64,000 nt of DNA from a bacterium (lineage in GTDB: Bacteria; Vulcanimicrobiota; Vulcanimicrobiia; Vulcanimicrobiales; SCRA01). Where the stretch lies: contig SCRI01000044.1 in the NCBI GenBank assembly GCA_004298675.1, positions 1-64,000 on the forward strand, read 5' to 3'. Shown in pieces: positions 1 to 64,000 of this stretch (position 1 is its first letter; each line of letters starts with the position of its first letter). The notes below the pieces were generated by a model. The model saw only the letters and a program-made list of their open reading frames with translations, did not search any database and had not been told where the DNA came from. The position numbers and the translations under genes are program-made.

Positions 1-274
1 TGTCGTAGTGCGCCGCTTGGAGGACGACGGCGTAGGGACCAGGGGCGATGCCATCGAGGTGATAGCTGCCGGAGGCATCAGTCGTCGTCGACGCTACGGG
101 CGAATCGGCGTGGTCTAGCGTGACATTCGCTCCCGCGACCGGAAGCGATGAGGCCAAGTCGACGACGGTTCCGACGATCGTTCCCGTGTCGCCTTGGCCA
201 GCCGCCACGCTTGGTACCATGCCGGCAACCAGCATTACTAGAACTGTGAGAAACGCAAAGAAGCGCGAACCCAT
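1..274 (-). CDS. Exported protein with carboxypeptidase-regulatory-like domain (N-terminal part)
   Basis: Reading leftward from an ATG at 274, an open frame runs off the window edge, so only the first 91 residues are seen. Residues 1-24 form a signal peptide (MGSRF start, hydrophobic core, cleavage near AAGQ). Residues about 31-91 show the GTVVD...PVAGANVTL...TTTDASGSYHLDGIAPGPY pattern of the CarboxypepD_reg / Cna-B-like beta-sandwich fold. In many bacteria this domain begins large TonB-dependent receptors or surface proteins; which of these it is cannot be decided from the fragment. Confidence 0.75.
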   Translation of the reverse strand, partial: MGSRFFAFLTVLVMLVAGMVPSVAAGQGDTGTIVGTVVDLASSLPVAGANVTLDHADSPVASTTTDASGSYHLDGIAPGPYAVVLQAAHYD

Positions 275-391
275 CGTGAGTACCGGTCCCCTTTCACGGA
301 ACGCTCGTGTACCTAATGGGCACGACGTTACGCCCGGCAACTCAAGGCTGGGTTAAGGCAAGGTGAAGGCTACTCTTGGGGGCGCGGTCTC

Positions 392-850
392 CTAGAGCGA
401 GCCCCACCCATAGGAGACGACCGCAACCTGCTGGCTCTTGCCGCCCGCGTTCACGTGTGCAACGCTCTGGCGCGCGAAGTCCGCACTTTGGCCCGTCTTG
501 GCCATCGAAAGCTGATGCCGCTGATCCTGGATCACGCGATGCTGGTAGGCGACTTCACGCTTGAGCTCAGAGGCCACCGTGGCTTCATGATCGTAGGCGA
601 CCTTCTCAGAGCGGTAGGCAGCCCACGCGTCGTCGCGCTGCTGCGCGGTCGCCGCTTGCCTCCTGGCGTCCTCCGCATAGCGCTCGTGCACCTTGCGGTT
701 GTGGTTAATGATGAGCAACGTGGCCGCCGCGCCGCCGAGAATGATGTTGCGCGTGCTCGCTGCGCCGTCGGCAAGGGCCGGCGCCTGCGGAGCCAGGGTG
801 GTGAGAAGCGCCGCCAGCGTCGCCGCCGCGGCTAGACGCGTTCTGTTCAT
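392..850 (-). CDS. Exported protein of unknown function
   Basis: The 152-residue protein begins at the ATG at 850, because a typical signal peptide (MNRTRL, Ala/Leu core, cleavage after ALA near residue 27) follows directly; a longer in-frame version would bury it. After cleavage comes a short hydrophobic stretch (NIILGGAAATLLIINHN) and then a charged helical region rich in Arg, Glu, Gln and Ala that looks like a coiled coil (about residues 50-115). No enzyme motif is visible. It lies upstream of the exported protein at the window edge, on the same strand, so the two may be co-transcribed. I do not recognise a family. Confidence 0.6.
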   Translation of the reverse strand: MNRTRLAAAATLAALLTTLAPQAPALADGAASTRNIILGGAAATLLIINHNRKVHERYAEDARRQAATAQQRDDAWAAYRSEKVAYDHEATVASELKREVAYQHRVIQDQRHQLSMAKTGQSADFARQSVAHVNAGGKSQQVAVVSYGWGSL

Positions 851-970
851 GGTAGCCTTAACGATACCCACTGGCGAATCGTCCCGCCTCTCCTGCCGGC
901 GTGACAAACCTCACAGCCTCGCGCAGGTTGCAGCGCCAGAGTCCCGCGAAGTTTCCCGTAGCGAAAGTAG

Positions 971-1801
971 GTGGGCATGCGATTCGGCCTGGCGCTCGCC
1001 TCCGCAGCCATCATCCTCGCGGCCGCTCCCGGAGGTGCCGCCGCGGGCGACCCCACGCCCGCTCCAACGCTTGCCCCCGTAGGGCTGCCCCCCGCGGCGG
1101 CACCGCCGGAGCGCGCTGCTCCGCTCAAGGTCATCGAGCGGCTATACGTCACCAGCTACTGCTCGCGCTTCATCAGACATTTCAATGTAGCGGCGAACGT
1201 GCTTATCGCCAACGACCAACATCTGGAGCACACGTCCAGCGACCTGGATGCGCTCGAGGCCGACTACGTGAAGCGCGACGGGGCGTTGCTGGTTTACGGC
1301 GACCGCAACCGTTTGATCGAAGAAGTCGGTGCGATGATGCATTCGATCCCGCAAGGACAGGTCGCGGTAGACGACCTGCTCGCGCAGGCGCACGCCACCA
1401 AAGATACTGCGCGCCGCGAAGCGTTGCAGACGACGGCTTCGCAACTGCAACGCTCGATCGACCGGCAGCGCGCAGTGACCTTCGATCTCAGTAACGTCAT
1501 TCACGTCCTTATGGACAAGCACACGATTGCGGACACGGACGAGTACCACATCGCCGAGACGATGCCGTATCCGAACATGCCGGTGATCGTCCACACGCTC
1601 GACGATCCGGTGCCGGAACCCGGGAGCACCGACGCAGCGCAGGCGCTGGCACCCCAACCCGCCAGCGCCAAGATGGTGCTGCAATTCGACCGGCAACGCT
1701 CGCTCATCGCGCACGCGGAGTCGCAGGCGGCAATCGCCGCCGCGAGCGTTGAAAAGAGCTGCGTCGTGGAAGACCGCCAACTCCCCCCCGGCGGCAATTA
1801 A
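971..1801 (+). CDS. Exported protein of unknown function, helical
   Basis: A 276-residue protein with a signal peptide (MRFGLALASAAIILAAAPGG, cleavage near AAAG) followed by a Pro/Ala-rich linker (residues 28-50). The rest is mostly polar helix with two Cys near the start of the mature domain (SYCSRF) and near the end (KSCVVE), which could form a disulfide in the periplasm. The start may be GTG 971 or ATG 977; an AGGTGG run overlaps both, so the ribosome site does not decide. It is divergent from the exported protein at 392-850, and the 120 bases between them must hold both promoters. Family not recognised. Confidence 0.6.
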   Translation: MGMRFGLALASAAIILAAAPGGAAAGDPTPAPTLAPVGLPPAAAPPERAAPLKVIERLYVTSYCSRFIRHFNVAANVLIANDQHLEHTSSDLDALEADYVKRDGALLVYGDRNRLIEEVGAMMHSIPQGQVAVDDLLAQAHATKDTARREALQTTASQLQRSIDRQRAVTFDLSNVIHVLMDKHTIADTDEYHIAETMPYPNMPVIVHTLDDPVPEPGSTDAAQALAPQPASAKMVLQFDRQRSLIAHAESQAAIAAASVEKSCVVEDRQLPPGGN

Positions 1802-1840
1802 GTCCAACCGGCGCTCAGCCGAAATTAGGGTAAAGAGGGG

Positions 1841-2401
1841 ATGAGACTCCCTAGCCCGCACCGTTTTGATGAGGAGAGACCCATTTCCCCACGTACAGAA
1901 CTTCAGGGATCGCCCGAGAGCCTCTATGAAGACCTCGAGCAATCTTTTGGTGAGGTTCCGGAGGCATTCCGTGCAATGGAAGGCCGTCCCGATCTCCTCG
2001 CGGCGAATTGGGCTAAGACGAAGGCCACGCTCTTCGCGGGGGAACTTCCACTCACCACCAAGGTGTTGATCGGCGTCGTGGTTTCAGCCGTACGCGGCAG
2101 CACGGGAACGCTGGCGCCCTTTCTCAAGCTGCTGCTCTCACGCGCACAGGTTGGCCGCCCCGTGCTGGCGGCGGTCATGGAGAATCGGCTGGACGACGAG
2201 GCCTTGACAGCGGTCGAAGCTGCGATTCTCACGTTCGCTCGCGCCGCCGCCGCCGACTTGCGGCCGTCACGTGAAGGCCTGCACGCCGCCGGCCTCAGCG
2301 ACGCCGAGATCTTTGAGGTTGTCGCGACCGTCGATCTTGCTACGTCCTTGGGAGCGTTCACCGATGGTCTGGGCATCGAGCCAGAACTCTCTTCACCGTA
2401 G
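1841..2401 (+). CDS. AhpD-like / carboxymuconolactone decarboxylase-fold protein lacking the CxxC pair
   Basis: The 186-residue protein has the all-helical layout of the CMD/AhpD family: EVPEAFRAM near residue 39, a central helix GELPLTTKVLIGVVVSAVRGS, then DDEALTAVEAAILTFARAAA and a C-terminal helix SDAEIFEVVATVDLATSLGAFTD. The central helix, where peroxidase-active members carry CxxC, has no cysteine, and none occurs elsewhere. Disulfide reductase activity of the AhpD type is therefore unlikely. A purine-rich GAGGGG directly precedes the ATG; an internal ATG (residue 46) is a less likely start. It stands alone just upstream of a tRNA gene. Confidence 0.65.
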   Translation: MRLPSPHRFDEERPISPRTELQGSPESLYEDLEQSFGEVPEAFRAMEGRPDLLAANWAKTKATLFAGELPLTTKVLIGVVVSAVRGSTGTLAPFLKLLLSRAQVGRPVLAAVMENRLDDEALTAVEAAILTFARAAAADLRPSREGLHAAGLSDAEIFEVVATVDLATSLGAFTDGLGIEPELSSP

Positions 2402-2418
2402 GGCGACCCTTTTCGCCC
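2401..2418 (+). terminator. Weak hairpin after the AhpD-like gene
   Basis: GGGCGA (2401-2406) pairs with TCGCCC (2413-2418) around a six-base loop directly after the stop codon. No clear T-run follows, so this is only a possible terminator. Confidence 0.3.
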
Positions 2419-2426
2419 CGCGGGCC

Positions 2427-2456
2427 TTTACGACGCGCCCGCTCGTGTGATAAAAT
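2427..2456 (+). promoter_or_regulatory. Promoter of tRNA-Ala
   Basis: TTTACG (2427-2432) and TAAAAT (2451-2456) are separated by 18 bases, and a TG one base before the -10 makes it an extended -10 box. The tRNA begins 18 bases downstream of the -10 box. Confidence 0.6.
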
Positions 2457-2473
2457 CTCGCGTCGGTGGCCTT

Positions 2474-2549
2474 GGGGATGTAGCTCAGCTGGTAGAGCAC
2501 TTGCTTCGCATGTAAGGGGTCAGGGGTTCGAGTCCCCTCATCTCCACCA
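2474..2549 (+). tRNA. tRNA-Ala (anticodon CGC)
   Basis: A complete cloverleaf of 76 bases. The acceptor GGGGATG (2474-2480) pairs with CATCTCC (2539-2545) and the CCA end is encoded (2547-2549, after the A discriminator). The D arm is GCTC...GAGC. The anticodon stem CTTGC/GTAAG closes a TTCGCAT loop with anticodon CGC, which reads GCG alanine codons. The T arm AGGGG/CCCCT holds TTCGAGT. Confidence 0.95.
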
Positions 2550-2553
2550 TTTC

Positions 2554-2585
2554 AAAACGCTTGAGAAGTCAGGCGTTTTTGTTTT
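2554..2585 (+). terminator. Intrinsic terminator after tRNA-Ala
   Basis: AAAACGC (2554-2560) pairs with GCGTTTT (2573-2579), and the T-rich run continues through TTGTTTT. It starts five bases after the tRNA CCA end. Confidence 0.75.
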
Positions 2586-2701
2586 GGCGCACTCCGACTT
2601 TGTATTCCGGAACCAAGCCATCTCGGGCGTTACGTCGGGCACTTGCACCGCGGCGCGTTTAAGCACACCCGACTACTGGTGAATTACGTCGCAAAAGGAA
2701 G

Positions 2702-2737
2702 GCGCGCTCCGGCTTCGTGAGACTTTCCGGAACGCGC
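2702..2737 (-). terminator. Probable terminator of the NTF2-like gene
   Basis: An 11-base stem with one mismatch (2702-2712 with 2727-2737) lies 74 bases beyond the stop of the minus-strand gene ending at 2811. In the minus direction it is followed by TTCCTTTTG, a short U-rich tract. The rest of 2586-2810 shows no gene. Confidence 0.45.
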
Positions 2738-2810
2738 TTTGCCTCACCCGGGGGAACGGGCGTTCGATGGCCGGAGAGCCCTTCCTATGACCGTACCAGC
2801 GGACGTTTCC

Positions 2811-3236
2811 TCACATCAGACCGATCTGCTTCATCAAGCCGACGAGATCATAGAACAGCTTTTCGTCCACGATTTCGCCATTGACCCAATGGGCGACCGT
2901 GCAAAAGTCTACGTGGAACGACTTACCCGTGGGCGGAATCATCTTTCCATCAGAGCCTTTCATCGGGCCCTTCATCGTCCCGGTAAAATCGGCGACCGTG
3001 CACGTCCAATCTCCCGATGCAATTTCCACCTTATACGGATGATTGATGAGGTGATTGTCGGGAAAGGTTTTGAAGAACTCTATTGACTCTGCCTTATGGT
3101 TTGCGCGACCTTTGGTCGCCTCCGGTTGCCCAGGCCAGAACACTGCGGTGTCTGCGGAGTGGCGTTTTTCGAAGGTGTCCCAGTCTTGTCCGTTCCATGC
3201 GTCGTCAAGCGTCCGCATGAGCTCAAGATTATTCAC
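2811..3236 (-). CDS. SnoaL-like / NTF2-fold protein (ester cyclase type)
   Basis: A 141-residue protein of the length and pattern of SnoaL-like polyketide-cyclase-family proteins: N-terminal helix with WNGQDWDTFEKRHSADT, then EFFKTFPDNHLINHPYKVEIASGDWTCTVADFTGT and a closing WVNGEIVDEKLFYDLVGLMKQIGL. Such proteins have an NTF2 cone fold and are often small-molecule isomerases or cyclases; the substrate cannot be told. The start is GTG at 3236, chosen because AAGGAGAG lies six bases upstream. It is 20 bases downstream of the YceI-like gene on the same strand, so the two probably form a unit. Confidence 0.8.
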   Translation of the reverse strand: MNNLELMRTLDDAWNGQDWDTFEKRHSADTAVFWPGQPEATKGRANHKAESIEFFKTFPDNHLINHPYKVEIASGDWTCTVADFTGTMKGPMKGSDGKMIPPTGKSFHVDFCTVAHWVNGEIVDEKLFYDLVGLMKQIGLM

Positions 3237-3256
3237 CGTTCTCTCCTTTTTTGAAT

Positions 3257-3841
3257 CTATGTTAGTGATCGTGTTGCCTCTACATCAATCGAAATAACCA
3301 CATCCTCCGACACGGCTATCCCGCCCGTTTCTTTTTCCAGATCCGTCGTTAAACCGAAATCCGTACGCGTGAGGCTGCCAGTCGCGTGGTAGCCCACTCG
3401 CGCCATGCCTTGCGAATCCACGATCACACCGCCCAGCGCCGCTTCCAGTTGGACGATCCGCGCGATATTCCGCAAGCGAAGTTCGCCGGCGATGAGCCAG
3501 CGATTCTGCGGACTGACGGTCGCCGACTTGCTGCGATACGTCATCTTTGGAAAGGTGGCGACGTCAAGAAACCGCGGGGAGCGCAGATCGGCGTCTCGAA
3601 CATCGTTCAACGTGGTTACACTTGCCGGATCGATCTCAACATCGAGCGTCAGATCGATCGGAGACTCGCCCACGACGATCGTCCCCGCAACATTGACGAG
3701 GCGACCGCGCACGCGACCGACGACGAGATGTTGCGCACCAAAGCGGACAAACGTGTGAACGGGATCGATCTTGTAGGTGCCGCGCGCCGGAACGTGCACG
3801 CCGCTGACCACGCGGGTCAGTTCATCGGAGTCTTCGGGCAT
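3257..3841 (-). CDS. YceI-family lipid-binding-type protein, cytoplasmic
   Basis: The 194 residues match the YceI beta-barrel pattern: YKIDPVHTFVRFGAQHLVVGRVRGRL, then DLTLDVEIDPASVTT...RDADLRSPRFLDVATFPKMTYRS, and the late GVVIDSQGMARVGYHATGSLTRTDFGL. YceI proteins bind polyprenoid or other hydrophobic ligands inside the barrel. There is no signal peptide, so unlike E. coli YceI this copy should be cytoplasmic. AAAGG lies eight bases before the ATG at 3841. It precedes the NTF2-like gene on the same strand. Confidence 0.85.
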   Translation of the reverse strand: MPEDSDELTRVVSGVHVPARGTYKIDPVHTFVRFGAQHLVVGRVRGRLVNVAGTIVVGESPIDLTLDVEIDPASVTTLNDVRDADLRSPRFLDVATFPKMTYRSKSATVSPQNRWLIAGELRLRNIARIVQLEAALGGVIVDSQGMARVGYHATGSLTRTDFGLTTDLEKETGGIAVSEDVVISIDVEATRSLT

Positions 3842-3871
3842 CTCCTCATCCTTTCGCAGCGGGCATGGAGA

Positions 3872-5320
3872 TCAACTCGCGGAAACCCTGCCTCTTGACA
3901 CCGTCCGCAAAATGGCGACGATGGCAACGACTACCATTACCACATTAAAGGCCAACGCAAACAAGGCGGCTTGTCTGACAGCAAGATTATCTTGGCGCCC
4001 TTGAAACGTGATAACACCTTCGAGCCAATTGACCGCCTTCGGATTTGCGCTCAGCGCCGAGAAGATGGCTGCTGATATCGCAACTCCGAAAGCGGCCCCA
4101 AGCGAGGAAGCCATCTTGTAGATGCCGGAACCTGATCCAACCTGGGCGCCCGGTAAACTCGATAGCGCCGCATCAGTTGAGGGCGTGGCATAGAAGGCAA
4201 GGCCGATGCCGTAGAGCGTATATCCGACAATTGCGAAAGCCTCGTACCTGCCAAGCATCATGTTGGTTGGAAGCAAAAGCATGATCGCGACTCCGGTGAT
4301 AGCGCATCCTAGAATCATCGGCCGGCGCGCGCCAAAACGCTTGAGGAGGCCCTCTCCTACGCGAATAAACATCACGATAGCGATCGCATATCCCAGTGTG
4401 AGCAGACCTGCCTGCTGCGCAGTCATGTTGCCGCCGATTTGAACAAGTTGCAGCGAGACAAGCAATGTTCCCGCGGTTGCGTTGAGCAGAAAGTTCGACA
4501 GCGTTGCACCCGTATACGTTAGATTGCGGAAGAGCCTAAAATCCACGAAGGCATTTGAGCTTCGCGACTCGATCCGGAAGAATAGCCACCCGAACATGCC
4601 AGCGAGCACACAAAGCGCGATAACCGCAGGGCTCGCCCAGCCCATTATGCTGCCTTGCGTAACGATAATCTCCAAACTAATCATCGCAACCATAAAGCTC
4701 AACAGGCCTGCGACATCGAACTTGCCGGACTGCTGGACATCACCCCTGCTCTCCGGGGTCCCCTTTACCAGTGCGATTCCCAACAGCCCGACGAAGACAG
4801 ACGAAAAAAAGATCCAACGCCAGCCAAAAGTCTGCGCCACGAAGCCACCGAACAACGAACAAAAGCCAGATCCGCCCCAGGAACCGATTGACCACATACT
4901 GATGGCGCGCTGCCGTGCTCCGCCATCCCAATAAGCCTTTAGCAGCGCGAGACTCGCCGGCATAATGCAGGCAGCCGACAATCCCTGCAGCGCGCGACCC
5001 GATAGCAGAAATATAGCGGCGAGTGATCCGCTTGGCGAGAAGCCCACAATAAGCGAACCGATGATACTCAGCACGAAACCGCCCATGACAATTTTGACGC
5101 GACCAAACCGATCCGCTAGGCCACCGACGAAGACGATGAATATGCCAGAAAATAATGCTGTAATGGCAACGGCGATATTCATAGTCGCCGAGTCAATACC
5201 AAGGTCTTTCTGCATTTTCGGCGCGACGTTGAGCGTTGTCTGCGCAAAGAGCCAGAACGTCAACACGCCAAAAATCATGCCGAACAAAAGCCGGTCGTTT
5301 CCCCTAAATCTGTTCGTCAT
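3872..5320 (-). CDS. MFS drug-exporter-type transporter (EmrB/QacA, DHA2 family)
   Basis: The 482-residue protein contains about 14 hydrophobic segments, as in the DHA2 drug:H+ antiporters. Family motifs are seen: the loop 2-3 sequence GGLADRFGRVKIVMGG, and motif-C-like glycines in helix 5 (GRALQGLSAACIMPASLALL). The start at 5320 is preferred over an upstream in-frame codon because its ATGA overlaps the TGA of the preceding gene, which indicates translational coupling. The substrate is unknown; export of a toxic compound is the usual role. Confidence 0.85.
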   Translation of the reverse strand: MTNRFRGNDRLLFGMIFGVLTFWLFAQTTLNVAPKMQKDLGIDSATMNIAVAITALFSGIFIVFVGGLADRFGRVKIVMGGFVLSIIGSLIVGFSPSGSLAAIFLLSGRALQGLSAACIMPASLALLKAYWDGGARQRAISMWSIGSWGGSGFCSLFGGFVAQTFGWRWIFFSSVFVGLLGIALVKGTPESRGDVQQSGKFDVAGLLSFMVAMISLEIIVTQGSIMGWASPAVIALCVLAGMFGWLFFRIESRSSNAFVDFRLFRNLTYTGATLSNFLLNATAGTLLVSLQLVQIGGNMTAQQAGLLTLGYAIAIVMFIRVGEGLLKRFGARRPMILGCAITGVAIMLLLPTNMMLGRYEAFAIVGYTLYGIGLAFYATPSTDAALSSLPGAQVGSGSGIYKMASSLGAAFGVAISAAIFSALSANPKAVNWLEGVITFQGRQDNLAVRQAALFALAFNVVMVVVAIVAILRTVSRGRVSAS

Positions 5321-5970
5321 GGCTCTGGCGGCTCCGAAGGCTTGGGCGTGCCACCGGAGATTGGCAGATGCCACCCGCGACGGATTGCCCCATAGCGCAA
5401 TCCGAAACACACGGCCGCCCCTGTCAGCGTCGTCCCCGCCGCCGGAAGATGCAACGTCGCACCAACGACCACCACACCTGCACCGGCGAGAGCTGCCACG
5501 GCATACAGGTCGGCTCGTAATACCGTGGGGATCTCGCTCAACAGGACATCGCGGGTCATCCCGCCACCGATCCCCGTCAACATTCCAAGGCCGGCGGCCA
5601 TCACAGGGTTCAATCCAAACGCCAGCGCCTTTTGAGTTCCGGCAACGGCAAACAGCGCTAACCCCGCCGCGTCGAAAACGAGAACGGGCACGCGACCACG
5701 ATCGATATTCGATGGCGACCAGAACGTGACGATCCCGGCCAGCAGCGACACCACGAGATAGCGCCAGTCGCTCACCGCTCCCGGCGGCGTTGCGCCAATA
5801 AGAACATCGCGAGCAATGCCGCCCGCATTACCGGCTGCAAAAGATAAGACCAGGACGCCGAAGAGGTCAAGGCGTGTTTTTACGCCTGCCAATGCACCGC
5901 TCAATGCGAACACAAACGTGCCGGCGAGATCAAGCACCAGTACCAACGTAGCGGCTTCGTGTTCTCCCAT
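5317..5970 (-). CDS. UPF0126 / YadS-type (TRIC-like) membrane protein
   Basis: A 217-residue membrane protein with the two-repeat pattern of the UPF0126 family: FALSGALAGVKTRLDLFGVLVLSFAAGNAGGIARDVLIGATPP in the first half and the repeat AVAGTQKALAFGLNPVMAAGLGMLTGIGGGMTRDVLLSEIP in the second. Bacterial members resemble trimeric intracellular cation channels and some act in glycine uptake; the role here is open. The ATG at 5970 is chosen because an upstream start would overlap the amidohydrolase gene by 80 bases. It sits between that gene and the MFS exporter in one minus-strand unit. Confidence 0.8.
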   Translation of the reverse strand: MGEHEAATLVLVLDLAGTFVFALSGALAGVKTRLDLFGVLVLSFAAGNAGGIARDVLIGATPPGAVSDWRYLVVSLLAGIVTFWSPSNIDRGRVPVLVFDAAGLALFAVAGTQKALAFGLNPVMAAGLGMLTGIGGGMTRDVLLSEIPTVLRADLYAVAALAGAGVVVVGATLHLPAAGTTLTGAAVCFGLRYGAIRRGWHLPISGGTPKPSEPPEP

Positions 5971-5989
5971 ATTCAGCGTAACGTTTTCA

Positions 5990-7258
5990 CTACGCTTGCA
6001 GCCAGGCCAGCGCAGCGACAACCATGGCTTCGACGCCCGTCTCCAATGTCGGATGAAGCACGGGCGCAAACTGTGGGCTGTGGTTAACCGGTAACGTATT
6101 TAGCGTTCCGGCCGCTTTGGCATCAGCATACATTTTGGGGTCGGTTCCACCAACGAACCAATAGACCGATGGAACGTGCCAAGCCGTTCCGAAACATCCG
6201 AAGTCCTCACTCGCAGGAGCCGCCCCCGTGTGGTGAACCTGGGGCTTCGGGAAATGCGCGCGAAACGCCGCGGCAACCCGATTGCTCGCTGCTTCGTCAT
6301 TCACGTTGAGCGGGTACTGGTCCAAAGGTGTAATCTCGGGTTTACGAGGAGCGCCTGACGCTTCAGCCTCGGCGTTAACAATACGTTCGATCGCGGCAAG
6401 CACGCGCGTGCGAACACCGGGATCAAATGTGCGAACGTTGAGTTTAATGATGGCATCGTCAGGTATGACGTTCTCTTTTGTACCGGCCTGCAAGACGCCA
6501 ATCGTTACAACCGCCGCCTCTGCGGCCGCGACCTCACGAGAAACGATGGCTTGCAGCCGCATAACCGTCGCCGCAGCCATAACAACAGGATCGATACTCG
6601 CTTGCGGCATGGAGCCGTGTGCCCCGCGCCCGAACAGACGAATCTGCAAACTATCCGCCGCCGACGTGATGGGACCTGCGCTTCCAGCAACGTCGCCGGC
6701 GGCTCCGAGCATCACGTGTTGCCCAAGCGTAACAAGCGGCGTGGGAAAGCGCGTCACGAGATTATCATCGATCATGGCCTTAGCGCCTTGCGCCGTCTCT
6801 TCGCCAGGTTGAAAGACCACCATCAATGTGCCTTGCCACGAATCGCGCGCCTGGGCAAACAACGTCGCGACGCCCGCAAGCCAGGTGACGTGAATGTCGT
6901 GGCCGCACATGTGACCAACCGGTACAGTTTTACCATCGGCATCGATTTCGGTCACCTTGCTTGCATAAGGGAGGCCAGTCGCCTCCTCAATCGGCAAGGC
7001 ATCCATATCGGCACGCAGCATCACCGTTGGGCCGTCGCCATTCCGTAGCAGCCCTACGACGCCCGTGGTTCCAACCCCGGTGGTTACGTCGTAGCCCATA
7101 CCCCGCAGCCATTCGGCCGCGATGGCGGCCGTGCGCGTTTCCCGCATCGACAACTCGGGGTGCGAATGCAGGTCCTTGTAAAGGCTTTCAAGCTTAGGGA
7201 GCAGGCTATCCAGATTCTTTAGGACGGCTTCCGGGCTCGGGGCACGCGCGGTGGTCAT
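5990..7258 (-). CDS. M20-family amidohydrolase (hippurate hydrolase / AbgB-like)
   Basis: A 422-residue metallo-amidohydrolase. Motifs in order: HSHPELS near residue 31, RADMDALPIEE (83-93), GHMCGHDIHVTWL (metal-binding His and Asp), QPGEETAQGAKAM (catalytic Glu pair), and GRGAHGSMPQASIDP in the lid domain. A late HHTGAAPASEDFGCF and HSPQF supply the last metal ligands. Such enzymes cleave N-acyl or N-benzoyl amino acids. AGGAGGCG precedes the ATG at 7258. It heads a three-gene unit with the UPF0126 protein and the MFS exporter. The exact amide substrate is not evident. Confidence 0.85.
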   Translation of the reverse strand: MTTARAPSPEAVLKNLDSLLPKLESLYKDLHSHPELSMRETRTAAIAAEWLRGMGYDVTTGVGTTGVVGLLRNGDGPTVMLRADMDALPIEEATGLPYASKVTEIDADGKTVPVGHMCGHDIHVTWLAGVATLFAQARDSWQGTLMVVFQPGEETAQGAKAMIDDNLVTRFPTPLVTLGQHVMLGAAGDVAGSAGPITSAADSLQIRLFGRGAHGSMPQASIDPVVMAAATVMRLQAIVSREVAAAEAAVVTIGVLQAGTKENVIPDDAIIKLNVRTFDPGVRTRVLAAIERIVNAEAEASGAPRKPEITPLDQYPLNVNDEAASNRVAAAFRAHFPKPQVHHTGAAPASEDFGCFGTAWHVPSVYWFVGGTDPKMYADAKAAGTLNTLPVNHSPQFAPVLHPTLETGVEAMVVAALAWLQA

Positions 7259-7397
7259 ACGGCGCCTCCTGTCGCGACGGGGTGAACGCGTTCTATGCCA
7301 CGCCAGTCAGGTCCCGTCCGTATTCACAGGCTTTTCCCGCGTGTTGCGAGAGGCCGCAACGTGGGCAGAATCTCCATAAGCAACCGGAGGTTCGCTT

Positions 7398-7826
7398 ATG
7401 GGACGCTCATACCGCTTCGCCGCGATGCTCGCGCGCGCCGCGCTCGTGAGCCTGGGGTGTGCGCTCGCCATCGCGGCCGCCGGGCAGCAGGCAAACGCCG
7501 CCTTCCTGGGCTTGGGCGCCGCTCGCTCGCCCATCGACGTCACAGAGTGCCGGCCCGTCGCATCGCAGAACCCGCTGCTGCCACCCTCGGTTGAGATCAC
7601 ATTCGTCAACAAATCGAGCCGGGTCATGCGCCGCGTTGATTTCGTCGTCATCCAGGACCAGCAGACGATCGGCCACGCCATCGACATCGGCAGCTTTACA
7701 CCGGACGACGTCATCGCCGGCAGACGCTCGAGCATTCCGCGCGAAGCCTTCGCAAACGGCACTCCCGCGCTGCGCTGCGTCACCGATCGCGTCGATTTCA
7801 CGGACGGGGAACGCTGGCACCAATAG
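7398..7826 (+). CDS. Small exported protein of unknown function
   Basis: The 142-residue protein starts at an ATG seven bases after GGAGG. Residues 1-34 are a long signal peptide (ARAALVSLGCALAIAAAGQQANA). The mature part has two Cys (TECRP and LRCVTD) that may form a disulfide and a beta-rich pattern (VEITFVNKSSRVMRRVDFVVIQDQQTIGHAIDIGSFTPDDVI) suggestive of an immunoglobulin-like domain. I do not recognise a named family. It is convergent with the LacI-type regulator gene, leaving nine bases between them. Confidence 0.6.
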   Translation: MGRSYRFAAMLARAALVSLGCALAIAAAGQQANAAFLGLGAARSPIDVTECRPVASQNPLLPPSVEITFVNKSSRVMRRVDFVVIQDQQTIGHAIDIGSFTPDDVIAGRRSSIPREAFANGTPALRCVTDRVDFTDGERWHQ

Positions 7827-7835
7827 GCCGAAAGG

Positions 7836-8819
7836 CTACTTGGACCGCTGCGAAGAGGTCCGCACGCGCAACTCGAATGGAAAGCGCCGATTCTCGACGG
7901 CTAATCCGGATTTCATCGCGAGTACGATTTCGACTGCAACGACCCCCATCTGGTGCAGCGGAAAGGAAAGGCTGCTGAGCGGCGGGTCGGTTAACGGCGC
8001 GATCCTCGTGTCGTCGCAGCCGACGACCGCAACGTCTTCGGGGATCCGCAATCCGGCGGTCTTCAGCGCGCGCATCGCGCCAATCGCACCCTCATCGGTG
8101 AAGGCGACCAATCCGTCGAACTCCAGCCCGGCATCCAAGGCTTGTTTCGTACAGGCCTCACCCGTCTCGAGCGTGAACGCGCTCGGCCAGTCCAGCCGTT
8201 CGTCGATGGGCAGCCCCGCCGCGATCAGCCCTTGCCGATAGCCGTCCCGGCGGCGCTCAGAGACCAGCCAATTCTGCTGGCCCGAAATGCACGCAATGCG
8301 CCGGCACCCTTGCTCGACCAACTGGGCCACGGCCGCAGCGATCGCCGCGCGATCGTCGACTTCGACGCGCGGTACGGGCAACGTGTGCGGGCCGACCGTC
8401 ACAACCGCGATCGAGCCCCAGTTCCGGCCATGGAGGTGCCGGTCGTCGTCCACGCCGCCGCCGGCGAAGATCACCGCGTCGACCTGCTTGCGGTAGAGGA
8501 CGTCGAGGTACTTCAGCTCTTTTTGCGGGTTGCGGTCGGTGTCGCACAGGATGACCGTGTAGCCAGCTTCCTGTGCGGCATCCTCCACTCCGCGCGTGAG
8601 CACGTGAAAATACGGTGCCGAGATGTCCGCGATCAGCAAGCCGATGGTCTTCGTGGCGCCACCCTTGCGCAAACTCACGGCGAGCGCGTTAGGCCGGTAG
8701 TCGAGCTCTTTCGCGGCGGCCAGGATGCGCTGCCGCAGCGCCGCGCTCACCGCTACCGGAACCGCGTTGAGCACGCGCGACACCGTCGTAATCGAAGCGC
8801 CGGCGCGGTTCGCGACCAT
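7836..8819 (-). CDS. LacI-family transcriptional regulator
   Basis: The 327-residue protein has the LacI/GalR layout: helix-turn-helix (MVANRAGASITTVSRVLN), hinge helix (LDYRPNALAVSLRKG) and a two-lobed sugar-binding-type domain (TIGLLIADISAPYFHVLTRGVEDAAQEAGY, VVGCDDTRIAPLTDPPLSSL). The family usually has VTIKDVA before the first helix; here the in-frame codons ahead of the ATG read RRVTVK, so the true start may be an upstream non-ATG codon and the first residues are uncertain. It is the last gene of the catabolic operon that begins at 17631 and is the natural ligand for the operator at 17644-17657. Confidence 0.9.
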   Translation of the reverse strand: MVANRAGASITTVSRVLNAVPVAVSAALRQRILAAAKELDYRPNALAVSLRKGGATKTIGLLIADISAPYFHVLTRGVEDAAQEAGYTVILCDTDRNPQKELKYLDVLYRKQVDAVIFAGGGVDDDRHLHGRNWGSIAVVTVGPHTLPVPRVEVDDRAAIAAAVAQLVEQGCRRIACISGQQNWLVSERRRDGYRQGLIAAGLPIDERLDWPSAFTLETGEACTKQALDAGLEFDGLVAFTDEGAIGAMRALKTAGLRIPEDVAVVGCDDTRIAPLTDPPLSSLSFPLHQMGVVAVEIVLAMKSGLAVENRRFPFELRVRTSSQRSK

Positions 8820-8877
8820 TTTGACCGTGACGCGCCGCTCGGACGGCCCAAACGCGTCTTTTTTTCCGCTCTCCAGA

Positions 8878-10392
8878 TTACACCTCGACGCCTAACTCAA
8901 ACTCCGACTGTGCAAGGATATCGCGCTGGAGATCGATGCCAGGATAGACCGCGGTGACCACCAGCCGCTCGCCCCGGCGCTCGATGATGCAACGATCGGT
9001 GACGTACGTAACCCTGATCCCGGCATTGCGAGTCGCGTTGAAGGTGATCTCGCGCGGCGCACGCACGAACTTCTTGAACCGCCCCTCCTGCAAAATACGT
9101 ACCGAGTCTCCCTGGTATTCGACTTTGAGGCCGCCCGCCGTGAACGCGCCGCAGTAGAGAATCTCACGAGTCGACGCCGTGATGTTGGTAAAGCCGCCCG
9201 AGCCAGGAATAGCGTTGGGCAGGCGGCTGACATTCACGGACCCGTCTGAGGCGACCTCCGAGAAGCCTAGGCACGCCATATCGCATCCACCGCCGTCGAT
9301 GAGATCGAACATCGAGGGCGTGTCGATCAGCGCTTCGGCGTTGCGCGCCCCGCCGAACTGCAGACCCACTGCCGGCGATCCGCCGATCGCTCCATGCTCC
9401 ACACAGAAGCGGAGACCCTCGGGCAGGCGCGGATGGTCCGGAATACGTGAGGGGATACCGAACCCGAGAATCACGAGGCCGGCACCGGGCAGCCTCTCCA
9501 CGGCGCGATCGAGGATCGCTCGCTCGATCGGATCGGACAACGCTTCAACGCGGTGATTCGGCGCTCTGAGCTCACCGCTGAGATACGGATCGTACTCGAC
9601 GCCGGTAGCCTGTTTCTCTCCGGGGGCGATGACGACGGCATCGACGAGCACGCCTGGAATGACGACGCTGCGCGCGGGCAACGCACGCCCCTCGGTCAGC
9701 CGCTCCACTTGAACGATGACTTTCCCGCCACGGTTGTGCGCCGCGAGCGCCTGCACGAAGATACCGCCGTCGATCGGCTCACGCTCCGCCGAGATGTTGC
9801 CGAACTCGTCCGCAGTCGAGCCGCGCACCAGGGCCACGTCCACCGCCGGAAACTGATAGCGTAAGTATTCCTCGCCGTCGAGCGGGCAGACCGTAACGAA
9901 GCGCTGCGGCGCAGTGTCGTGCAACCGTCCTCCGCGGTCGCGTGGATCCTGAAAGGTGCCCAGGCCGATGCGCGTGATGAGCCCCGGCCGATTAGCGGCG
10001 GACTCTCTGAGGGCATTGTATACGACGCCGATACCGAAGTTATATGCGGCGATCTTGCCGCTGAGCACGAGTTTTGTGATCTCCGGCTCTTCGCCGGTAT
10101 CCGGGCGCCTTCCGTAGACGTAGCTGCCGCAGACGATCGTCGAAAGCAAACGCGGCGACGCGAGGTGGTCCAAGCCGGGAATCTCGAAGACGTCGCCGAC
10201 GGCAACGGGACAGATGGCGGTAAGGCCGTACGGTTCCCCATGCTGGTCAAAACGCTGGCGTATCGCGCGCAACAGCGCATCGGGAACCAGATTGCCGGCG
10301 GCACCCGAGATCGTAACGACCGCCTCAGGTGCGACGAGCTGTGCCGCAGCAGCGGCAGTCAGAACCTTGACGCTCGAGGGTTTGGGAATCAT
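8878..10392 (-). CDS. Family I CoA-transferase (YdiF / propionate CoA-transferase type)
   Basis: At 504 residues it has both halves of the fused family I transferase: VVTISGAAGNLVPDALLRAIRQRF (alpha-like) and, in the second half, FCVEHGAIGGSPAVGLQFGG, where the Glu is the expected covalent CoA-binding residue. LVRGSTADEFGNIS and VNVSRLPNAIPGSGGF are also typical. It moves CoA between an acyl-CoA and a free acid, probably activating the acid made or imported by this operon. Its ATGA overlaps the stop of the crotonase gene. The LacI-type regulator follows. Confidence 0.85.
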   Translation of the reverse strand: MIPKPSSVKVLTAAAAAQLVAPEAVVTISGAAGNLVPDALLRAIRQRFDQHGEPYGLTAICPVAVGDVFEIPGLDHLASPRLLSTIVCGSYVYGRRPDTGEEPEITKLVLSGKIAAYNFGIGVVYNALRESAANRPGLITRIGLGTFQDPRDRGGRLHDTAPQRFVTVCPLDGEEYLRYQFPAVDVALVRGSTADEFGNISAEREPIDGGIFVQALAAHNRGGKVIVQVERLTEGRALPARSVVIPGVLVDAVVIAPGEKQATGVEYDPYLSGELRAPNHRVEALSDPIERAILDRAVERLPGAGLVILGFGIPSRIPDHPRLPEGLRFCVEHGAIGGSPAVGLQFGGARNAEALIDTPSMFDLIDGGGCDMACLGFSEVASDGSVNVSRLPNAIPGSGGFTNITASTREILYCGAFTAGGLKVEYQGDSVRILQEGRFKKFVRAPREITFNATRNAGIRVTYVTDRCIIERRGERLVVTAVYPGIDLQRDILAQSEFELGVEV

Positions 10393-11141
10393 CGTGGACG
10401 CTCCAAGAAGGCGGTGATGGCCTGTCGCGGCTCGTCGGAGGTGAACGCGGAACCTCCGATGTATGCGCTGCGACGGACAGCGGTGTCAAAAGAATCGCGG
10501 ATCCAAGAATCGATGATCTGCTTCTGCAGCGCGAGGGAGCGCTGGGGAAAGCGCGCGATCTGCGCCCCCAGCTCTATGGCACGGGCAAGCACCTGGCCGT
10601 CCGCGACGACTTCGCTCACTAAGCCCATCGTCTGCGCCTCACGCGCGCCGATCGACTGACCCGTGTACAGCATCCAACGCGCGCGGTTGAGGCCGATGAT
10701 CCGTGGCAAGAGCGCTACGTGCAGCGGCGCCGGCGCGCCATTTCGCACCTCGGGCTGCCCAAATTTGGCGCTCTCACCGGCCACGACGACGTCGCAGCAG
10801 CTCACGAGCACGCAGCCGGCACCGAGCGCGACGCCATCCACGGCGGCGATCACCGGCACCGGCGCCGACATGACCGCTTCGTAGAGCCGCTCCTCGGCGG
10901 CGAGCATCGTGAGACTTTCTTGCGGTGAGAACTGGGCCATCTCTTTGATGTCGGTCCCGGCGCAGAAGGCCTTTCCTCCGGCACCGCTCAGGACGATCGC
11001 GCGGGTCTCACCGGCTGCCTCGCACGCCAACAACTCGACGAGATCCAGCTTATCCTGGCGGCGCAACGCATTTCTCGCCTCTGGCCGGTTCAACTCGATA
11101 TTCGTTACGCCGCCTTCGCGCCGTACGCTGAAGACGCTCAC
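10389..11141 (-). CDS. Enoyl-CoA hydratase/isomerase (crotonase) family protein
   Basis: A 250-residue crotonase. IELNRPEARNALRRQ, GGKAFCAGTDIKEMAQF (first oxyanion-hole region) and PVIAAVDGVALGAGCVLVSCCDVVVAGESAKFGQPEV (second oxyanion hole, GAGC) are present. The usual catalytic Glu pair of hydratases is not obvious in the second helix, so isomerase or hydrolase chemistry is possible. The GTG at 11141 is chosen because GAGGAGG sits seven bases upstream; an earlier ATG lacks a site. It lies between LivF and the CoA-transferase and is coupled to the latter by ATGA. Confidence 0.85.
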   Translation of the reverse strand: MSVFSVRREGGVTNIELNRPEARNALRRQDKLDLVELLACEAAGETRAIVLSGAGGKAFCAGTDIKEMAQFSPQESLTMLAAEERLYEAVMSAPVPVIAAVDGVALGAGCVLVSCCDVVVAGESAKFGQPEVRNGAPAPLHVALLPRIIGLNRARWMLYTGQSIGAREAQTMGLVSEVVADGQVLARAIELGAQIARFPQRSLALQKQIIDSWIRDSFDTAVRRSAYIGGSAFTSDEPRQAITAFLERPR

Positions 11142-11177
11142 GCGAATGCCTCCTCGTGGCACTTCATCAGCACGCAC

Positions 11178-11927
11178 TCAGTCAACGAGATCGCTACGCC
11201 GGCCCATATAGACGTCTTCCACGTCGCTCCTGTCGAACAGGACATCAGCATCCTCCTCAATGACGACCTTCCCCAATTGCACCACGTACGCGCGGTCGGC
11301 CACCGCCAGCGCTTCGCGGATATTCTGCTCTGCGATGAGCACGGCTAGACTACGGCGCCCGTTCAGCGTGAGCAGCGCCTCAAACACATCCTCCACGATC
11401 CGCGGCGCCAGTCCCAGCGATGGCTCGTCCAGCAGCAAGAGCCGTGGCTTGCTCATCAACGCCCGCCCGATCGCCAGCATCTGCTGCTGACCGCCGCTCA
11501 GCTCTCCGGCCAGCGCGTGCAGCCGGTCCGCCAGCACCGGAAACGTCTCCAGCACCTCCTCCAGCCTCTCGTGCACCAGCGCCTTCCCGGCAGATTTGCC
11601 CAGCGAGAATGCGCCAAGCCGAAGGTTCTGCTCGACGGTCAAAGGCGTGAAGAGCTTGCGGCCCTCCGGGACGAGCGCGATGCCGATGCCGGGCCGCTGG
11701 TGCGCGGGAACCTTCGTGATCGTTTGCCCGTCGAGCTCGATGCTGCCGGCCGCCGGCGGCACCAAACCCGCGATGGTCTTCATGAGGGTGGACTTCCCCG
11801 CTCCGTTGGCGCCCAGCACCGCTACCATCTCGCCGCTGAAGACACGCAGCGAGACGTCTCTGAGCGCACGGATCTGACCGTAAGAGACGCTCAAACCAGA
11901 GACGGAGAGAAACGGTGCAGTATTCAA
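11178..11927 (-). CDS. livF: Liv-type ABC transporter, ATP-binding protein (LivF type)
   Basis: A 249-residue ATPase with Walker A GANGAGKST, Q-loop region VPEGRKLFTPLTVEQNLRLG, signature LSGGQQQMLAIGRALM, Walker B LLLLDEPSLGL and the switch region VLIAEQN, all in the LivF pattern. It powers import with LivG. The start is TTG at 11927, inside a TTGA overlap with the LivG stop, so it is translationally coupled. The substrate of this importer is unknown; the Liv family carries branched-chain amino acids and many organic or aromatic acids. Confidence 0.9.
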   Translation of the reverse strand: MNTAPFLSVSGLSVSYGQIRALRDVSLRVFSGEMVAVLGANGAGKSTLMKTIAGLVPPAAGSIELDGQTITKVPAHQRPGIGIALVPEGRKLFTPLTVEQNLRLGAFSLGKSAGKALVHERLEEVLETFPVLADRLHALAGELSGGQQQMLAIGRALMSKPRLLLLDEPSLGLAPRIVEDVFEALLTLNGRRSLAVLIAEQNIREALAVADRAYVVQLGKVVIEEDADVLFDRSDVEDVYMGRRSDLVD

Positions 11928-12730
11928 TGCTCGCTCACCTCTCGCTTCGCGCGATGGCGGCGATAGATCTCACCGCTACCCAGGTACGACTCGATAACCC
12001 GTCCGTCGGCCTGCACTTCTTGCGGCGTCCCGATGGTCAAGACGCGGCCGCCGGCCAAGACGATGACCGATGAGACGACGTTCATCACCAAGCTCATGTG
12101 GTGGTCCACCAGCAAGAGGGTCTTACCTCGCTCGACCAGGCTCAGCAGCTTCTCCGCGAGCACACCGGTCTCCGCGCTGTTGAGCCCCGCTGCGGGCTCG
12201 TCGAGCAGAACGAGTTCCGGTTCGGCGACGATCGCGCGCGCTATCTCCAAGAGGCGTCCTTCCCCGGACGTCAGGAGCTTGGCTTTGACGCCGGCACGCG
12301 GGCCCAGTCCCACGAACTCCAGGGCCTCCCGGGCCAGATCGTGCAACCGGCGTTCCTCCGCTCCCGTGAGGAGCGGTCCGCCGCAAGCCGCCGCAAAGCC
12401 GTGCTTCCCTCGCAGATGTGCACCGATGAGGACATTCTCAAAGGCGCTGAGGTCGCCGAACAGCCGCAGCAGTTGAAACGTTCTCGCGATGCCCAGGCAC
12501 GCGATCCGATGCGGCGGCAAACTCGTGATGTCTTGCCCCTTAAACTGTACGGTGCCACGCGTCGGGCTATGGAGTCCGGAGATGAGATTGATCATGGTCG
12601 ACTTACCGGATCCATTCGGTCCGATCAAGCCGGTGAGCTTGCCCTTGGGGAGCGCGAAGCTCACGCGATCGACCGCGGCCACGCCGCCGAACAGCTTAGT
12701 GAGCTCCTGCACGGACAAGAGCGCCGTCAT
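11924..12730 (-). CDS. livG: Liv-type ABC transporter, ATP-binding protein (LivG type)
   Basis: A 268-residue ATPase starting MTALLSVQELTKLFGGVAAVDRVSF. Walker A GPNGSGKST, LivG-type GIARTFQLLRLFGDLSAFENVLIGAH, Walker B ELVLLDEPAAGLN and the switch region LLVDHHM are present. The ABC signature is unusual: LLTSGEGRLLEIARAI in place of LSxGxQRxLEIARAL, with SGEG rather than SYGQ. The ATG at 12730 overlaps the LivM stop as ATGA, which rules out a longer in-frame start. It pairs with LivF. Confidence 0.9.
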   Translation of the reverse strand: MTALLSVQELTKLFGGVAAVDRVSFALPKGKLTGLIGPNGSGKSTMINLISGLHSPTRGTVQFKGQDITSLPPHRIACLGIARTFQLLRLFGDLSAFENVLIGAHLRGKHGFAAACGGPLLTGAEERRLHDLAREALEFVGLGPRAGVKAKLLTSGEGRLLEIARAIVAEPELVLLDEPAAGLNSAETGVLAEKLLSLVERGKTLLLVDHHMSLVMNVVSSVIVLAGGRVLTIGTPQEVQADGRVIESYLGSGEIYRRHRAKREVSEH

Positions 12731-13674
12731 GATCCGGCCTCGCGTACCTTGCGGTACGACGTACGCCATATGCTCACCAAACCATCGGGCAAGAAGAGCA
12801 TGATCAAAATGATCCAGAGACCGTAGACGAGGAACTGGAGCTCGCCCATGCTGAACAGGAGCTGCGTCACGATCGTGACGATCACGGCACCGATCACGGC
12901 ACCCAGCGCGCTGCGCTTGCCCCCGATGATCACCATGCTCAGCACCGCGATCGACCAATCCAGATTGAAGCTCTCGGGACTCACGTACTCCAGTTGATAG
13001 GCGAAGAGCCCGCCGGCCAACCCGGCGATCATGGCGGTAATGGTGAAGATACTGACCTTATACCGTATGATATCGACGCCGATCACGCTCGCCGCCGTCT
13101 CGTCCTCCCGGACAGCCGCCAGCGCCCTGCCCGGCCGTGAGTGCACGATGAATTGCGCCAACGCAAAGACGAGCACCGCGGCAAGCGCCAACAACACGTA
13201 GTACGCCGCGGGTGACTCCAGCGAGATGCCGAAGACCGCCGGCCTGACGATGCCGAAGATGCCTACGCTGCCGCCGGTGATCTTCGCGTTGACGAAGACT
13301 TCCGAGATCCCCAGTTGCAGCGCCATCGTGGCGATGGCGAGGTAGTTGCCGCGCAACCGCAGCGTGGGTAACCCGACCACGAACGCCGCCAGCCCCGCTA
13401 GCGCCGCACCGGCAAGCAGACTCAAGAAGAAGTCGAGTCCACGTTGCGTGTGCAGCACCACCGCAGTGTAGGCACCGATGCCATAGAAGGCGGCGTGCGC
13501 GAAGCTCAACTGGCCGGCGTGCCCGTACAAGATGCCGAGACTGACGGCCATCATCGCGCCAATGGCCGCCAAACTCGCCACTTGGATGACATATCCGTTG
13601 CCGCTGAGCGCCGGAATGACGATCGCAGCAGCGACGGCGGCCAGCGTAAGCGTCGTGTTTCTGTGTGCCATCAC
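12727..13674 (-). CDS. livM: Liv-type ABC transporter, permease (LivM type)
   Basis: A 315-residue inner-membrane permease with about ten hydrophobic segments and the LivM signature regions LGILYGHAGQLSFAHAAFYGIGAYTA and RYKVSIFTITAMIAGLAGGLFAYQLEYVSPESFNLDWSI, followed by IGGKRSALGAVIGAVI. The start is either GTG 13674 or the adjacent ATG 13671; both overlap the LivH stop (GTGATG), so translation is coupled. It forms the channel with LivH. Confidence 0.9.
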   Translation of the reverse strand: MMAHRNTTLTLAAVAAAIVIPALSGNGYVIQVASLAAIGAMMAVSLGILYGHAGQLSFAHAAFYGIGAYTAVVLHTQRGLDFFLSLLAGAALAGLAAFVVGLPTLRLRGNYLAIATMALQLGISEVFVNAKITGGSVGIFGIVRPAVFGISLESPAAYYVLLALAAVLVFALAQFIVHSRPGRALAAVREDETAASVIGVDIIRYKVSIFTITAMIAGLAGGLFAYQLEYVSPESFNLDWSIAVLSMVIIGGKRSALGAVIGAVIVTIVTQLLFSMGELQFLVYGLWIILIMLFLPDGLVSIWRTSYRKVREAGS

Positions 13675-14561
13675 ACCGTTCCGAATCTCGCGGCACTGCG
13701 CTCACCGAAAATTCCCGTGGGGCGTACGTACAGCACGAGCAGCATCAAGGCGAACGTCGCGAACGTTCCCCACTGCCCGCTGACGTATCGCAGCATGATG
13801 GCATTGGCAAGCCCCAAGATGATCCCCCCGGCTACCGCCCCAGGCCAACTTCCAAGTCCGCCAACGATGGCGGCGGCGAAACCCGAGATCGCGAACGTGA
13901 TACCGAACCAGGGACTGGCATACGACAGCGGGCTGATCAAGAGGCCTGCTACCCCGGCCAGAACGCCGCCCCCGGCGAACGTGACGGCATTCAGCTTGTC
14001 GACGTTGATGCCGACGAGCTGCGCGCCATCGGGGTCGAAGGCCGCCGCCCGTAGCGCCAGGCCCAGCGTCGTCCTCGTATACAACCACCAGGCGAGCACG
14101 AGGACGGCGCAGGTAAGCCCGATGACGACGAAACTCTGAGGCAGGATGGGAACGTGCCCAATCACCACCGGGGTCTGGCCAAGCGGTGGTTTGGCCGGGC
14201 GTTCGACGCGACCCATGCCAAGCGCCGTTGCCGTGCGGATGACATACGCCGCGCCAAAGGTCGCGATCATGATCGCGATGTCCGCCGCGCGCCGAAGCAG
14301 GAGCGGCCGGACGACGAGACTATACTCGAGCAGTCCGACGAGCCCCATGCATCCCACGATCAACAGGACCGCGAGCCAGTACGGGAGCCCGAGCGCCGAA
14401 TAGAACGCCCAGCCCAGCATTCCCCCAAGCATCATGAACTCGCCCTGGGCGAAGTTCAGGACCGTTGAGGTCGAGTAGATGACGTTGATCGAGAGTGCAA
14501 GCAAAGCGAAGGCTGCGCCAAAGCTCGCCGCGGTGATGACGACCTCAACGAAACTAACCAC
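13671..14561 (-). CDS. livH: Liv-type ABC transporter, permease (LivH type)
   Basis: A 296-residue membrane permease with LivH hallmarks: INVIYSTSTVLNFAQGEFMMLGGMLGWAF near the N-terminus and, later, LRAAAFDPDGAQLVGINVDKLNAVTFAGGGVLAGVAGLL and GFAAAIVGGLGSWPGAVAGGIILGL. It starts one base after the stop region of the binding-protein gene and overlaps LivM, consistent with one polycistronic transporter message. Confidence 0.9.
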   Translation of the reverse strand: MVSFVEVVITAASFGAAFALLALSINVIYSTSTVLNFAQGEFMMLGGMLGWAFYSALGLPYWLAVLLIVGCMGLVGLLEYSLVVRPLLLRRAADIAIMIATFGAAYVIRTATALGMGRVERPAKPPLGQTPVVIGHVPILPQSFVVIGLTCAVLVLAWWLYTRTTLGLALRAAAFDPDGAQLVGINVDKLNAVTFAGGGVLAGVAGLLISPLSYASPWFGITFAISGFAAAIVGGLGSWPGAVAGGIILGLANAIMLRYVSGQWGTFATFALMLLVLYVRPTGIFGERSAARFGTV

Positions 14562-14562
14562 G

Positions 14563-15771
14563 TTAGACTTTGCCTGCCAGCGTACCGGGATTCGCGATCA
14601 GACTCGACGGCACGTTCGCGAATTTACCCTGACTGACCCAGCGCCACGTGATACCGGCACCGGGCCGGCGATGCGTGCTGGCCGGAAACGAGATCTCCGT
14701 GCCAACCTTACCTGAGGCACCCGCATACTGGGTCTTGCTGAGCGCCGCCTGCACCGCATTCTTGTCCGTGCTGCCGGCTTGCTGGATAGCCTTGGCAAGC
14801 ACGCCCATGGAGTCATACGCCAATGGCTCGAAGCCGGTCTCCGGCGTCTCATGATACTTCGCCGCAAAGGCTTTGGCGAACGACTGGAAGCGCGGATTGG
14901 AGCTGTCGATCGTGTCCGTGAACCAGACCTTCCCATCGACCGCGGAGCCGCCGATGTCGATCATCGACTTGAACGCGAGGCTGGCCGGCCCGATGACGAG
15001 GGGACGATAGCCGATTTGCACCATGTTCTTGGCCATCTGCGCGACGTTGCTGCCGCCGTCGCCGGCCAGAACCACCTGCGCGGCAGCGGCCTGTAGACGC
15101 GAAACCTGCGGCCCGTAATCGAGGCTGCCGTCGGGCAGCGAGGCGACGATGATCGGGGTGATCGGCGTGGACTTCAGCTCCGTCAACGTGAAGTCACGCG
15201 CGGCCTGACCGTAGGCGTCGTCGTCGTAAGTGAGCGCGATACGCTTGAAGTGCTGCGTCGCGAAGGCGACGATCGCCTCCATGTCTTCCCGGACACCGGT
15301 GTCGACGGCAAAGGACCATTGCTTGCCCTGGGTGATCCGGTCATCGCTGGCAAACGAAACGACCAGCGGAACTTTGGCGGCCTCGCAGACTTTGGCATAC
15401 ACGAGCGCCGTGCCGGTGTTGGTGCCGGCGATGATCGCGTCAACGTGGTCTTGACTGATGAAGCGTTGCGCGATGGCTGCCGCCCGGGAAGGATCGAACT
15501 GATCGTCCTCAGAGATGATGTCGATCTTACGTCCGTTGATCCCGCCTTTGGCATTGATCTGATCTGCAGCCAGCAGCACCCCTTCGCGCTGCGCTTGGCC
15601 CAGGAACGATTGCGAGCCCGTCAGCCCGCCGGCTAGGCCGATCCTGATGGGCGAGGTTTCTTGAGCTTGACTTGCGGTACCCATACCGAGAAACGCAAGC
15701 ATCGCGATCGCGGTAACGACCGCGAGATGGCGCCGTAACGTGGCGGCCCGAACGAGTGGTGTTGTCCGCAT
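14563..15771 (-). CDS. livK: Liv-type ABC transporter, substrate-binding protein
   Basis: The 402-residue periplasmic binding protein has a signal peptide (residues 1-36, cleavage near SQAQE) and the Peripla_BP_6 fold: IRIGLAGGLTGSQSFLGQAQREGVLLAADQINAKGGINGRKIDIISEDDQFDPSRAAAIAQRFI, then IIAGTNTGTALVYAKVCEAAKVPLV and GGSNVAQMAKNM. The ligand is not readable from sequence. GAGGAGGG lies seven bases before the ATG. A 100-base gap to the SDR gene upstream leaves room for a second promoter, though I see no convincing one. Confidence 0.9.
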   Translation of the reverse strand: MRTTPLVRAATLRRHLAVVTAIAMLAFLGMGTASQAQETSPIRIGLAGGLTGSQSFLGQAQREGVLLAADQINAKGGINGRKIDIISEDDQFDPSRAAAIAQRFISQDHVDAIIAGTNTGTALVYAKVCEAAKVPLVVSFASDDRITQGKQWSFAVDTGVREDMEAIVAFATQHFKRIALTYDDDAYGQAARDFTLTELKSTPITPIIVASLPDGSLDYGPQVSRLQAAAAQVVLAGDGGSNVAQMAKNMVQIGYRPLVIGPASLAFKSMIDIGGSAVDGKVWFTDTIDSSNPRFQSFAKAFAAKYHETPETGFEPLAYDSMGVLAKAIQQAGSTDKNAVQAALSKTQYAGASGKVGTEISFPASTHRRPGAGITWRWVSQGKFANVPSSLIANPGTLAGKV

Positions 15772-15871
15772 CGATGAACCCTCCTCGAACTCGAGACAGT
15801 TGACGTATGTTGGTACCTACGCTTGAGGGACGCGAATGGACGATCGCAATTGGAAGGCCAGGTGTGTTAAT

Positions 15872-16678
15872 TCACCACGCCACCCAACCCCCGTCCACCA
15901 TGAGAATCTGGCCGGTGATATAACGCGCGGCATCGGAGGCGAGAAAGACGGTGGCGCCGACCAAGTCACCGGGCTCGCCAAAGCGTCCGGCGGGTATCCG
16001 CTGCAGCAGCCAGTCGCGACGAGGCGGATCCGCCATGACGTCCGCCGTCATCCCGGTGCGAATGTAACCGGGGCCGATCGCGTTCACGCGGATTCCATCC
16101 TTGGCCCACTCGATGGCAAGGGCGCGCGTCAGCTGCGTCATGCCGCTCTTGGCTGCACTGTAGACGCTGATATTCTCAATCGCCACCTGGCTGGAGGCAG
16201 AGGAGAAGTTGATGATCGAGCCACCAGACGTCAAGTAACGTGAAGCTTGCGTGCAGGCGAAGAACGAGCCGCGCAGATTCACGTCCATCACGCGTTGCCA
16301 CTCGGATGCCGTGACGTCGCGCGCGGGTTTGCGTAACTGCACGCCGGCGATGTTGCAAAGCACGTCGAGCCCGCCTAGCGTCTGGACGGCGCTCTCGATC
16401 ATCCGGCTCAGCGAGTCGAGGTCTCCAAGGTCGAACTCCAAGCCCCGTATCCAGCGGCCGTTGCCGCTGCTCTCGCGGACGAGTGCTTGCAAAGGCATGG
16501 CCGAAATGTCCGCGCAGACCACCTTGGCTCCCGCGTCGGCCATACCCAAGGTAACCGCGCGGCCGATGCCTCCGGCCCCGCCGGTTACGATGACGCGCTT
16601 GCCGGCGACGCCGATGACCGTCTCACTCACGGGCAACAAGGTGGGATCCGCCACCGGCACAGCGTGTTCGTCGATCAT
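15872..16678 (-). CDS. Short-chain dehydrogenase/reductase
   Basis: A 268-residue classical SDR. Motifs: NAD(P) site VTGGAGGIGRAV (about residues 31-42), CADIS (an acidic residue at the end of strand 2 suggests NAD preference), NIAGVQ in place of NNAG, catalytic Ser in INFSSASSQ, and YSAAKSG with the catalytic Tyr and Lys. It probably oxidises an alcohol or reduces a ketone of the operon substrate. Its ATG overlaps the stop of the aldolase-family gene (ATGA). The first 25 residues are an unusual extension before the Rossmann fold. Confidence 0.85.
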   Translation of the reverse strand: MIDEHAVPVADPTLLPVSETVIGVAGKRVIVTGGAGGIGRAVTLGMADAGAKVVCADISAMPLQALVRESSGNGRWIRGLEFDLGDLDSLSRMIESAVQTLGGLDVLCNIAGVQLRKPARDVTASEWQRVMDVNLRGSFFACTQASRYLTSGGSIINFSSASSQVAIENISVYSAAKSGMTQLTRALAIEWAKDGIRVNAIGPGYIRTGMTADVMADPPRRDWLLQRIPAGRFGEPGDLVGATVFLASDAARYITGQILMVDGGWVAW

Positions 16679-17631
16679 CGCTTCGAACCCACTCCAGCGG
16701 CGTCAGCGGCTAGCAGCCCCGCTTTTCTCAACGCGTCGCGAAGCTCGCCCCGCTCCACGTCCGAGATCGGCAGCAGCGGAGGCCGGCTGACGGCCTCGCG
16801 CAGACGCCCTAGCATCACGAGCTGCTCCTTCATGCGCGTGTACATGTCGCCCAGCGGGTCGCGATAGACGACGCGCGTCAGGCCTTGAATGCGATCGTAG
16901 AGTACGGCGGCCTCTTCACGGCGCCCGCTCCCGGCTGCACGGAGCAGCTGTGCCTGCAGATCGCAAATCACGCTGCCATGGCCTGACAGGATGCCATCGG
17001 CGCCCAGCGCAAGGCTCGGCAGCAGGTTGGTGCTGTGGCTGGTCAACATCGCGACATGACGGTCGAGCGAGCGCAAAACGCGCAGGTTGCGTTCGTAGAC
17101 GCCGATGTCGAGACTCCACTCCTTCACCGCCACGATCAGCGGAATGTCGGTCAGCAGCCGCTGGAGCAGCTCCTCTCCGTACTGCATGCGAGTCCAGGCC
17201 GGATACATGAAGAGCACCATCGGCAGGCCCACGGCACTCGCGATCTCCGCATAGTGTCGATAGACCATCTCATGATCACCGCCGAGCAGCAGGGCGTTGA
17301 GCGGAAAGATGAGCAAGGCGTCGACGCCTTCGGCTTTGACGTCGAGTGCCAGATCGATAGCCTGGCGGTAGCTCTCGGCATAAATGCCTGCGACAACCGG
17401 AACACGGTGGTTGACGGTGGCCACGGCGACGGCTGCCGCCCACTGGCGCTCCTTACGGGTGAGGACGGAGACTTCGGCGGCGTGGCCGTTGCAGGTGATG
17501 CCGCCCACGCCCGGGACGGAAGCCAGCCAGTCCAGATGTCTACGGTACTCGCCCTCGTCGATCGAATAATCGGCCCGGAAGGGCATGATGTTTGCCGGAA
17601 TCGCGCCCGATAGCTGCAGCGACTCAGTCAC
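16675..17631 (-). CDS. DHDPS / N-acetylneuraminate lyase superfamily enzyme
   Basis: A 318-residue (beta/alpha)8 enzyme of the class I aldolase family. The Schiff-base Lys lies in LIVAVKEWSLDI and the partner Tyr in VLFMYPAW. The substrate-carboxylate motif normally written GTTGE reads GHAAEVSVLTRKER, so this is not dihydrodipicolinate synthase itself. It probably cleaves or dehydrates a 2-keto acid. The start is GTG 17631, preceded by AGGAGAAG; a longer in-frame start lacks a site and would cover the operator. It is the first gene of the operon. Confidence 0.8.
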   Translation of the reverse strand: MTESLQLSGAIPANIMPFRADYSIDEGEYRRHLDWLASVPGVGGITCNGHAAEVSVLTRKERQWAAAVAVATVNHRVPVVAGIYAESYRQAIDLALDVKAEGVDALLIFPLNALLLGGDHEMVYRHYAEIASAVGLPMVLFMYPAWTRMQYGEELLQRLLTDIPLIVAVKEWSLDIGVYERNLRVLRSLDRHVAMLTSHSTNLLPSLALGADGILSGHGSVICDLQAQLLRAAGSGRREEAAVLYDRIQGLTRVVYRDPLGDMYTRMKEQLVMLGRLREAVSRPPLLPISDVERGELRDALRKAGLLAADAAGVGSKR

Positions 17632-17643
17632 AGTAACTTCTCC

Positions 17644-17657
17644 TGAAAACGATTGCG
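17644..17657. promoter_or_regulatory. LacI/GalR-type operator
   Basis: TGAAAACGATTGCG on the plus strand fits the LacI-family consensus TGNAANCGNTTNCA at all fixed positions but the last. It lies between the predicted transcription start and the ribosome site of the operon, where a bound repressor would block the message. The likely ligand is the LacI-type protein encoded at 7836-8819. Confidence 0.6.
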
Positions 17658-17672
17658 CTAACCTTTTCAGAT

Positions 17673-17702
17673 ACAATAGCCAAAGGAGCACCCCCGTGTC
17701 CA
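17673..17702 (-). promoter_or_regulatory. Promoter of the catabolic operon
   Basis: On the minus strand TGGACA (17697-17702) and TATTGT (17673-17678) are 18 bases apart, matching sigma-70 boxes at five and four of six positions. The predicted start is about 10 bases upstream of the LacI-type operator. Confidence 0.5.
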
Positions 17703-17765
17703 GACCATCATGTCCATTACACGAAAACCTTTCAGAGCCGCTGCCGGCGTGGGTAGAAGGCGTCT

Positions 17766-18329
17766 ATGAATGCATCGCGCGGCGCGGCATTAGCCGGGGC
17801 GGGCATCGGAGTCGGCCTGGCCGCCGCCATGATCTACCGGTCCACTCACTCGACAAGCGAGCTGCTTCCCGAGCTGCGCACGGTGCCCTACGTCGATCTC
17901 GGACGCTATCAGGGCCGCTGGTTCGAGATCGCCAAGTACCCGACGCCGTTCCAAGGCACTTGCGCGAAGAACACCACGGCTGAGTACGTCGTGCGCAACT
18001 GCGGCGGTTTGGCCGTCGAGAACCGCTGCACAACCGCCGAGGGGCGCACGCGCAGCGCGCGCGCCGTGGCGTCCGTCGTCGACGATGAGAGCAACGCCAA
18101 GCTGCGCCTCAAGTACAGCCCCATCGCGCCGGCCGCGGACTACTGGATCGTCGACCTCGACCAGGAGTACCGCTACGCCGTGATCGGCGAGCCGCAGCGG
18201 CGCTTTCTCTGGATACTCGCGCGGACACCCGCGCTGGACGAGCAGACGTTCGAAGATATCTGCAGCCGTCTGCGCGAACAGTTGTACGACCCCGCGCGCC
18301 TGGAGCGCACACCGCAAGACGGGGCATAG
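17766..18329 (+). CDS. blc: Blc-type lipocalin
   Basis: A 187-residue lipocalin. The conserved GxW motif reads GRYQGRWFEIAKYPTPFQ (about residues 46-63), Cys pairs TCAKNT / NCGG / NRCT fit the family disulfide, and the closing YRYAVIGEPQRRFLWILARTP is diagnostic of bacterial Blc. The N-terminus (GAALAGAGIGVGLAAAMIYRS) is a membrane anchor without a lipobox Cys, unlike E. coli Blc. It probably binds lipids or fatty acids in the periplasm. It is divergent from the catabolic operon and shares the 130-base promoter region with it. Confidence 0.85.
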   Translation: MNASRGAALAGAGIGVGLAAAMIYRSTHSTSELLPELRTVPYVDLGRYQGRWFEIAKYPTPFQGTCAKNTTAEYVVRNCGGLAVENRCTTAEGRTRSARAVASVVDDESNAKLRLKYSPIAPAADYWIVDLDQEYRYAVIGEPQRRFLWILARTPALDEQTFEDICSRLREQLYDPARLERTPQDGA

Positions 18330-18435
18330 GCCGGACGCCGGCGCTCGCTCGCCGGACTGCTCGACGGGAAGGCGGCGTCTGCGGTAGTTCGAATGGGAAC
18401 GCTCCCTCCATTGCCGCCCGGCGAGGCCCACGGCA

Positions 18436-20076
18436 TTGCAAACAGATCCTCGAGCGTTCCCCTTCACCTTCAGGCATCGGCATGCGGCTCTCTTCCTCAT
18501 CGTCATCGCCGCAGTCATGACCGCCGCCGAGTTTCTCTTCCATCGCGGCGTAGCGCTCCGGTTCGGCATTGCCATGGCGGCGCTTGCCGCCGCGTTCGCG
18601 GCCTACCGGTCGCAGCGCGAGCTCTTGTGGAACGAGCGCAGGCGCCTGGAGCGCATCACGGCAACGCTCGAACGCACGCGCGCGAATCTCGTCGCCGCGC
18701 AGCAAGTCGCGCACGTCGATCAGCGCCTAGCCGAAGAGCGCGCACGCCGCCTAGCCCACTACGATGCGCTGACCGGGCTAGCCGACCGCGATCTCGTGAC
18801 CGACCGGCTGACGCAGGCGTTGGCGTGGTCGCGCCAGCGCGGACAACAAACCGCGGTGATGCTCGTGGACCTCGACCGCTTCAAACGCATCAACGACTCC
18901 TGCGGCCACGCCGCAGGTGACGAGGTCCTCGCGCAGATCGCCACACGCCTCTCGCATCAGTTGCGGGAGACGGACACCATCGGGCGGCTGGGGGAAGACG
19001 AGTTTGCCATCGTGGCCGGAGGATTGGAGACGCTCGCCGCCGCCGACGCCATCTGCGCAGCGTTAGCCGCGGCCATCGAGAAGCCGCTGTCGATAGCGGG
19101 CCGGGAGCTATTCGTCACCGCCAGCATCGGCGTTGCGCGCGCACCGCTCGACGGCGACGAAGCCTGCACCCTGCTGCGCAACGCCGGATCCGCTCTGCAT
19201 CGCGCCAAGGAACACGGCGGACGCCACCTCACGCACTTCGCCCCCGAGATGCACACCTCTTCACTGCGCCGCCTGGCGCTCGAGAACGGATTGAAACAGA
19301 TTCGCAGCAGCCCCGGCTTCTCGCTGCGCTACCAACCCCTTTTCGTCCCCTCCACGGGCCACATCCACGCCGCGGAGGCGCTGATCCGCTGGCGGCATCC
19401 CACGCTGGGAGACGTGCACCCAAGCGAGTTCATCCCATTAGCCGAACAAACGGGGTCGATCGGCGCGATCGGCGAGTGGACAATCGAGGCGGTGTGCGAG
19501 CAGGCACGCCGGTGGACCTTTGCGTACGGTTATGCGCCACGTCTGGGCGTCAACATCTCGCCGCGCCAGCTGCAACTGCCCGGATTCGTGAGCGCGCTGG
19601 CGCAGGCGGTGCGCAGGGCCGGTCTCGCGCCCGGCGCGTTGATCTTGGAGATCACGGAGACCGCTTTCGTGCGCGACGTGGCGGCGGTGCGCGGCACGCT
19701 GCAAGAGCTCAAGGAATGCGGCTTTCTCATCGCCGTCGACGACTTCGGCATCGGTTACTCCACGCTTGAATACCTACGCCACTTCCCCGTCGACATCGTC
19801 AAGATCGATCGCGGCTTCGTCAGCGGCTCGACCTGCAACCCCGTCGACCACGCGATCGTCCGGTCCGTCACGATGCTCGCGAAGAGCCTGGGACTCACCG
19901 TGGTGGCCGAAGGCGTGGAGAGCCGCGAGCAACTCGACCTCATGCTGGAGATCGGCTGCGATCTCGTTCAGGGATTCCATCTCGCCTCACCGCTCCACGC
20001 ACCCGAACTCGCGCAGCGCATCTGGGCGGCAGACCAAGCACCGGACGCCGTGCGTGCCGGCGCCTCTAGCGGCTGA
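18436..20076 (+). CDS. Membrane-anchored GGDEF-EAL protein, probable c-di-GMP phosphodiesterase
   Basis: The 546-residue protein has two hydrophobic segments (about 17-35 and 38-57), a coiled linker, then GGDEF (about 105-268) and EAL (about 285-530) domains. The GGDEF motif reads RLGEDEF (184-190), with Glu in place of the second Gly, so cyclase activity is doubtful. The EAL side is intact: EAL (314-316), NISPRQ, EITET, DDFGIGYST, KIDRGF, AEGVES and QGFHLA. The start is a TTG at 18436; an internal ATG (residue 28) lies inside the first hydrophobic segment. The 3' end overlaps the convergent transporter gene by 11 bases. Confidence 0.9.
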   Translation: MQTDPRAFPFTFRHRHAALFLIVIAAVMTAAEFLFHRGVALRFGIAMAALAAAFAAYRSQRELLWNERRRLERITATLERTRANLVAAQQVAHVDQRLAEERARRLAHYDALTGLADRDLVTDRLTQALAWSRQRGQQTAVMLVDLDRFKRINDSCGHAAGDEVLAQIATRLSHQLRETDTIGRLGEDEFAIVAGGLETLAAADAICAALAAAIEKPLSIAGRELFVTASIGVARAPLDGDEACTLLRNAGSALHRAKEHGGRHLTHFAPEMHTSSLRRLALENGLKQIRSSPGFSLRYQPLFVPSTGHIHAAEALIRWRHPTLGDVHPSEFIPLAEQTGSIGAIGEWTIEAVCEQARRWTFAYGYAPRLGVNISPRQLQLPGFVSALAQAVRRAGLAPGALILEITETAFVRDVAAVRGTLQELKECGFLIAVDDFGIGYSTLEYLRHFPVDIVKIDRGFVSGSTCNPVDHAIVRSVTMLAKSLGLTVVAEGVESREQLDLMLEIGCDLVQGFHLASPLHAPELAQRIWAADQAPDAVRAGASSG

Positions 20077-20764
20077 CGGCGCGCGCGAGCGCGAAGGCTA
20101 CCGCCGCGGCCACTCCGCCGATCAGCACGGTTTGGAGCGCGCTGCGCAGCGCCCCGGCTCCCGTGAAGCGGCCCTTGACGAAGCCGAAGACGAAGAGCGC
20201 CACCAGCGTTACCGCCACCGAGAGCGTCAGCGCCGGCTGCACCTCGTGCACCACGATGTACGAGAGCAGTGGAATCAAACCGCCGGCGACGTAGGCCAGC
20301 GCAATCGTGACCGCGCTCTGCAGCGCACGCTTCGGCTCCGGGCGCTCCAATCCAAGCTCGAAGCGCATCATGAAGTCCACCCACTTCTCGGGGCTGCGCC
20401 GCAGCGCCAGCACCAGCGGCGCCGCCTCACTGCCGCTGATGCCATAGCTCTCGAAGATCTCGCGGACCTCCGCCTCCTCGATCTCCGGCTTCTCCGCCAC
20501 CTCCGCGACCTCGCGCTGCCGTTCGCTGTGGTAGTGCTCGACGTCGCTGCGCGCCGCCAAGTAGCCACCCAATCCCATCGCGATCGAGCCCGCGGCTACC
20601 TCCGCCAAGCCGGCGGTCACGATGATCCCGGTCGAAGCAACCGCTCCTGAGAGCCCCGCCGCCAAGGCAAACGGAACCGTCAGTCCGTCGGACATGCCGA
20701 TCACGATGTCGCGGATGGTGTCGCTGGCGGTGAAGTGGCGCTCGACGTGTTCGCTCTGCGGCAT
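20066..20764 (-). CDS. VIT1/CCC1-family metal transporter
   Basis: A 232-residue membrane protein. It starts MPQSEHVERHFTASDTIRDIVIGMSDGLTVPFALAAGLSGA, the hallmark first helix of the VIT1/CCC1 iron-manganese transporter family, followed by GLAEVAAGSIAMGLGGYLAARSDVEHY and a cytoplasmic Glu-rich metal-binding loop (ERQREVAEVAEKPEIEEAEVREIFESYG). The last three helices follow. It should move Fe2+ or Mn2+ out of the cytoplasm. The ATG at 20764 is chosen by this family N-terminus. It follows tag by eight bases and may share its transcript. Confidence 0.9.
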   Translation of the reverse strand: MPQSEHVERHFTASDTIRDIVIGMSDGLTVPFALAAGLSGAVASTGIIVTAGLAEVAAGSIAMGLGGYLAARSDVEHYHSERQREVAEVAEKPEIEEAEVREIFESYGISGSEAAPLVLALRRSPEKWVDFMMRFELGLERPEPKRALQSAVTIALAYVAGGLIPLLSYIVVHEVQPALTLSVAVTLVALFVFGFVKGRFTGAGALRSALQTVLIGGVAAAVAFALARAVSR

Positions 20765-20772
20765 GCTTCCAC

Positions 20773-21369
20773 TCAACCTCGCCGGTTGATCTCGCCAAAG
20801 CGAAAGCAGCCGGCGACGTGATCGTTCACCATGCCGACGGCCTGCATGAACGCATAGCAGATCGTGCTGCCGGCGAAGCGGAAGCCGCGCTGTTTGAGCG
20901 CCTTGCTCAGCGCATCCGACTCCAGCGTCGTCACCGGAACATCCCCACGGCCGCGCCACGGCTCTTGGAGTAGCGGCGGAGCGAATCGCCACAGAAACGC
21001 CGCAGCGCCGCCCTCGCCCTCGCGTAACTGAAGATAGGCGCGCGCATTGGCAACGGCGGACTCGATCTTGAGGCGGTTGCGCACGATACCGGGCTCGCGC
21101 AACAACTGCTCGACGCGGCGCGCGCCGTAGCGCGCTACCTGCTCCGGATCGAAGCCGTCAAAGCAGCGGCGATAGGCTTCGCGCTTCTTGAGCACGGTGG
21201 ACCAGCTCAAGCCCGCCTGCGCCCCTTCCAACACGAGGAACTCGAAGAGCCCGCGCTCGTCATGCAGAGGCACGCCCCACTCGCAGTCGTGATAGGCGAC
21301 CATCAGCACGTCATCGCCCGCCCACGGGCATCTGGTCTTGGCGGTCAAGGAAGGCAGCGGGGCCGGCAC
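20773..21369 (-). CDS. tag: DNA-3-methyladenine glycosylase I
   Basis: A 198-residue Tag glycosylase, a base-excision enzyme for 3-methyladenine. It shows RCPWAGDDVLMVAYHDCEWGVPLHDERGLFEFLVLEGAQAGLSWSTVLKKREAYRRCFDGFDP, with the Cys and His that bind zinc with the later C-terminal pair HVAGCFRF, and IVRNRLKIESAVANARAYL in the helix-hairpin region. The length matches the family. It follows infA by nine bases on the same strand. Confidence 0.95.
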   Translation of the reverse strand: MPAPLPSLTAKTRCPWAGDDVLMVAYHDCEWGVPLHDERGLFEFLVLEGAQAGLSWSTVLKKREAYRRCFDGFDPEQVARYGARRVEQLLREPGIVRNRLKIESAVANARAYLQLREGEGGAAAFLWRFAPPLLQEPWRGRGDVPVTTLESDALSKALKQRGFRFAGSTICYAFMQAVGMVNDHVAGCFRFGEINRRG

Positions 21370-21378
21370 GCCCGGCCG

Positions 21379-21681
21379 CTACTTGTAACGGTACGTGATG
21401 CGGCCCTGCGTCAGGTCGTAGGGCGAGAGCTCGATCAGGACGCGGTCGCCGGGCAGAATACGGATATAGTGCTTGCGCATCTTGCCGCTGATATGGCCGA
21501 GCACCTTGAGCCCGTTGACCAGCTCGACGCGGAACATGGCGTTGGGGAGCGGCTCCGTAACCACGCCCTCCATCTCGATCGCCTCTTCCTTTGGCGTAGC
21601 GCTCGCTACGGCGCGCGCCGCCTTCTTCGCCCTGGCTTCCGCCGACGAACGGCGACGCGGGCCTCCTCTTCGTTGTGCCAT
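21379..21681 (-). CDS. infA: Translation initiation factor IF-1 with basic N-terminal extension
   Basis: A 100-residue protein whose last 64 residues are canonical IF-1 ([26 protein letters not shown]...[39 protein letters not shown]), the S1-like OB fold that binds the 30S A site. The first about 35 residues are an Arg/Ala/Lys-rich extension ([12 protein letters not shown]...KKAARAV) not found in the usual 72-residue protein. The ATG at 21681 has no ribosome site but lies seven bases after a TATACT box, so the message is probably leaderless. Confidence 0.9.
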
Positions 21682-21688
21682 CCCGGGC

Positions 21689-21694
21689 AGTATA
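21689..21694 (-). promoter_or_regulatory. -10 box of a leaderless infA promoter
   Basis: TATACT on the minus strand, seven bases before the infA ATG, with TTGCGG 18 bases further upstream. Transcription would begin at or next to the A of the start codon. Confidence 0.5.
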
Positions 21695-21747
21695 GCATGG
21701 CTCAAAGGGCCGCCGCAAAGGATAGCGTCGCGGGGTGGTCCGGCGCG

Positions 21748-22452
21748 CTAGCGCACGAACGCCGCAAGCACCTCCGCCAATTCGCGGGCATGGCTGACCG
21801 GCAGATCGTGACCGGCATCGTGGAAATGAACGCGTCGCGCATTGGGCAGCGCCCCTTCCAAGAGCGCGGCGATCTCGCGAAAGTAGGCTGGGCTCCGCCC
21901 CGCCGAGACCACGAGCGTGGGTACCGCCAGCGCCTCCAGCGCCTGGCGCGGCGGCCTGAAGGCAACCAGCCGCCGGCTCTCTTCAGCTAGGGCCGGCGCC
22001 ATGACGCGCAGGGCGGCGCGCGCCCGCTCGTCGCTGCGCGCCCAAGTTCCCGCTCCCGCCATGGCATCGCAGAACCCCGCCAGCGCGGCGTCGTCGATGG
22101 GATCCGGCAGCGGCTGCGCCGTTTCCGGAGACGGGAGCAGCCCCAGCAGCGTCGGCTCGACGAGCACCAGCGCCGCTAACTCGCCCGGATGCTCCAGAGC
22201 GTGCGCCAGCGCTACCGCCCCGCCATACGAGGCTCCCACGACGGCAACGGTGCCGCGCTCGCGCGCGGTGGCCCGCAACTCCGCGACATCGGGATTCAAC
22301 GATGGACGATGCTCTCCCGTGGGTTGCGGCGGGCGCCGATCGTAGGCCAACGCGCTCACGTTCAGCCGGCGCAGGGCACGGCGCAGCGGCGCCCACTGCG
22401 TGCGATTCGAGAGGCTGCCGTGCACCAAGAGCAGGGGGGACTTCGGCGTCAC
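21748..22452 (-). CDS. Alpha/beta hydrolase
   Basis: A 234-residue alpha/beta hydrolase. The oxyanion-hole motif is LLLVHGSLSN, the nucleophile elbow is VGASYGGAVAL (Ser), and the closing His is in FHDAGHDLPVSHA; the acid is probably the Asp or Ser region after LVVSAGRSPAYF. The substrate is unknown. GTG at 22452 is preferred to a TTG at 22470. It is divergent from the phosphofructokinase gene, with about 60 bases between starts. Confidence 0.75.
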   Translation of the reverse strand: MTPKSPLLLVHGSLSNRTQWAPLRRALRRLNVSALAYDRRPPQPTGEHRPSLNPDVAELRATARERGTVAVVGASYGGAVALAHALEHPGELAALVLVEPTLLGLLPSPETAQPLPDPIDDAALAGFCDAMAGAGTWARSDERARAALRVMAPALAEESRRLVAFRPPRQALEALAVPTLVVSAGRSPAYFREIAALLEGALPNARRVHFHDAGHDLPVSHARELAEVLAAFVR

Positions 22453-22514
22453 GCCGCGACACTTCCGCAACCGCGGCGAACACTCCGTGGAGGTTCGCGC
22501 AGGCGGGCCGTCGG

Positions 22515-23783
22515 ATGCACAGCGGCATGGAACGCGAGACGCTGGGCATCCTCGTGGGCGGCGGCCCGGCTCCCGGCATCAACGGTGTGATCGCCTCAGC
22601 CACGATCGAGGCCATCGCTTGCGGCCTGCGCGTGTTGGGGCTCTACGATGGCTTTCGCTGGCTGATGGACGGTGACGCGGCACATACCGTCGAGCTCGAC
22701 GCCGAGAGCGTGAGCCGCATCCACTTCACCGGCGGCTCGATCCTGCGGACTTCGCGCAGCAACCCCGGACGCAGCTCCGAAGACTTGGAGCGCGTCGTGG
22801 GCGCGCTCGCGCGCATGAACGTCCGTTATCTCATCTGCATCGGCGGCGACGGCACCACCTACGGCGCCGCCCGCGTCGCGGAGCAGGCGCAGGGGCGCAT
22901 CGGCGTGGTGGCCGTCCCCAAGACGATCGACAACGACATCGCACTGCCGGAGAATGCGCCGACCTTCGGCTACGAGACCGCGCGCACGGTCGGTACCACG
23001 ATCATCGAGTCGCTGATGGAGGACGCGCGCACGACGGGCCGCTGGTATCTCGCCATCTCCATGGGGCATCGCTCCGGCGCGCTGACGCTGGGCATGTGCA
23101 AGGCGGCCGGGGCGATGCTGGCGGCGATACCCGAGGAGTTCGGCGAGGGGAAGATCGACCTCTCGCTCTTGGTGGATACGCTCGCCGGCACGATCGTCAA
23201 ACGCCGGGCCCAGGGGCACGCCGACGGCGTGGCGATCGTCGCGGAGGGGATCGCCGAACGCCTCGACCCCGAGACCGTTCCGGGCCTGCGCGCGAGCGTG
23301 GATGCGGCGCGCGGACACATCCATCTCGCCGACGTTCCCTTCGGAGCCTTCCTGCGCGATCGCGTGCACGCAACGCTGGAGGAGATCGGCATCTCTACCA
23401 CCGTGGTCACCAAGGATATCGGCTACGAGCTGCGTTGCGCCAAACCGCTGCCGTTCGACGTGGAGTACACGCGCACGCTAGGCTACGGGGCGGTTCGTCA
23501 GTTGCTGCACGGAGACTCGGGCACGCTGATCGCCATTACCGGCGGACGCGTCTCGCCGGTGCCGTTGGCCTCCCTGCGCGACCCCGCCACGGGACGCGTG
23601 CGCACGCGGATGGTCGACGTCACGACGGAGGCCTACGAGGTCGCCCGTTCCTACATGACGCGCCTGGAATTGGAGGACCTCGAGGAGCCGAACCTCTCGC
23701 GCATCGCCGCCGGCACCGCGCTCTCCGCGCAGCAGTTTCGCGAGCGCTTCTTACCCGCTACGCGGGCGACGTCGCGACGCTGA
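22515..23783 (+). CDS. 6-phosphofructokinase family enzyme (phosphoryl donor uncertain)
   Basis: The 422-residue enzyme shows the PfkA fold: ILVGGGPAPGINGVI, ICIGGDGTTYGAARVA (110-120) and VPKTIDNDIALPE (134-146), with the catalytic Asp in TIDND, and MGHRSGALTL for fructose-6-phosphate. ATP enzymes usually pair GGDGS with PGTIDND and PPi enzymes GGDD with PKTIDND. This protein has Gly in the first and Lys in the second, a mixed type. AGGCGGG lies eight bases before the ATG 22515; an ATG at 22527 is possible. It carries out the fructose-6-phosphate to fructose-1,6-bisphosphate step of glycolysis. Confidence 0.9.
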   Translation: MHSGMERETLGILVGGGPAPGINGVIASATIEAIACGLRVLGLYDGFRWLMDGDAAHTVELDAESVSRIHFTGGSILRTSRSNPGRSSEDLERVVGALARMNVRYLICIGGDGTTYGAARVAEQAQGRIGVVAVPKTIDNDIALPENAPTFGYETARTVGTTIIESLMEDARTTGRWYLAISMGHRSGALTLGMCKAAGAMLAAIPEEFGEGKIDLSLLVDTLAGTIVKRRAQGHADGVAIVAEGIAERLDPETVPGLRASVDAARGHIHLADVPFGAFLRDRVHATLEEIGISTTVVTKDIGYELRCAKPLPFDVEYTRTLGYGAVRQLLHGDSGTLIAITGGRVSPVPLASLRDPATGRVRTRMVDVTTEAYEVARSYMTRLELEDLEEPNLSRIAAGTALSAQQFRERFLPATRATSRR

Positions 23784-24105
23784 AGAGGCGGTCGCATTTG
23801 GCCGCGAAGACGAAATCGCTCTCCGTGAGGCCTGAGATCTTGTGCGTCCAGATCTCGATACGCACCACACCCCACGCCAAGTAGACGTCGGGATGATGGC
23901 GCTGCTCCTCCGCCATCGCGCCCACGCGCTCGACGAACGCGAGAGCGCTCTTGAAATCGGGAAAGTGGTAGGTCTTGCAGAGCTGCGTATCGCCCGGCGC
24001 CTCCCAGCCCTTCACCAGACGTAGATGCAACTCGACCTGCTCCGGAGACATCGGCGGAGCGCCGCCTTTACAGGGTACGCACTCTCGATCGGCTAGCGAC
24101 GTCAT
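23758..24105 (-). CDS. phhB: Pterin-4a-carbinolamine dehydratase
   Basis: A 115-residue PCD/DCoH-family protein. The signature is EEQRHHPDVYLAWGVVRIEIWTHKISGLTESDFVFAAKCD, with the two catalytic His of the HHP motif. It dehydrates 4a-hydroxytetrahydropterin after aromatic amino-acid hydroxylation, although no hydroxylase is seen here, and some bacterial copies serve molybdopterin metabolism. An N-terminal ECVPCKGG Cys pair is an extra found in a bacterial subgroup. Its end overlaps the end of the phosphofructokinase gene by 26 bases, tail to tail. Confidence 0.9.
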   Translation of the reverse strand: MTSLADRECVPCKGGAPPMSPEQVELHLRLVKGWEAPGDTQLCKTYHFPDFKSALAFVERVGAMAEEQRHHPDVYLAWGVVRIEIWTHKISGLTESDFVFAAKCDRLFSVATSPA

Positions 24106-24184
24106 GGCGCTGCAACCCCCCGATCACCACCGTCCCCGAGCCGCTTGCACCGCCCGCAGACGTTTTGCTAGCATTGTAGCACCA

Positions 24185-24799
24185 ATGGGCGACGCCGTAT
24201 CCCTCGCGCTCAAGGGCGCCGCCTTGGGCATCCTCGTCGCGGCCCCCGTGGGGCCAATGAGTCTGCTGTGCATGCGTCGCGCGCTCGAGCAGGGCTGGGG
24301 CGCGGGGTTGCTCTCAGGCCTGGGCATCGCGCTAGCCGACGGCTGCTATGCGGCCTGCGCTGCCTTTGGGGTGGCGTTCGTCAGTGCCGCCTTAGCCGCC
24401 GCCCGTACCCCCCTCCATCTCGCCGGCGGCATCGCATTGATTGCGCTGGGGCTGGCGATGCTGCGCGCCCCCGCACCCGCCGCAACGCGCGTAACGAATG
24501 CCGCGGGATTCTCCGCATTCGCCACCACGTTCGCACTCACCATCGTCAATCCGGCCACGATCCTCTCGTTTGCCGGTCTCTACGCGGGCGCCGTCTCCCT
24601 GGAAGGCGGCTTGCGCCCGCACGCCGCGGCGCTGCTGAGCTTCGGGACGTTCCTCGGGTCGCTCGGCTGGTGGACGCTCTTGAGCGCGGCGATCGCCCTC
24701 ACCCGCCACCTCCTCAACGACAAGACGACACGCGCGCTGCGTGCCGTCTCATCGCTCTGCCTCGTAGCGTTCGGGCTCTACGCGCTCCTCTCGCGCTAG
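24185..24799 (+). CDS. LysE/RhtB-family exporter
   Basis: A 204-residue membrane protein with six hydrophobic segments and the family start GAALGILVAAPVGPMSLLCMRRALEQGWGAGLLSGLGIALADGCYAACAAFG (the conserved PVGPxxLLC...G..SGLG.A.AD pattern). LTIVNPATILSFAGLYAG is the matching second-half motif. These proteins export amino acids or related metabolites. The ATG at 24185 gives the family N-terminus. It is convergent with thiC, leaving three bases between stops. Confidence 0.85.
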   Translation: MGDAVSLALKGAALGILVAAPVGPMSLLCMRRALEQGWGAGLLSGLGIALADGCYAACAAFGVAFVSAALAAARTPLHLAGGIALIALGLAMLRAPAPAATRVTNAAGFSAFATTFALTIVNPATILSFAGLYAGAVSLEGGLRPHAAALLSFGTFLGSLGWWTLLSAAIALTRHLLNDKTTRALRAVSSLCLVAFGLYALLSR

Positions 24800-24802
24800 C
24801 GC

Positions 24803-26527
<1,725 letters not shown>

Positions 26528-26562
26528 TTACTCCCCCGCCAGACCGAGGAGGAAGCCTAGAC

Positions 26563-26660
26563 GCCTCGCTCCCTGCGCTGGCATGATCCAGATCAGGTTC
26601 AACGGTCAGCGACCTGCGTCGCCCTCTCAGCCCGCGCAACGGCGGACTCCCGTGCAACCC
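26563..26660 (-). promoter_or_regulatory. TPP riboswitch (THI element)
   Basis: On the minus strand the leader of thiC contains CACGGGAGTCC, GGGCTGAGAGG, ACCGTTGAACCTGATCTGG and ATCATGCCAGCGCAGGGA in order. These are the conserved core and pyrophosphate-sensor segments of the TPP aptamer. The expression platform is probably translational: CTTCCTCC between aptamer and gene can pair with the GGGGGAG ribosome site. Confidence 0.95.
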
Positions 26661-26690
26661 TGGCTTCTCCAGGGGTCCGCGCACCCCTGG
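26658..26690 (-). repeat. Overlapping alternative hairpins ahead of the TPP riboswitch
   Basis: CCAGGGGT (26669-26676) can pair either with ACCCCTGG (26683-26690, eight perfect pairs) or through CCAGGG with CCCTGG (26658-26663, six pairs). The two folds exclude each other and lie between the metallothionein-like gene and the aptamer. Confidence 0.6.
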
Positions 26691-26703
26691 CGCCCGCGCG
26701 CGT

Positions 26704-26886
26704 CTACGCCTGCTCTTCGCCCTCTTCGAGCATGCACGCACGATGACCGCACAGGCAGACGCCTTCATCGTCCTCGTGCGTCGCGGCCACGCGGCAGTGA
26801 TCGCTGCAGAACGACTCCTCGCCCACGGCCGCGCCGACTTCGCAACTGCACCGCAGATAGCGGCATTCGAGCGACTCCTCAGCCAT
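26704..26886 (-). CDS. Bacterial metallothionein-like protein
   Basis: A 60-residue acidic protein with eight Cys (8, 13, 15, 27, 31, 44, 46, 51) and His 30, 37 and 48. The order CxxxxCxC...FCSDHC...CLCGHRAC resembles the BmtA/SmtA family (CxC..., YCSxxCA, CGHxxC), which holds Zn or Cd in a four-metal cluster; the first Cys cluster here is sparser. The ATG at 26886 follows GGAAGGGG. It lies between ilvD and the thiC riboswitch, both Fe-S enzyme genes. Metal storage or delivery is inferred, not shown. Confidence 0.65.
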   Translation of the reverse strand: MAEESLECRYLRCSCEVGAAVGEESFCSDHCRVAATHEDDEGVCLCGHRACMLEEGEEQA

Positions 26887-26945
26887 CGTTTCACCCCTTC
26901 CTCCGGGCAACATACCCAAAGAATGGGGCGGCTGCTCGAGCGAGG

Positions 26946-28622
26946 CTAGAGCTTCGGCTGGGTGATCGCACCCTCATCGGCTTGGCTGACCAGCGAGGCG
27001 TATTTCGCCATGACACCGCTCGTATAGCGCGGGGGCAGCGGCTTCCACGCCGCACGGCGCGACTCCAGCTCGCCTGCCGGCAACTCGACGTCTAGACGCC
27101 GCTTCCCGGCGTCGATCACGATCGTGTCGCCCTCGCGCAGGAGCCCGATCGGACCACCCACCGCGGCTTCCGGAGCGACATGGCCGATCATCAGCCCGCG
27201 CGTCGCGCCGCTGAATCTTCCGTCGGTCAAGAGCGCCACCGACTCGCCCAAGCCCTCGCCGACGATGGCGCTGGTGACCCCCAGCATCTCGCGCATGCCG
27301 GGTCCGCCCACCGGTCCCTCGTACCGGATCACGACCACGTCGCCCGCGCCGATCTTCCCCGCCAGCACCGCCTGCATCGCATCTTCCTCCCGGTCGAAGA
27401 TGCGCGCGGGCCCTTTGTGATACGACCGCTCGTGACCGGCCATCTTCACGACGGCACCGCTCGGCGCCAGCGATCCTTTGAGGATCACCAAGCCGCCCGT
27501 CGCCTTGAACGCGTGCTGCACGTCGTGGATCACCTGCTGCCCAGGCGTCTCGACGGCATCCGCGGCCTCTTCGGCAAGCGTACGCCCCGTAACCGTCAAC
27601 GTGTTGCCGTTGGCGACGCCGCCCTCGACCAGCCGCTTGGCGATCAACTCGATACCGCCGGCCTTGTCGACGTCGAGCGCCACGAACTCTCCGCCCGGCT
27701 TGAGCGAGGCGATGATCGGCGTGCGCCGGCTAATGGCGTCGAAGTCGTCCATCGTCAGCGGCACACCGGCTTCGCGCGCCATCGCCAGCAGATGCAGCAC
27801 CGAGTTCGTGGAGCCGCCGGTTCCGGTGGCCGCCGCGATGGCGTTCTCGAAGGCCTGGCGCGTCAGGAAGCCGCTGGGACGGATATCGCGCCGCAACGTC
27901 TCCATCACCAGCTCACCGCAGCGGTAGGCGATCTTCTCTTTACGCGGATCGGTGGCGCCGGCACTGGCCGTGCCCAGCGGCGAGAAGCCGATGATCTCCA
28001 TCACCGTGGCCATGGTGTTGGCGGTGAACTGTCCCCCGCAGGCACCCGGCCCGGGACAGGCGCAGCCCTCGATCTCGCTCAATTCGGCATCGCTGATCTT
28101 ACCTGCGGCATGGGCGCCGATGGCTTCGAAGACGTCGAGCACGGTGATGTCGTGTCCCTTGTACCGGCCGGGCGCGATCGAGCCGCCGTAGAGCAGCACG
28201 CACGGAATATCGAGGCGCGTCAGCCCCATCGCGGCGCCCGGGATCGTCTTGTCGCAGGCGACCAGCGCCACCATCGCGTCGAACATGTACCCCAAGCCCA
28301 TCAACTCGATGGAGTCGGCTACCATCTCGCGGCTGATCAGCGAGGTCTTCATCCCCTCGGTGCCCATCGTGATGCCGTCGCTGACGGCGATCGTGTTGAA
28401 CTCCATAGGGGTGCCGCCGGCAGCGCGCACGCCGGCCTTGACGTGCTCCGCGAGGTCGCGCAAGTGGTAGTTGCACGGCATCGTCTCGATCCACGTGTTG
28501 GCGATGCCGATCAACGGCTTCGCGAGATCCTCGTCGGTAAGGCCGATGGCTTTGAAATACGAACGCGCCGCAGCGCGCGTTGGACCATCGGTGATGACGG
28601 AACTGCGATGCTTGAGGTTCAT
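26946..28622 (-). CDS. ilvD: Dihydroxy-acid dehydratase
   Basis: A 558-residue enzyme of valine, leucine and isoleucine synthesis that dehydrates 2,3-dihydroxy-3-methyl acids. Motifs: [61 protein letters not shown] (cluster cysteines), and [22 protein letters not shown] near the end. The three cluster Cys positions fit a 2Fe-2S type enzyme. No clear ribosome site precedes the ATG. The small metallothionein-like gene follows. Confidence 0.97.
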
Positions 28623-28682
28623 GGCAGGCGTTTCGTCACGCCACGCCGTCGTCCTCGCATTTCACCATGCGCCGCACGGGCG

Positions 28683-29897
28683 CTAGGCCAGTGCGAACTC
28701 CTTCTCCGCATGCTCGGTGATGTACTCGCCGATCGCCATCGAGGAGGTAGCCGCGGGCGAGGGCGCGTTGCGAACGTGGATGACGTTCTTGCTGCCCGAG
28801 AAGACGAAGTCGTCCACCATCGCCCCTTGATCGTCGAGCGCCTGCGCGCGCACCCCCGCGGGTCCCTTCACGACGTCGTCCACCGTCAGCGAGGGTACGA
28901 ACTTCTGACACTCGGCCACGAACGCGCGCTTGTTGAGATCGCGGTACATCTCCGAGTAGCCGATCTGCGGATACTTTGCGGCGAGCTTCCAGAAGCCGCC
29001 GAAGGTCAGCGTCTCCGCGAGATCGCGCGGGTTGATGGTGAAGAAGGTGTAGCCCTCACGCGCAAAGGCGAGGACGGCGTTGGGCCCCAGCCAAATCTCA
29101 CCGTTCATGCGCGGGGTGAAGTGCACGCCCAGGAACGGGAAGGCGGGATCCGGGACGGGGTAGATGTTGCCCTTGACGATGTCCTGCCGCCCGGGCTTCA
29201 TCACGAAGTAGTCACCGCGGAAGGGCACGATCTTCGGCGCAGCCTCGCTACCCGTCATGCGCGCCACGCGATCGGACTGCAAGCCGGCGCAACTGATGAC
29301 ATAGGTCGCGGAGAAGTCGCCGCGCGTGGTCTTCAGCACGCTGGCCGAACCGTCGGGGGCGATGCCTTCCACCGCGCAGCTCGTGAAAATCTCGGCGCCG
29401 TTGCTCTTGGCGTCGTCGGCGTAGTTGCGCGACACCAGCCCGTAGTCCACGATGCCTGTCTTGGGCGAGCGCACGGCCTGAAGCCCGACGCAGTTGGGCT
29501 CGATTTCCCTGATCTGCTTGGCGTCCAGCAGCTCGAAGCCGGCCGCGGGATCGTTGGCGAGGCCACGCTGATAGACGTCCTGCAGGCGCGCCACCTCGGC
29601 ATCATTGGTGGCGACGATCAGCTTGCCGACGCTCTTGTACGGAATACCCTTTTCGTCGCAGTACTTCCAGAGCATGTTCTTGCCCTTGACGCACAACGTC
29701 GCCTTGAGCGAGCCGGGCTTGTAGTAGATGCCGGAGTGGATGACGCCGCTGTTGTGGCCGGTCTGGTGCGCGGCCAACTCGCGCTCCTTCTCGAAGACGG
29801 CGATCTTGCGCGACGGATGACGCTTGCTGAGCTCGCGGGCCGTCGCCAGACCCACGATACCGCCGCCGACGATGGCGATGTCGTACGAACCTTCCAC
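28683..29897 (-). CDS. lhgO: L-2-hydroxyglutarate oxidase / dehydrogenase
   Basis: A 404-residue FAD enzyme of the LhgO/YgaF type. Residues 5-20 are the Rossmann dinucleotide motif (DIAIVGGGIVGLATAREL), followed by HQTGHNSGVIHSGIYYKPGSLKATLCVKG, highly typical of LhgO, and PFRGDYFVMKPGRQDIVKGNIYPVPDPAFPFLGVHFTPRMNGEIWLGPNAVLA. It oxidises L-2-hydroxyglutarate to 2-oxoglutarate and feeds electrons to the quinone pool. The start is GTG 29897 with GAGGAGG very close by. Nearby genes do not explain the source of substrate. Confidence 0.93.
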   Translation of the reverse strand: MEGSYDIAIVGGGIVGLATARELSKRHPSRKIAVFEKERELAAHQTGHNSGVIHSGIYYKPGSLKATLCVKGKNMLWKYCDEKGIPYKSVGKLIVATNDAEVARLQDVYQRGLANDPAAGFELLDAKQIREIEPNCVGLQAVRSPKTGIVDYGLVSRNYADDAKSNGAEIFTSCAVEGIAPDGSASVLKTTRGDFSATYVISCAGLQSDRVARMTGSEAAPKIVPFRGDYFVMKPGRQDIVKGNIYPVPDPAFPFLGVHFTPRMNGEIWLGPNAVLAFAREGYTFFTINPRDLAETLTFGGFWKLAAKYPQIGYSEMYRDLNKRAFVAECQKFVPSLTVDDVVKGPAGVRAQALDDQGAMVDDFVFSGSKNVIHVRNAPSPAATSSMAIGEYITEHAEKEFALA

Positions 29898-29953
29898 AAC
29901 CTCCTCGTGTTCCTGCCCCCGGCTTCCGCCCCTCTTCCGGGGAGAGAACCACG

Positions 29954-31999
29954 CTAGAGCATCGCCGCCACGCCTTGCAACGACGTTTCCAACATCGGCA
30001 CCTGGGCCGGCACCGTGAGTTCATCCGCGGGCGTCTGCTCCGGCAACGTGAAGAGCTTGACGTAGCCGTCCAGGCGCGCGGCCTGGCTGCTCACGTTAGC
30101 GGCTGCACCATCCATCTGTTGAACCTGAGCCGCTAGCTCGAAGGTCGACGCGGAGACCTGCTCCGCGGCCGCCGACTGCTCCTCGGCGGAGAGCGCGATC
30201 GGCTCGAGCGCTTGGGCAACCTGATCCGCCGTTTGGCGCAACTGTTCGGCGGCCGCGGCGTTCTCCTCGACGACCGTCGAGACGTTGCCGACGTTCGCCG
30301 TGACCTGACGGCTAGCACCGCGCATGCTCTCCGAGCGCTCCGCCACCTCACCCGCCACGCGCGCGGTCTGCGTGATCGCGGCACGCACCTCGCCCAGTGC
30401 GCCGTTGGTTTGATTGGCCAGCTCCAGACCGCTCTCCATCGCCGCCGTGGAGGCGTGCATCGCTTTGGCCGCCTGCGTGGTCTCGCTGCGAATGGACGCG
30501 AGGATCTGGCCGATCTCACGCGTCGAGGCCGCGGAGCGCTCCGCCAGCTTGCGCACCTCGTCGGCCACCACGGCGAAGCCGCGGCCGTGCTCGCCGGCAC
30601 GCGCCGCTTCGATGGCGGCGTTGAGCGCCAGCAGATTGGTTTGGTCGGCGATCTCTTCGATGGCCGAGACGATCGTCTCCACGGCGGCGGAGCGATCCTC
30701 CAGCGCCGCCATCGCCCGCCGCGCGATCGACGACTCCTCGCGGATCTTCGCCATGGCCTCGGCCGTCTGCCGTACGGCCGCGGCGCCGCTCTCGGCCTGA
30801 CCCGTGGCCGCATCGGCCGCTTGCGAGAGCGCTTCCCCCAACTGCGCCAGCGCCGCGATCTGCTCGTCGAGGGCGGTCACGGCGGCGGCGGCCGCCTGCA
30901 CTCCCTGAGCTTGATCCACCGCACCGGAGGCGATCTGGGCCGAGCTGCGCGAGAGCTCGTGCGAGGCCGTCTCGCCTTCGCGCGTACGCCCGGCTTGGTC
31001 GCGGGCCGCCGCGGCCACGCCTTCGGTGGCCTTGGCGATCTGGTCGACGGCTAGGCGCGACTGCCCCGTTCCGGTCGCCAACTGCGAACTAGCCAGCGCG
31101 AGATCGTTGGAGGCGCCGGCCACGCCCCGGATCACCTCTTGCAGGCGCGCCGTCATGCGCGAGAATTCGCCGGAGACGCGCGCGATGCTGCGCGCCATGG
31201 CATTGTAGCTGGCGGCTACCTCCGCGATCTCATCGTGCCCGCGCTCGTCGATCTCGTCTCCACGGACCGCGAAACGAGCCGTGAGATCGCCGCCGGCCAG
31301 CGCGCTGAAAGCCTCCGCCAACGCGCGAAAATCCCGCTCGGCGGCGGCAGAGAGCGCGGCGCTGACCAGGCCCAGGCGTCGCGAGATCGAGCGCCCCAAG
31401 ATGGTGGCAATGATGAACGAGAGCACGATCGCCAACAGCAGCGCCACGCCGATAGCCACGACCGCCGTGTGGAAATCAGAGGCTACGCGCGCCTGCGCAG
31501 CGGCGACTTGCGACTGAGCCTGGGCCAGCAAACTGTCCAAAGCGTTTTGCAGCGTCACAAACGTGCCGGCGCCGGAGTCGAGTTGGGCCAGGGCCTCCCA
31601 GCGTTTGCCGCTCTTGACCAACGCCACGCGGCGCGCTAGATAGTCGTCGATGCGTGCGCCGGCGGAGCGCATCTCGTCGACCGACTTGGCCACGTCGGGA
31701 AGCCCCGCACTCTTAGCCAACGCGTCGAAATCGTCGTTGCGCCGGTTCTTCGTAAACTCCAGCTCGACGGCGTATTGCGGCTTGGCGGTCAGCAGATACC
31801 CGCGCAACGATGCCTGCAGCGCCTTGAGCTGGGTTCCGAGGTCGAGCACCTGGGCGCGCGCCTCCTCGACGCGCGCAATCCGCTGGGTCCCGCGTGCGAC
31901 CCGCGAGAGCTCCACCGCGCCGACTGCGGCCACGAAAATGAAAAGAAGCAACACGACACCGAAGGCGGCGGCAAGTTTGGCGCCGATGCGTAATTTCAT
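29954..31999 (-). CDS. Methyl-accepting chemotaxis protein
   Basis: A 681-residue chemoreceptor. Two membrane helices (about 8-30 and 178-203) bracket a helical periplasmic sensor domain of the four-helix-bundle kind. A HAMP segment follows, then a long signalling coiled coil with the hairpin tip [40 protein letters not shown], the most conserved part of all MCPs and the contact for CheA/CheW. No C-terminal CheR-docking pentapeptide is seen. No other che genes lie in the window. GGAGA is near the ATG. Confidence 0.95.
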
Positions 32000-32045
32000 G
32001 AGCGAATCTCCGTCCCAGGTCTATCGGCCGCCCCTCGCTCCGAGT

Positions 32046-32912
32046 TTACGCCAGCCGCTGCGCGACCCGCGGATCGGCTACCGCGCTGGCATCGAGGTCC
32101 CCCAAGCCGATCTCGAGCGCGGCATTGGCACGCTCGAGCGCGGCGGTCAGGACCGGGACGTTGACGTGCGCGTGGTGCGCAGATTCGACGAAGATCCGTA
32201 GATCTTTCTGAAACATGGAGAGCGGAAAGCTCACCGGCTCCCAGGTGCCGTCGGCGATGCGCTGGAGCCGCGTGAGCACGTGGGCGCCGAAGCCCAACGC
32301 TCCGAAAGTCTTCGCTAAATCGGCAGAAGCCACGCCCAGCGCGCGCGCGCAATCGGCGGCTTCGGCCACTGCGGCGGTGAGACAGCCGTTGATCTGGTTG
32401 CCCAACGTCTTGAAGATCGCGGCACGCCCCGGCGCCGCGCCGAGATACTCGTGGTGCTCGATGATCGCGCGAAGCACGCCGGCCAAGGCCACGTAAGTCT
32501 CCCGCGCTCCACCGATCAGCAAGACGCCCTCGCCGCGGTCGACCATGTCGGGCGAGGCGAAGACGGGGCAGTGCAGGAACGGGTGGCCCTTGGCCTTGAC
32601 GCGCGTGGCGCGTGCCTCCACACCGTGCGGCGTGACGGTGGTGCAGTCGACAAAGGGAGTGCCGGGCGCGGCTGCAGGCAAAGCCTGCGCGACCGCGGCG
32701 TCCACGGCAGCGTCGTCCGAGAGCATGGTGAGCACCAGCTCCGAGCCGTCGACGGCGGCGGCGATGGACGGCTGCGGAGAGGCGCCGGCGGCGGCAAGCG
32801 CCTCTGCCTTGGCGTAGGTTCGATTCCAAACGCAGACCTGGTGTCTAGCGGCGCACAGGCGGCGCACGATTGCGGAGGCCATCAAACCGGCCCCTAACAC
32901 GGCGATCTTCAT
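32046..32912 (-). CDS. 3-hydroxyisobutyrate dehydrogenase-like NAD(P) oxidoreductase
   Basis: A 288-residue protein of the beta-hydroxyacid dehydrogenase family. MKIAVLGAGLMASAIVRRLC is the dinucleotide site, WNRT ends strand 2 (Arg suggests NADP), FVDCTTVTPHGVEARA matches the substrate-binding DxST region with CTT in place of the usual DGST/DCST, and AAIFKTLGNQINGC holds the catalytic Lys and Asn. The substrate is unknown. The ATG at 32912 gives the family start; a GTG at 32927 is possible. A strong inverted repeat lies just upstream. Confidence 0.8.
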   Translation of the reverse strand: MKIAVLGAGLMASAIVRRLCAARHQVCVWNRTYAKAEALAAAGASPQPSIAAAVDGSELVLTMLSDDAAVDAAVAQALPAAAPGTPFVDCTTVTPHGVEARATRVKAKGHPFLHCPVFASPDMVDRGEGVLLIGGARETYVALAGVLRAIIEHHEYLGAAPGRAAIFKTLGNQINGCLTAAVAEAADCARALGVASADLAKTFGALGFGAHVLTRLQRIADGTWEPVSFPLSMFQKDLRIFVESAHHAHVNVPVLTAALERANAALEIGLGDLDASAVADPRVAQRLA

Positions 32913-32926
32913 GCGCTGGCCTACCA

Positions 32927-32952
32927 CGCCGGAGGTGGGGGGACCTCCGGCG
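32927..32952. repeat. Perfect 10-bp inverted repeat upstream of the dehydrogenase gene
   Basis: CGCCGGAGGT (32927-32936) pairs with ACCTCCGGCG (32943-32952) around a GGGGGG loop. It is 15-40 bases upstream of the minus-strand ATG at 32912 and is not at the end of any gene, so it is an operator or a leader hairpin, not an ordinary terminator. Confidence 0.6.
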
Positions 32953-33078
32953 CGGCTGTTCCCATGATAGTCCGCGACCGCGCCTCGTGCTGGGAACGAC
33001 TTGGGAAGAAATCACGCCTCTTCAAAAGAGCCTGCAGGCGGGGTTACGCGCTGCGGGAGTGGTAATGGAAGCGATGCG

Positions 33079-33567
33079 ATGAGCACCACCACACGAGCGC
33101 GCTACTACCTCTTCAAGAGTGAGCCCGACGCGTACTCCCTCGACGACCTGGAGCGCGAGGGCCGTACCGAATGGGGCGGCGTGCGCAACTATCAAGCGCG
33201 CAACCTCATGCGGGAGATGCATCCGGGCGATCTCGGATTCTTCTACCATTCCAGCACGACCCCGCCGGGCGTGGTGGGCATCTGCCGGGTAGCCGCGAGC
33301 GCGCACCCCGACAGCACGCAGTTCGATCGCAGCAGCGAGTACTTCGATCCCGCCTCCAACCCGCAGCGGCCGCGCTGGGAGTGCGTCGACGTCGAGTTCG
33401 TGGAGCGCCTCCCACGCCTGGTCTCGCTCGCGGAGATCAAGGCGCAGCCTGCGCTCGCGGACATGGTACTGGTGCAGCGTGGGTCGAGGCTCTCGGTACA
33501 GCCCGTCACGCCGGCGCAATGGCGCGCCATCATCGCGCTCTCCCGCAAGGCAGCCCCCCACGGCTAA
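33079..33567 (+). CDS. EVE-domain protein
   Basis: A 162-residue protein made of one EVE domain, the PUA-like fold thought to read modified bases. Typical segments are YYLFKSEPDAYSLDDLEREGRTEWGGVRNYQARNLMREMHPGDLGFFYHSSTTPPGVVGICRV and YFDPASNPQRPRWECVDVEFVERLPRLVSLAEIKA. The conserved SEP, GVRNYQARN and FYHS residues line the ligand cage. It ends eight bases before the permease gene of the OpuC-like importer, on the same strand, and may be co-transcribed with it. Confidence 0.9.
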   Translation: MSTTTRARYYLFKSEPDAYSLDDLEREGRTEWGGVRNYQARNLMREMHPGDLGFFYHSSTTPPGVVGICRVAASAHPDSTQFDRSSEYFDPASNPQRPRWECVDVEFVERLPRLVSLAEIKAQPALADMVLVQRGSRLSVQPVTPAQWRAIIALSRKAAPHG

Positions 33568-33574
33568 CGGCGGC

Positions 33575-34219
33575 ATGCTCCAACAGGCGTTCTCGTACGC
33601 GCTCCTCCATCATGCGGAGCTCTCGGCGCAGACGCGCACGCACGTGGAGCTCGCCCTCGGCGCGCTGGCCATCGCGATCGCGCTGGCCTACCCCGTGGGG
33701 GTTTGGATGGCAGGGAAGCGCCGTCTCTCCGCCGCCGCCATGGGCGTGGCCTCGGGCCTGCGCGTCGTGCCTAGCCTGGGGATCCTGGCGCTGCTGCTGC
33801 CGGTCCTGGGCGTAGGCACGCCGCCGAGTTTGGTGGCGCTGGTGGTGTTGGCGCTGCCGCCGATTCTGGTCAACGTCGATGCCGGCTATCGCGGCGTCGA
33901 CGAAGCGGCGCTCGATGCCGCGCGCGCGATGGGTATGACGAACTGGCAACGCTTCCTGCGCGTGCAGACGCCCTTGGCCCTCCCGGTCTTCCTGACCGGC
34001 GTGCGCGGCGCCGTGGTCGAAGTGATCGCCAGCGCCACGCTGGCGGCCTTCATCGGCGGCGGAGGTCTGGGGGAGACGATCATCACGGGCATGCAGGTGA
34101 ACGATCCGGCGCAATTGTTGGTAGGCGGCACGCTCGTGGCGCTGCTGGCACTCTCGGCAGAACTTCTCATCGTCATCATCGAATGGAGCATCCCATGGAG
34201 ACGCATGGCGCAACGTTGA
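33575..34219 (+). CDS. OpuC-type ABC transporter, permease 1
   Basis: A 214-residue permease with about six hydrophobic segments. HVELALGALAIAIALAYPVGVWM, GLRVVPSLGILALLLPVLGVGTPPSLVALVVLALPPILVNVDAGYRGVD and the EAA-loop DAARAMGMTNWQRFLRVQTPLALPVFLTGVR are typical of the osmoprotectant (OpuCB/YehW) family. FIGGGGLGETI ends the channel domain. With the binding protein, ATPase and second permease that follow, it forms a full quaternary-ammonium importer. Its 3' end overlaps the next gene by 25 bases. Confidence 0.9.
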   Translation: MLQQAFSYALLHHAELSAQTRTHVELALGALAIAIALAYPVGVWMAGKRRLSAAAMGVASGLRVVPSLGILALLLPVLGVGTPPSLVALVVLALPPILVNVDAGYRGVDEAALDAARAMGMTNWQRFLRVQTPLALPVFLTGVRGAVVEVIASATLAAFIGGGGLGETIITGMQVNDPAQLLVGGTLVALLALSAELLIVIIEWSIPWRRMAQR

Positions 34220-35106
34220 CGCGCGGTTCGGTGCTGGCGGGTATCGCCGCCCTTCCACTCGCGTTGGAGTCCTGCGCGCGCGGCCCGTCGCGCGCGCTCG
34301 CCGTGGGCTCCAAGAACTTCACCGAAGAGCTCATCGTGGGCGAGATGTACGCGCAGCTGCTGGAGCAGGCGGGATATACCGTTCAGCGCAAGCTGAATCT
34401 CGGCGGCGTGGCGGTGGCGATGGCGGCACTGCAGCGGGGAGACATCGACCTCTACCCCGAGTACACGGGAACCGGTCTGCTGACGGTGCTCAAGCAACCG
34501 CCTCTGCACAGCGCCAGCGCCGTCTACGATGCCGTCAAGCGCGGCTATCAAGCGAACTTCAAACTGACCTGGCTCGACCCCGCGCCCATGAACGACACGC
34601 AGGCGCTGGCCACGACGCGGGAGATCTCCGAGCGCTATCACCTGACCACGCTCTCGCAGTTGGCCGTGCTCGCTCCCAAGCTGCGCTTCGGAGCCATCCC
34701 CGAGTTCGTCAGCCGCGCCGACGCCTTGCCCGGCCTGAAGAAGTTCTACGGCGGCTTCAATTTCAAGAGCGTGCGCATCTTCGAGATCGGCCTGAAGTAC
34801 GAGGCGTTGCTCCATCACGACGTGGACGTGGTGGTGGCTTTCGGTACGGACGGCCAGATCGACGCGTACCACCTGGTGGTGCTCGAGGACGACAAACACT
34901 TCTGGCCGCCCTACCACATCGCGCCGGTGGTGCGCGACGACGCTCTCACGCGCTGGCCGAAGATCGCAGCGGCGCTCAACGCACTGGCACCGCATCTCAC
35001 GGACGCGGCGGTACGCCGCCTCAACTGGGAGGTTGACGGCTCCAAGCGCGATCCCGCCGACGTCGCGCGGGCGTTCTTGCAACGCAGCGGCCTCCACTCC
35101 GCCTAA
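34195..35106 (+). CDS. OpuC-type ABC transporter, substrate-binding protein
   Basis: A 303-residue binding protein of the OpuAC/ProX type. An N-terminal hydrophobic signal (VLAGIAALPLALESCARG) ends at a Cys, so it may be a lipoprotein. LAVGSKNFTEELIVGEMYAQLLEQAGYTVQRK and DIDLYPEYTGTGL are the family hallmarks; YPEYTGT shapes the binding cleft. Ligands of relatives are betaine, choline or carnitine, and in the EgtU branch ergothioneine. GGAG before ATG 34195 fixes the start. It overlaps the permease gene, as in one operon. Confidence 0.9.
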   Translation: METHGATLTRGSVLAGIAALPLALESCARGPSRALAVGSKNFTEELIVGEMYAQLLEQAGYTVQRKLNLGGVAVAMAALQRGDIDLYPEYTGTGLLTVLKQPPLHSASAVYDAVKRGYQANFKLTWLDPAPMNDTQALATTREISERYHLTTLSQLAVLAPKLRFGAIPEFVSRADALPGLKKFYGGFNFKSVRIFEIGLKYEALLHHDVDVVVAFGTDGQIDAYHLVVLEDDKHFWPPYHIAPVVRDDALTRWPKIAAALNALAPHLTDAAVRRLNWEVDGSKRDPADVARAFLQRSGLHSA

Positions 35107-35115
35107 CGCCGGCGC

Positions 35116-36081
35116 GTGGCGAGGATCCGTTTCGAAGGCGTCCGCGTCGTCTACCCCACGGCGTCGCGCCCAGCGGTGGACGGTATCTCGCTGACGGTCC
35201 CCAGCGGCTGTCTCGCGGTGCTCTTGGGCCCCTCGGGCTGCGGCAAGACCACGCTGCTGCGCACGGTCAACCGTCTCCAGCCGATCGCTGCCGGGCGCAT
35301 CGAGATCGACGGCCGCGACACGGCCGCGCTGGATCCCATCGTGCTGCGGCGCAGCATCGGCTACGTGATCCAAGCGGTGGGACTCTTTCCGCACCTCACG
35401 GTGGCACAGAACGTGGCGGTGGTTCCGAACTTGCTGCGCTGGGACCCGCGGCGCGTGGCCGCCCGCGTCGACGAGCTGCTCGCGTCGGTCTCACTCGATC
35501 CAGCCGTCTTCCGCCGCCGTTTCCCAAGCCAGCTCTCGGGGGGACAGCAGCAGCGCGTGGGCATCGCACGGGCGCTGGCCGCGGAGCCGGAAATTCTGCT
35601 CATGGACGAGCCCTTCGGCGCGGTTGATGCCATCGTGCGCGGCAGCCTTCAAGAGGAGACGTTGGCTTTGCAGCGGCGCGTCGGCGCGACCATCCTCTTC
35701 GTGACGCACGACGTGGAGGAGGCGCTGCTGCTGGCCGACCTGCTGATCGTGATGCGCGACGGACGAATCGAACAGGCCGGCGCGCCCGCCGAGATCCTCA
35801 CTCGCCCCGCTACCCCGTTCGTGGCGGATCTGGTGGACGCGGGAGACGCGCTGCGCCGGCTCTCCGTCATCACGCTGGGCGAGCTGCTCGCACACGGCCA
35901 GCCGGCTGCGCCGGAGGCCGGGAGCTCCGCCGAGCTCCCGAGCCTCGACGCCGGCGCGTCACTGCGCGATGCACTCGCCGTCATGCTGGAGGCCGGCGCA
36001 TCACGCCTGCGCGTGCTGCGAGACGGCCACGAGGCCGCCATCTTGGACCTCGACACGCTGCGCGGAGCCGCACGCCGGTGA
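35116..36081 (+). CDS. OpuC-type ABC transporter, ATP-binding protein
   Basis: A 321-residue ATPase starting at GTG. Walker [31 protein letters not shown], signature [16 protein letters not shown], Walker [13 protein letters not shown] and [16 protein letters not shown] match the OpuCA/ProV group. After the nucleotide domain there are about 85 residues with one degenerate CBS-like region ([23 protein letters not shown]), whereas OpuCA has two full CBS domains that sense ionic strength. The next permease overlaps its stop (GTGA). Confidence 0.92.
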
Positions 36082-36695
36082 GCTGGCTGGGCGCGCACGC
36101 GGGCGAGATCGCCGCCTATACGCTGCAGCACCTCGCGCTCTGCGGCACCTCGTTCGCCATCGCACTCGCCATCGCCGTGCCGCTGGGGCTGCTCGCAGCC
36201 AAGCGCGGCCGCGTGGGGATCGCGCTGATCGCACTGCTCGACGCCATCTACACCATCCCGAGTCTCGCGCTCTTCGCGCTGCTGATCCCGCTGCTGGGGC
36301 TGGGCTTCTGGACGGCGGTCACGGCGCTGACGGCCTACGCGCAGGTGATCCTCGTGCGCAACATCGTGGCGGCCGTGCGCAGCGTTCCGCCGTGGATGGT
36401 CGACGCCGCGCGTGGGCTGGGCATGACCCCGCTGCAAGTCTTCACGCGCGTCGAGCTCCCAGTCGGCGCACCCGTGGTCATCGCGGGCGCGCGCGTGGCG
36501 GCGGTCTCGATCATCGCCTTCGCCAGCGTGGCGGCATGGATCGACGCCGGCGGCTTAGGCACGCTGATCTTCGCCGGAATCGAGCGGCAGGACATCCGCC
36601 CCATCGCTGCGGGCACGCTGAGCATCGCGGCGCTGGCGCTGGCCGCGGACGCCGCGCTGCGGGCTATGGAACGCCTGCTGCGCGCAGCAGGCTGA
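36078..36695 (+). CDS. OpuC-type ABC transporter, permease 2
   Basis: A 205-residue permease of the OpuCD type, beginning at a GTG that overlaps the ATPase stop. Hydrophobic segments alternate with AVPLGLLAAKRG, DAIYTIPSLALFALLIPLLGLGFWTAV and the EAA loop DAARGLGMTPLQVFTRVELPVGAPVVIAGARV. It is shorter than the first permease and probably makes a heterodimeric channel with it. Its last 32 bases overlap the end of egtD on the other strand. Confidence 0.9.
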   Translation: MSWLGAHAGEIAAYTLQHLALCGTSFAIALAIAVPLGLLAAKRGRVGIALIALLDAIYTIPSLALFALLIPLLGLGFWTAVTALTAYAQVILVRNIVAAVRSVPPWMVDAARGLGMTPLQVFTRVELPVGAPVVIAGARVAAVSIIAFASVAAWIDAGGLGTLIFAGIERQDIRPIAAGTLSIAALALAADAALRAMERLLRAAG

Positions 36696-37650
36696 GCGCG
36701 AACAGATGCCCCCGGTCGTACCAGCGCCCGGCGAGCTCGAAACCGCCCGCGGCAGCCATGGCGTCGATCTCCGCCTCGCTGTACTTGTACGAGCTCTCGG
36801 TGTGGATCGTCTCGCCGGCATGGATGCGCAGGTCCAGGCCGAGCTCCGCGATATGCACGTCCTGCGAGCGCAGACACACCAAGTAGCTCGCCACGCAGCC
36901 GCTGCCGGGATCGTAGGAGGCCACGTGGCGAAAGCGCGCGAGATCGAACGTGCCGCCCAGCTCGCGGTTGATGCGGACCAGGATGTTGCGCTCGAAGGCC
37001 GCGGTCACGCCCAACGCGTCGTCGTAGGCCGCTTCGATGACGGCGGGGCTCTTGCGCAGGTCCGTGCCCAACAGCAACGCGTCGCCGCAACGCAGCACCG
37101 CGCGCATCCGGCGCAGCAACGCACAGGCTTCGGCGTGCTCGAGATTGCCGATGTTCGACCCGAGGAAGAGCATCAACGCGCGGCGCCCCTCCAGCTGCAC
37201 CGCCCGCAGACCCGCGTCGTAATCTCCGGCATAACCGTACACTGTCAGCGCCGGATGACGTTCGAGCAGCCGGCCCGCCGCGGCTTCCAGCGCCTCCTCG
37301 GCGATATCAAGCGCGTGCAGCCGCAGCGCGGTCGCCGCCGCCAGCGCGGGGCGGACCAGCAGCTCCGTCTTCTCGCCGCTCCCGCCGCCCAGCTCCACCA
37401 GCTCGTCTGGCGCGCCGGCGGCCGCCACGATCGCAGCCCCCTCGCATGCGAGTATCTCACGCTCCGCGCGCGTGAGGTAGTACTCCGGCAGCGCCGTGAT
37501 GGCGTCGAAGAGCAGGGACCCTAGCGCATCGTAGAGATACTTGGCGGGCAGCCGCCGCGGCGTCGCCAGCAGCCCGGCGCGTACGTCGCCGGCGAACCCG
37601 GCGGCCGCCGCCGGGAGGCGCACCACGCGCCAGCGCTGCGTGGAGATCAT
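36664..37650 (-). CDS. egtD: L-histidine Nalpha-methyltransferase (hercynine synthase)
   Basis: A 328-residue protein of the EgtD family. It starts with the family segment LPAKYLYDALGSLLFDAITALPEYYLTRAEREIL, then the SAM site LVELGGGSGEKTELL and LFLGSNIGNLEHAEACALLRRM. The late IHTESSYKYSEAEIDAMAAAGGFELAGRWYDRGHLFALSLLR binds histidine. EgtD trimethylates histidine to hercynine, the first step to ergothioneine. No egtB, egtC or egtE lies in the window. Its ATG overlaps the ppk1 stop (TGATG), so the two are coupled. Confidence 0.93.
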   Translation of the reverse strand: MISTQRWRVVRLPAAAAGFAGDVRAGLLATPRRLPAKYLYDALGSLLFDAITALPEYYLTRAEREILACEGAAIVAAAGAPDELVELGGGSGEKTELLVRPALAAATALRLHALDIAEEALEAAAGRLLERHPALTVYGYAGDYDAGLRAVQLEGRRALMLFLGSNIGNLEHAEACALLRRMRAVLRCGDALLLGTDLRKSPAVIEAAYDDALGVTAAFERNILVRINRELGGTFDLARFRHVASYDPGSGCVASYLVCLRSQDVHIAELGLDLRIHAGETIHTESSYKYSEAEIDAMAAAGGFELAGRWYDRGHLFALSLLRAAGVP

Positions 37651-39821
37651 CAGAGCCGCAACCCTCCCTCGCTCAAGAAACGCGCCTGCGACGCCAGCGG
37701 CAACTCGCCCGGCGCCGGCATGCGGCGAATGTAGCGTCCGTCGGACTGCATCTCGCGCGCGGTGATGTTGTCCTCGAGATAAACCGTCAGAAGACGATCG
37801 CGCAACCAGCGCAGCAGCTGCGCGTCCTCGACCGGCACCATCACCTCGACGCGCCGGTCGAGGTTACGCCCCATCCAGTCCGCGCTGCCGATGTAGACGC
37901 GCTCCGCGCCGCCGTTGGCGAAGTACCAGGCACGTGAGTGCTCCAAAAAACGGCCGACGATACTGCGCACGCGGATGCGTTCGCTGACGCCGGGGAGCCC
38001 GGGGCGCAGCGCGCACATGCCGCGCACGATCAGGTCGATCTCGACGCCCGCGCGCGAGGCTTCGTAGAGCGCACGAATGACGGCATGATCGGTAATCGCG
38101 TTCATCTTCGCGACGATCCGCGCCGGCCGTCCGCTGCGCGCGTGGCCGGCTTCGCGCTCGATCAGCCTCAGCACGGAGGCACGCAGGTTGACGGGGGCCA
38201 CGAGCAGCGTGCGATACGCCTCGCGGTGCGAGAAGCCCGTGAGAAAGTTGAACAGATCGGTGACGTCGGCGCCGATCTCGTCACGGCACGTGAAGTACGA
38301 GAGATCCGTGTAGATACGCGCCGTCTTGTCGTTATAGTTGCCGGTCCCGATATGAACGTAACGCCGCAGCCCGTCCTCTTCCTTGCGGACCACCAGCGTC
38401 GTCTTGCAGTGCGTCTTGAGTCCCAGCAGGCCGTAGACCACGTGCACTCCGGAACGCTCGAGGTTGCGCGCCCAATGAATGTTGTTCTCCTCGTCGAAAC
38501 GCGCCTTGAGCTCGACGAGCGCCGCCACCTGCTTGCCGTTGGCTACCGCCTCCATCAACGCGCGCACCACCGGTGAGTCGCCGCTCGTGCGATAGAGCGT
38601 CTGTTTGATCGCCAGCACCTGCGGGTCGGCGGCGGCCTCCTGCACGAACTGCACCACCGGCTCGAACGAATCGAACGGATGGTGCAGCAGGATGTCGTTC
38701 TCACGGACGGCGGCGAAGAGGTCGCTGCGCCCGTGCAGCCGCGCCGGTACCGCCGGCGCGAAGGGCTTGTCGCGCAACTCCGCAACGTCGAGCGCGGCCA
38801 GCGTCAAGAAATCGCCCACGGCCATCGGACCGTCGACGAAATAGACGTCCTGCTCTTCGACCTCGATGCCGTCCATCAGCAGGCTCAGCATGCGTTCCGG
38901 CATGCGTTGGTCGGCCTCCAGACGCACCGCCGCGCCGAAGCGCCGCTTGCGCAGCTCCGACTCCACCATCTCCAGCAGATCGTCGGCTTCGTCCTCTTGG
39001 AGATCGAGATCCGCGTTGCGGGTGACGCGGAAGCGGTACCACGAACGCACGAGCATCCCCGGAAAGAGCTCGGCCAGGTTGTCGCCGATCACGTCCTCCA
39101 GCAGCGCGTAGCGGTAGGGTTTACCTGGCAGCGGTTGGAGCGGCACGAAACGCGGCAGTACTTGCGGTACCTTGACGCGTGCGAAATGCGTGGGCTCGCC
39201 GCCGCGCGGATCCTCGATCTCCAGTGCCAGCGAGAGGCTGAGGTTCGAAATATAGGGGAACGGGTGGCCCGGATCGACCGCCAGCGGCGTGAGCACGGGG
39301 AAGATTTGGTCGTCGAAGACGCGCCGCAGTTCCACGAGATCTTCGGGGCGCAACTCGGCATGGGGAACCAGCGCAACGCCGGCCTGGGCCAGCGCAGGCA
39401 GAAGATCGTACGTCAACACCTCGACGTGGCGGCGCACGATCGGCTCGAGGCGCTCGCGAATGACGCGCAGGTGCTCGCGCGGGACCAGACCGTCGTCGGA
39501 GGGCTGCACGACGCCGGCATCGACCTGCTGCTTGAGTCCCGCCACGCGAATCATGAAGAATTCGTCGAGATTGGTGGCGAAGATCGCGAGGAACTTCAGG
39601 CGCTCCAACAGCGGGTGGCGCGCGTCAAGCCCCTCTTCGAGCACGCGCGCATTGAATGCGAGCCAGCTCAGCTCGCGGCTCAGATAGAGCGAGGCATCAT
39701 CGAGGTCGAGGTTCGCGCCCGCATCCGTGCGTCGCGGCTCCACGCCCGCGGATTCCAACATGGACGCAGGCGCTTCGCCGCCGCAGGCAGGGGCGACCTC
39801 TCGAAAAGAGATTCCCGCCAC
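37650..39821 (-). CDS. ppk1: Polyphosphate kinase 1
   Basis: A 723-residue PPK1. The N-terminal domain holds YLSRELSWLAFNARVLEEGLDARHPLLERLKFLAIFATNLDEFFMIRVAGL; the catalytic domain shows KQTLYRTSGDSPVVRAL, GLLGLKTHCKTTLVVRKEEDGLRRYVHIGTGNYN (catalytic His) and EHSRAWYFANGG and YIGSADWMGRNLDRRVEVMVP. It reversibly makes polyphosphate from ATP. The start may be GTG 39821 or the internal ATG 39761; the latter leaves more room for promoters against the divergent gene. egtD follows. Confidence 0.96.
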   Translation of the reverse strand: MAGISFREVAPACGGEAPASMLESAGVEPRRTDAGANLDLDDASLYLSRELSWLAFNARVLEEGLDARHPLLERLKFLAIFATNLDEFFMIRVAGLKQQVDAGVVQPSDDGLVPREHLRVIRERLEPIVRRHVEVLTYDLLPALAQAGVALVPHAELRPEDLVELRRVFDDQIFPVLTPLAVDPGHPFPYISNLSLSLALEIEDPRGGEPTHFARVKVPQVLPRFVPLQPLPGKPYRYALLEDVIGDNLAELFPGMLVRSWYRFRVTRNADLDLQEDEADDLLEMVESELRKRRFGAAVRLEADQRMPERMLSLLMDGIEVEEQDVYFVDGPMAVGDFLTLAALDVAELRDKPFAPAVPARLHGRSDLFAAVRENDILLHHPFDSFEPVVQFVQEAAADPQVLAIKQTLYRTSGDSPVVRALMEAVANGKQVAALVELKARFDEENNIHWARNLERSGVHVVYGLLGLKTHCKTTLVVRKEEDGLRRYVHIGTGNYNDKTARIYTDLSYFTCRDEIGADVTDLFNFLTGFSHREAYRTLLVAPVNLRASVLRLIEREAGHARSGRPARIVAKMNAITDHAVIRALYEASRAGVEIDLIVRGMCALRPGLPGVSERIRVRSIVGRFLEHSRAWYFANGGAERVYIGSADWMGRNLDRRVEVMVPVEDAQLLRWLRDRLLTVYLEDNITAREMQSDGRYIRRMPAPGELPLASQARFLSEGGLRL

Positions 39822-39840
39822 TCACGAGAACTCGCCAGCG

Positions 39841-40389
39841 GTGAGCCGCCGCCTTCGTGCCTTGATTCCTTTGAGCGCGTTGATACTCGCCTTTGTACTG
39901 GCTTTCACGGCCGTGCATCACCGGCATCTGCTCCAAGTGTGGCTCATCGAAGCAGGTCCGCTCGGGCCGCTGGTCTCGATCGCCATCTACGTGGGTCTGG
40001 TCAGCTCGCCGTTCGTCTCGTCGGATATCCTCGCGTTGCTCAACGGAGCGATCTTCGGCTTCTGGGAAGGGGCGGCGATCAACTGCGCCGGCGTCATGCT
40101 CGGGGGCGTCAGTACCTACCTCATCGCACGCCGTGCCGGAGAGTTTCTAGACATCCACGAGGATCTAGAACGCTTGCCGCCGTGGGTCAAGCGGCTGCCG
40201 GTGGGCTCGCCGCTCTTCCTGCTGGCTTTGCGCGTGGTCCCATGGGTGGGCGGAACGATCGCCAACAACGTCGCCGGCTTCTATAAGATCGCCATCCTGC
40301 GCCATCTCTGGACCACCGCCGTGGTGGCGCTGCCGGTAGCGATCTTCACGGCCTATGCCGGTTGGCGGGCGGTCGGACTCTTGCGCTGA
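39841..40389 (+). CDS. VTT-domain (TVP38/DedA-like) membrane protein
   Basis: A 182-residue membrane protein of the SNARE-associated/VTT family. LRALIPLSALILAFVLAF is the first helix; then GPLGPLVSIAIYVGLVSSPFVSSDILALLNGAIFGFWEGAAINCAGVMLGGVSTYLIARRAG, and LFLLALRVVPWVGGTIANNVAGFYKIAILRHLWTTAVV gives the characteristic reentrant loops. Such proteins act as lipid scramblases or undecaprenyl-phosphate flippases. The start is uncertain: GTG 39841 is chosen, but an ATG at 39760 would overlap ppk1. Confidence 0.8.
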   Translation: MSRRLRALIPLSALILAFVLAFTAVHHRHLLQVWLIEAGPLGPLVSIAIYVGLVSSPFVSSDILALLNGAIFGFWEGAAINCAGVMLGGVSTYLIARRAGEFLDIHEDLERLPPWVKRLPVGSPLFLLALRVVPWVGGTIANNVAGFYKIAILRHLWTTAVVALPVAIFTAYAGWRAVGLLR

Positions 40390-40421
40390 AAGCAGCGAAC
40401 GTTTGTTCGGCTTCGACGCGG

Positions 40422-40694
40422 CTATTCCCGGCGGGTCCGCTGCTTCGGCAGGGGTATCTCACGGTACGGAAGCAAATCCTCAGGTGGGACCTTGGTGGAG
40501 CGGGCCGCCGCACGAGAGGCACGCCGTTTCAGGTGCTCGCGGATCCAGATCCCGCCAACGGCCAGCAAAGCCGCAAGCGCGTAGCCAAAAATGAGCGCCA
40601 GCGTCAGAGGCGAAGCAGGGTCGTTGGGGCGGATCGCGCCGAGCATCACGCCCGCCAAGACTACCGCCGAGCCAGCGAAAGTTGCGCTCTGCAC
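40422..40694 (-). CDS. Small two-helix membrane protein of unknown function
   Basis: A 90-residue candidate starting at GTG 40694. It has two hydrophobic segments (residues 1-22 ATFAGSAVVLAGVMLGAI and 30-51 LTLALIFGYALAALLAVGGIWI) and a basic, Arg-rich tail that should face the cytoplasm (positive-inside). No ribosome site is seen and no family recognised. It is divergent from the small gene at 40722 with only 27 bases between them. Confidence 0.4.
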   Translation of the reverse strand: MQSATFAGSAVVLAGVMLGAIRPNDPASPLTLALIFGYALAALLAVGGIWIREHLKRRASRAAARSTKVPPEDLLPYREIPLPKQRTRRE

Positions 40695-40721
40695 GCCACG
40701 AACGAGGACGATCGCAACGGA

Positions 40722-40907
40722 ATGGCCGAGGTCGGCACAAACACCACCACGCTCGTCGGGCGGCGCCGCTTCCTTGCGGCCGTCTCCGACCGACAGGGGC
40801 GCGAGTGGACGATCTGTGTGGAGGGGCGCTCCCGGGACGAAGCTAACCGCGCCGCGGAGTCCGTGCTCCGCGCCGGCGAAACGGTCCACGGCATCGCCGA
40901 GCAGTAG
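40722..40907 (+). CDS. Small soluble protein of unknown function
   Basis: A 61-residue candidate (MAEVGTNTTTLVGRRRFLAAVSDRQGREW...). A short beta strand run (RFLAAVSDRQGREWTICVEGRS) followed by a helix (RDEANRAAESVLRAGETVHGIAE) looks like a compact beta-alpha fold. AGGA lies 14 bases before the ATG, rather far. It ends 13 bases before the glycosyltransferase gene and probably shares its message. Family not recognised. Confidence 0.45.
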   Translation: MAEVGTNTTTLVGRRRFLAAVSDRQGREWTICVEGRSRDEANRAAESVLRAGETVHGIAEQ

Positions 40908-40920
40908 CCTGATCTCTCGC

Positions 40921-42087
40921 ATGCAGCGGCGGCGCATTCTCTTCCTGATCTCCGACAGCGGCGGCGGCCATCGCGCCGGCGCCGAAGCCATCGCCGCCGC
41001 GCTCGCCGAACGCCCCGACGCCGACGCATTCGAATACCGCATTGAAGACGCGCTGGTGCAGTGCCGCTTCCCGCTCAGCGCCCTCAACACCGGGTATCAC
41101 CTGGCACTGAAGTACGGGCCGTTCGTCTACGGCGCGCTCTACCATGCCACCAACGGCGAGCGGCGCTACCGCACGCTGGTGGAGAGCTGCAACTCGCTCT
41201 ACCGTCAGGCGTTGCTGCGCCTGGTACGGTCCTACAACCCCGACGTCATCGTCTCCGTTCATCCGCTGCTCAACCACGTCGCGCTGCGCGTGCGCAGCGA
41301 GCTGGGAAGCCGTGCCCCCATCGTCACCGTGATCACGGACCTAGGCCGGGTGCACGCCGGCTGGATCGCGCCCTCCGCCGACGCCATCGTGGTCCCCTCG
41401 GCCGAGGTGCGCGCCTGCGCCGTCGAACGTGGGGTGCCTCTGCAGAAGATTCATCTGCTGGGCCATCCGGTGCATCCGCGCTTCGCCGACTACGACGAGT
41501 CGCGCGCGCAAATTCGCGAGCGGCTGGGCCTGCCGCGCGATTGTAAGATCGTCTTGCTGATGGCCGGCGGCGAAGGCGGCGGCAAACTCTCCCGGATCAC
41601 CGACGCCTTGGGAACCGCCGGTCTCAAGAACGCGCACCTCATCGTCTGCACCGGACGCAACGAGACGCTCAAAACGCGGCTCGAAGAAGTAGGCGGCGCC
41701 TTCGACGTCCCCATGACCGTGCTGGGCTTCACGCACGAGATCCCCGCGCTCATGCGCGCGGCCGATCTCCTGGTAACCAAAGCGGGACCGGGCGCTATTG
41801 CAGAAGCCTGTGTCGCCGCGGTCCCCATGGTCGTCTACGACTACGTTCCGGGACAAGAGCGCGGCAATATCGACCACGTCCGGCGCACGGGCATCGGCGA
41901 GGTGACGCTGTCCGTGGGGCAGACGGTGCGCGCCGTCCAACGCCTGCTGCGCGACGCCAAGCGTCTGGAGCGCATGCGCGGCTGCGAGCGGGAGATCGCC
42001 CGCCCGCAAGCCTCGCGTCAGATTGCCGACTTGGTCATCGGCTTCGCCGGAATCCACCAGCCCCAGTACGCCGCGGCCGGGCGCTAA
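40921..42087 (+). CDS. MGDG-synthase / diacylglycerol-glucosyltransferase-like GT28 enzyme
   Basis: A 388-residue glycosyltransferase of the MGDG synthase type. The N-terminal domain carries ILFLISDSGGGHRAGAEAI and VSVHPLLNHVALRVRSELG; the C-terminal GT28 domain shows VLLMAGGEGGGKLSRIT, VLGFTHEIPALMRAADLLVTKAGPGAIAEACVAAVPMVVYDYVPGQERGNIDHV, which binds the UDP-sugar. It should add a sugar to diacylglycerol at the inner membrane face, making a glycolipid. The acceptor is inferred from the family. Confidence 0.85.
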   Translation: MQRRRILFLISDSGGGHRAGAEAIAAALAERPDADAFEYRIEDALVQCRFPLSALNTGYHLALKYGPFVYGALYHATNGERRYRTLVESCNSLYRQALLRLVRSYNPDVIVSVHPLLNHVALRVRSELGSRAPIVTVITDLGRVHAGWIAPSADAIVVPSAEVRACAVERGVPLQKIHLLGHPVHPRFADYDESRAQIRERLGLPRDCKIVLLMAGGEGGGKLSRITDALGTAGLKNAHLIVCTGRNETLKTRLEEVGGAFDVPMTVLGFTHEIPALMRAADLLVTKAGPGAIAEACVAAVPMVVYDYVPGQERGNIDHVRRTGIGEVTLSVGQTVRAVQRLLRDAKRLERMRGCEREIARPQASRQIADLVIGFAGIHQPQYAAAGR

Positions 42088-42096
42088 GCGCCGTTT

Positions 42097-42291
42097 CTAA
42101 CCGCGCTCGTCCCTCATCGCGCTGCGCAGCGATGCCACGAGCTCCGGAGAGTCCTGGTGCCCGTGCGTGGAGATGGCGTGCTCGCGTGCGATCTTGAGCA
42201 CCTCTTCCTCGGTGCCCGAGATCATGAGCGAACAGTTGGTTTCGCTCGGATAGAGCCGGCAATCGAGGACCTTGCGCGTTGCAGTAGCCAT
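42097..42291 (-). CDS. DUF1059 protein
   Basis: A 64-residue protein fitting DUF1059: VLDCRLYPSETNCSLMISGTEEEVLKIAREHAISTHGHQDSPELVASLRSAM, with the family's Cys pair and a late HAISTHGHQDSPEL. These small proteins have a GTP-cyclohydrolase-feedback-like or metal-binding fold of unknown role. ATG 42291 is nine bases after GAGGAGG. A sigma-70-type promoter stands 45 bases upstream. It is convergent with the glycosyltransferase gene, nine bases apart. Confidence 0.85.
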   Translation of the reverse strand: MATATRKVLDCRLYPSETNCSLMISGTEEEVLKIAREHAISTHGHQDSPELVASLRSAMRDERG

Positions 42292-42335
42292 GCCGTGATC
42301 CTCCTCTGGAACGGTCACCCAGCCATTCTCGCATC

Positions 42336-42364
42336 AGCATAAGACCCGCGAGCAATGCTGACAA
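42336..42364 (-). promoter_or_regulatory. Sigma-70-type promoter of the DUF1059 gene
   Basis: On the minus strand TTGTCA (42359-42364) and TATGCT (42336-42341) are 17 bases apart. The predicted start gives a leader of about 37 bases with the GGAGG site in it. Confidence 0.7.
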
Positions 42365-42403
42365 GAAGCAGCGGGAGGCGTGGCATGGCCACTGCACTTT
42401 GCC

Positions 42404-43240
42404 TCAACCCTTGTACGTGACGATCCTGCCCCAATCCGACTTCATGCCCCACAAGCCGCTGCGCAGCGTCTCGAGTTGCACGATCTGGCTGTGGTCGACG
42501 AAGAGATTGACCTCGGGTCCGTAGTTCTTCACGTACCACGAGAAGACGTCCGGGTCGGCGGCTTCGAACATGACGTTCTCCAGCCCCAACTCGTCGATGA
42601 TGCGGGCGGCCACGTCGGTGCGCCACGTCGTGACGTTCTCCGTGATGCCCTCGGACTCGATCATGAGCACGTGCGCGCCGGCATCCAAGAAACGCCTGCC
42701 TTGAGCGATGGCGTAGGCCGGATCGCGCGTCCCCTCAGCTTGCAGCTCCTCCGAGCTGGTGGCGCCGCCGGCGCCGAACTGGATGCCGATCTCCGGCTTG
42801 GGCACGAGGCCGGCCTTGGCCACGCGCTCGATCAGACGCAGCCAATCATCGGTAGGATAGGTGACGAAGCCCGCGGATATCTCGAGGATGTCGAAACCCA
42901 CCGCCTTGCACTCTTCGATGTAGCGATCGACGGTGCCGTTGCCGTAGGTCAGAACCCGTTCGATGAAACCGCCGGTGGAGACCAGTACGTTGAAACGGTG
43001 TGCTGTCTCGATGATCTCGGTCAGCGTCTTGCGCGGCATCAGCACGAACGATCCGCCGGCGAACTTCAGGCTGTCGACGTACGGCGACATCGTCTCGAGG
43101 ACGTCCTCCAGGTAGCGCCGGCCCATCGCCGTATAGTAGGGGCCGCGAATCTCCGTCAAGCCGACCTTACGCGGCTTGCTGCTGCGGCGGTTGACGGGAA
43201 TGAACGGGAAGGCTCGCACCTCCCGCATGAGTTCGTTCAT
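42404..43240 (-). CDS. Phosphosulfolactate synthase (ComA)-family protein
   Basis: A 278-residue TIM-barrel protein of the ComA family. KPRKVGLTEIRGPYYTAMGRRYLEDVLETMSPYVDSLKFAGGSFVLMPRKTLTEIIETAHRFNVLVSTGGFIE is the family N-terminal half, and GFDILEISAGFVTYPTDDWLRLIERV and GAHVLMIESEGITEN follow. ComA joins sulfite and phosphoenolpyruvate to phosphosulfolactate in coenzyme M synthesis, but bacterial relatives are of unproven function. AAGGAG before ATG 43240 overlaps the end of the MmgE/PrpD gene, so the pair is an operon. Confidence 0.8.
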   Translation of the reverse strand: MNELMREVRAFPFIPVNRRSSKPRKVGLTEIRGPYYTAMGRRYLEDVLETMSPYVDSLKFAGGSFVLMPRKTLTEIIETAHRFNVLVSTGGFIERVLTYGNGTVDRYIEECKAVGFDILEISAGFVTYPTDDWLRLIERVAKAGLVPKPEIGIQFGAGGATSSEELQAEGTRDPAYAIAQGRRFLDAGAHVLMIESEGITENVTTWRTDVAARIIDELGLENVMFEAADPDVFSWYVKNYGPEVNLFVDHSQIVQLETLRSGLWGMKSDWGRIVTYKG

Positions 43241-43244
43241 GGTC

Positions 43245-44645
43245 TTACTCCTTGGGGTTGCGCAGCAGCGCCGTGAGCTCGCCGACGCGGCGGCGCTCCA
43301 GGTCCTGCACGACTCCGATGATCTGTCCGCGGATCGCCTCATCGGCGTGCGGCGCGGCCAGTATGTTGAATTTCTCGACAGCCTGCTCCCAGCGCATGGG
43401 ACGGGTGGCATACCCGGCGTAGTCATCTTTCGCGATGCTCAGGGTGCGGCCGCCGGAAAGTGTGATGGTCAGATGGGCCGGCATCAGCGCGGGGAACTTG
43501 GCGCTGAGCGCCGGATCGGGTGCTATCCGCACCCGCCGCAACAGGCGCTGCACGTCGTCGCGCACGATGCGCTCGGGCAGATATTGACGCGGCGTCAGCT
43601 CTCCGTCCAACAGCGCCACGGCCAGCATGTAGGGAAGGCTATGATCGGCCTCTTCCTTCGTGGTGACGGTGTGCTTCTCGCCCTCTTCGCCGCCGCCGAT
43701 GATCTTGTGCGCGACGTCGAACGTCGCCAGCTCGATGCTCTCGACGTCCTCACCCTTCAGGCCGTGCTCTTGGCGCAGCTCGAGGATGCCCTCGACGGCC
43801 GACTGCGAGTGGATCTCGGCGTTGAAACGCTTGATGCTCGTGCGTTCCACCGAGCGCAGCGCGTCCGGCGTCCACGCGATCGTGAAGTGCCCCGCGATGG
43901 CATCCATGAAGCCCTTGTTGCCCTCGAAGACTTCGAGCGGGCCGGTGATGCCGTGCTCGGCCAACAACGCCGCGAACATTCCGTTCATGCCGGTGTAGGG
44001 ATAGGCCAGGCCCTTCCAGTTGGAGAGCCTGCCGGTGCGCGTGACGCGCAGCGCATTGTTTGCCGTGCCGCTGATGGCGATGGCGTGAGCGCTGCGCTGC
44101 CAGTCGAGTCCGAGCGCGTAGGCGGCGCCGGCGACCGCGGCATACGCGCCTTGCGTGGTGTGATCGAAGCCCTTGTCGCGTACCGGCGCCACCTCCGAGA
44201 GGCGGCACTGCACGGCGTACGCGATCGCCAGCGCCGCGATCAGACGCTCCCCGCCGGCACGCACGTGCTCCGCCGCTGCCAGCACCACGCCTAGGTTGTC
44301 GCTGGGATGACAGGTCTCGTGCTTGGCGAGAAAGGCGTCGTTGAAATCCAGATAGCGCACCAGGGCGCCGTTGTAAAGCGCGGCGCGATCCGGCGACGTG
44401 CTCCCGCCCCCGATCAACGTGGCGGTGGGCGTGCCGCCGAGATGCTCGACCAGCTCACGCATGGCGCGTAACGGTGGCGCACCCAGCGCTCCGATGGCGC
44501 AGCCCAGCGCATCGAGGATGCGGACCTTCACCGCCGTGCGCGTCGACTCGGCGAGAGCGCCGGCGTTGACGCCTTGAACGAATTGCGCGAGGCGCTGCAC
44601 CTCGGTGGTCGCGCGCGCGCTGCCCGGTAACGTAACCGTCGTCAT
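43245..44645 (-). CDS. MmgE/PrpD-family protein
   Basis: A 466-residue protein of the MmgE/PrpD family, whose known members dehydrate 2-methylcitrate or act on itaconate- and cis-aconitate-type acids. KVRILDALGCAIGAL, NGALVRYLDFNDAFLAKHETCHPSDNLGVVLAAAE (active-site DFND and HPSDN), FDHTTQGAYAAVAGAAYALGLDWQRSAHAIAISGT and FNAEIHSQSAVEGILEL are typical. It is not linked to methylcitrate-cycle genes here; it lies just upstream of a ComA-like gene. The substrate is unknown. GGAGG lies ten bases before the ATG. Confidence 0.88.
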   Translation of the reverse strand: MTTVTLPGSARATTEVQRLAQFVQGVNAGALAESTRTAVKVRILDALGCAIGALGAPPLRAMRELVEHLGGTPTATLIGGGSTSPDRAALYNGALVRYLDFNDAFLAKHETCHPSDNLGVVLAAAEHVRAGGERLIAALAIAYAVQCRLSEVAPVRDKGFDHTTQGAYAAVAGAAYALGLDWQRSAHAIAISGTANNALRVTRTGRLSNWKGLAYPYTGMNGMFAALLAEHGITGPLEVFEGNKGFMDAIAGHFTIAWTPDALRSVERTSIKRFNAEIHSQSAVEGILELRQEHGLKGEDVESIELATFDVAHKIIGGGEEGEKHTVTTKEEADHSLPYMLAVALLDGELTPRQYLPERIVRDDVQRLLRRVRIAPDPALSAKFPALMPAHLTITLSGGRTLSIAKDDYAGYATRPMRWEQAVEKFNILAAPHADEAIRGQIIGVVQDLERRRVGELTALLRNPKE

Positions 44646-44704
44646 TGGTACGTGTCCTCCGTCTCACACATACCGCACGCGACGGCGCGCGTAAAGCATT
44701 ATTA

Positions 44705-44733
44705 GCGCCGCCGATGCACGCTATCGGCGGCGC
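44705..44733 (-). terminator. Strong hairpin after the beta-lactamase-family gene
   Basis: Eleven perfect pairs (44705-44715 with 44723-44733, seven-base loop), 28 bases after the stop of the minus-strand gene at 44761. The sequence after it is AT-rich (TAATAATG) but has no true U-run, so termination is likely but not certain. Confidence 0.5.
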
Positions 44734-44760
44734 AGAAATCGCTTGCGGCGATGGCGACGA

Positions 44761-46098
44761 TCAGTATTCGGTGCCTTTGCCCGTCGTGCTCCAGAGGCGG
44801 CGATCGGCGGCGGCCCAGCTCTCGAATCCCGGCGCTTGCGCCGCTACCTGCGCGCTCCAGGCGGCGGCCTGATGCTGCATCGCCGGCAGCGCCGCCGCAT
44901 CCGTGATCGCCGCGGCGGCGATCGTCGCAACCTTCGCATAGAGACGAATCACGTCGTCATCGACGGCGTGCGGCGAGTGCGCGGAGTTGCTCAGCAGCAC
45001 GACGACGGTCTGAGTGGCGGGATCGACCCACAGCGAACAGCCCGTCGAGCCCGTGTGTCCAAAACCGCCCACGCCAAAGATCTCACCGCGATTGGAGGAG
45101 TAGGTCGTCTGCTCGTCCCAGCCCAAACCGCGCACGTCCCCCAAGCGCTGCGAGTGGCGCCCCAAGTAGTAGGGCCGCAACATCGCTGCGACGGTGGCAG
45201 GAGCGAGCACACGCACACCGTTCAGCTCGCCGCCGTCAAGCAGCATCTGCGCGTAGGCCGCGACGCCTTCGGCGGTTCCAAAGAGCCCCGCATGCCCCTC
45301 CGCTCCGATCGGGCCGTGCCCCTCGATCACGAAGCGTCCGCGCACGTAGCGTCCGTGCGCCGCGGGCGCCTCCGGGCTCACCCGCTCCAGCGCTGCCGCA
45401 GGCGGATCGAAGAGTAGATCGCCTGCGAGTCCGAGCGGCTCGAAGAGCTCTTTGGCGTCGAACTCACCGATGGACAGGCCCGAGACCAAGCGCACGATGC
45501 GAGCCAGCTCGATATAGCAGGTGTTGCAGTACTCAAAGCGCGTGCCCGGAGCGAAGTGCAGCGGCATGGCGTCGACCACGGCCTCACCTTGCGCGAGCGG
45601 CAGTACCGATTGTGCCTCGTTGAGGGCACTGGGCAAGCCGGCGCTGTGATCGAGCAGCTCCTCGATCGTCACGTGCCCTTTGCCGTGCTGGCCGAAGGCG
45701 GGATCGTAGAAGGCGGCACGATCCCAGAGCCTGATCTTGCCGTCTTCGACCAATTTCATCACCGCGGTCGCCGTGCCGATCGGCTTGGTCATCGAAGCGA
45801 GATCGTAGATGGTGTCGAGCGCATTGGCTTGCGGCTGCGGATAGAGCGCGCGCCGCCCGTAGGCTCGGCGATAGACGATCGTGCCATGGTGGACGATCAG
45901 CACCACCGCGCCCGGAAGATCACCCTTGGCGATGAGCCCATCCACGATCGGGTCGAGTCGCGCCAGCACCGCACTCGACATGCCCACCGACTCGGGCGCC
46001 GCCGTGGGCAGCGGGCCGGCTTGGGCCGCCGCCGGCGCGAGGGCCACAAGCGCGGCCACGAGCACGCACCACCACCAATCCCGCAACTCTTCGCGCAT
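44761..46098 (-). CDS. Class C beta-lactamase-fold serine hydrolase, exported
   Basis: A 445-residue protein with a signal peptide (residues 1-27, cleavage near AAAQA) and the serine beta-lactamase / esterase fold. The SxxK motif is DLASMTKPIGTATAVMKLVE, the Tyr-based YxN motif is RFEYCNTCY, and the KTG counterpart is GHTGSTG. Relatives include esterases, D-aminopeptidases and penicillin-binding-like enzymes; true beta-lactam hydrolysis is not implied. It is divergent from the DUF5069 gene with 166 bases between. Confidence 0.85.
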   Translation of the reverse strand: MREELRDWWWCVLVAALVALAPAAAQAGPLPTAAPESVGMSSAVLARLDPIVDGLIAKGDLPGAVVLIVHHGTIVYRRAYGRRALYPQPQANALDTIYDLASMTKPIGTATAVMKLVEDGKIRLWDRAAFYDPAFGQHGKGHVTIEELLDHSAGLPSALNEAQSVLPLAQGEAVVDAMPLHFAPGTRFEYCNTCYIELARIVRLVSGLSIGEFDAKELFEPLGLAGDLLFDPPAAALERVSPEAPAAHGRYVRGRFVIEGHGPIGAEGHAGLFGTAEGVAAYAQMLLDGGELNGVRVLAPATVAAMLRPYYLGRHSQRLGDVRGLGWDEQTTYSSNRGEIFGVGGFGHTGSTGCSLWVDPATQTVVVLLSNSAHSPHAVDDDVIRLYAKVATIAAAAITDAAALPAMQHQAAAWSAQVAAQAPGFESWAAADRRLWSTTGKGTEY

Positions 46099-46264
46099 GC
46101 GATGTCCTCCGCCGCTGAAACTCGCGGCCTGGTGCGGCGTCTCCTGCCCGCGCGGGCGGCGGCGAGTGCGACGGCGGTCCTAGCCGGGAAGGCCGCGCCG
46201 AACGTACCGTGCTGTATGAGGAGCGGATCGCTGCTCCCGCCATTGCATATCCGAAGGAGTCACC

Positions 46265-46702
46265 ATGGAACCCCTGGACCTCTCGACCCGGCCGCCGCGT
46301 TCACCGCGCGCACAGCTCGACGGGATGCTTGTCTTGGCACGCACGATCGACAAGTGGCGCGCGGCACTCCCGGGCGGCACGTCCGGCGAATACCCGCCGG
46401 GAGGGCTGAGCGGGATGTTCCTCTCGTTCTTCGAGATCTCGCCGCAGGAGCTGCTCGACGTGGTCGCGGCGGTGCAGGCCGACGAGGACGTCGTGCGCTG
46501 GTTCCGCGAGCGCACCGGCCTCACCGACGAGTTGCGTGCGGCTTGGAACGAGGAGGCGGAGGGGCACGTCGTCACCGACGCCAACCGCGCCTACGTCTAC
46601 AAGACCTATCCGATCGCGGCGCGCAATCCGCAGATGACCAACCTGTTGGACGTGCTGGAAGCCGACGACCTCGAGTGCTTCCCAAACATGAAGATCTCGT
46701 AG
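46265..46702 (+). CDS. DUF5069 protein
   Basis: A 145-residue protein fitting DUF5069: MEPLDLSTRPPRSPRAQLDGMLVLARTIDKWRAALPGGTSGEYPPGGLSGMFLSFFEISPQELLDVVAAVQADEDVVRWFRE. The family is small, cytoplasmic and of unknown role. AAGGAG lies six bases before the ATG. It is convergent with gcdH, one base apart at the stops. Confidence 0.85.
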   Translation: MEPLDLSTRPPRSPRAQLDGMLVLARTIDKWRAALPGGTSGEYPPGGLSGMFLSFFEISPQELLDVVAAVQADEDVVRWFRERTGLTDELRAAWNEEAEGHVVTDANRAYVYKTYPIAARNPQMTNLLDVLEADDLECFPNMKIS

Positions 46703-46703
46703 C

Positions 46704-47879
46704 TCAGAACGCGCTCATCCCGGTCAGGGCCTGGCCGAGGATGAGCGCGTGCACGTCGTGGGTGCCTTCGTAGGTGTAGACGGACTCCAGGTTCGCCATG
46801 TGGCGCATCGGGACGTACTCGGCGAGAATGCCGTTGGCGCCTAGCATGCGCCGCGCGGCGCGCGCCACGTTGCAGGCCATGTCCACGTTGTTGCGCTTGG
46901 CCAGACTCACCTGGGCCGGCTTCATCGTGCCGGCATCTTTGAGACGCCCGAGCTGATACGCCAGCAGCTGCGCCTTGGTGATCTCCGTCAACATCTCCGC
47001 GAGGTGCTCTTGTTGGATCTGCTTCGCGCCGATCGGCACGTCGAACATCACGCGCGTCTTGCTGTACTCCAACGCCTGCTCGAAGCAGGCCATTGCGGCG
47101 CCGATCGCGCCCCAGGCGATGCCGTAACGCGCTTGCGTCAGACACATCAGCGGTGATTTCAAACCGCCGCTCTTGGGGAGCACGCTCTGCGCCGGCAGCT
47201 CCACGTCGCTGAAGGCGAGTTCGCTCGTATCGGAGGCGCGCAACGAGTGCTTGCCTTTCTGATCGCGCGCGCTGAAACCGGGCCAGCCGCGCTCCACCAA
47301 AAAGCCGCGGATCGAGTCGGCATCGCCGTCGTCCACTTTCGCCCACACTACGGCGACATCGGCACGCGAGCCGTTGGTGATCCACATCTTGCTGCCGCTC
47401 AGCAGCCAACCGTCGCCGTGACGGCGCGCGCGGGTGAGCATGCCGGCGGGATTGGAGCCGAAGTCGGGCTCGGTGAGACCGAAGCAGCCGATCTTCTCGC
47501 CTTTGGCCAGCGCCGGGAGCCAGCGTTTGCGCTGCTCCTCGCTGCCGAAGGCAAAGATCGGGTACATCACCAGCGCCCCCTGCACGCTGGCGAACGAGCG
47601 CAGCCCCGAGTCGCCGCGCTCCAGCTCCTGCATGATCAGACCGTAGGCTACGTTGTCCATGCCGGCGCAGCCATACTCCTCGGGCAGGTTGGCGCCGAAG
47701 ACGCCAAGCGTCCCCAGCAGCGGCACCAGCTCGGAGGGAAAGCGCCCCTCGAGCCACGCATCCTCGATGACGGGCAGCACACGGTCGTCGACGAAGGCAC
47801 GGACGGTGTCGCGCGCCTGGCGCTGTTCGGCGCTGAGCGCGGCGTCGAGATTGTAGAAATCGGTTCCGGCGTAGGGCAT
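46704..47879 (-). CDS. gcdH: Glutaryl-CoA dehydrogenase
   Basis: A 391-residue acyl-CoA dehydrogenase of the GcdH type. RSFASVQGALVMYPIFAFGSEEQRKRWLPALAKGEKIGCFGLTEPDFGSNPAGM and the C-terminal SVYTYEGTHDVHALILGQALTG, with the catalytic Glu, are characteristic. It oxidises and decarboxylates glutaryl-CoA to crotonyl-CoA at the end of lysine, tryptophan or benzoate degradation. No acyl-CoA-transferase partner lies next to it. A clear ribosome site is not seen before the ATG at 47879. Confidence 0.92.
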   Translation of the reverse strand: MPYAGTDFYNLDAALSAEQRQARDTVRAFVDDRVLPVIEDAWLEGRFPSELVPLLGTLGVFGANLPEEYGCAGMDNVAYGLIMQELERGDSGLRSFASVQGALVMYPIFAFGSEEQRKRWLPALAKGEKIGCFGLTEPDFGSNPAGMLTRARRHGDGWLLSGSKMWITNGSRADVAVVWAKVDDGDADSIRGFLVERGWPGFSARDQKGKHSLRASDTSELAFSDVELPAQSVLPKSGGLKSPLMCLTQARYGIAWGAIGAAMACFEQALEYSKTRVMFDVPIGAKQIQQEHLAEMLTEITKAQLLAYQLGRLKDAGTMKPAQVSLAKRNNVDMACNVARAARRMLGANGILAEYVPMRHMANLESVYTYEGTHDVHALILGQALTGMSAF

Positions 47880-47992
47880 GGGCCTGGGCTTCGACGGTGC
47901 GCGCCACCCCCCTCGGCCGGCCGCACCGAAATCTTCCGCGCAGCGAGACGGCGCGGGGAGGACGATGGCACGGCGAGCGCGGATGGCTCAAC

Positions 47993-48916
47993 ATGCGATT
48001 GATCACGTTCGACCAGAATGGCAAGCCGCAGCTCGGGCTCGAGCGCCACGGACGCATCGCTCCGCTCCCCGGCGTCGCGGATGTTGCCGCCTTCTTCCTG
48101 TTGAGCGAGGAGGCGCGCGCGCAAGCCGTTCATCACGCCGAAACGGCCCTCGTTGACGCCGCGGCGGGCGGGAAGCAGCGGACGCTGGCTGCCGACGCCG
48201 TGCGCACGCTCCTGCCGGTGCTCGATCCGCACAAGGTGCTCTGCGTGGGCTTGAACTACCGCGATCACGCCGCGGAAGTCGGTATGGAGATTCCCAAGGC
48301 GCCGGCTCTCTTTCCCAAGTTCACGTCGGCCTTGATCCCGCACGGCGCGCCCATCGAGCTGCCGCGCGAGAGCGTGAAGGTCGACTATGAAGCGGAGCTG
48401 GTCTTGGTGATCGGACGCCGTGCGAGCCATGTGCCCGTCGAACGCGCTTGGAGCGTCGTAGGCGGCCTCACCATCGGCAACGACGTCTCCGTGCGGGACT
48501 TCCAAGGCGTCAGCGGCCAATGGATGGCCGGCAAGATCTTCGATCGCACGACGCCGGTAGGGCCGGCGGTGGTCACGCCAGACGAGTTCGCCAACCCGGA
48601 CGATCTCGAGATCTGGCTGGAGATCGGCGGAGAGCTCCTCCAGCACTCGCGCACCTCACAGTTCATCTTCGACGTCGGCCAGATGATCGAGTACATCACG
48701 CGCATCACCACGCTGGAGCCCGGCGATCTCATCTTCACCGGCACGACCGCCGGCGTTGGCTTCACACGCAAGCCGCCCCGCTATCTCAAGGACGGCGAGG
48801 CGGTGCGCGTCTACGTCGAGAGCATCGGCATCCTCGAAAATCCGGTGGCCGCGCCACGCGGCGGCGCACAGCCAGACCTGCTCCCCAAGCCGCGCGCGGC
48901 CAAGGCCACGGCGTAA
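47993..48916 (+). CDS. Fumarylacetoacetate hydrolase-family protein
   Basis: A 307-residue FAH-family enzyme. VLCVGLNYRDHAAEVGMEIPKAPALFPKFTSALIPHG, VDYEAELVLVIGRRA (the metal-binding Glu residues), GNDVSVRDFQGVSGQWMAGKIFD and PGDLIFTGTTAGVGFTRKPPRYLKDGE are family hallmarks. Members cleave or isomerise 2-oxo acids such as 2-keto-3-deoxy or homoprotocatechuate products with Mg or Mn. It is divergent from gcdH, and both fit aromatic or amino-acid catabolism. Start ATG 47993 follows GGATGG. Confidence 0.88.
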   Translation: MRLITFDQNGKPQLGLERHGRIAPLPGVADVAAFFLLSEEARAQAVHHAETALVDAAAGGKQRTLAADAVRTLLPVLDPHKVLCVGLNYRDHAAEVGMEIPKAPALFPKFTSALIPHGAPIELPRESVKVDYEAELVLVIGRRASHVPVERAWSVVGGLTIGNDVSVRDFQGVSGQWMAGKIFDRTTPVGPAVVTPDEFANPDDLEIWLEIGGELLQHSRTSQFIFDVGQMIEYITRITTLEPGDLIFTGTTAGVGFTRKPPRYLKDGEAVRVYVESIGILENPVAAPRGGAQPDLLPKPRAAKATA

Positions 48917-48918
48917 GA

Positions 48919-49401
48919 CTAGCGGCGGTAGGTGCCCACGAGCGCGGCCGTCCCCAAGACGTGCCCGTGCATCTTGCGCCGCAACTCGTCGATGGTCGCA
49001 TCCGCGCCCAGCGCCAAGCGCGGCAGATCGAGCGCGAAGAGCGTGAAGTGGTAGTGGTGGGGACCGTCGCCTACCGGCGGGCAGGGGCCGCCGTAGCCGG
49101 CGCTCCCAAAGCTCGTCATGGCCTCACCCGCCGGCTCCTTCCCGGCCTCGAGAGCGCGCGCGCTGCCGGGAATGTCGAAAGCAACCCAGTGCACCCAACC
49201 GCCCGGCACCTTGGCATCGGAATCGACCATCGTCAGCGCGAACGAGCGCGTTCTCTCCGGCACCCCACTCCAGCGCAACGGCGGCGAGACGTTTTGTCCG
49301 CCACATTGCCCCATCGCATGGGCATGCGCACGCGGGATGGCACCGCCGTCGGCGAAAGCCGAACTCAGCAGCGAGAACGCGAGTACGGCGAGACCGAGCA
49401 T
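48919..49401 (-). CDS. YbhB/YbcL-type PEBP-family protein
   Basis: A 160-residue exported protein with a signal peptide (residues 1-17, LGLAVLAFSLLSSAFA). The PEBP pattern is present: GGQNVSPPLRWSGVPERTRSFALTMVDSDAKVPGGWVHWVAFDIPGSA and YGGPCPPVGDGPHHYHFTLFALDLPRL, with the DPDAP-like DSDAKVPGG and GPxPP ligand-site residues. The bacterial role is unknown. It is convergent with the FAH-family gene, with two bases between the stops. Confidence 0.88.
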   Translation of the reverse strand: MLGLAVLAFSLLSSAFADGGAIPRAHAHAMGQCGGQNVSPPLRWSGVPERTRSFALTMVDSDAKVPGGWVHWVAFDIPGSARALEAGKEPAGEAMTSFGSAGYGGPCPPVGDGPHHYHFTLFALDLPRLALGADATIDELRRKMHGHVLGTAALVGTYRR

Positions 49402-49429
49402 AGCGGTCGATGCTCCCCCGGCCGGAGCG

Positions 49430-50287
49430 TCACCCCCGCTGCGCCGCGGCGATCACCGCACGCGCCGCGATGACATCGGCCATCGCCGCGCGGTACTCGG
49501 CGCCGGCATAGGTGTCGCTGCGCGCCTCCACACCGCGCGCAGTCTGGGCGCAGACCGACTCCATCTTGGCATGGTCCCGCACGGACAGGCCGGTTAGCAG
49601 CGCCTCCACGTGCGTGGCGCGGAAGGGTACGCTGCCGACGCCGGTGACCGCAAGGCGCGCCCCCTCGATCTTGCCGCCGCTCACCTCCAGCACACAGGCC
49701 ACCCCTACCACCGGATAATGTGAAGCCGGATGTGGCAACTTGACGTACGCCGAAGCGAGCGCGGGCCGCGGTACGATCACCGTCGTCAGGACCTCGCTTG
49801 GCTCCAGCGCCGTCGTGAACATGTCGACGAAAAACTCGCTTGCCGCCACCGTACGCGTCCCGGTGGATGCGGCGATCTCAAACTGCGCCTCCAGCGCCAG
49901 CAGCGCCGCGGGCTCATCCGAGGCGGCGTCGGCATGCGCGGCGGAGCCGCCCAGCGTTCCGCGGTGGCGCACTTGGACGTCGCCCACCGCGGCGGCGGCT
50001 TCGGCCAGCACGGGGGCGAAGGCCGCGACTTCCGCGCTCGCGGCAACCTCCGCGTGCGTGGTCAGCGCGCCGATCTCCAATCCTCGCGCCGCACGCGTGA
50101 CGCCGCGCAATCCGGGGAGGCGGCCCAAGTCGACGAGCACGCCCGGACGGGCCAGCCGCAGCTTCATCATCGGAAGCAGCGAATGGCCTCCAGCCAGCAG
50201 TTTGGCATCGTCGCCGTGCTGCTCCAGGAGCGCGATCGCCTGCTCCACCGAACTAGCCGCCACGTAGTCGAAGCTCGCGGGAATCAC
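49430..50287 (-). CDS. coxM: CO-dehydrogenase-type molybdenum hydroxylase, FAD subunit
   Basis: A 285-residue FAD subunit. The two FAD-binding motifs AGGHSLLPMMK (31-41) and TLGGSAAHADAASDEP are clear, and the C-terminal CO_deh_flav_C domain follows. It passes electrons from the 2Fe-2S subunit to the acceptor. Its ATGA overlap with the coxL stop (50284-50287) fixes the start and marks the S-L-M operon. It is the last gene of the minus-strand structural unit. Confidence 0.92.
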   Translation of the reverse strand: MIPASFDYVAASSVEQAIALLEQHGDDAKLLAGGHSLLPMMKLRLARPGVLVDLGRLPGLRGVTRAARGLEIGALTTHAEVAASAEVAAFAPVLAEAAAAVGDVQVRHRGTLGGSAAHADAASDEPAALLALEAQFEIAASTGTRTVAASEFFVDMFTTALEPSEVLTTVIVPRPALASAYVKLPHPASHYPVVGVACVLEVSGGKIEGARLAVTGVGSVPFRATHVEALLTGLSVRDHAKMESVCAQTARGVEARSDTYAGAEYRAAMADVIAARAVIAAAQRG

Positions 50288-52632
50288 GATACCGCCGCCT
50301 TTCCATTGGCCTTACCGTCGTGGCCGTTGACGATGCGCCAGATGCGCTCGGGCTTGCAGGGCATATCGACGTTCACGACGCCGAAGGGTGCTAGCGCGTC
50401 GACGACCGCATTGACCACGGCCGGCGTGGCGCCGATGGTCCCCGCCTCGCCGACGCCCTTTATGCCCATGGGATTCACGTCGGTGGGCGTGACGGTCCGA
50501 TCCAATTCGTAGTTGGGCACTTGATTGGCGTGCGGCACGGTGTATTGCAGCAGCGAACCCGTGGCCAACTGCCCGTTCTCGTCGTAGACGATCTCCTCGT
50601 ACAGCGCCTGCGCCAAGCCTTGCGCGATGCCGCCATGCACCTGGCCTTCGACGATCATGGGATTGATGACGTTGCCGCAGTCGTCGACGGCGACGTACTT
50701 CACCACCTTCACCGCGCCGGTGGCACGCTCGATCTCCACCACGCAGACATGGGTTCCAAACGGATAGACGAAGTTGGGCGGCTCGAAGCGGCGCGTGGCC
50801 TCCAGCCCGGGCTCCACGTCCGCAGGCAGATTGACGCCCCGGAATGCGGCAAAGGCCACCTCGGCCGTCGACATCGACTTCTCGGGATTGCCTTTGACGG
50901 AGATCTTGCCGTTCTTGAACTCCAGGTCGCCGACGTTAGCCTCCATCTGGTGGGCGGCGATCTTCAGCGCCTTCTCGCGCACCGTCTCCAGCGCGTTGTA
51001 GAGCGCCGCGCCGTCGACGGCGGTGCTGCGCGACCCGAACGTGCCGATACCGTACTGCACCACGGCCGAGTCGCCGTGCAGCACCACGACATCGTCGATG
51101 GGAACGCCGAGACGCTCCGCGACCATCTGCGCGAAGGTCGTCTCCTCGCCTTGACCGTGCGGTGAGGCTCCCGTCATCACCGTCACTCCCCCCGTGGGTT
51201 CAACGCGCACGGTGGCGCTGCCCCAACCCGGCGCGGGCAGTGCGGAGGAGGGACCCATACCACACACTTCGACGTACGACGAGAGACCGATGCCGAAGAG
51301 GCGCCCCTCGTCGCGCGCGCGCGCCTGTTCTTTACGCAAGGTATCGTAGCCCGCGATCCGCAGCGCCTTCTCGAGCGCGGCGTGGTAGTCACCGCTGTCA
51401 TACGTCAGCCCCATCGCGGAGGCGTAGGGGAATTGCTCCTTGCGGATCAGATTGCGGCGCCGTACCTCAGCGGGATCCAGCGCCAGCTTGGCGGCAACGA
51501 GATCGATCGCGCGCTCGATGAGGAACGTCGCTTCAGGGCGCCCCGCGCCGCGGTAGGCGTCGGTGGGGGCCTCGGTCGTGAAGAGGCCGTGCAGCTTGAC
51601 CGAGACGCTCTGCAGATCGTAGGCGCCGGGGACCATCAACAGCGTGAGCGTCGGGATCGCAGGCGTCAGCAGCTGATGATACGCACCGAGGTTGGCGAGG
51701 ATCTCCACCTTCAAACCGGTGATGCGCCCGTCCCGCTGGGCGGCAACGTCGATGAAATCGATCTGATCGCGCCCGTGGACCGTGGACATGAAGCTCTCAC
51801 TGCGGGTCTCGACGTACTTCACCGGCCGTCCCAACGCGCGCGAGGCGAACGCCGCCGTAATCTCCTCGGCATAGACGTCGAGCTTGCTTCCGAAGCCGCC
51901 GCCGACGTCCGGTGCGATGGTCCGCACGCGCTGCTCGGGTACCTTCAGCGCCAGCGCCATCTGCGTGCGTAACAGGTGCGGAATCTGCGTCGACGACCAC
52001 AACGTGAGATGCGCCGGGCCCGGCTCCCAGTGCGCCACCATGCCGCGCGGCTCGATCGAGACCGGCGCGACGCGCTGATTGAGCAGGCGCTCGGAGACCG
52101 TCACGGCGGCGTTCGCGAACGCTGCCTCGACGTCGCCGCTGTTGACCTCCATCGTGTAGGCGACGTTGGTGCCGAACTCGTCATGCACGTAGGGCGCGCC
52201 TTTGAGCGCGCGCTCGAGGTCGACGACCGCGGGCAGCTCCTCGTACTCGACGTCGACCAACTCGGCGGCGTCGTTCGCCTCCTCGGGCGTGCTCGCGACG
52301 ACGGCGACGACGGGCTCCCCCACGTGCGCCACGCGTCCGCGCGCCAGCGGCGGATGTTTGGGCACCTTCAAGCCTTCGATCTGCGGTGCGGTGGGAACGT
52401 CACCCACGTCGCGCAGATCGTCCGCGGTGAAAACCGCGAGGACGCCGGGTGCCGCTTGAGCGGCCGAGACGTCGACACGCACGATGCGCGCATGTGCGAA
52501 CGGCGAGCGCGCGAAGGCGGCGTAGGTCATGCCGGCGAGCTTCACGTCGTCGACGTACGTGGAGCGGCCGGTGATGAGCCGTGGGTCTTCGCGCCGTGTG
52601 ACGCGCGCGCCCATCATACTGGTGAAGGCCAT
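50284..52632 (-). CDS. coxL: CO-dehydrogenase-type molybdenum hydroxylase, large subunit, form II
   Basis: A 782-residue molybdopterin-cytosine-dinucleotide subunit. GGGFGSK (244-250) and the active-site loop AYRGAGR (359-365) are visible; the loop marks form II. True form I CoxL has AYxCSFR with the Cys that holds copper, which is absent here. The catalytic Glu is in GVGEAGTIG (about 729). Form II enzymes are suspected to oxidise aldehydes or other substrates as well as, or instead of, CO. It lies between coxS and coxM. Confidence 0.93.
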   Translation of the reverse strand: MAFTSMMGARVTRREDPRLITGRSTYVDDVKLAGMTYAAFARSPFAHARIVRVDVSAAQAAPGVLAVFTADDLRDVGDVPTAPQIEGLKVPKHPPLARGRVAHVGEPVVAVVASTPEEANDAAELVDVEYEELPAVVDLERALKGAPYVHDEFGTNVAYTMEVNSGDVEAAFANAAVTVSERLLNQRVAPVSIEPRGMVAHWEPGPAHLTLWSSTQIPHLLRTQMALALKVPEQRVRTIAPDVGGGFGSKLDVYAEEITAAFASRALGRPVKYVETRSESFMSTVHGRDQIDFIDVAAQRDGRITGLKVEILANLGAYHQLLTPAIPTLTLLMVPGAYDLQSVSVKLHGLFTTEAPTDAYRGAGRPEATFLIERAIDLVAAKLALDPAEVRRRNLIRKEQFPYASAMGLTYDSGDYHAALEKALRIAGYDTLRKEQARARDEGRLFGIGLSSYVEVCGMGPSSALPAPGWGSATVRVEPTGGVTVMTGASPHGQGEETTFAQMVAERLGVPIDDVVVLHGDSAVVQYGIGTFGSRSTAVDGAALYNALETVREKALKIAAHQMEANVGDLEFKNGKISVKGNPEKSMSTAEVAFAAFRGVNLPADVEPGLEATRRFEPPNFVYPFGTHVCVVEIERATGAVKVVKYVAVDDCGNVINPMIVEGQVHGGIAQGLAQALYEEIVYDENGQLATGSLLQYTVPHANQVPNYELDRTVTPTDVNPMGIKGVGEAGTIGATPAVVNAVVDALAPFGVVNVDMPCKPERIWRIVNGHDGKANGKAAVS

Positions 52633-52649
52633 GGAGCCCTCCTCGCCGA

Positions 52650-53159
52650 TCAGTCAGCGGGTGCGCCGACGCGCTCGCGTGCCGGTTTGGCGGCGCGCAT
52701 CGCGGCGGCGGCGTGTTGAACGGCCTTGACGATATTCTGGTAGCCGGTGCAGCGGCAGAGATTGCCCGAGATGGCTGCGCGAATCTCGTCTTCGGTGGGA
52801 TCGGGATTGCGCTGCAGCAAGTCGCAAGCCGAGACGATCATTCCCGGCGTGCAGTAGCCGCATTGCAGACCGTGCTCCTCCCAGAACGCGGATTGCACGG
52901 GATGGAGGTGCTCGGCATCGCCGATGCCCTCGATCGTCGTGACGCTCGCACCGTCCGCCTGAACGGCCAGCAGCGTACAAGATTTCACGGACCGGCCGTC
53001 TAGCAAGACCGTACACGCGCCGCACGACGACGTGTCGCATCCGACATGGGTGCCGGTCAAGCCGAGCGTATCGCGCAGAAAATAGACGAGCAGCGTGCGG
53101 GGTTCTACTTCACCCGTCCACTTCGCGCCGTTCACGGTCACCGAAATCGAATGTTTCAT
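52650..53159 (-). CDS. coxS: CO-dehydrogenase-type molybdenum hydroxylase, 2Fe-2S subunit
   Basis: A 169-residue protein with two 2Fe-2S clusters: the plant-type site [21 protein letters not shown] and the second site QCGYCTPGM...[12 protein letters not shown]. It carries electrons from CoxL to CoxM. ATG 53159 is preceded by GGAGG and gives the usual start VTVNG. It heads the minus-strand S-L-M unit and is divergent from coxD across 87 bases. Confidence 0.95.
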
Positions 53160-53246
53160 GGTGACGCCTCCAGCGAACGATGAGGGATGAGCGCCTTTCA
53201 ACGCGAACCGAGCGTTGTCCCTGCGTGACGTAAGGAGAGCGCACCC

Positions 53247-54101
53247 GTGAACGAGCCTGCCACCGTCGAGGAGATGCTCGCGCGACTCCGCCAGGCGGAA
53301 TACCTGGCCGACACGGGGCTCGCTACGGCCCTCCAGCTCGCCGTGCGCCTGCGCCATCCTCTGCTCTTGGAGGGCGAGGCGGGAGTAGGTAAGACCGAGG
53401 CCGCGAAAGCGCTCGCGCGCGTTCTCGATCAGCCGCTGATCCGCTTACAGTGCTACGAAGGGCTCGACGTGCACGACGCCGTTTACGAGTGGAACTACGG
53501 CCGCCAGCTCCTGGCCATCCGGCGCAGCGAGAGCGGAGGTCAGGCTCTCGGCGATCTCTACGCCGAGGAGTTCCTCATTCGCCGTCCGCTGCTGCAGGCG
53601 CTGGCGGGCGGTGTGCTGTTGATCGACGAGCTCGATCGCGCCGACGATGAGTTCGAAGCGTTTCTCCTCGAGTTTCTGGGCGAGTTCACGGTCACGATCC
53701 CGGAGCGCGGCCTGTTCCGGGCCGCGGCGCCGCCGGTGGTGCTGCTGACCTCCAACCGCACGCGCGAGCTGCACGACGCGCTCAAGCGCCGCTGCTACTA
53801 CCACTGGATCGAGCATCCCAGCCCGGAGCGCGAGCTCGAGATCCTGCGCGCGCGCTTGCCGCGCCTGGGCGCGGAGCTGACGCGTGGCGTCGCCACCGCC
53901 GTGGCGCGGCTGCGCGCGCTGGAGCTGCGCAAGCCGCCGGGCATCGCGGAGTCGCTCGATTGGGCGCAAGCTCTCGGCAGCCTCGGCGCCGTTCGCCTGG
54001 ATGAAGACGCGGCCGAGCGTACGCTAGGCGTCGTGTTGAAATACCGCGAGGACGCGGAGCTGGTGTTGGGGCGGGGGTTAGCCGCGGTGGTCGGAGCGTA
54101 G
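53247..54101 (+). CDS. coxD: CoxD-like MoxR-family AAA+ ATPase
   Basis: A 284-residue AAA+ ATPase. Walker [19 protein letters not shown], Walker [28 protein letters not shown] and sensor [26 protein letters not shown] fit CoxD, the ATPase that helps install sulfur and copper in the CODH active site. In a form II enzyme, which has no Cys for copper, its job is presumably the Mo-site sulfur. The GTG start follows AAGGAGAG. It opens the plus-strand maturation unit. Confidence 0.92.
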
Positions 54102-54107
54102 GCGCAG

Positions 54108-55256
54108 GTGCCCACCGCCGCACCACGCGCCCTCGCCGCGCTCACAGGTTTCGCCCGCGCTCTACGCGCCGCGGGATTACCCGTTCCCGAAGGCGGCGTG
54201 GCCCTCTGCGCCGAGGCCTTGGATGCGCTGGACGCGGCGCAGCCGCGCGCGCTCTACTGGGCGACGCGCCTGAGCCTGCTGCGGCGCCGCGGCGATCTCG
54301 AGCGCTTCGAGCGCGTCTTTCAAGCCTACTGGACCGGCCTCCACAGCCTGCGCCTGGAGGCTCCGGTGCCGGAGCACCAAGCACCCGCGGCGCCCGCGGC
54401 CCTGGTGCCGCTCGGCACGCACGCGCCCGACCCCGCTGCCGCGACGCGGGAGCAGATCGTACCGCTGGCGCTGGCGTCTTCCAGCGCGCGCCTGCGGCAG
54501 ATGGACTTCGCCGCCTATAGCGAGCACGAGCACCGGCTCGCCGCGCGCTTGATCGAGGAGTTGCGCGTCACGCTTCCGACGCGGCGCTCGCGCCGCGTTC
54601 GCCCCAGCGCGCACGGCCGCCGCGTCGACGTGCCGCGCACCCTGCGCCGTAGTCTGCGCACCGCCGGCGACCCGGTTCGCTTGACGTATGCCGGCCGCCG
54701 CCGGCGCACCCGCCCGCTGATTCTGCTGTGCGACGTCTCCGGCTCGATGAGCGCGTACAGCCGCGCGCTGATCCAGTTTCTGCGAGCGGCCGTCGAGTCG
54801 CGTGCGGGCATCCGCGTCTTCGCCTTCGGCACGCACTTGGTGGAACTCACGCATCCGCTAGCGGCCGCCACGCGTGACGGTGCGCTGCGCGCGGCCACGC
54901 GTTGCTTCGACGATTGGGGCGGCGGCACGCGTATCGGCGCCTCGCTGCGGAGCTTCGTGCGGCACTACGCGCAGCGCGGCGTCACGCGCGGCGGCGTCGT
55001 CGTGATGCTCTCGGACGGCTGGGAACGCGAGGAACCGGCGCTCGTAGGCGAGCAGATGCGGCGCCTGCGCCTCCTGTGCCACCGTCTGATCTGGGTAAAC
55101 CCCAACAAGAAAGATCCCACCTTCGAGCCGCTCGCAGCCGGCATGGCCAGCGCCCTGCCGTTCGTCGACGCGCTGGTCGCGGGCCATAATCTGCATGCGC
55201 TCGAAGATCTGCTGGCGCTGGTGCGCCGGCTTGGAGACGAGGAGTCACGCCGGTGA
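54108..55256 (+). CDS. coxE: CoxE-like VWA-domain protein
   Basis: A 382-residue protein with a von Willebrand factor A domain in its second half: ILLCDVSGSMSAYSRALIQFLRAAVES (MIDAS metal site) and GGGTRIGASLRSFVRHYAQRGVTRGGVVVMLSDGWEREE. The N-terminal half is helical with a charged Arg-rich segment. CoxE partners with the AAA+ protein CoxD. Start GTG 54108 lies six bases after coxD; the next start overlaps its stop (GTGA). The final LIWVNPNKKDPTFEPLAAGMASALPFVDALVAGHNL is typical of the family. Confidence 0.9.
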   Translation: MPTAAPRALAALTGFARALRAAGLPVPEGGVALCAEALDALDAAQPRALYWATRLSLLRRRGDLERFERVFQAYWTGLHSLRLEAPVPEHQAPAAPAALVPLGTHAPDPAAATREQIVPLALASSSARLRQMDFAAYSEHEHRLAARLIEELRVTLPTRRSRRVRPSAHGRRVDVPRTLRRSLRTAGDPVRLTYAGRRRRTRPLILLCDVSGSMSAYSRALIQFLRAAVESRAGIRVFAFGTHLVELTHPLAAATRDGALRAATRCFDDWGGGTRIGASLRSFVRHYAQRGVTRGGVVVMLSDGWEREEPALVGEQMRRLRLLCHRLIWVNPNKKDPTFEPLAAGMASALPFVDALVAGHNLHALEDLLALVRRLGDEESRR

Positions 55257-56368
55257 AAGACATCGCCGAACAGGTCGACCGTTGGCGCCGTGAGGGCCGC
55301 CGCGTGGCCGTGGCAACGATCGTGCAGGTGGAGCGTTCGGCACCGCGCGGGCCGGGCGCGGCGATGGCCGTCAACGACCGCGGTGAGGTAGCCGGCTCGG
55401 TCTCCGGCGGCTGCGTCGAGGGCGCGCTAGTCGAAGAAGCCGAGCGGGTCCTGGAAAGCGGCGAGGCGCGCCTGGTGACCTACGGCATCTCCGACGAACA
55501 GGGCCTCTCGGTCGGTCTCACGTGCGGCGGTACCATCCATTGCTTCGTGCAGCCGCTCTACGACGAGTTTCCGGTCTTGGCGGAGGCTCTGCGCCGCGAC
55601 GAGCCGATCGCCCTCTGCGTGGAGATCGAGGGCCCGGACCGTGGCGCCACGATGCTGGTGCGGCGCGACGGCACGAGCGAGGGCTCGCTCGGCAACGAGG
55701 GCCTCTCGCATCGCGTGCGTGAGGATGCCAACTCCTGCCTGGCGCGCGGTTCCTCCGCCACGCGCGAATACGGGCTGAACGGCCAGCCGCTGGAGAGCGG
55801 CGTGCGCCTCTTCATCGACGCCTTCGTTCCGCGCCCGGAGCTCTACATCTTCGGCGCGGTCGACTTCAGCCGCGCGCTCGTGACGCTGGGGCGCTACCTG
55901 GGATATCGCGTCACGGTGGCCGACGCGCGCCGCGCCTTCGCCACGCGCAAGCGTTTTCCCGATGCCGATGAAGTCGTCGCCGCCTGGCCGGACGAGTTTC
56001 TCGCGCAGGCGCCCGTGGACGAACGTACCGTGATTTGCGTGTTGACACACGACCCGAAGTTCGACGTGCCGCTGCTCGTCGTCGCGCTGCGCACGAACGC
56101 CGGCTACATCGGCGCGATGGGCAGCCGCTCGACGCACGAGCGCCGCGTGGCGGAGCTGCGCGCACAAGGCGTGAGCGACGACGAGCTGGCGCGCATCCGC
56201 GCCCCCATCGGTCTGGACATCGGCGCGACGACACCGGAGGAGACCGCAGTGGCCATCGCCGCCGAGATCGTCGCCCTGCGCACCGGCCATCCCTCGGGGT
56301 TCCTGGCCTCCAGCAGCGGGCCCATCCATCGCGCCCGCTTCCAGGAGCACCCGGCTCCGGCGGTATAA
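55253..56368 (+). CDS. coxF: XdhC/CoxF-family molybdenum cofactor chaperone
   Basis: A 371-residue protein with an XdhC_CoxI N-terminal domain (VERSAPRGPGAAMAVNDRGEVAGSVSGGCVEGALVEEAERVLESG, LTCGGTIHCFVQP) and an XdhC C-terminal Rossmann domain (YIFGAVDFSRALVTLGRYLGYRVTVADARRAFATRKRFP, LTHDPKFDVPLLVVALRTNAGYIGAMGSRST). It hands the sulfurated Mo cofactor to the hydroxylase. The CGG Cys is the likely cofactor ligand. It starts at GTG in a GTGA overlap with coxE. Confidence 0.93.
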   Translation: MKDIAEQVDRWRREGRRVAVATIVQVERSAPRGPGAAMAVNDRGEVAGSVSGGCVEGALVEEAERVLESGEARLVTYGISDEQGLSVGLTCGGTIHCFVQPLYDEFPVLAEALRRDEPIALCVEIEGPDRGATMLVRRDGTSEGSLGNEGLSHRVREDANSCLARGSSATREYGLNGQPLESGVRLFIDAFVPRPELYIFGAVDFSRALVTLGRYLGYRVTVADARRAFATRKRFPDADEVVAAWPDEFLAQAPVDERTVICVLTHDPKFDVPLLVVALRTNAGYIGAMGSRSTHERRVAELRAQGVSDDELARIRAPIGLDIGATTPEETAVAIAAEIVALRTGHPSGFLASSSGPIHRARFQEHPAPAV

Positions 56369-56369
56369 T
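56364..56369 (+). promoter_or_regulatory. -10 box of a possible leaderless coxG promoter
   Basis: A perfect TATAAT, which includes the stop codon of coxF, lies seven bases before the coxG ATG. The -35 region (about 56339-56346) has only a weak match. Confidence 0.45.
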
Positions 56370-56376
56370 TCCGCGC

Positions 56377-56838
56377 ATGGAGATCACCAACACCGCGCGC
56401 ATCGAAGCACCGCTCGACCGGGTGTGGAGCGTCCTGCGCGACATCCCGCGCACCGCCCGCTGCCTCCCCGGCGTCACGCTGGAGGAACGCATCGACGAGG
56501 AGAGTTACAAGGCCGCCGTGACGCTGAAGGTCGGGCCGGTAGCACTCAACTACCGCGCCACGATCCGCCGCACGGCGGTGGACGAAGCGGCGCACACGGC
56601 GGTGCTGGACGTCCAGGCCACCGACACCAAGGGGCGCGGAAACGCCGCCGCCACCATGCACCTGTCGCTCGTCCCCGACGGTGACGCTACCACCATCAGC
56701 GTCACGGCGGATACCCGCATCTCCGGAGTGCTCGCGCAGTTCGGCGGCAGCATGATCGGCGCGGTCGCGGGGCGCCAACTGGCGCAGTTCGCCGCCAACG
56801 TGCGCGCGGAGGCCATGCGCGCAGGCGGCGCGGCGTGA
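56377..56838 (+). CDS. coxG: CoxG-like SRPBCC protein
   Basis: A 153-residue SRPBCC-fold protein (ITNTARIEAPLDRVWSVLRDIPRTARCLPGVTLEERIDEESYKAAVTLKVGPVALNYRATI). CoxG tethers CO dehydrogenase to the membrane in Oligotropha; this one lacks an obvious C-terminal hydrophobic anchor. It starts eight bases after coxF, seven bases after TATAAT, with no ribosome site. The next gene begins in its stop codon (GTGA). Confidence 0.85.
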   Translation: MEITNTARIEAPLDRVWSVLRDIPRTARCLPGVTLEERIDEESYKAAVTLKVGPVALNYRATIRRTAVDEAAHTAVLDVQATDTKGRGNAAATMHLSLVPDGDATTISVTADTRISGVLAQFGGSMIGAVAGRQLAQFAANVRAEAMRAGGAA

Positions 56839-57788
56839 GCAACGGTGCGAACGCTATCGCGATCGGCGTAGACCTCGGCGGCTCTCACGTGATGGCTGCA
56901 ACGGTCGACGCGCAAGGCGCAATCGGCCCACGCCACCAGCTCGACCTCATCGATCACGACCCCGCCAAAGTCGTGGCGGCACTCGCCGGCTGCGTGGAGC
57001 ACGCGTTAGCCGACGCCAAAGGGCGCGAGGTGGCCGGCATCGGCATCGGGTCGCCGGGCCGCATCGACGTCTCCAGCGGCACCGTGCGCTACTCGCCGAA
57101 CTTCGAATGGCACGACGTGCCGTTGGGGAACCTCGTGGCCACCGCGCTGCGCAGGCGCGTGCACGTGATCAACGACGCGCGCGCGGCCACGCTAGGCGAG
57201 CACACGTTCGGCGCGGGACGCGACACGCGTGACTTCCTGATGCTGACGCTAGGCACCGGCATCGGGGGCGGGATCGTGATGAACGGTGAGCTGGTCTTCG
57301 GCAGCGGCTGGACCGCGGGCGAGATCGGCCACCACCAGATCCGCGCCCACGACGGCTTCATCTGCTCCTGCGGCAAGATCGGCTGCTTTGAGGCGCAGGC
57401 CTCCGGCACGGGGCTGCTGCGCCACGTCGTGGCGCTGGGCCCTTCGTTCCCGCGCAGCAAGCTCACCGGCAAGGCTCGCAAGCTGGGCACGAAAGACGTA
57501 CGCAAACTCGCGGAGGAGGGTGACGCCCACGCACGCACGGCCTGGGACCGCTGGACCGACGACCTCGCGCTGGGCCTGGCCAACCTCGTGTCGATTCTCA
57601 ACCCGCAGCGCATCGCGCTGGGCGGTGGCGTCTCCAGCGCCGATGCCTTCCTGCTCGATCCGCTCGTGCCGCGCGTACGCGCGCTGACGACGATGGCCGA
57701 TCCCAACGGCTTCGAGATCGTGGCGGCCGCTCTGGGCAACGATGCGGGGGCCGTGGGAGCGGCGACCTACGTGCTGCGCGCGACGTGA
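56835..57788 (+). CDS. ROK-family sugar kinase
   Basis: A 317-residue ROK kinase, probably of glucose or a related sugar. IAIGVDLGGSHVMAATVD and LMLTLGTGIGGGIVMNGEL are the ATP- and sugar-binding loops; the ROK zinc motif reads GHHQIRAHDGFICSCGKIGCFEAQASG (CxCGxxGCxE). It starts at GTG inside the coxG stop and its own TGA overlaps the next start, so it is part of the same transcript. Its use there is not obvious. Confidence 0.9.
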   Translation: MSNGANAIAIGVDLGGSHVMAATVDAQGAIGPRHQLDLIDHDPAKVVAALAGCVEHALADAKGREVAGIGIGSPGRIDVSSGTVRYSPNFEWHDVPLGNLVATALRRRVHVINDARAATLGEHTFGAGRDTRDFLMLTLGTGIGGGIVMNGELVFGSGWTAGEIGHHQIRAHDGFICSCGKIGCFEAQASGTGLLRHVVALGPSFPRSKLTGKARKLGTKDVRKLAEEGDAHARTAWDRWTDDLALGLANLVSILNPQRIALGGGVSSADAFLLDPLVPRVRALTTMADPNGFEIVAAALGNDAGAVGAATYVLRAT

Positions 57789-59041
57789 ACGTTGCGTTGA
57801 CCCCGGGGTCGCCGTTCGTCCTCGGCGTCAACTACTGGCCCGCCCGCTGCGCGATGGCGTGGTGGCGCGCCTTCGACCCCGGAGAGTTCGCAGACGATTG
57901 CGCGCGCATCGCGGAGTTGGGCCTGCGCGCCATACGCTTCTTTCTGATGTGGGAGGACTTGCAGCCCGAGCCGGACCGGCTCGACGGCGCCGTGCTGGCG
58001 CATGCCGACCGCGTGCTCGACATCTGCGCGGCACACGGCCTGGCGGCACTGCCCACGCTCTTCACCGGCCATATGTCGGGCGTCAACTGGCTGCCGCGCT
58101 GGGCCCTCGATCGGGCCACCGCCGCCGGACGCTTCCGCACCATCGCAGGCGGCAGCGAGCGCGCCAGCGGCGCAGGCGACATCTATGCCGATCCACTGCT
58201 GCTGCGCGCCCAGATCTTCTGCGCCTCACAGTTGGCGTCACGCTGGCGCGAACACCCCGCGCTGTGGGCATTCGATCTCGGTAACGAGTTCTCGAATCTG
58301 CGGGAGCCGCAGCGGCCGCGCGAAGCCGCGGCCTGGAGCGCGCGGCTGTGCGAGGCGCTGGCACCCGCGGGCGCGGCCGTCACGGGCGGACTCCACGGCG
58401 AGGATCTCGAGCGCGATCGCGGTCTCCGCCCCTCGACGATCTCCGCACCCTGGCACTTTGCCAGCATGCACGGCTACGCGATCTACTCGCGCTGGTCGCG
58501 CGGACGGCGCGACAGCGCTGCCGTCCCCTTCTTAGGCGCGGCGATGCGCGCGCTGCAGCACGGGAAGCCGCTGCTGTTCAGCGAGTGGGGCGGACCGCAG
58601 TGCCCGCCGGGAACGGTCTCCCCGGGTGAATACGTGGTGCTCCCGGGACAACGCGGCGAGCGGGATGCGGGGCCGCCGGGCCGCGCCGCCGCGCTCTACG
58701 CTTGCTACTCCGAGCAGGAGTTGGCCGGCTACGCCATGGCGGCGTTGGAGCGTCTGCACGCGGAGGGCGCGGCAGGCGCGCTCTTCTGGTGCTTCAGCGA
58801 CTATGCGGCGGCGCTGCAGCGTGTGCCGCCCTTCGACCGCGCCCCCTGGGAGCTGCGTTTCGGCCTCTACGACGCCGGCGGCCGCCTCAAGGAGATCGGC
58901 CGGCGCCTGCGTAGTTTCGCGGGCGGCGCACCCATCATTCGCCCCCCCGCCGAGCTCACGCTCGACGAGGAAGCCTGGTACGCCGATCCACCGCGCGCGC
59001 TGCGCGAGCAGTATGCCCGCTATCTGACGATGAGGAACTGA
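57785..59041 (+). CDS. GH5-like glycoside hydrolase, cytoplasmic
   Basis: A 418-residue TIM-barrel hydrolase. VNYWPARCAMAWWRAFDPGEFADDCARIAELGLRAIRFFLMWEDLQPEPDRLDG is the typical first part; LWAFDLGNEFSN holds the acid/base Glu and LLFSEWGGPQ the nucleophile Glu, as in clan GH-A mannanases and relatives. There is no signal peptide, so the substrate is a cytoplasmic oligosaccharide or glycoside. It starts at a GTG overlapping the ROK stop; sugar released could feed the kinase. Confidence 0.82.
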   Translation: MNVALTPGSPFVLGVNYWPARCAMAWWRAFDPGEFADDCARIAELGLRAIRFFLMWEDLQPEPDRLDGAVLAHADRVLDICAAHGLAALPTLFTGHMSGVNWLPRWALDRATAAGRFRTIAGGSERASGAGDIYADPLLLRAQIFCASQLASRWREHPALWAFDLGNEFSNLREPQRPREAAAWSARLCEALAPAGAAVTGGLHGEDLERDRGLRPSTISAPWHFASMHGYAIYSRWSRGRRDSAAVPFLGAAMRALQHGKPLLFSEWGGPQCPPGTVSPGEYVVLPGQRGERDAGPPGRAAALYACYSEQELAGYAMAALERLHAEGAAGALFWCFSDYAAALQRVPPFDRAPWELRFGLYDAGGRLKEIGRRLRSFAGGAPIIRPPAELTLDEEAWYADPPRALREQYARYLTMRN

Positions 59042-59479
59042 ATGCTGGAAGAGTCCCCGGCGGTTGCGCCTTTGGAATCCGAGCTCTCCGACCAGGTGCT
59101 CGAGAACGCCCGTCTGCTGGCCGAGCGCCGGCTCTCGCGCACGCTCAACGAGCTGCCGCTGGAGCAGCGTCTGCAGCGCTTGCGTCAGCAGTTGCGCTTC
59201 ATTGGCAAGAAGATGGCCGAAGCCGCCTACGCGCTCGCGCCGGACCTCGTGGAGGTGGGCGACGACGGCGTGCGCTGCGCGGAGACGGGGCGTACCATCC
59301 GCATCACGCAGGGCCACGGGCAGGCCGTGCTCGAGCGCAGTTGGCTGGACGCCAAAAGCCGTCAGGACCCCATCGAAGAGCTGCAGATCGACGACAGCCT
59401 GCTCTACCTGCGCCTCGCCTCCAGCGGCGGAGAGTGGGCCAGCCTCTGGGAACTCGCCGGCGAGATCCTGGAGGAGTGA
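59042..59479 (+). CDS. Protein of unknown function, helical N-terminus
   Basis: A 145-residue protein starting one base after the previous stop (TGAATG). Its first half (SELSDQVLENARLLAERRLSRTLNELPLEQRLQRLRQQLRFIGKKMAEAAYAL) is predicted helical and charged; the second half (VEVGDDGVRCAETGRTIRITQGHGQAVLERSW...LLYLRLASSGGEWASLWELAGEIL) is beta-like. I do not recognise a family. It lies directly before the helicase-nuclease genes and may be a partner of either neighbour. Confidence 0.6.
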   Translation: MLEESPAVAPLESELSDQVLENARLLAERRLSRTLNELPLEQRLQRLRQQLRFIGKKMAEAAYALAPDLVEVGDDGVRCAETGRTIRITQGHGQAVLERSWLDAKSRQDPIEELQIDDSLLYLRLASSGGEWASLWELAGEILEE

Positions 59480-59490
59480 GGCACCAACAG

Positions 59491-59506
59491 TGCCACCCCG
59501 GTGGCA
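59491..59506. repeat. Seven-base inverted repeat ahead of the helicase-nuclease gene
   Basis: TGCCACC (59491-59497) and GGTGGCA (59500-59506) form a perfect dyad with a two-base centre, between the previous stop and the helicase start. It may be an operator or a leader structure. Confidence 0.35.
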
Positions 59507-62500
59507 TCCACGCGCGCTATGCTGGCCGCGGTGAATGCCACGAGTAACGTCGAGCTCAATCCACGCCAGCGCGAGGCGATCGCTTTTCGCGGCGGCCATC
59601 TCTTGCTGCTGGCGGGGCCGGGAACGGGCAAGACCGAGACGCTCGCGCGGCGCGCCGCCGCACTGATCGACGAAGCTCGCAACGCTGCGAACGAGCAACC
59701 CGGAATCCTCATGCTCACCTTTGCGCGCAAAGCGGCGCGCGCGCTGCGCGAGCGGGTCGCGCTCTACTCGCGCAGCGGCGGGCGCCTCCCGGCGTGCTCC
59801 ACCTTCCACGCCTTCGCGTTAGAGACGCTCGACCGCTCGCGCCCGCAGCCGTTGGGCGCGGCGGGGATGCTGACGCCGGCCAAGGAGCGCCTGCTCATCG
59901 AGCGCGTCTGCCGCCAGGCCGTCGCGCAGCAGACGGTGAGCACCGCCTACTACACCGCGCAAGCCTTGACCAGCGCCAAGTTCGCCGCCGACGTCTCGGC
60001 CTTCATCGCACGCTGCAAGCAAGGGCGGGTCGACGCCGCCGGCGTCCTGAGCGCGGCGCTCGCTGCCGACGACGACGATACGCGCTTGGCGCTGCTGGAG
60101 CTGGCCGGTCTCTTCAAAGCCTACGAAGACGAGCAGCGCCGCCTGAACCTGCGTGACTTTCGCGATCTCGTCAACGCGGCCGCAACGGCGCTGCGCGCGG
60201 CGCCGCGCCGCTACGCGCACGTGTTCGTAGACGAGCTGCAGGACACCGATCCCGCCCAACTCGATCTGCTGGGCCAGTTGGCCGAGGCCGGCGCTTGCAT
60301 CACCGCGGTCGGCGATCCAAATCAGTCCATCTACCGTTTCCGCGACGCCGCCCCCGCCGCCATCGAGGACTTTCGCACGCGCTTCGACGCGCGCACCATC
60401 GTTCTGGAAGAGAACCATCGCTGTCCGCCGGAGATCCTCGCCTGCGCCAACCGGTTGGCCCAAGCGGCCCACGACGGTGAGGGCGGCGCACTCGCTCCGG
60501 AGAGCCTCACGCGCAGCGTCACCAGGCAGCGCGGATCGGTGCGCTGGCTGCGCTCACTCGATCCGGCGGACGAAGCCGCTACCATCGCGCGCGAGATCCG
60601 CCGCCTAGCCGGCGGCGCCTCACCCGCTGCGGACGGGCACCCGCTACGCTACGCCGACTTCGCGGTGCTGCTGCGCGAGACGCGCGGCCGGGCCGAGCGC
60701 ATCGCCTTCGCCCTGCGCGCGCACGGCATCCCCGTCGACTGCGCCGATGCCGCCGAGACGTTAGGCGATCCCGCAGTCGACTTCGTACTCACCTATCTGC
60801 GCGCGCTCGGCCAACCGGGTGACGGCGAGCTGCTCGCACGCTTACTCTCCTCGCCGGTGGTCAACGTGCGCATGCGCGCGCTGCGCTTTGCGCGGCGCGC
60901 GCTCGGCGCCGCCTTCACCGACACGGCCGCGCTCTCGGAGAGCGCGGAGTTGGACGAGCGTGAACGCGCCGGCGTGCGCGAGTTCTCCGCCGCGTTCGGC
61001 GAACACCGCGCGCGCTGGCGCAGCCTGGGCGCGCGCCGACTCGTGCGGTCGATCGCACGCGCACACCACGTCGCGGCGGCGATCACCGCGCAGCACGGGC
61101 AGACTGCCCAGACGGTCTCCGCGCACCGGCTGAGCGCGCTGATCGAACTAGCCGGGGACGTTGACGCAGTCTGCGGCGACGTACCGGGTGCCGCGTCCCA
61201 GTTAGCGGAGCGAGCCTCCGAACTCTTCGGATTGCTCGCGGAGGCCGAGGGCGCCCCAGCGGGAGACGGCGTGCACGTGCTCTCCATGCATGCGGCCAAG
61301 GGCCTGGAGTTCCCGGTGGTCTTCATCGCTGGAGCGGTACGCGGTACGTTACCGGCGCGGGGGCGCCCCGACCCGCTGCTCGACGAAGCGGCTCAAGGCG
61401 CGCTCTTCCACGCCGTCGGCCTGCCGCGCCCGCCCGATGCGGTGGAGCAGCGCGCGGAGGAGCTACGGCTCTTCTACGTGGCCTGCACGCGTGCGGCCGA
61501 GCGGCTCGTCCTCAGCGGATACGCACAGGAGGACGGCTCCGAACTCGCTCCTTCGCCGTATCTCGCCCGCATCGGTGTGGGGGAGCCCGACGAAGCCGCC
61601 CGCGCCACGGTGCTCGACGAGGTCGAACGCGTGCTGGCCGTGCGCCGTCTGCGTCTGAGCGGTGAAGCGCTGAACGCCACGGTACGGGGCGCCGCGGCCC
61701 AACGCGTCGCCACCATCCCCCAGGCATTCCAACCGCAGCCGCCCGCGACGCCCGCGCTCGCGCCCGGGGTGCTCTCACCCAGCGCCATCGAGTGTTATCT
61801 GCGTTGCCCGCGGGAGTTCTTCTTCCGGTACGTGGTGCGCAGCGAAGGCGAGGTGCGGGCAAGTCCGAGCACGCTCCTGGGCAACGTCATGCACAGCGCG
61901 CTCGCCGCGTTTCACGAGCGCTATCCCAGCAGCGCGGAGGCCATGGCGGCCGGTGAAGCGGCGTACGCCGCCGTGCTCGACGGCGAGGTGGCGCAGGCCC
62001 TCGAACGCGAGCGCCGGCGTACCCGCAGCGCCGCGCTGGCGGAGCAGCACGCGCTCCTGGTGGCACTCGAAGCGCGCGCGCGCAGCTACGCGCGCCGCTA
62101 CCTGAACTGGATGAGGGAGCAGCCGCCCTTCGTCGTGTGCGAGCGCGAGCTGACGGTGAACTTCACCATCACCGCGAGCGACGGGCGCCGCCACGCCATG
62201 GCGGGGCGCATCGATCGCGTCGACCAGACCGAAGCTGGGCTCGTGGTGCGCGACTACAAGACCGGGCGCGAGCACCCGTTCGCGCCCCGCTTCCGCCGTT
62301 TGGTCGAGGAGGCCGAGCTTCCGCCGGGCGGCACGCTCGACGGCGTGCTGCAGTTGCCGCTGTACGCGGCGGCGCTAACCCAGCGCGATCCCCACGCGAA
62401 GATCGCCGCCTTGGACCTGCTCTTCCTGCGCGGACGCGCCGGCGAGAACGCCTCCTTCTCGCGCCAAGCCGCGCTCGCCGGCGGCACGCGTGACGGCATT

Positions 62501-62680
62501 GCGCCGGACGTGCTGGAGGCAGGGCTGAGACGCATCGCCGATCTCTGCAGCGATCTCTACGACGGACGCGCCGGCTACGCACCGCAGCCGGGCAATGCCT
62601 GCGGCTACTGCCCCTTCCGCGCCGCCTGCGCACGCGCCGCCGCGGAGGCGAGTCCGGACGGTGGTTCCGATGGCTACTGA
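59501..62680 (+). CDS. UvrD-type helicase fused to PD-(D/E)XK nuclease (AdnA/AddB-like)
   Basis: A 1059-residue protein. The UvrD/Rep motor shows Walker A GPGTGKT (39-45), STFHAFAL, VDELQDTDPAQLDLL, GDPNQSIYRFRDA, VLEENHRCP, HVLSMHAAKGLEFPVVFIAGA and LFYVACTRAAERLVLSG. The C-terminal nuclease domain has GRIDRVD and VVRDYKTG, with four Cys (CYLRC early and CGYCPFRAAC late) that should bind a 4Fe-4S cluster as in AddB/AdnA. It resects DNA ends for recombination. The start may be GTG 59501, or GTG 59531 after a TATGCT box. Confidence 0.9.
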   Translation: MASTRAMLAAVNATSNVELNPRQREAIAFRGGHLLLLAGPGTGKTETLARRAAALIDEARNAANEQPGILMLTFARKAARALRERVALYSRSGGRLPACSTFHAFALETLDRSRPQPLGAAGMLTPAKERLLIERVCRQAVAQQTVSTAYYTAQALTSAKFAADVSAFIARCKQGRVDAAGVLSAALAADDDDTRLALLELAGLFKAYEDEQRRLNLRDFRDLVNAAATALRAAPRRYAHVFVDELQDTDPAQLDLLGQLAEAGACITAVGDPNQSIYRFRDAAPAAIEDFRTRFDARTIVLEENHRCPPEILACANRLAQAAHDGEGGALAPESLTRSVTRQRGSVRWLRSLDPADEAATIAREIRRLAGGASPAADGHPLRYADFAVLLRETRGRAERIAFALRAHGIPVDCADAAETLGDPAVDFVLTYLRALGQPGDGELLARLLSSPVVNVRMRALRFARRALGAAFTDTAALSESAELDERERAGVREFSAAFGEHRARWRSLGARRLVRSIARAHHVAAAITAQHGQTAQTVSAHRLSALIELAGDVDAVCGDVPGAASQLAERASELFGLLAEAEGAPAGDGVHVLSMHAAKGLEFPVVFIAGAVRGTLPARGRPDPLLDEAAQGALFHAVGLPRPPDAVEQRAEELRLFYVACTRAAERLVLSGYAQEDGSELAPSPYLARIGVGEPDEAARATVLDEVERVLAVRRLRLSGEALNATVRGAAAQRVATIPQAFQPQPPATPALAPGVLSPSAIECYLRCPREFFFRYVVRSEGEVRASPSTLLGNVMHSALAAFHERYPSSAEAMAAGEAAYAAVLDGEVAQALERERRRTRSAALAEQHALLVALEARARSYARRYLNWMREQPPFVVCERELTVNFTITASDGRRHAMAGRIDRVDQTEAGLVVRDYKTGREHPFAPRFRRLVEEAELPPGGTLDGVLQLPLYAAALTQRDPHAKIAALDLLFLRGRAGENASFSRQAALAGGTRDGIAPDVLEAGLRRIADLCSDLYDGRAGYAPQPGNACGYCPFRAACARAAAEASPDGGSDGY

Positions 62681-64000
62681 GTTCGTACCGCGCGAGCAGC
62701 AGCGGCGCATCATCGAGCATGACGTTCAGGTGCCGCTGGTGGTCGTGGCGGGCGCCGGCAGCGGTAAGACCGCGACGCTCGTCGCGCGCATCGGTTGGCT
62801 CGTACACCACGAGAGCGTGGAACCGCGCAATATTCTCGCGGTCACCTTCTCGCGTAGCGCCGCGGCGGAGCTCTCGGCGCGGCTAGCCGTGCACCTGGGC
62901 AGCCGCGGCGAGGAGGTCGCGGTCTCGACGTTTCACGCCTTCTGCCGCGAGATGCTCGTGCTCCACGCCTATCGCGCGGAGGTGGACCCCGATCTGCGCG
63001 TGCTCGAAGAGAGCGAGGCGCTCACGCGCTTCCATGAGGTCCACCGTGAGCTGCTCGACGGCAAGCTCGGCGCGCTTGCCATCCCCAGCGCGCTCGATCT
63101 CGTCGCCCCCGGGAAAGCCTTGGCGCTGCTCTACCGGCTGGTTACCACGGCCACCGAGGAGGGCCTGAGCGCGCCTGGGTTACGCGCCGCGGTAGAGCGC
63201 GCGCAGAGCCGCCTGTGGGACGGCGCGGGCGAGCCGCCCGCGCTCTCCATCACGGGCGCGCTAAAGACCGGGTTCTACAAGAAGGGCCCGAACGCGGGCG
63301 AACCCAAGGCCGAGGAGGCGCTCGCGCGTCGCCATACCGCGCCCGCTGCCGGCGCACTGCGCGAACAGTTGCGCGAGGAAGCAGCACTGGCGGATCTGGT
63401 CGCCGCGCTGATGGAGCGCTTCGACGAGCTGCTGGCGCAGCGCGGCGAGGCGACGTATGCGCACCTGATCGCGCACCTCGACCGCCTGCTCGACGACCGC
63501 GAGCGGTGCGCGGCGATCCGCGCGCGCTTCGACCACTGCGTGGTGGACGAGTATCAGGACACCAATGCGGCGCAGCAGCGGCTCCTCGAGCGCATCTTCG
63601 GCACGCAGCTGCGCGGCGTGATGCTGGTGGGGGATCCGCGCCAGTCGATCTACGGGTTCCGCAACGCGCGCCCCGAGGAGATCGAACGCCTCGCGGCATG
63701 CCATGTGCGCGCCGGCATCGACGAGAACTTCCGCTCGCTGCAGCCGATTCTCGACGCCGCCCACGCCGCAATTTCGCCGCAGCGCCCAGGCGAGCCGCCG
63801 CTGCGCGCGCTGCGCGACGAGACCTGCGGCGGCGAGGAGGTCAGCGTCATCCTGGCACGCGGGCCGTGGCAGGAGCGCGGCGCCGCCCGCGAGCGCGAGG
63901 CGGAGGCGATCGCGCTGGAAGCCGAGCGGCTGATCTGCGAGCAAGGCCTCTCGCGCGCGCAGATCGCGATCCTCTTGCGCAGCAAGACGCACGCGCAGGT
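62670..64000 (+). CDS. Second UvrD-type helicase (AdnB-like), cut by window end
   Basis: The first 443 residues are seen before the window ends. Motor motifs: Walker A AGAGSGKTATLVARI (about 30-44), VSTFHAFCREML, VVDEYQDTNAAQQRLL (Walker B), GDPRQSIYGFRNARPEEIE and IDENFRSLQ. Its ATG overlaps the end of the previous gene by 11 bases, so the two are coupled. Such a tandem pair fits the heterodimeric AdnA-AdnB helicase-nuclease of mycobacteria; whether this one also has a C-terminal nuclease is beyond the window. Confidence 0.85.
   Translation, partial: MATEFVPREQQRRIIEHDVQVPLVVVAGAGSGKTATLVARIGWLVHHESVEPRNILAVTFSRSAAAELSARLAVHLGSRGEEVAVSTFHAFCREMLVLHAYRAEVDPDLRVLEESEALTRFHEVHRELLDGKLGALAIPSALDLVAPGKALALLYRLVTTATEEGLSAPGLRAAVERAQSRLWDGAGEPPALSITGALKTGFYKKGPNAGEPKAEEALARRHTAPAAGALREQLREEAALADLVAALMERFDELLAQRGEATYAHLIAHLDRLLDDRERCAAIRARFDHCVVDEYQDTNAAQQRLLERIFGTQLRGVMLVGDPRQSIYGFRNARPEEIERLAACHVRAGIDENFRSLQPILDAAHAAISPQRPGEPPLRALRDETCGGEEVSVILARGPWQERGAAREREAEAIALEAERLICEQGLSRAQIAILLRSKTHAQ

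Follow-up and report, generated by a model that had tools for sequence, protein, structure and literature searches.

The window, a stretch of 64,000 nucleotides of bacterial DNA, carries two adjoining genes that probably encode a two-protein aconitase free of iron-sulfur clusters, a stand-in for use when iron is short. One product belongs to the MmgE/PrpD family and the other is a TIM-barrel protein resembling ComA, which in some Nitrospirota would also provide the hydratase step of the methylcitrate cycle. We infer both reactions, the metal and the direction. The MmgE/PrpD protein would act as a cofactor-free dehydratase, converting citrate to cis-aconitate and water, and the ComA-like protein would add water across the double bond of cis-aconitate to give isocitrate. 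This hydration would probably proceed through a Mg2+-stabilised enolate, as in ComA with sulfite. The pair would back up the ordinary enzyme when iron runs short or Fe-S clusters are damaged, and a ComA-like enzyme of this kind would hydrate 2-methyl-cis-aconitate in some Nitrospirota.

In the citric acid cycle aconitase is the textbook Fe-S enzyme, and a well-known victim of superoxide, nitric oxide and lack of iron. Fumarase has known iron-free stand-ins; the open-access papers searched contain no description of an iron-independent aconitase or of a PrpD-ComA pair, although an account elsewhere is possible. If the proposal is correct, many bacteria and archaea could keep making 2-oxoglutarate without iron through the pair. 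It would also give a function to a large protein group now labelled phosphosulfolactate synthase, correcting a misleading annotation, and would account for cg2796-cg2797, a DtxR-controlled operon of an industrial organism.

Layout and conservation of the gene pair

Both genes lie on the reverse strand. The MmgE/PrpD gene (43245–44645, 466 aa, predicted citrate dehydratase yielding cis-aconitate) ends with a stop codon at 43247–43245, and the ComA-like gene (42404–43240, 278 aa, predicted Fe-S-free hydratase of cis-aconitate to isocitrate) starts 4 bases past it with an ATG at 43240–43238. The ribosome site of the second gene, AAGGAG as read from the sequence (43253–43248, reverse strand), abuts the stop codon of the first, with 7 nt between it and the ATG. 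The listed ComA-like open reading frame extends to 43426 (340 aa) because it starts at an earlier ATG, within the MmgE/PrpD gene; the conserved protein begins at 43240, and the 62 extra codons lie outside it. Codon-position composition is as expected in both reading frames. Pfam matches are strong for the ComA-like frame (PF02679, 264 bits against a cut-off of 25.2) and the MmgE/PrpD frame (PF03972, 233 bits; PF19305, 153 bits), and a scan of the pair returned ComA and MmgE/PrpD domains only, with no aconitase domain (PF00330). The preliminary description had proposed that the genes are coupled, with a ribosome site at the MmgE/PrpD stop and no coenzyme M or methylcitrate genes beside them. 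All of this agrees with the layout seen here: none of the latter genes was found beside the pair in the window, and a profile search of the window genome gave no PrpB above the equivalog cut-off.

The arrangement is widely conserved. With the ComA-like protein as sole query, a search of a collection of genomes from bacteria and archaea produced 80 loci, with proteins 55–90% identical. At 67 of these 80 loci, chosen by the ComA-like protein only, the ComA-like gene has an orthologous MmgE/PrpD gene no more than 1 kb away on its own strand, which precedes it in 62 cases and follows it in 5, often with overlap. At one further locus the partner is ~3 kb away, and for three loci (L007, L009 and L032) it is located elsewhere in the genome. 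The neighbourhood survey that had been suggested for this pair therefore bears out its conservation, with pairing far above chance. Carriers are spread over about a dozen bacterial phyla, among them Nitrospirota, Acidobacteriota, Myxococcota, Bacillota, Balneolota, Bacteroidota, Pseudomonadota, Actinomycetota, Chloroflexota, Planctomycetota and Gemmatimonadota, and the pair is also found on plasmids of Salinibacter, Methylosinus, Methylocystis and haloarchaea. Within the loci examined, no neighbour beyond the pair itself, metabolic genes included, recurs across phyla. Consequently the pair looks like a self-contained two-gene module.

Some genomes carry the ComA-like gene without an MmgE/PrpD partner. 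In Pontibacter (L038, L042) it directly follows an MFS transporter gene and the genome has no MmgE/PrpD relative, so this ComA-like protein may act on an imported acid. Matches to the ComA-like protein occur in 16 of 242 Corynebacterium genomes. Only 2 of 105 Enterococcaceae genomes have the gene, both together with AcnA and LeuC, which makes co-occurrence in this family uninformative. In two Corynebacterium genomes (L222 in G770 and L223 in G628) the pair is decaying: one has both genes in pieces, and the other has an intact MmgE/PrpD gene and a remnant of the ComA-like gene. In Rhizobium and Pseudochelatococcus the pair is preceded by a divergent gene for a protein of ~160 aa with no Pfam match (L066, 6826–7314; L068, 6852–7331).

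The two proteins compared with ComA and PrpD

ComA reportedly adds sulfite to phosphoenolpyruvate (PEP) via a Mg-stabilised enolate, and its K137 is a proposed catalytic residue. The ComA-like protein of the pair shares the PF02679 fold with the M. jannaschii enzyme; its AlphaFold model (mean pLDDT 86.5) matches the ComA structure 1qwg with TM 0.79/0.86. Its score against the archaeal ComA equivalog model TIGR03849 is only 88 bits, however, below the cut-off of 280. An alignment of the pair subfamily to M. jannaschii ComA and further PF02679 proteins shows that K43, E103, E133, E168 and E205 (ComA numbering) are retained. In contrast, K137, which is present in all other aligned PF02679 proteins, is replaced by Gln, and R170 by Glu. 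The corresponding residues of the window protein P0001, Q154 and E197, are invariant in 39 sequences. Because these two positions are replaced while the barrel residues and the ComA fold persist, the fold and the enolate-type addition chemistry are probably kept, whereas the PEP- and sulfite-accepting site of ComA seems not to be. Unlike ComA, moreover, the protein has a partner and an operon unrelated to coenzyme M. The preliminary description had held that loss of PEP/Mg-binding residues together with absence of conserved pairing would speak against its reading; the pairing is conserved and the barrel glutamates remain, but K137 and R170 are lost.

The partner is related to PrpD at some distance. 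It is only 27% identical to the E. coli protein and falls far below the cut-offs of the PrpD equivalog models (167 versus 950, 118 versus 575 and 99 versus 458 bits), and its neighbour is a ComA-like gene rather than PrpB or PrpC. The fold of PrpD (1szq, 5mux) is nevertheless shared, as are the motifs HPSDN, DH, LRxxR and AExHSQ, which are missing from four other MmgE/PrpD paralogues. Its structure model is closest to the structures of PrpD and cis-aconitate decarboxylase. Given these PrpD-specific site residues and nearest structures, the natural reading of the partner, as judged from sequence and model, is a citrate or methylcitrate dehydratase. PrpD of E. coli reportedly uses citrate, and the NCBIfam model NF006943 names the PrpD family as bifunctional with aconitate hydratase.

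Methylcitrate operons and iron control

The methylcitrate cycle runs through PrpC, PrpD, a hydratase converting 2-methyl-cis-aconitate to 2-methylisocitrate, and PrpB. The hydratase is AcnB, or AcnD with PrpF, and these hydratases are Fe-S enzymes. Locus L031, which lacks the usual partner, has prpB and prpD after its ComA-like gene. Three more such operons came from surveying Nitrospirota and the DNA around the matches: L182 has the ComA-like gene, prpB, prpC and prpD in a single run, and L179 and L180 have the ComA-like gene, prpB and prpD. The PrpB and PrpD proteins of these operons exceed the NCBIfam equivalog cut-offs; PrpC exceeds the subfamily cut-off but is 7 bits short of the equivalog one. 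In the four operons the ComA-like gene is present, but no gene for the 2-methyl-cis-aconitate hydratase of the known cycle was found. The aconitase-family proteins of the four genomes are ~440–470 aa (LeuC-like) or 650–700 aa long, with none of AcnB or AcnD size, and the 650–700 aa protein might perform the hydration instead.

This position in the hydratase slot of prp operons is the main reason for predicting that the ComA-like protein hydrates cis-aconitate-type acids. As in the known cycle, a PrpD-type dehydratase is followed by a separate hydratase, with the ComA-like gene in the hydratase's place in Nitrospirota. The known hydratases, however, belong to the Fe-S aconitase superfamily, whereas the ComA-like protein is a TIM barrel that has no sequence or fold similarity to them in our searches. 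The prp-linked ComA-like proteins form one supported clade nested within the tree of the pair, and the one member measured (from L031) shares 68% identity with the protein of the window. Being confined to one lineage, the prp association is one evolutionary event.

The same context bears on the earlier suggestion of an unknown pathway for a sulfonated or citrate-like acid. A conserved functional pair stands, and it very probably acts on a citrate-like acid in a pathway not recognised before, but a sulfonated product is not supported. The step missing from the methylcitrate-cycle operon, the other genomic home of the ComA-like gene, is a hydration and not an addition of sulfite, and the ComA residues and score described above point the same way.

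A link to iron is seen upstream of the pair in several lineages. Of 12 actinobacterial loci, 8 have a DtxR-box-like site just before the pair that is better than ~296 other sequence windows of the same locus, of which 0 are as good; an example is TTAGGTAAGGCTTACCTAA in L079 and L083. The Psychrobacter pair is preceded by GAAAATGATAATCATTATC, with one mismatch to the Fur consensus. Outside Psychrobacter, Fur boxes before the pair are weak or absent, and no recognisable iron box was found before the pair of the window itself. The annotated counterparts of the pair in C. glutamicum, cg2796 (MmgE/PrpD) and cg2797 (ComA-like), form an operon that is reported to be DtxR-repressed (PMC2627906, PMC1382209, PMC2807442). 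In an iron-depleted clone cg2796 rose 11-fold while acn and leuC fell to 0.29 (PMC9491836); a cg2796-cg2797 deletion mutant showed no phenotype with indole, the only stress applied (PMC7764795). Since the C. glutamicum control genome had no match to PF02679, the identity of cg2796-cg2797 with the pair rests on the published annotation and a shared DtxR site: in Corynebacterium G775 an intact pair is preceded by GAAGGCAAGCCTAACTTAA, one base off the published cg2796 site.

Some further neighbours fit Fe-S stress, more weakly. These are OxyR-like LysR genes (below cut-off) in Bacteroidota and Veronia, a Dps-type gene in Salinibacter, and a SufR-like regulator (below cut-off) in Balneolota. In Balneolaceae (L015, L017, L021, L023–L027, L030, L034 and L036) the pair follows this SufR-like regulator and an unassigned protein of ~260 aa, with DUF2249, ferredoxin and respiratory oxidase genes nearby, and the region is possibly an Fe-S or NO stress island.

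Which enzyme would be replaced

Aconitase is the best candidate for the Fe-S enzyme that the pair would replace. The reaction proposed for the two proteins together, from citrate via cis-aconitate to isocitrate, is that of the [4Fe-4S] enzymes AcnA and AcnB; the pair differs in consisting of two unrelated proteins with no predicted Fe-S cluster, between which cis-aconitate would be released. All 57 carrier genomes tested (48 + 9) contain aconitase-family proteins. No carrier lacking every aconitase was found among these, and replacement by absence is thus not seen. An ordinary Fe-S aconitase is present as well in nearly all carriers, which would make the pair a reserve, comparable to FumC beside FumA. 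FumC has been described as an iron-independent backup enzyme (PMC10653786). The resemblance to such backups lies in a non-homologous iron-free enzyme kept alongside an Fe-S enzyme for times of oxidative stress or scarce iron, although here two proteins would do the work of one and the papers searched describe no such backup for aconitase.

Other explanations were weighed against this one. Another citrate-like acid might be made or degraded, such as an imported aconitate isomer or a citrate-type iron chelator; a chelator is equally consistent with iron control, and the MFS transporter gene directly ahead of the Pontibacter gene would suit an imported acid. We nonetheless regard this as unlikely, since the loci examined show neither a siderophore synthase nor a recurrent transporter around the pair. 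A little less likely again is an iron-free 2-methylcitrate dehydratase and 2-methylaconitate hydratase serving propionate detoxification and not the citric acid cycle. The Nitrospirota relatives in prp operons and the PrpD-like site residues of the partner are what such a role would predict. It is made improbable by the absence of prpB and prpC beside the pair, both in the window and in 90 loci with the sole exception of L031; in addition, the window genome lacks a PrpB over the cut-off, and iron control with the opposite change of acn points to aconitase.

Replacement of a different aconitase-family Fe-S isomerase, above all the isopropylmalate isomerase LeuCD, is considered very unlikely. 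LeuCD catalyses a dehydration and rehydration of the same type, leuC declines together with acn in iron-depleted C. glutamicum, and ilv or leu genes lie near a few corynebacterial and Lentibacillus pairs. However, two isolates (Aequorivita capsosiphonis and Aliifodinibius salipaludis) and one metagenome-assembled genome have the pair and an aconitase while lacking both LeuA and LeuC, which rules out a role of the pair in leucine synthesis in these genomes, and the prp context and PrpD-type site point to citrate-type acids. A ComA-like protein that joins sulfite to PEP or an unsaturated acid, with the pair making a sulfonated citrate-like compound, is marginally the least probable of these explanations. 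The ComA fold would allow it, and DsrE-family, sulfurtransferase or arylsulfatase genes are found near a few plasmid copies of the pair. Set against this are the replacement of K137 and R170 throughout the subfamily with a score far under the ComA cut-off, the need of the prp operon for a hydratase, and the lack of recurring coenzyme M or sulfonate genes near the pair. With LeuCD and purely methylcitrate roles disfavoured, aconitase stays the best candidate.

Two other features of the window were noted. A small DUF1059 gene (42097–42318, reverse strand) follows the pair, as it does in close relatives of the window, and in Halorussus halophilus another DUF1059 gene (L154, 6562–6720) sits between the two genes of the pair. 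DUF1059 was considered as a third partner and rejected, as among the sequence-searched loci only the close relatives of the window have it, plus the one annotated Halorussus case. Further along, at 49430–53357 (reverse strand) and 53247–56368 (forward strand), are genes for CoxM/CoxL/CoxS-like molybdenum hydroxylases, accompanied by MadB-like ATPase, VWA and XdhC-type maturation genes. The Cox-like large subunit carries the motif AYRGAGR, which we take to be that of form II and not of true (form I) CO dehydrogenase.
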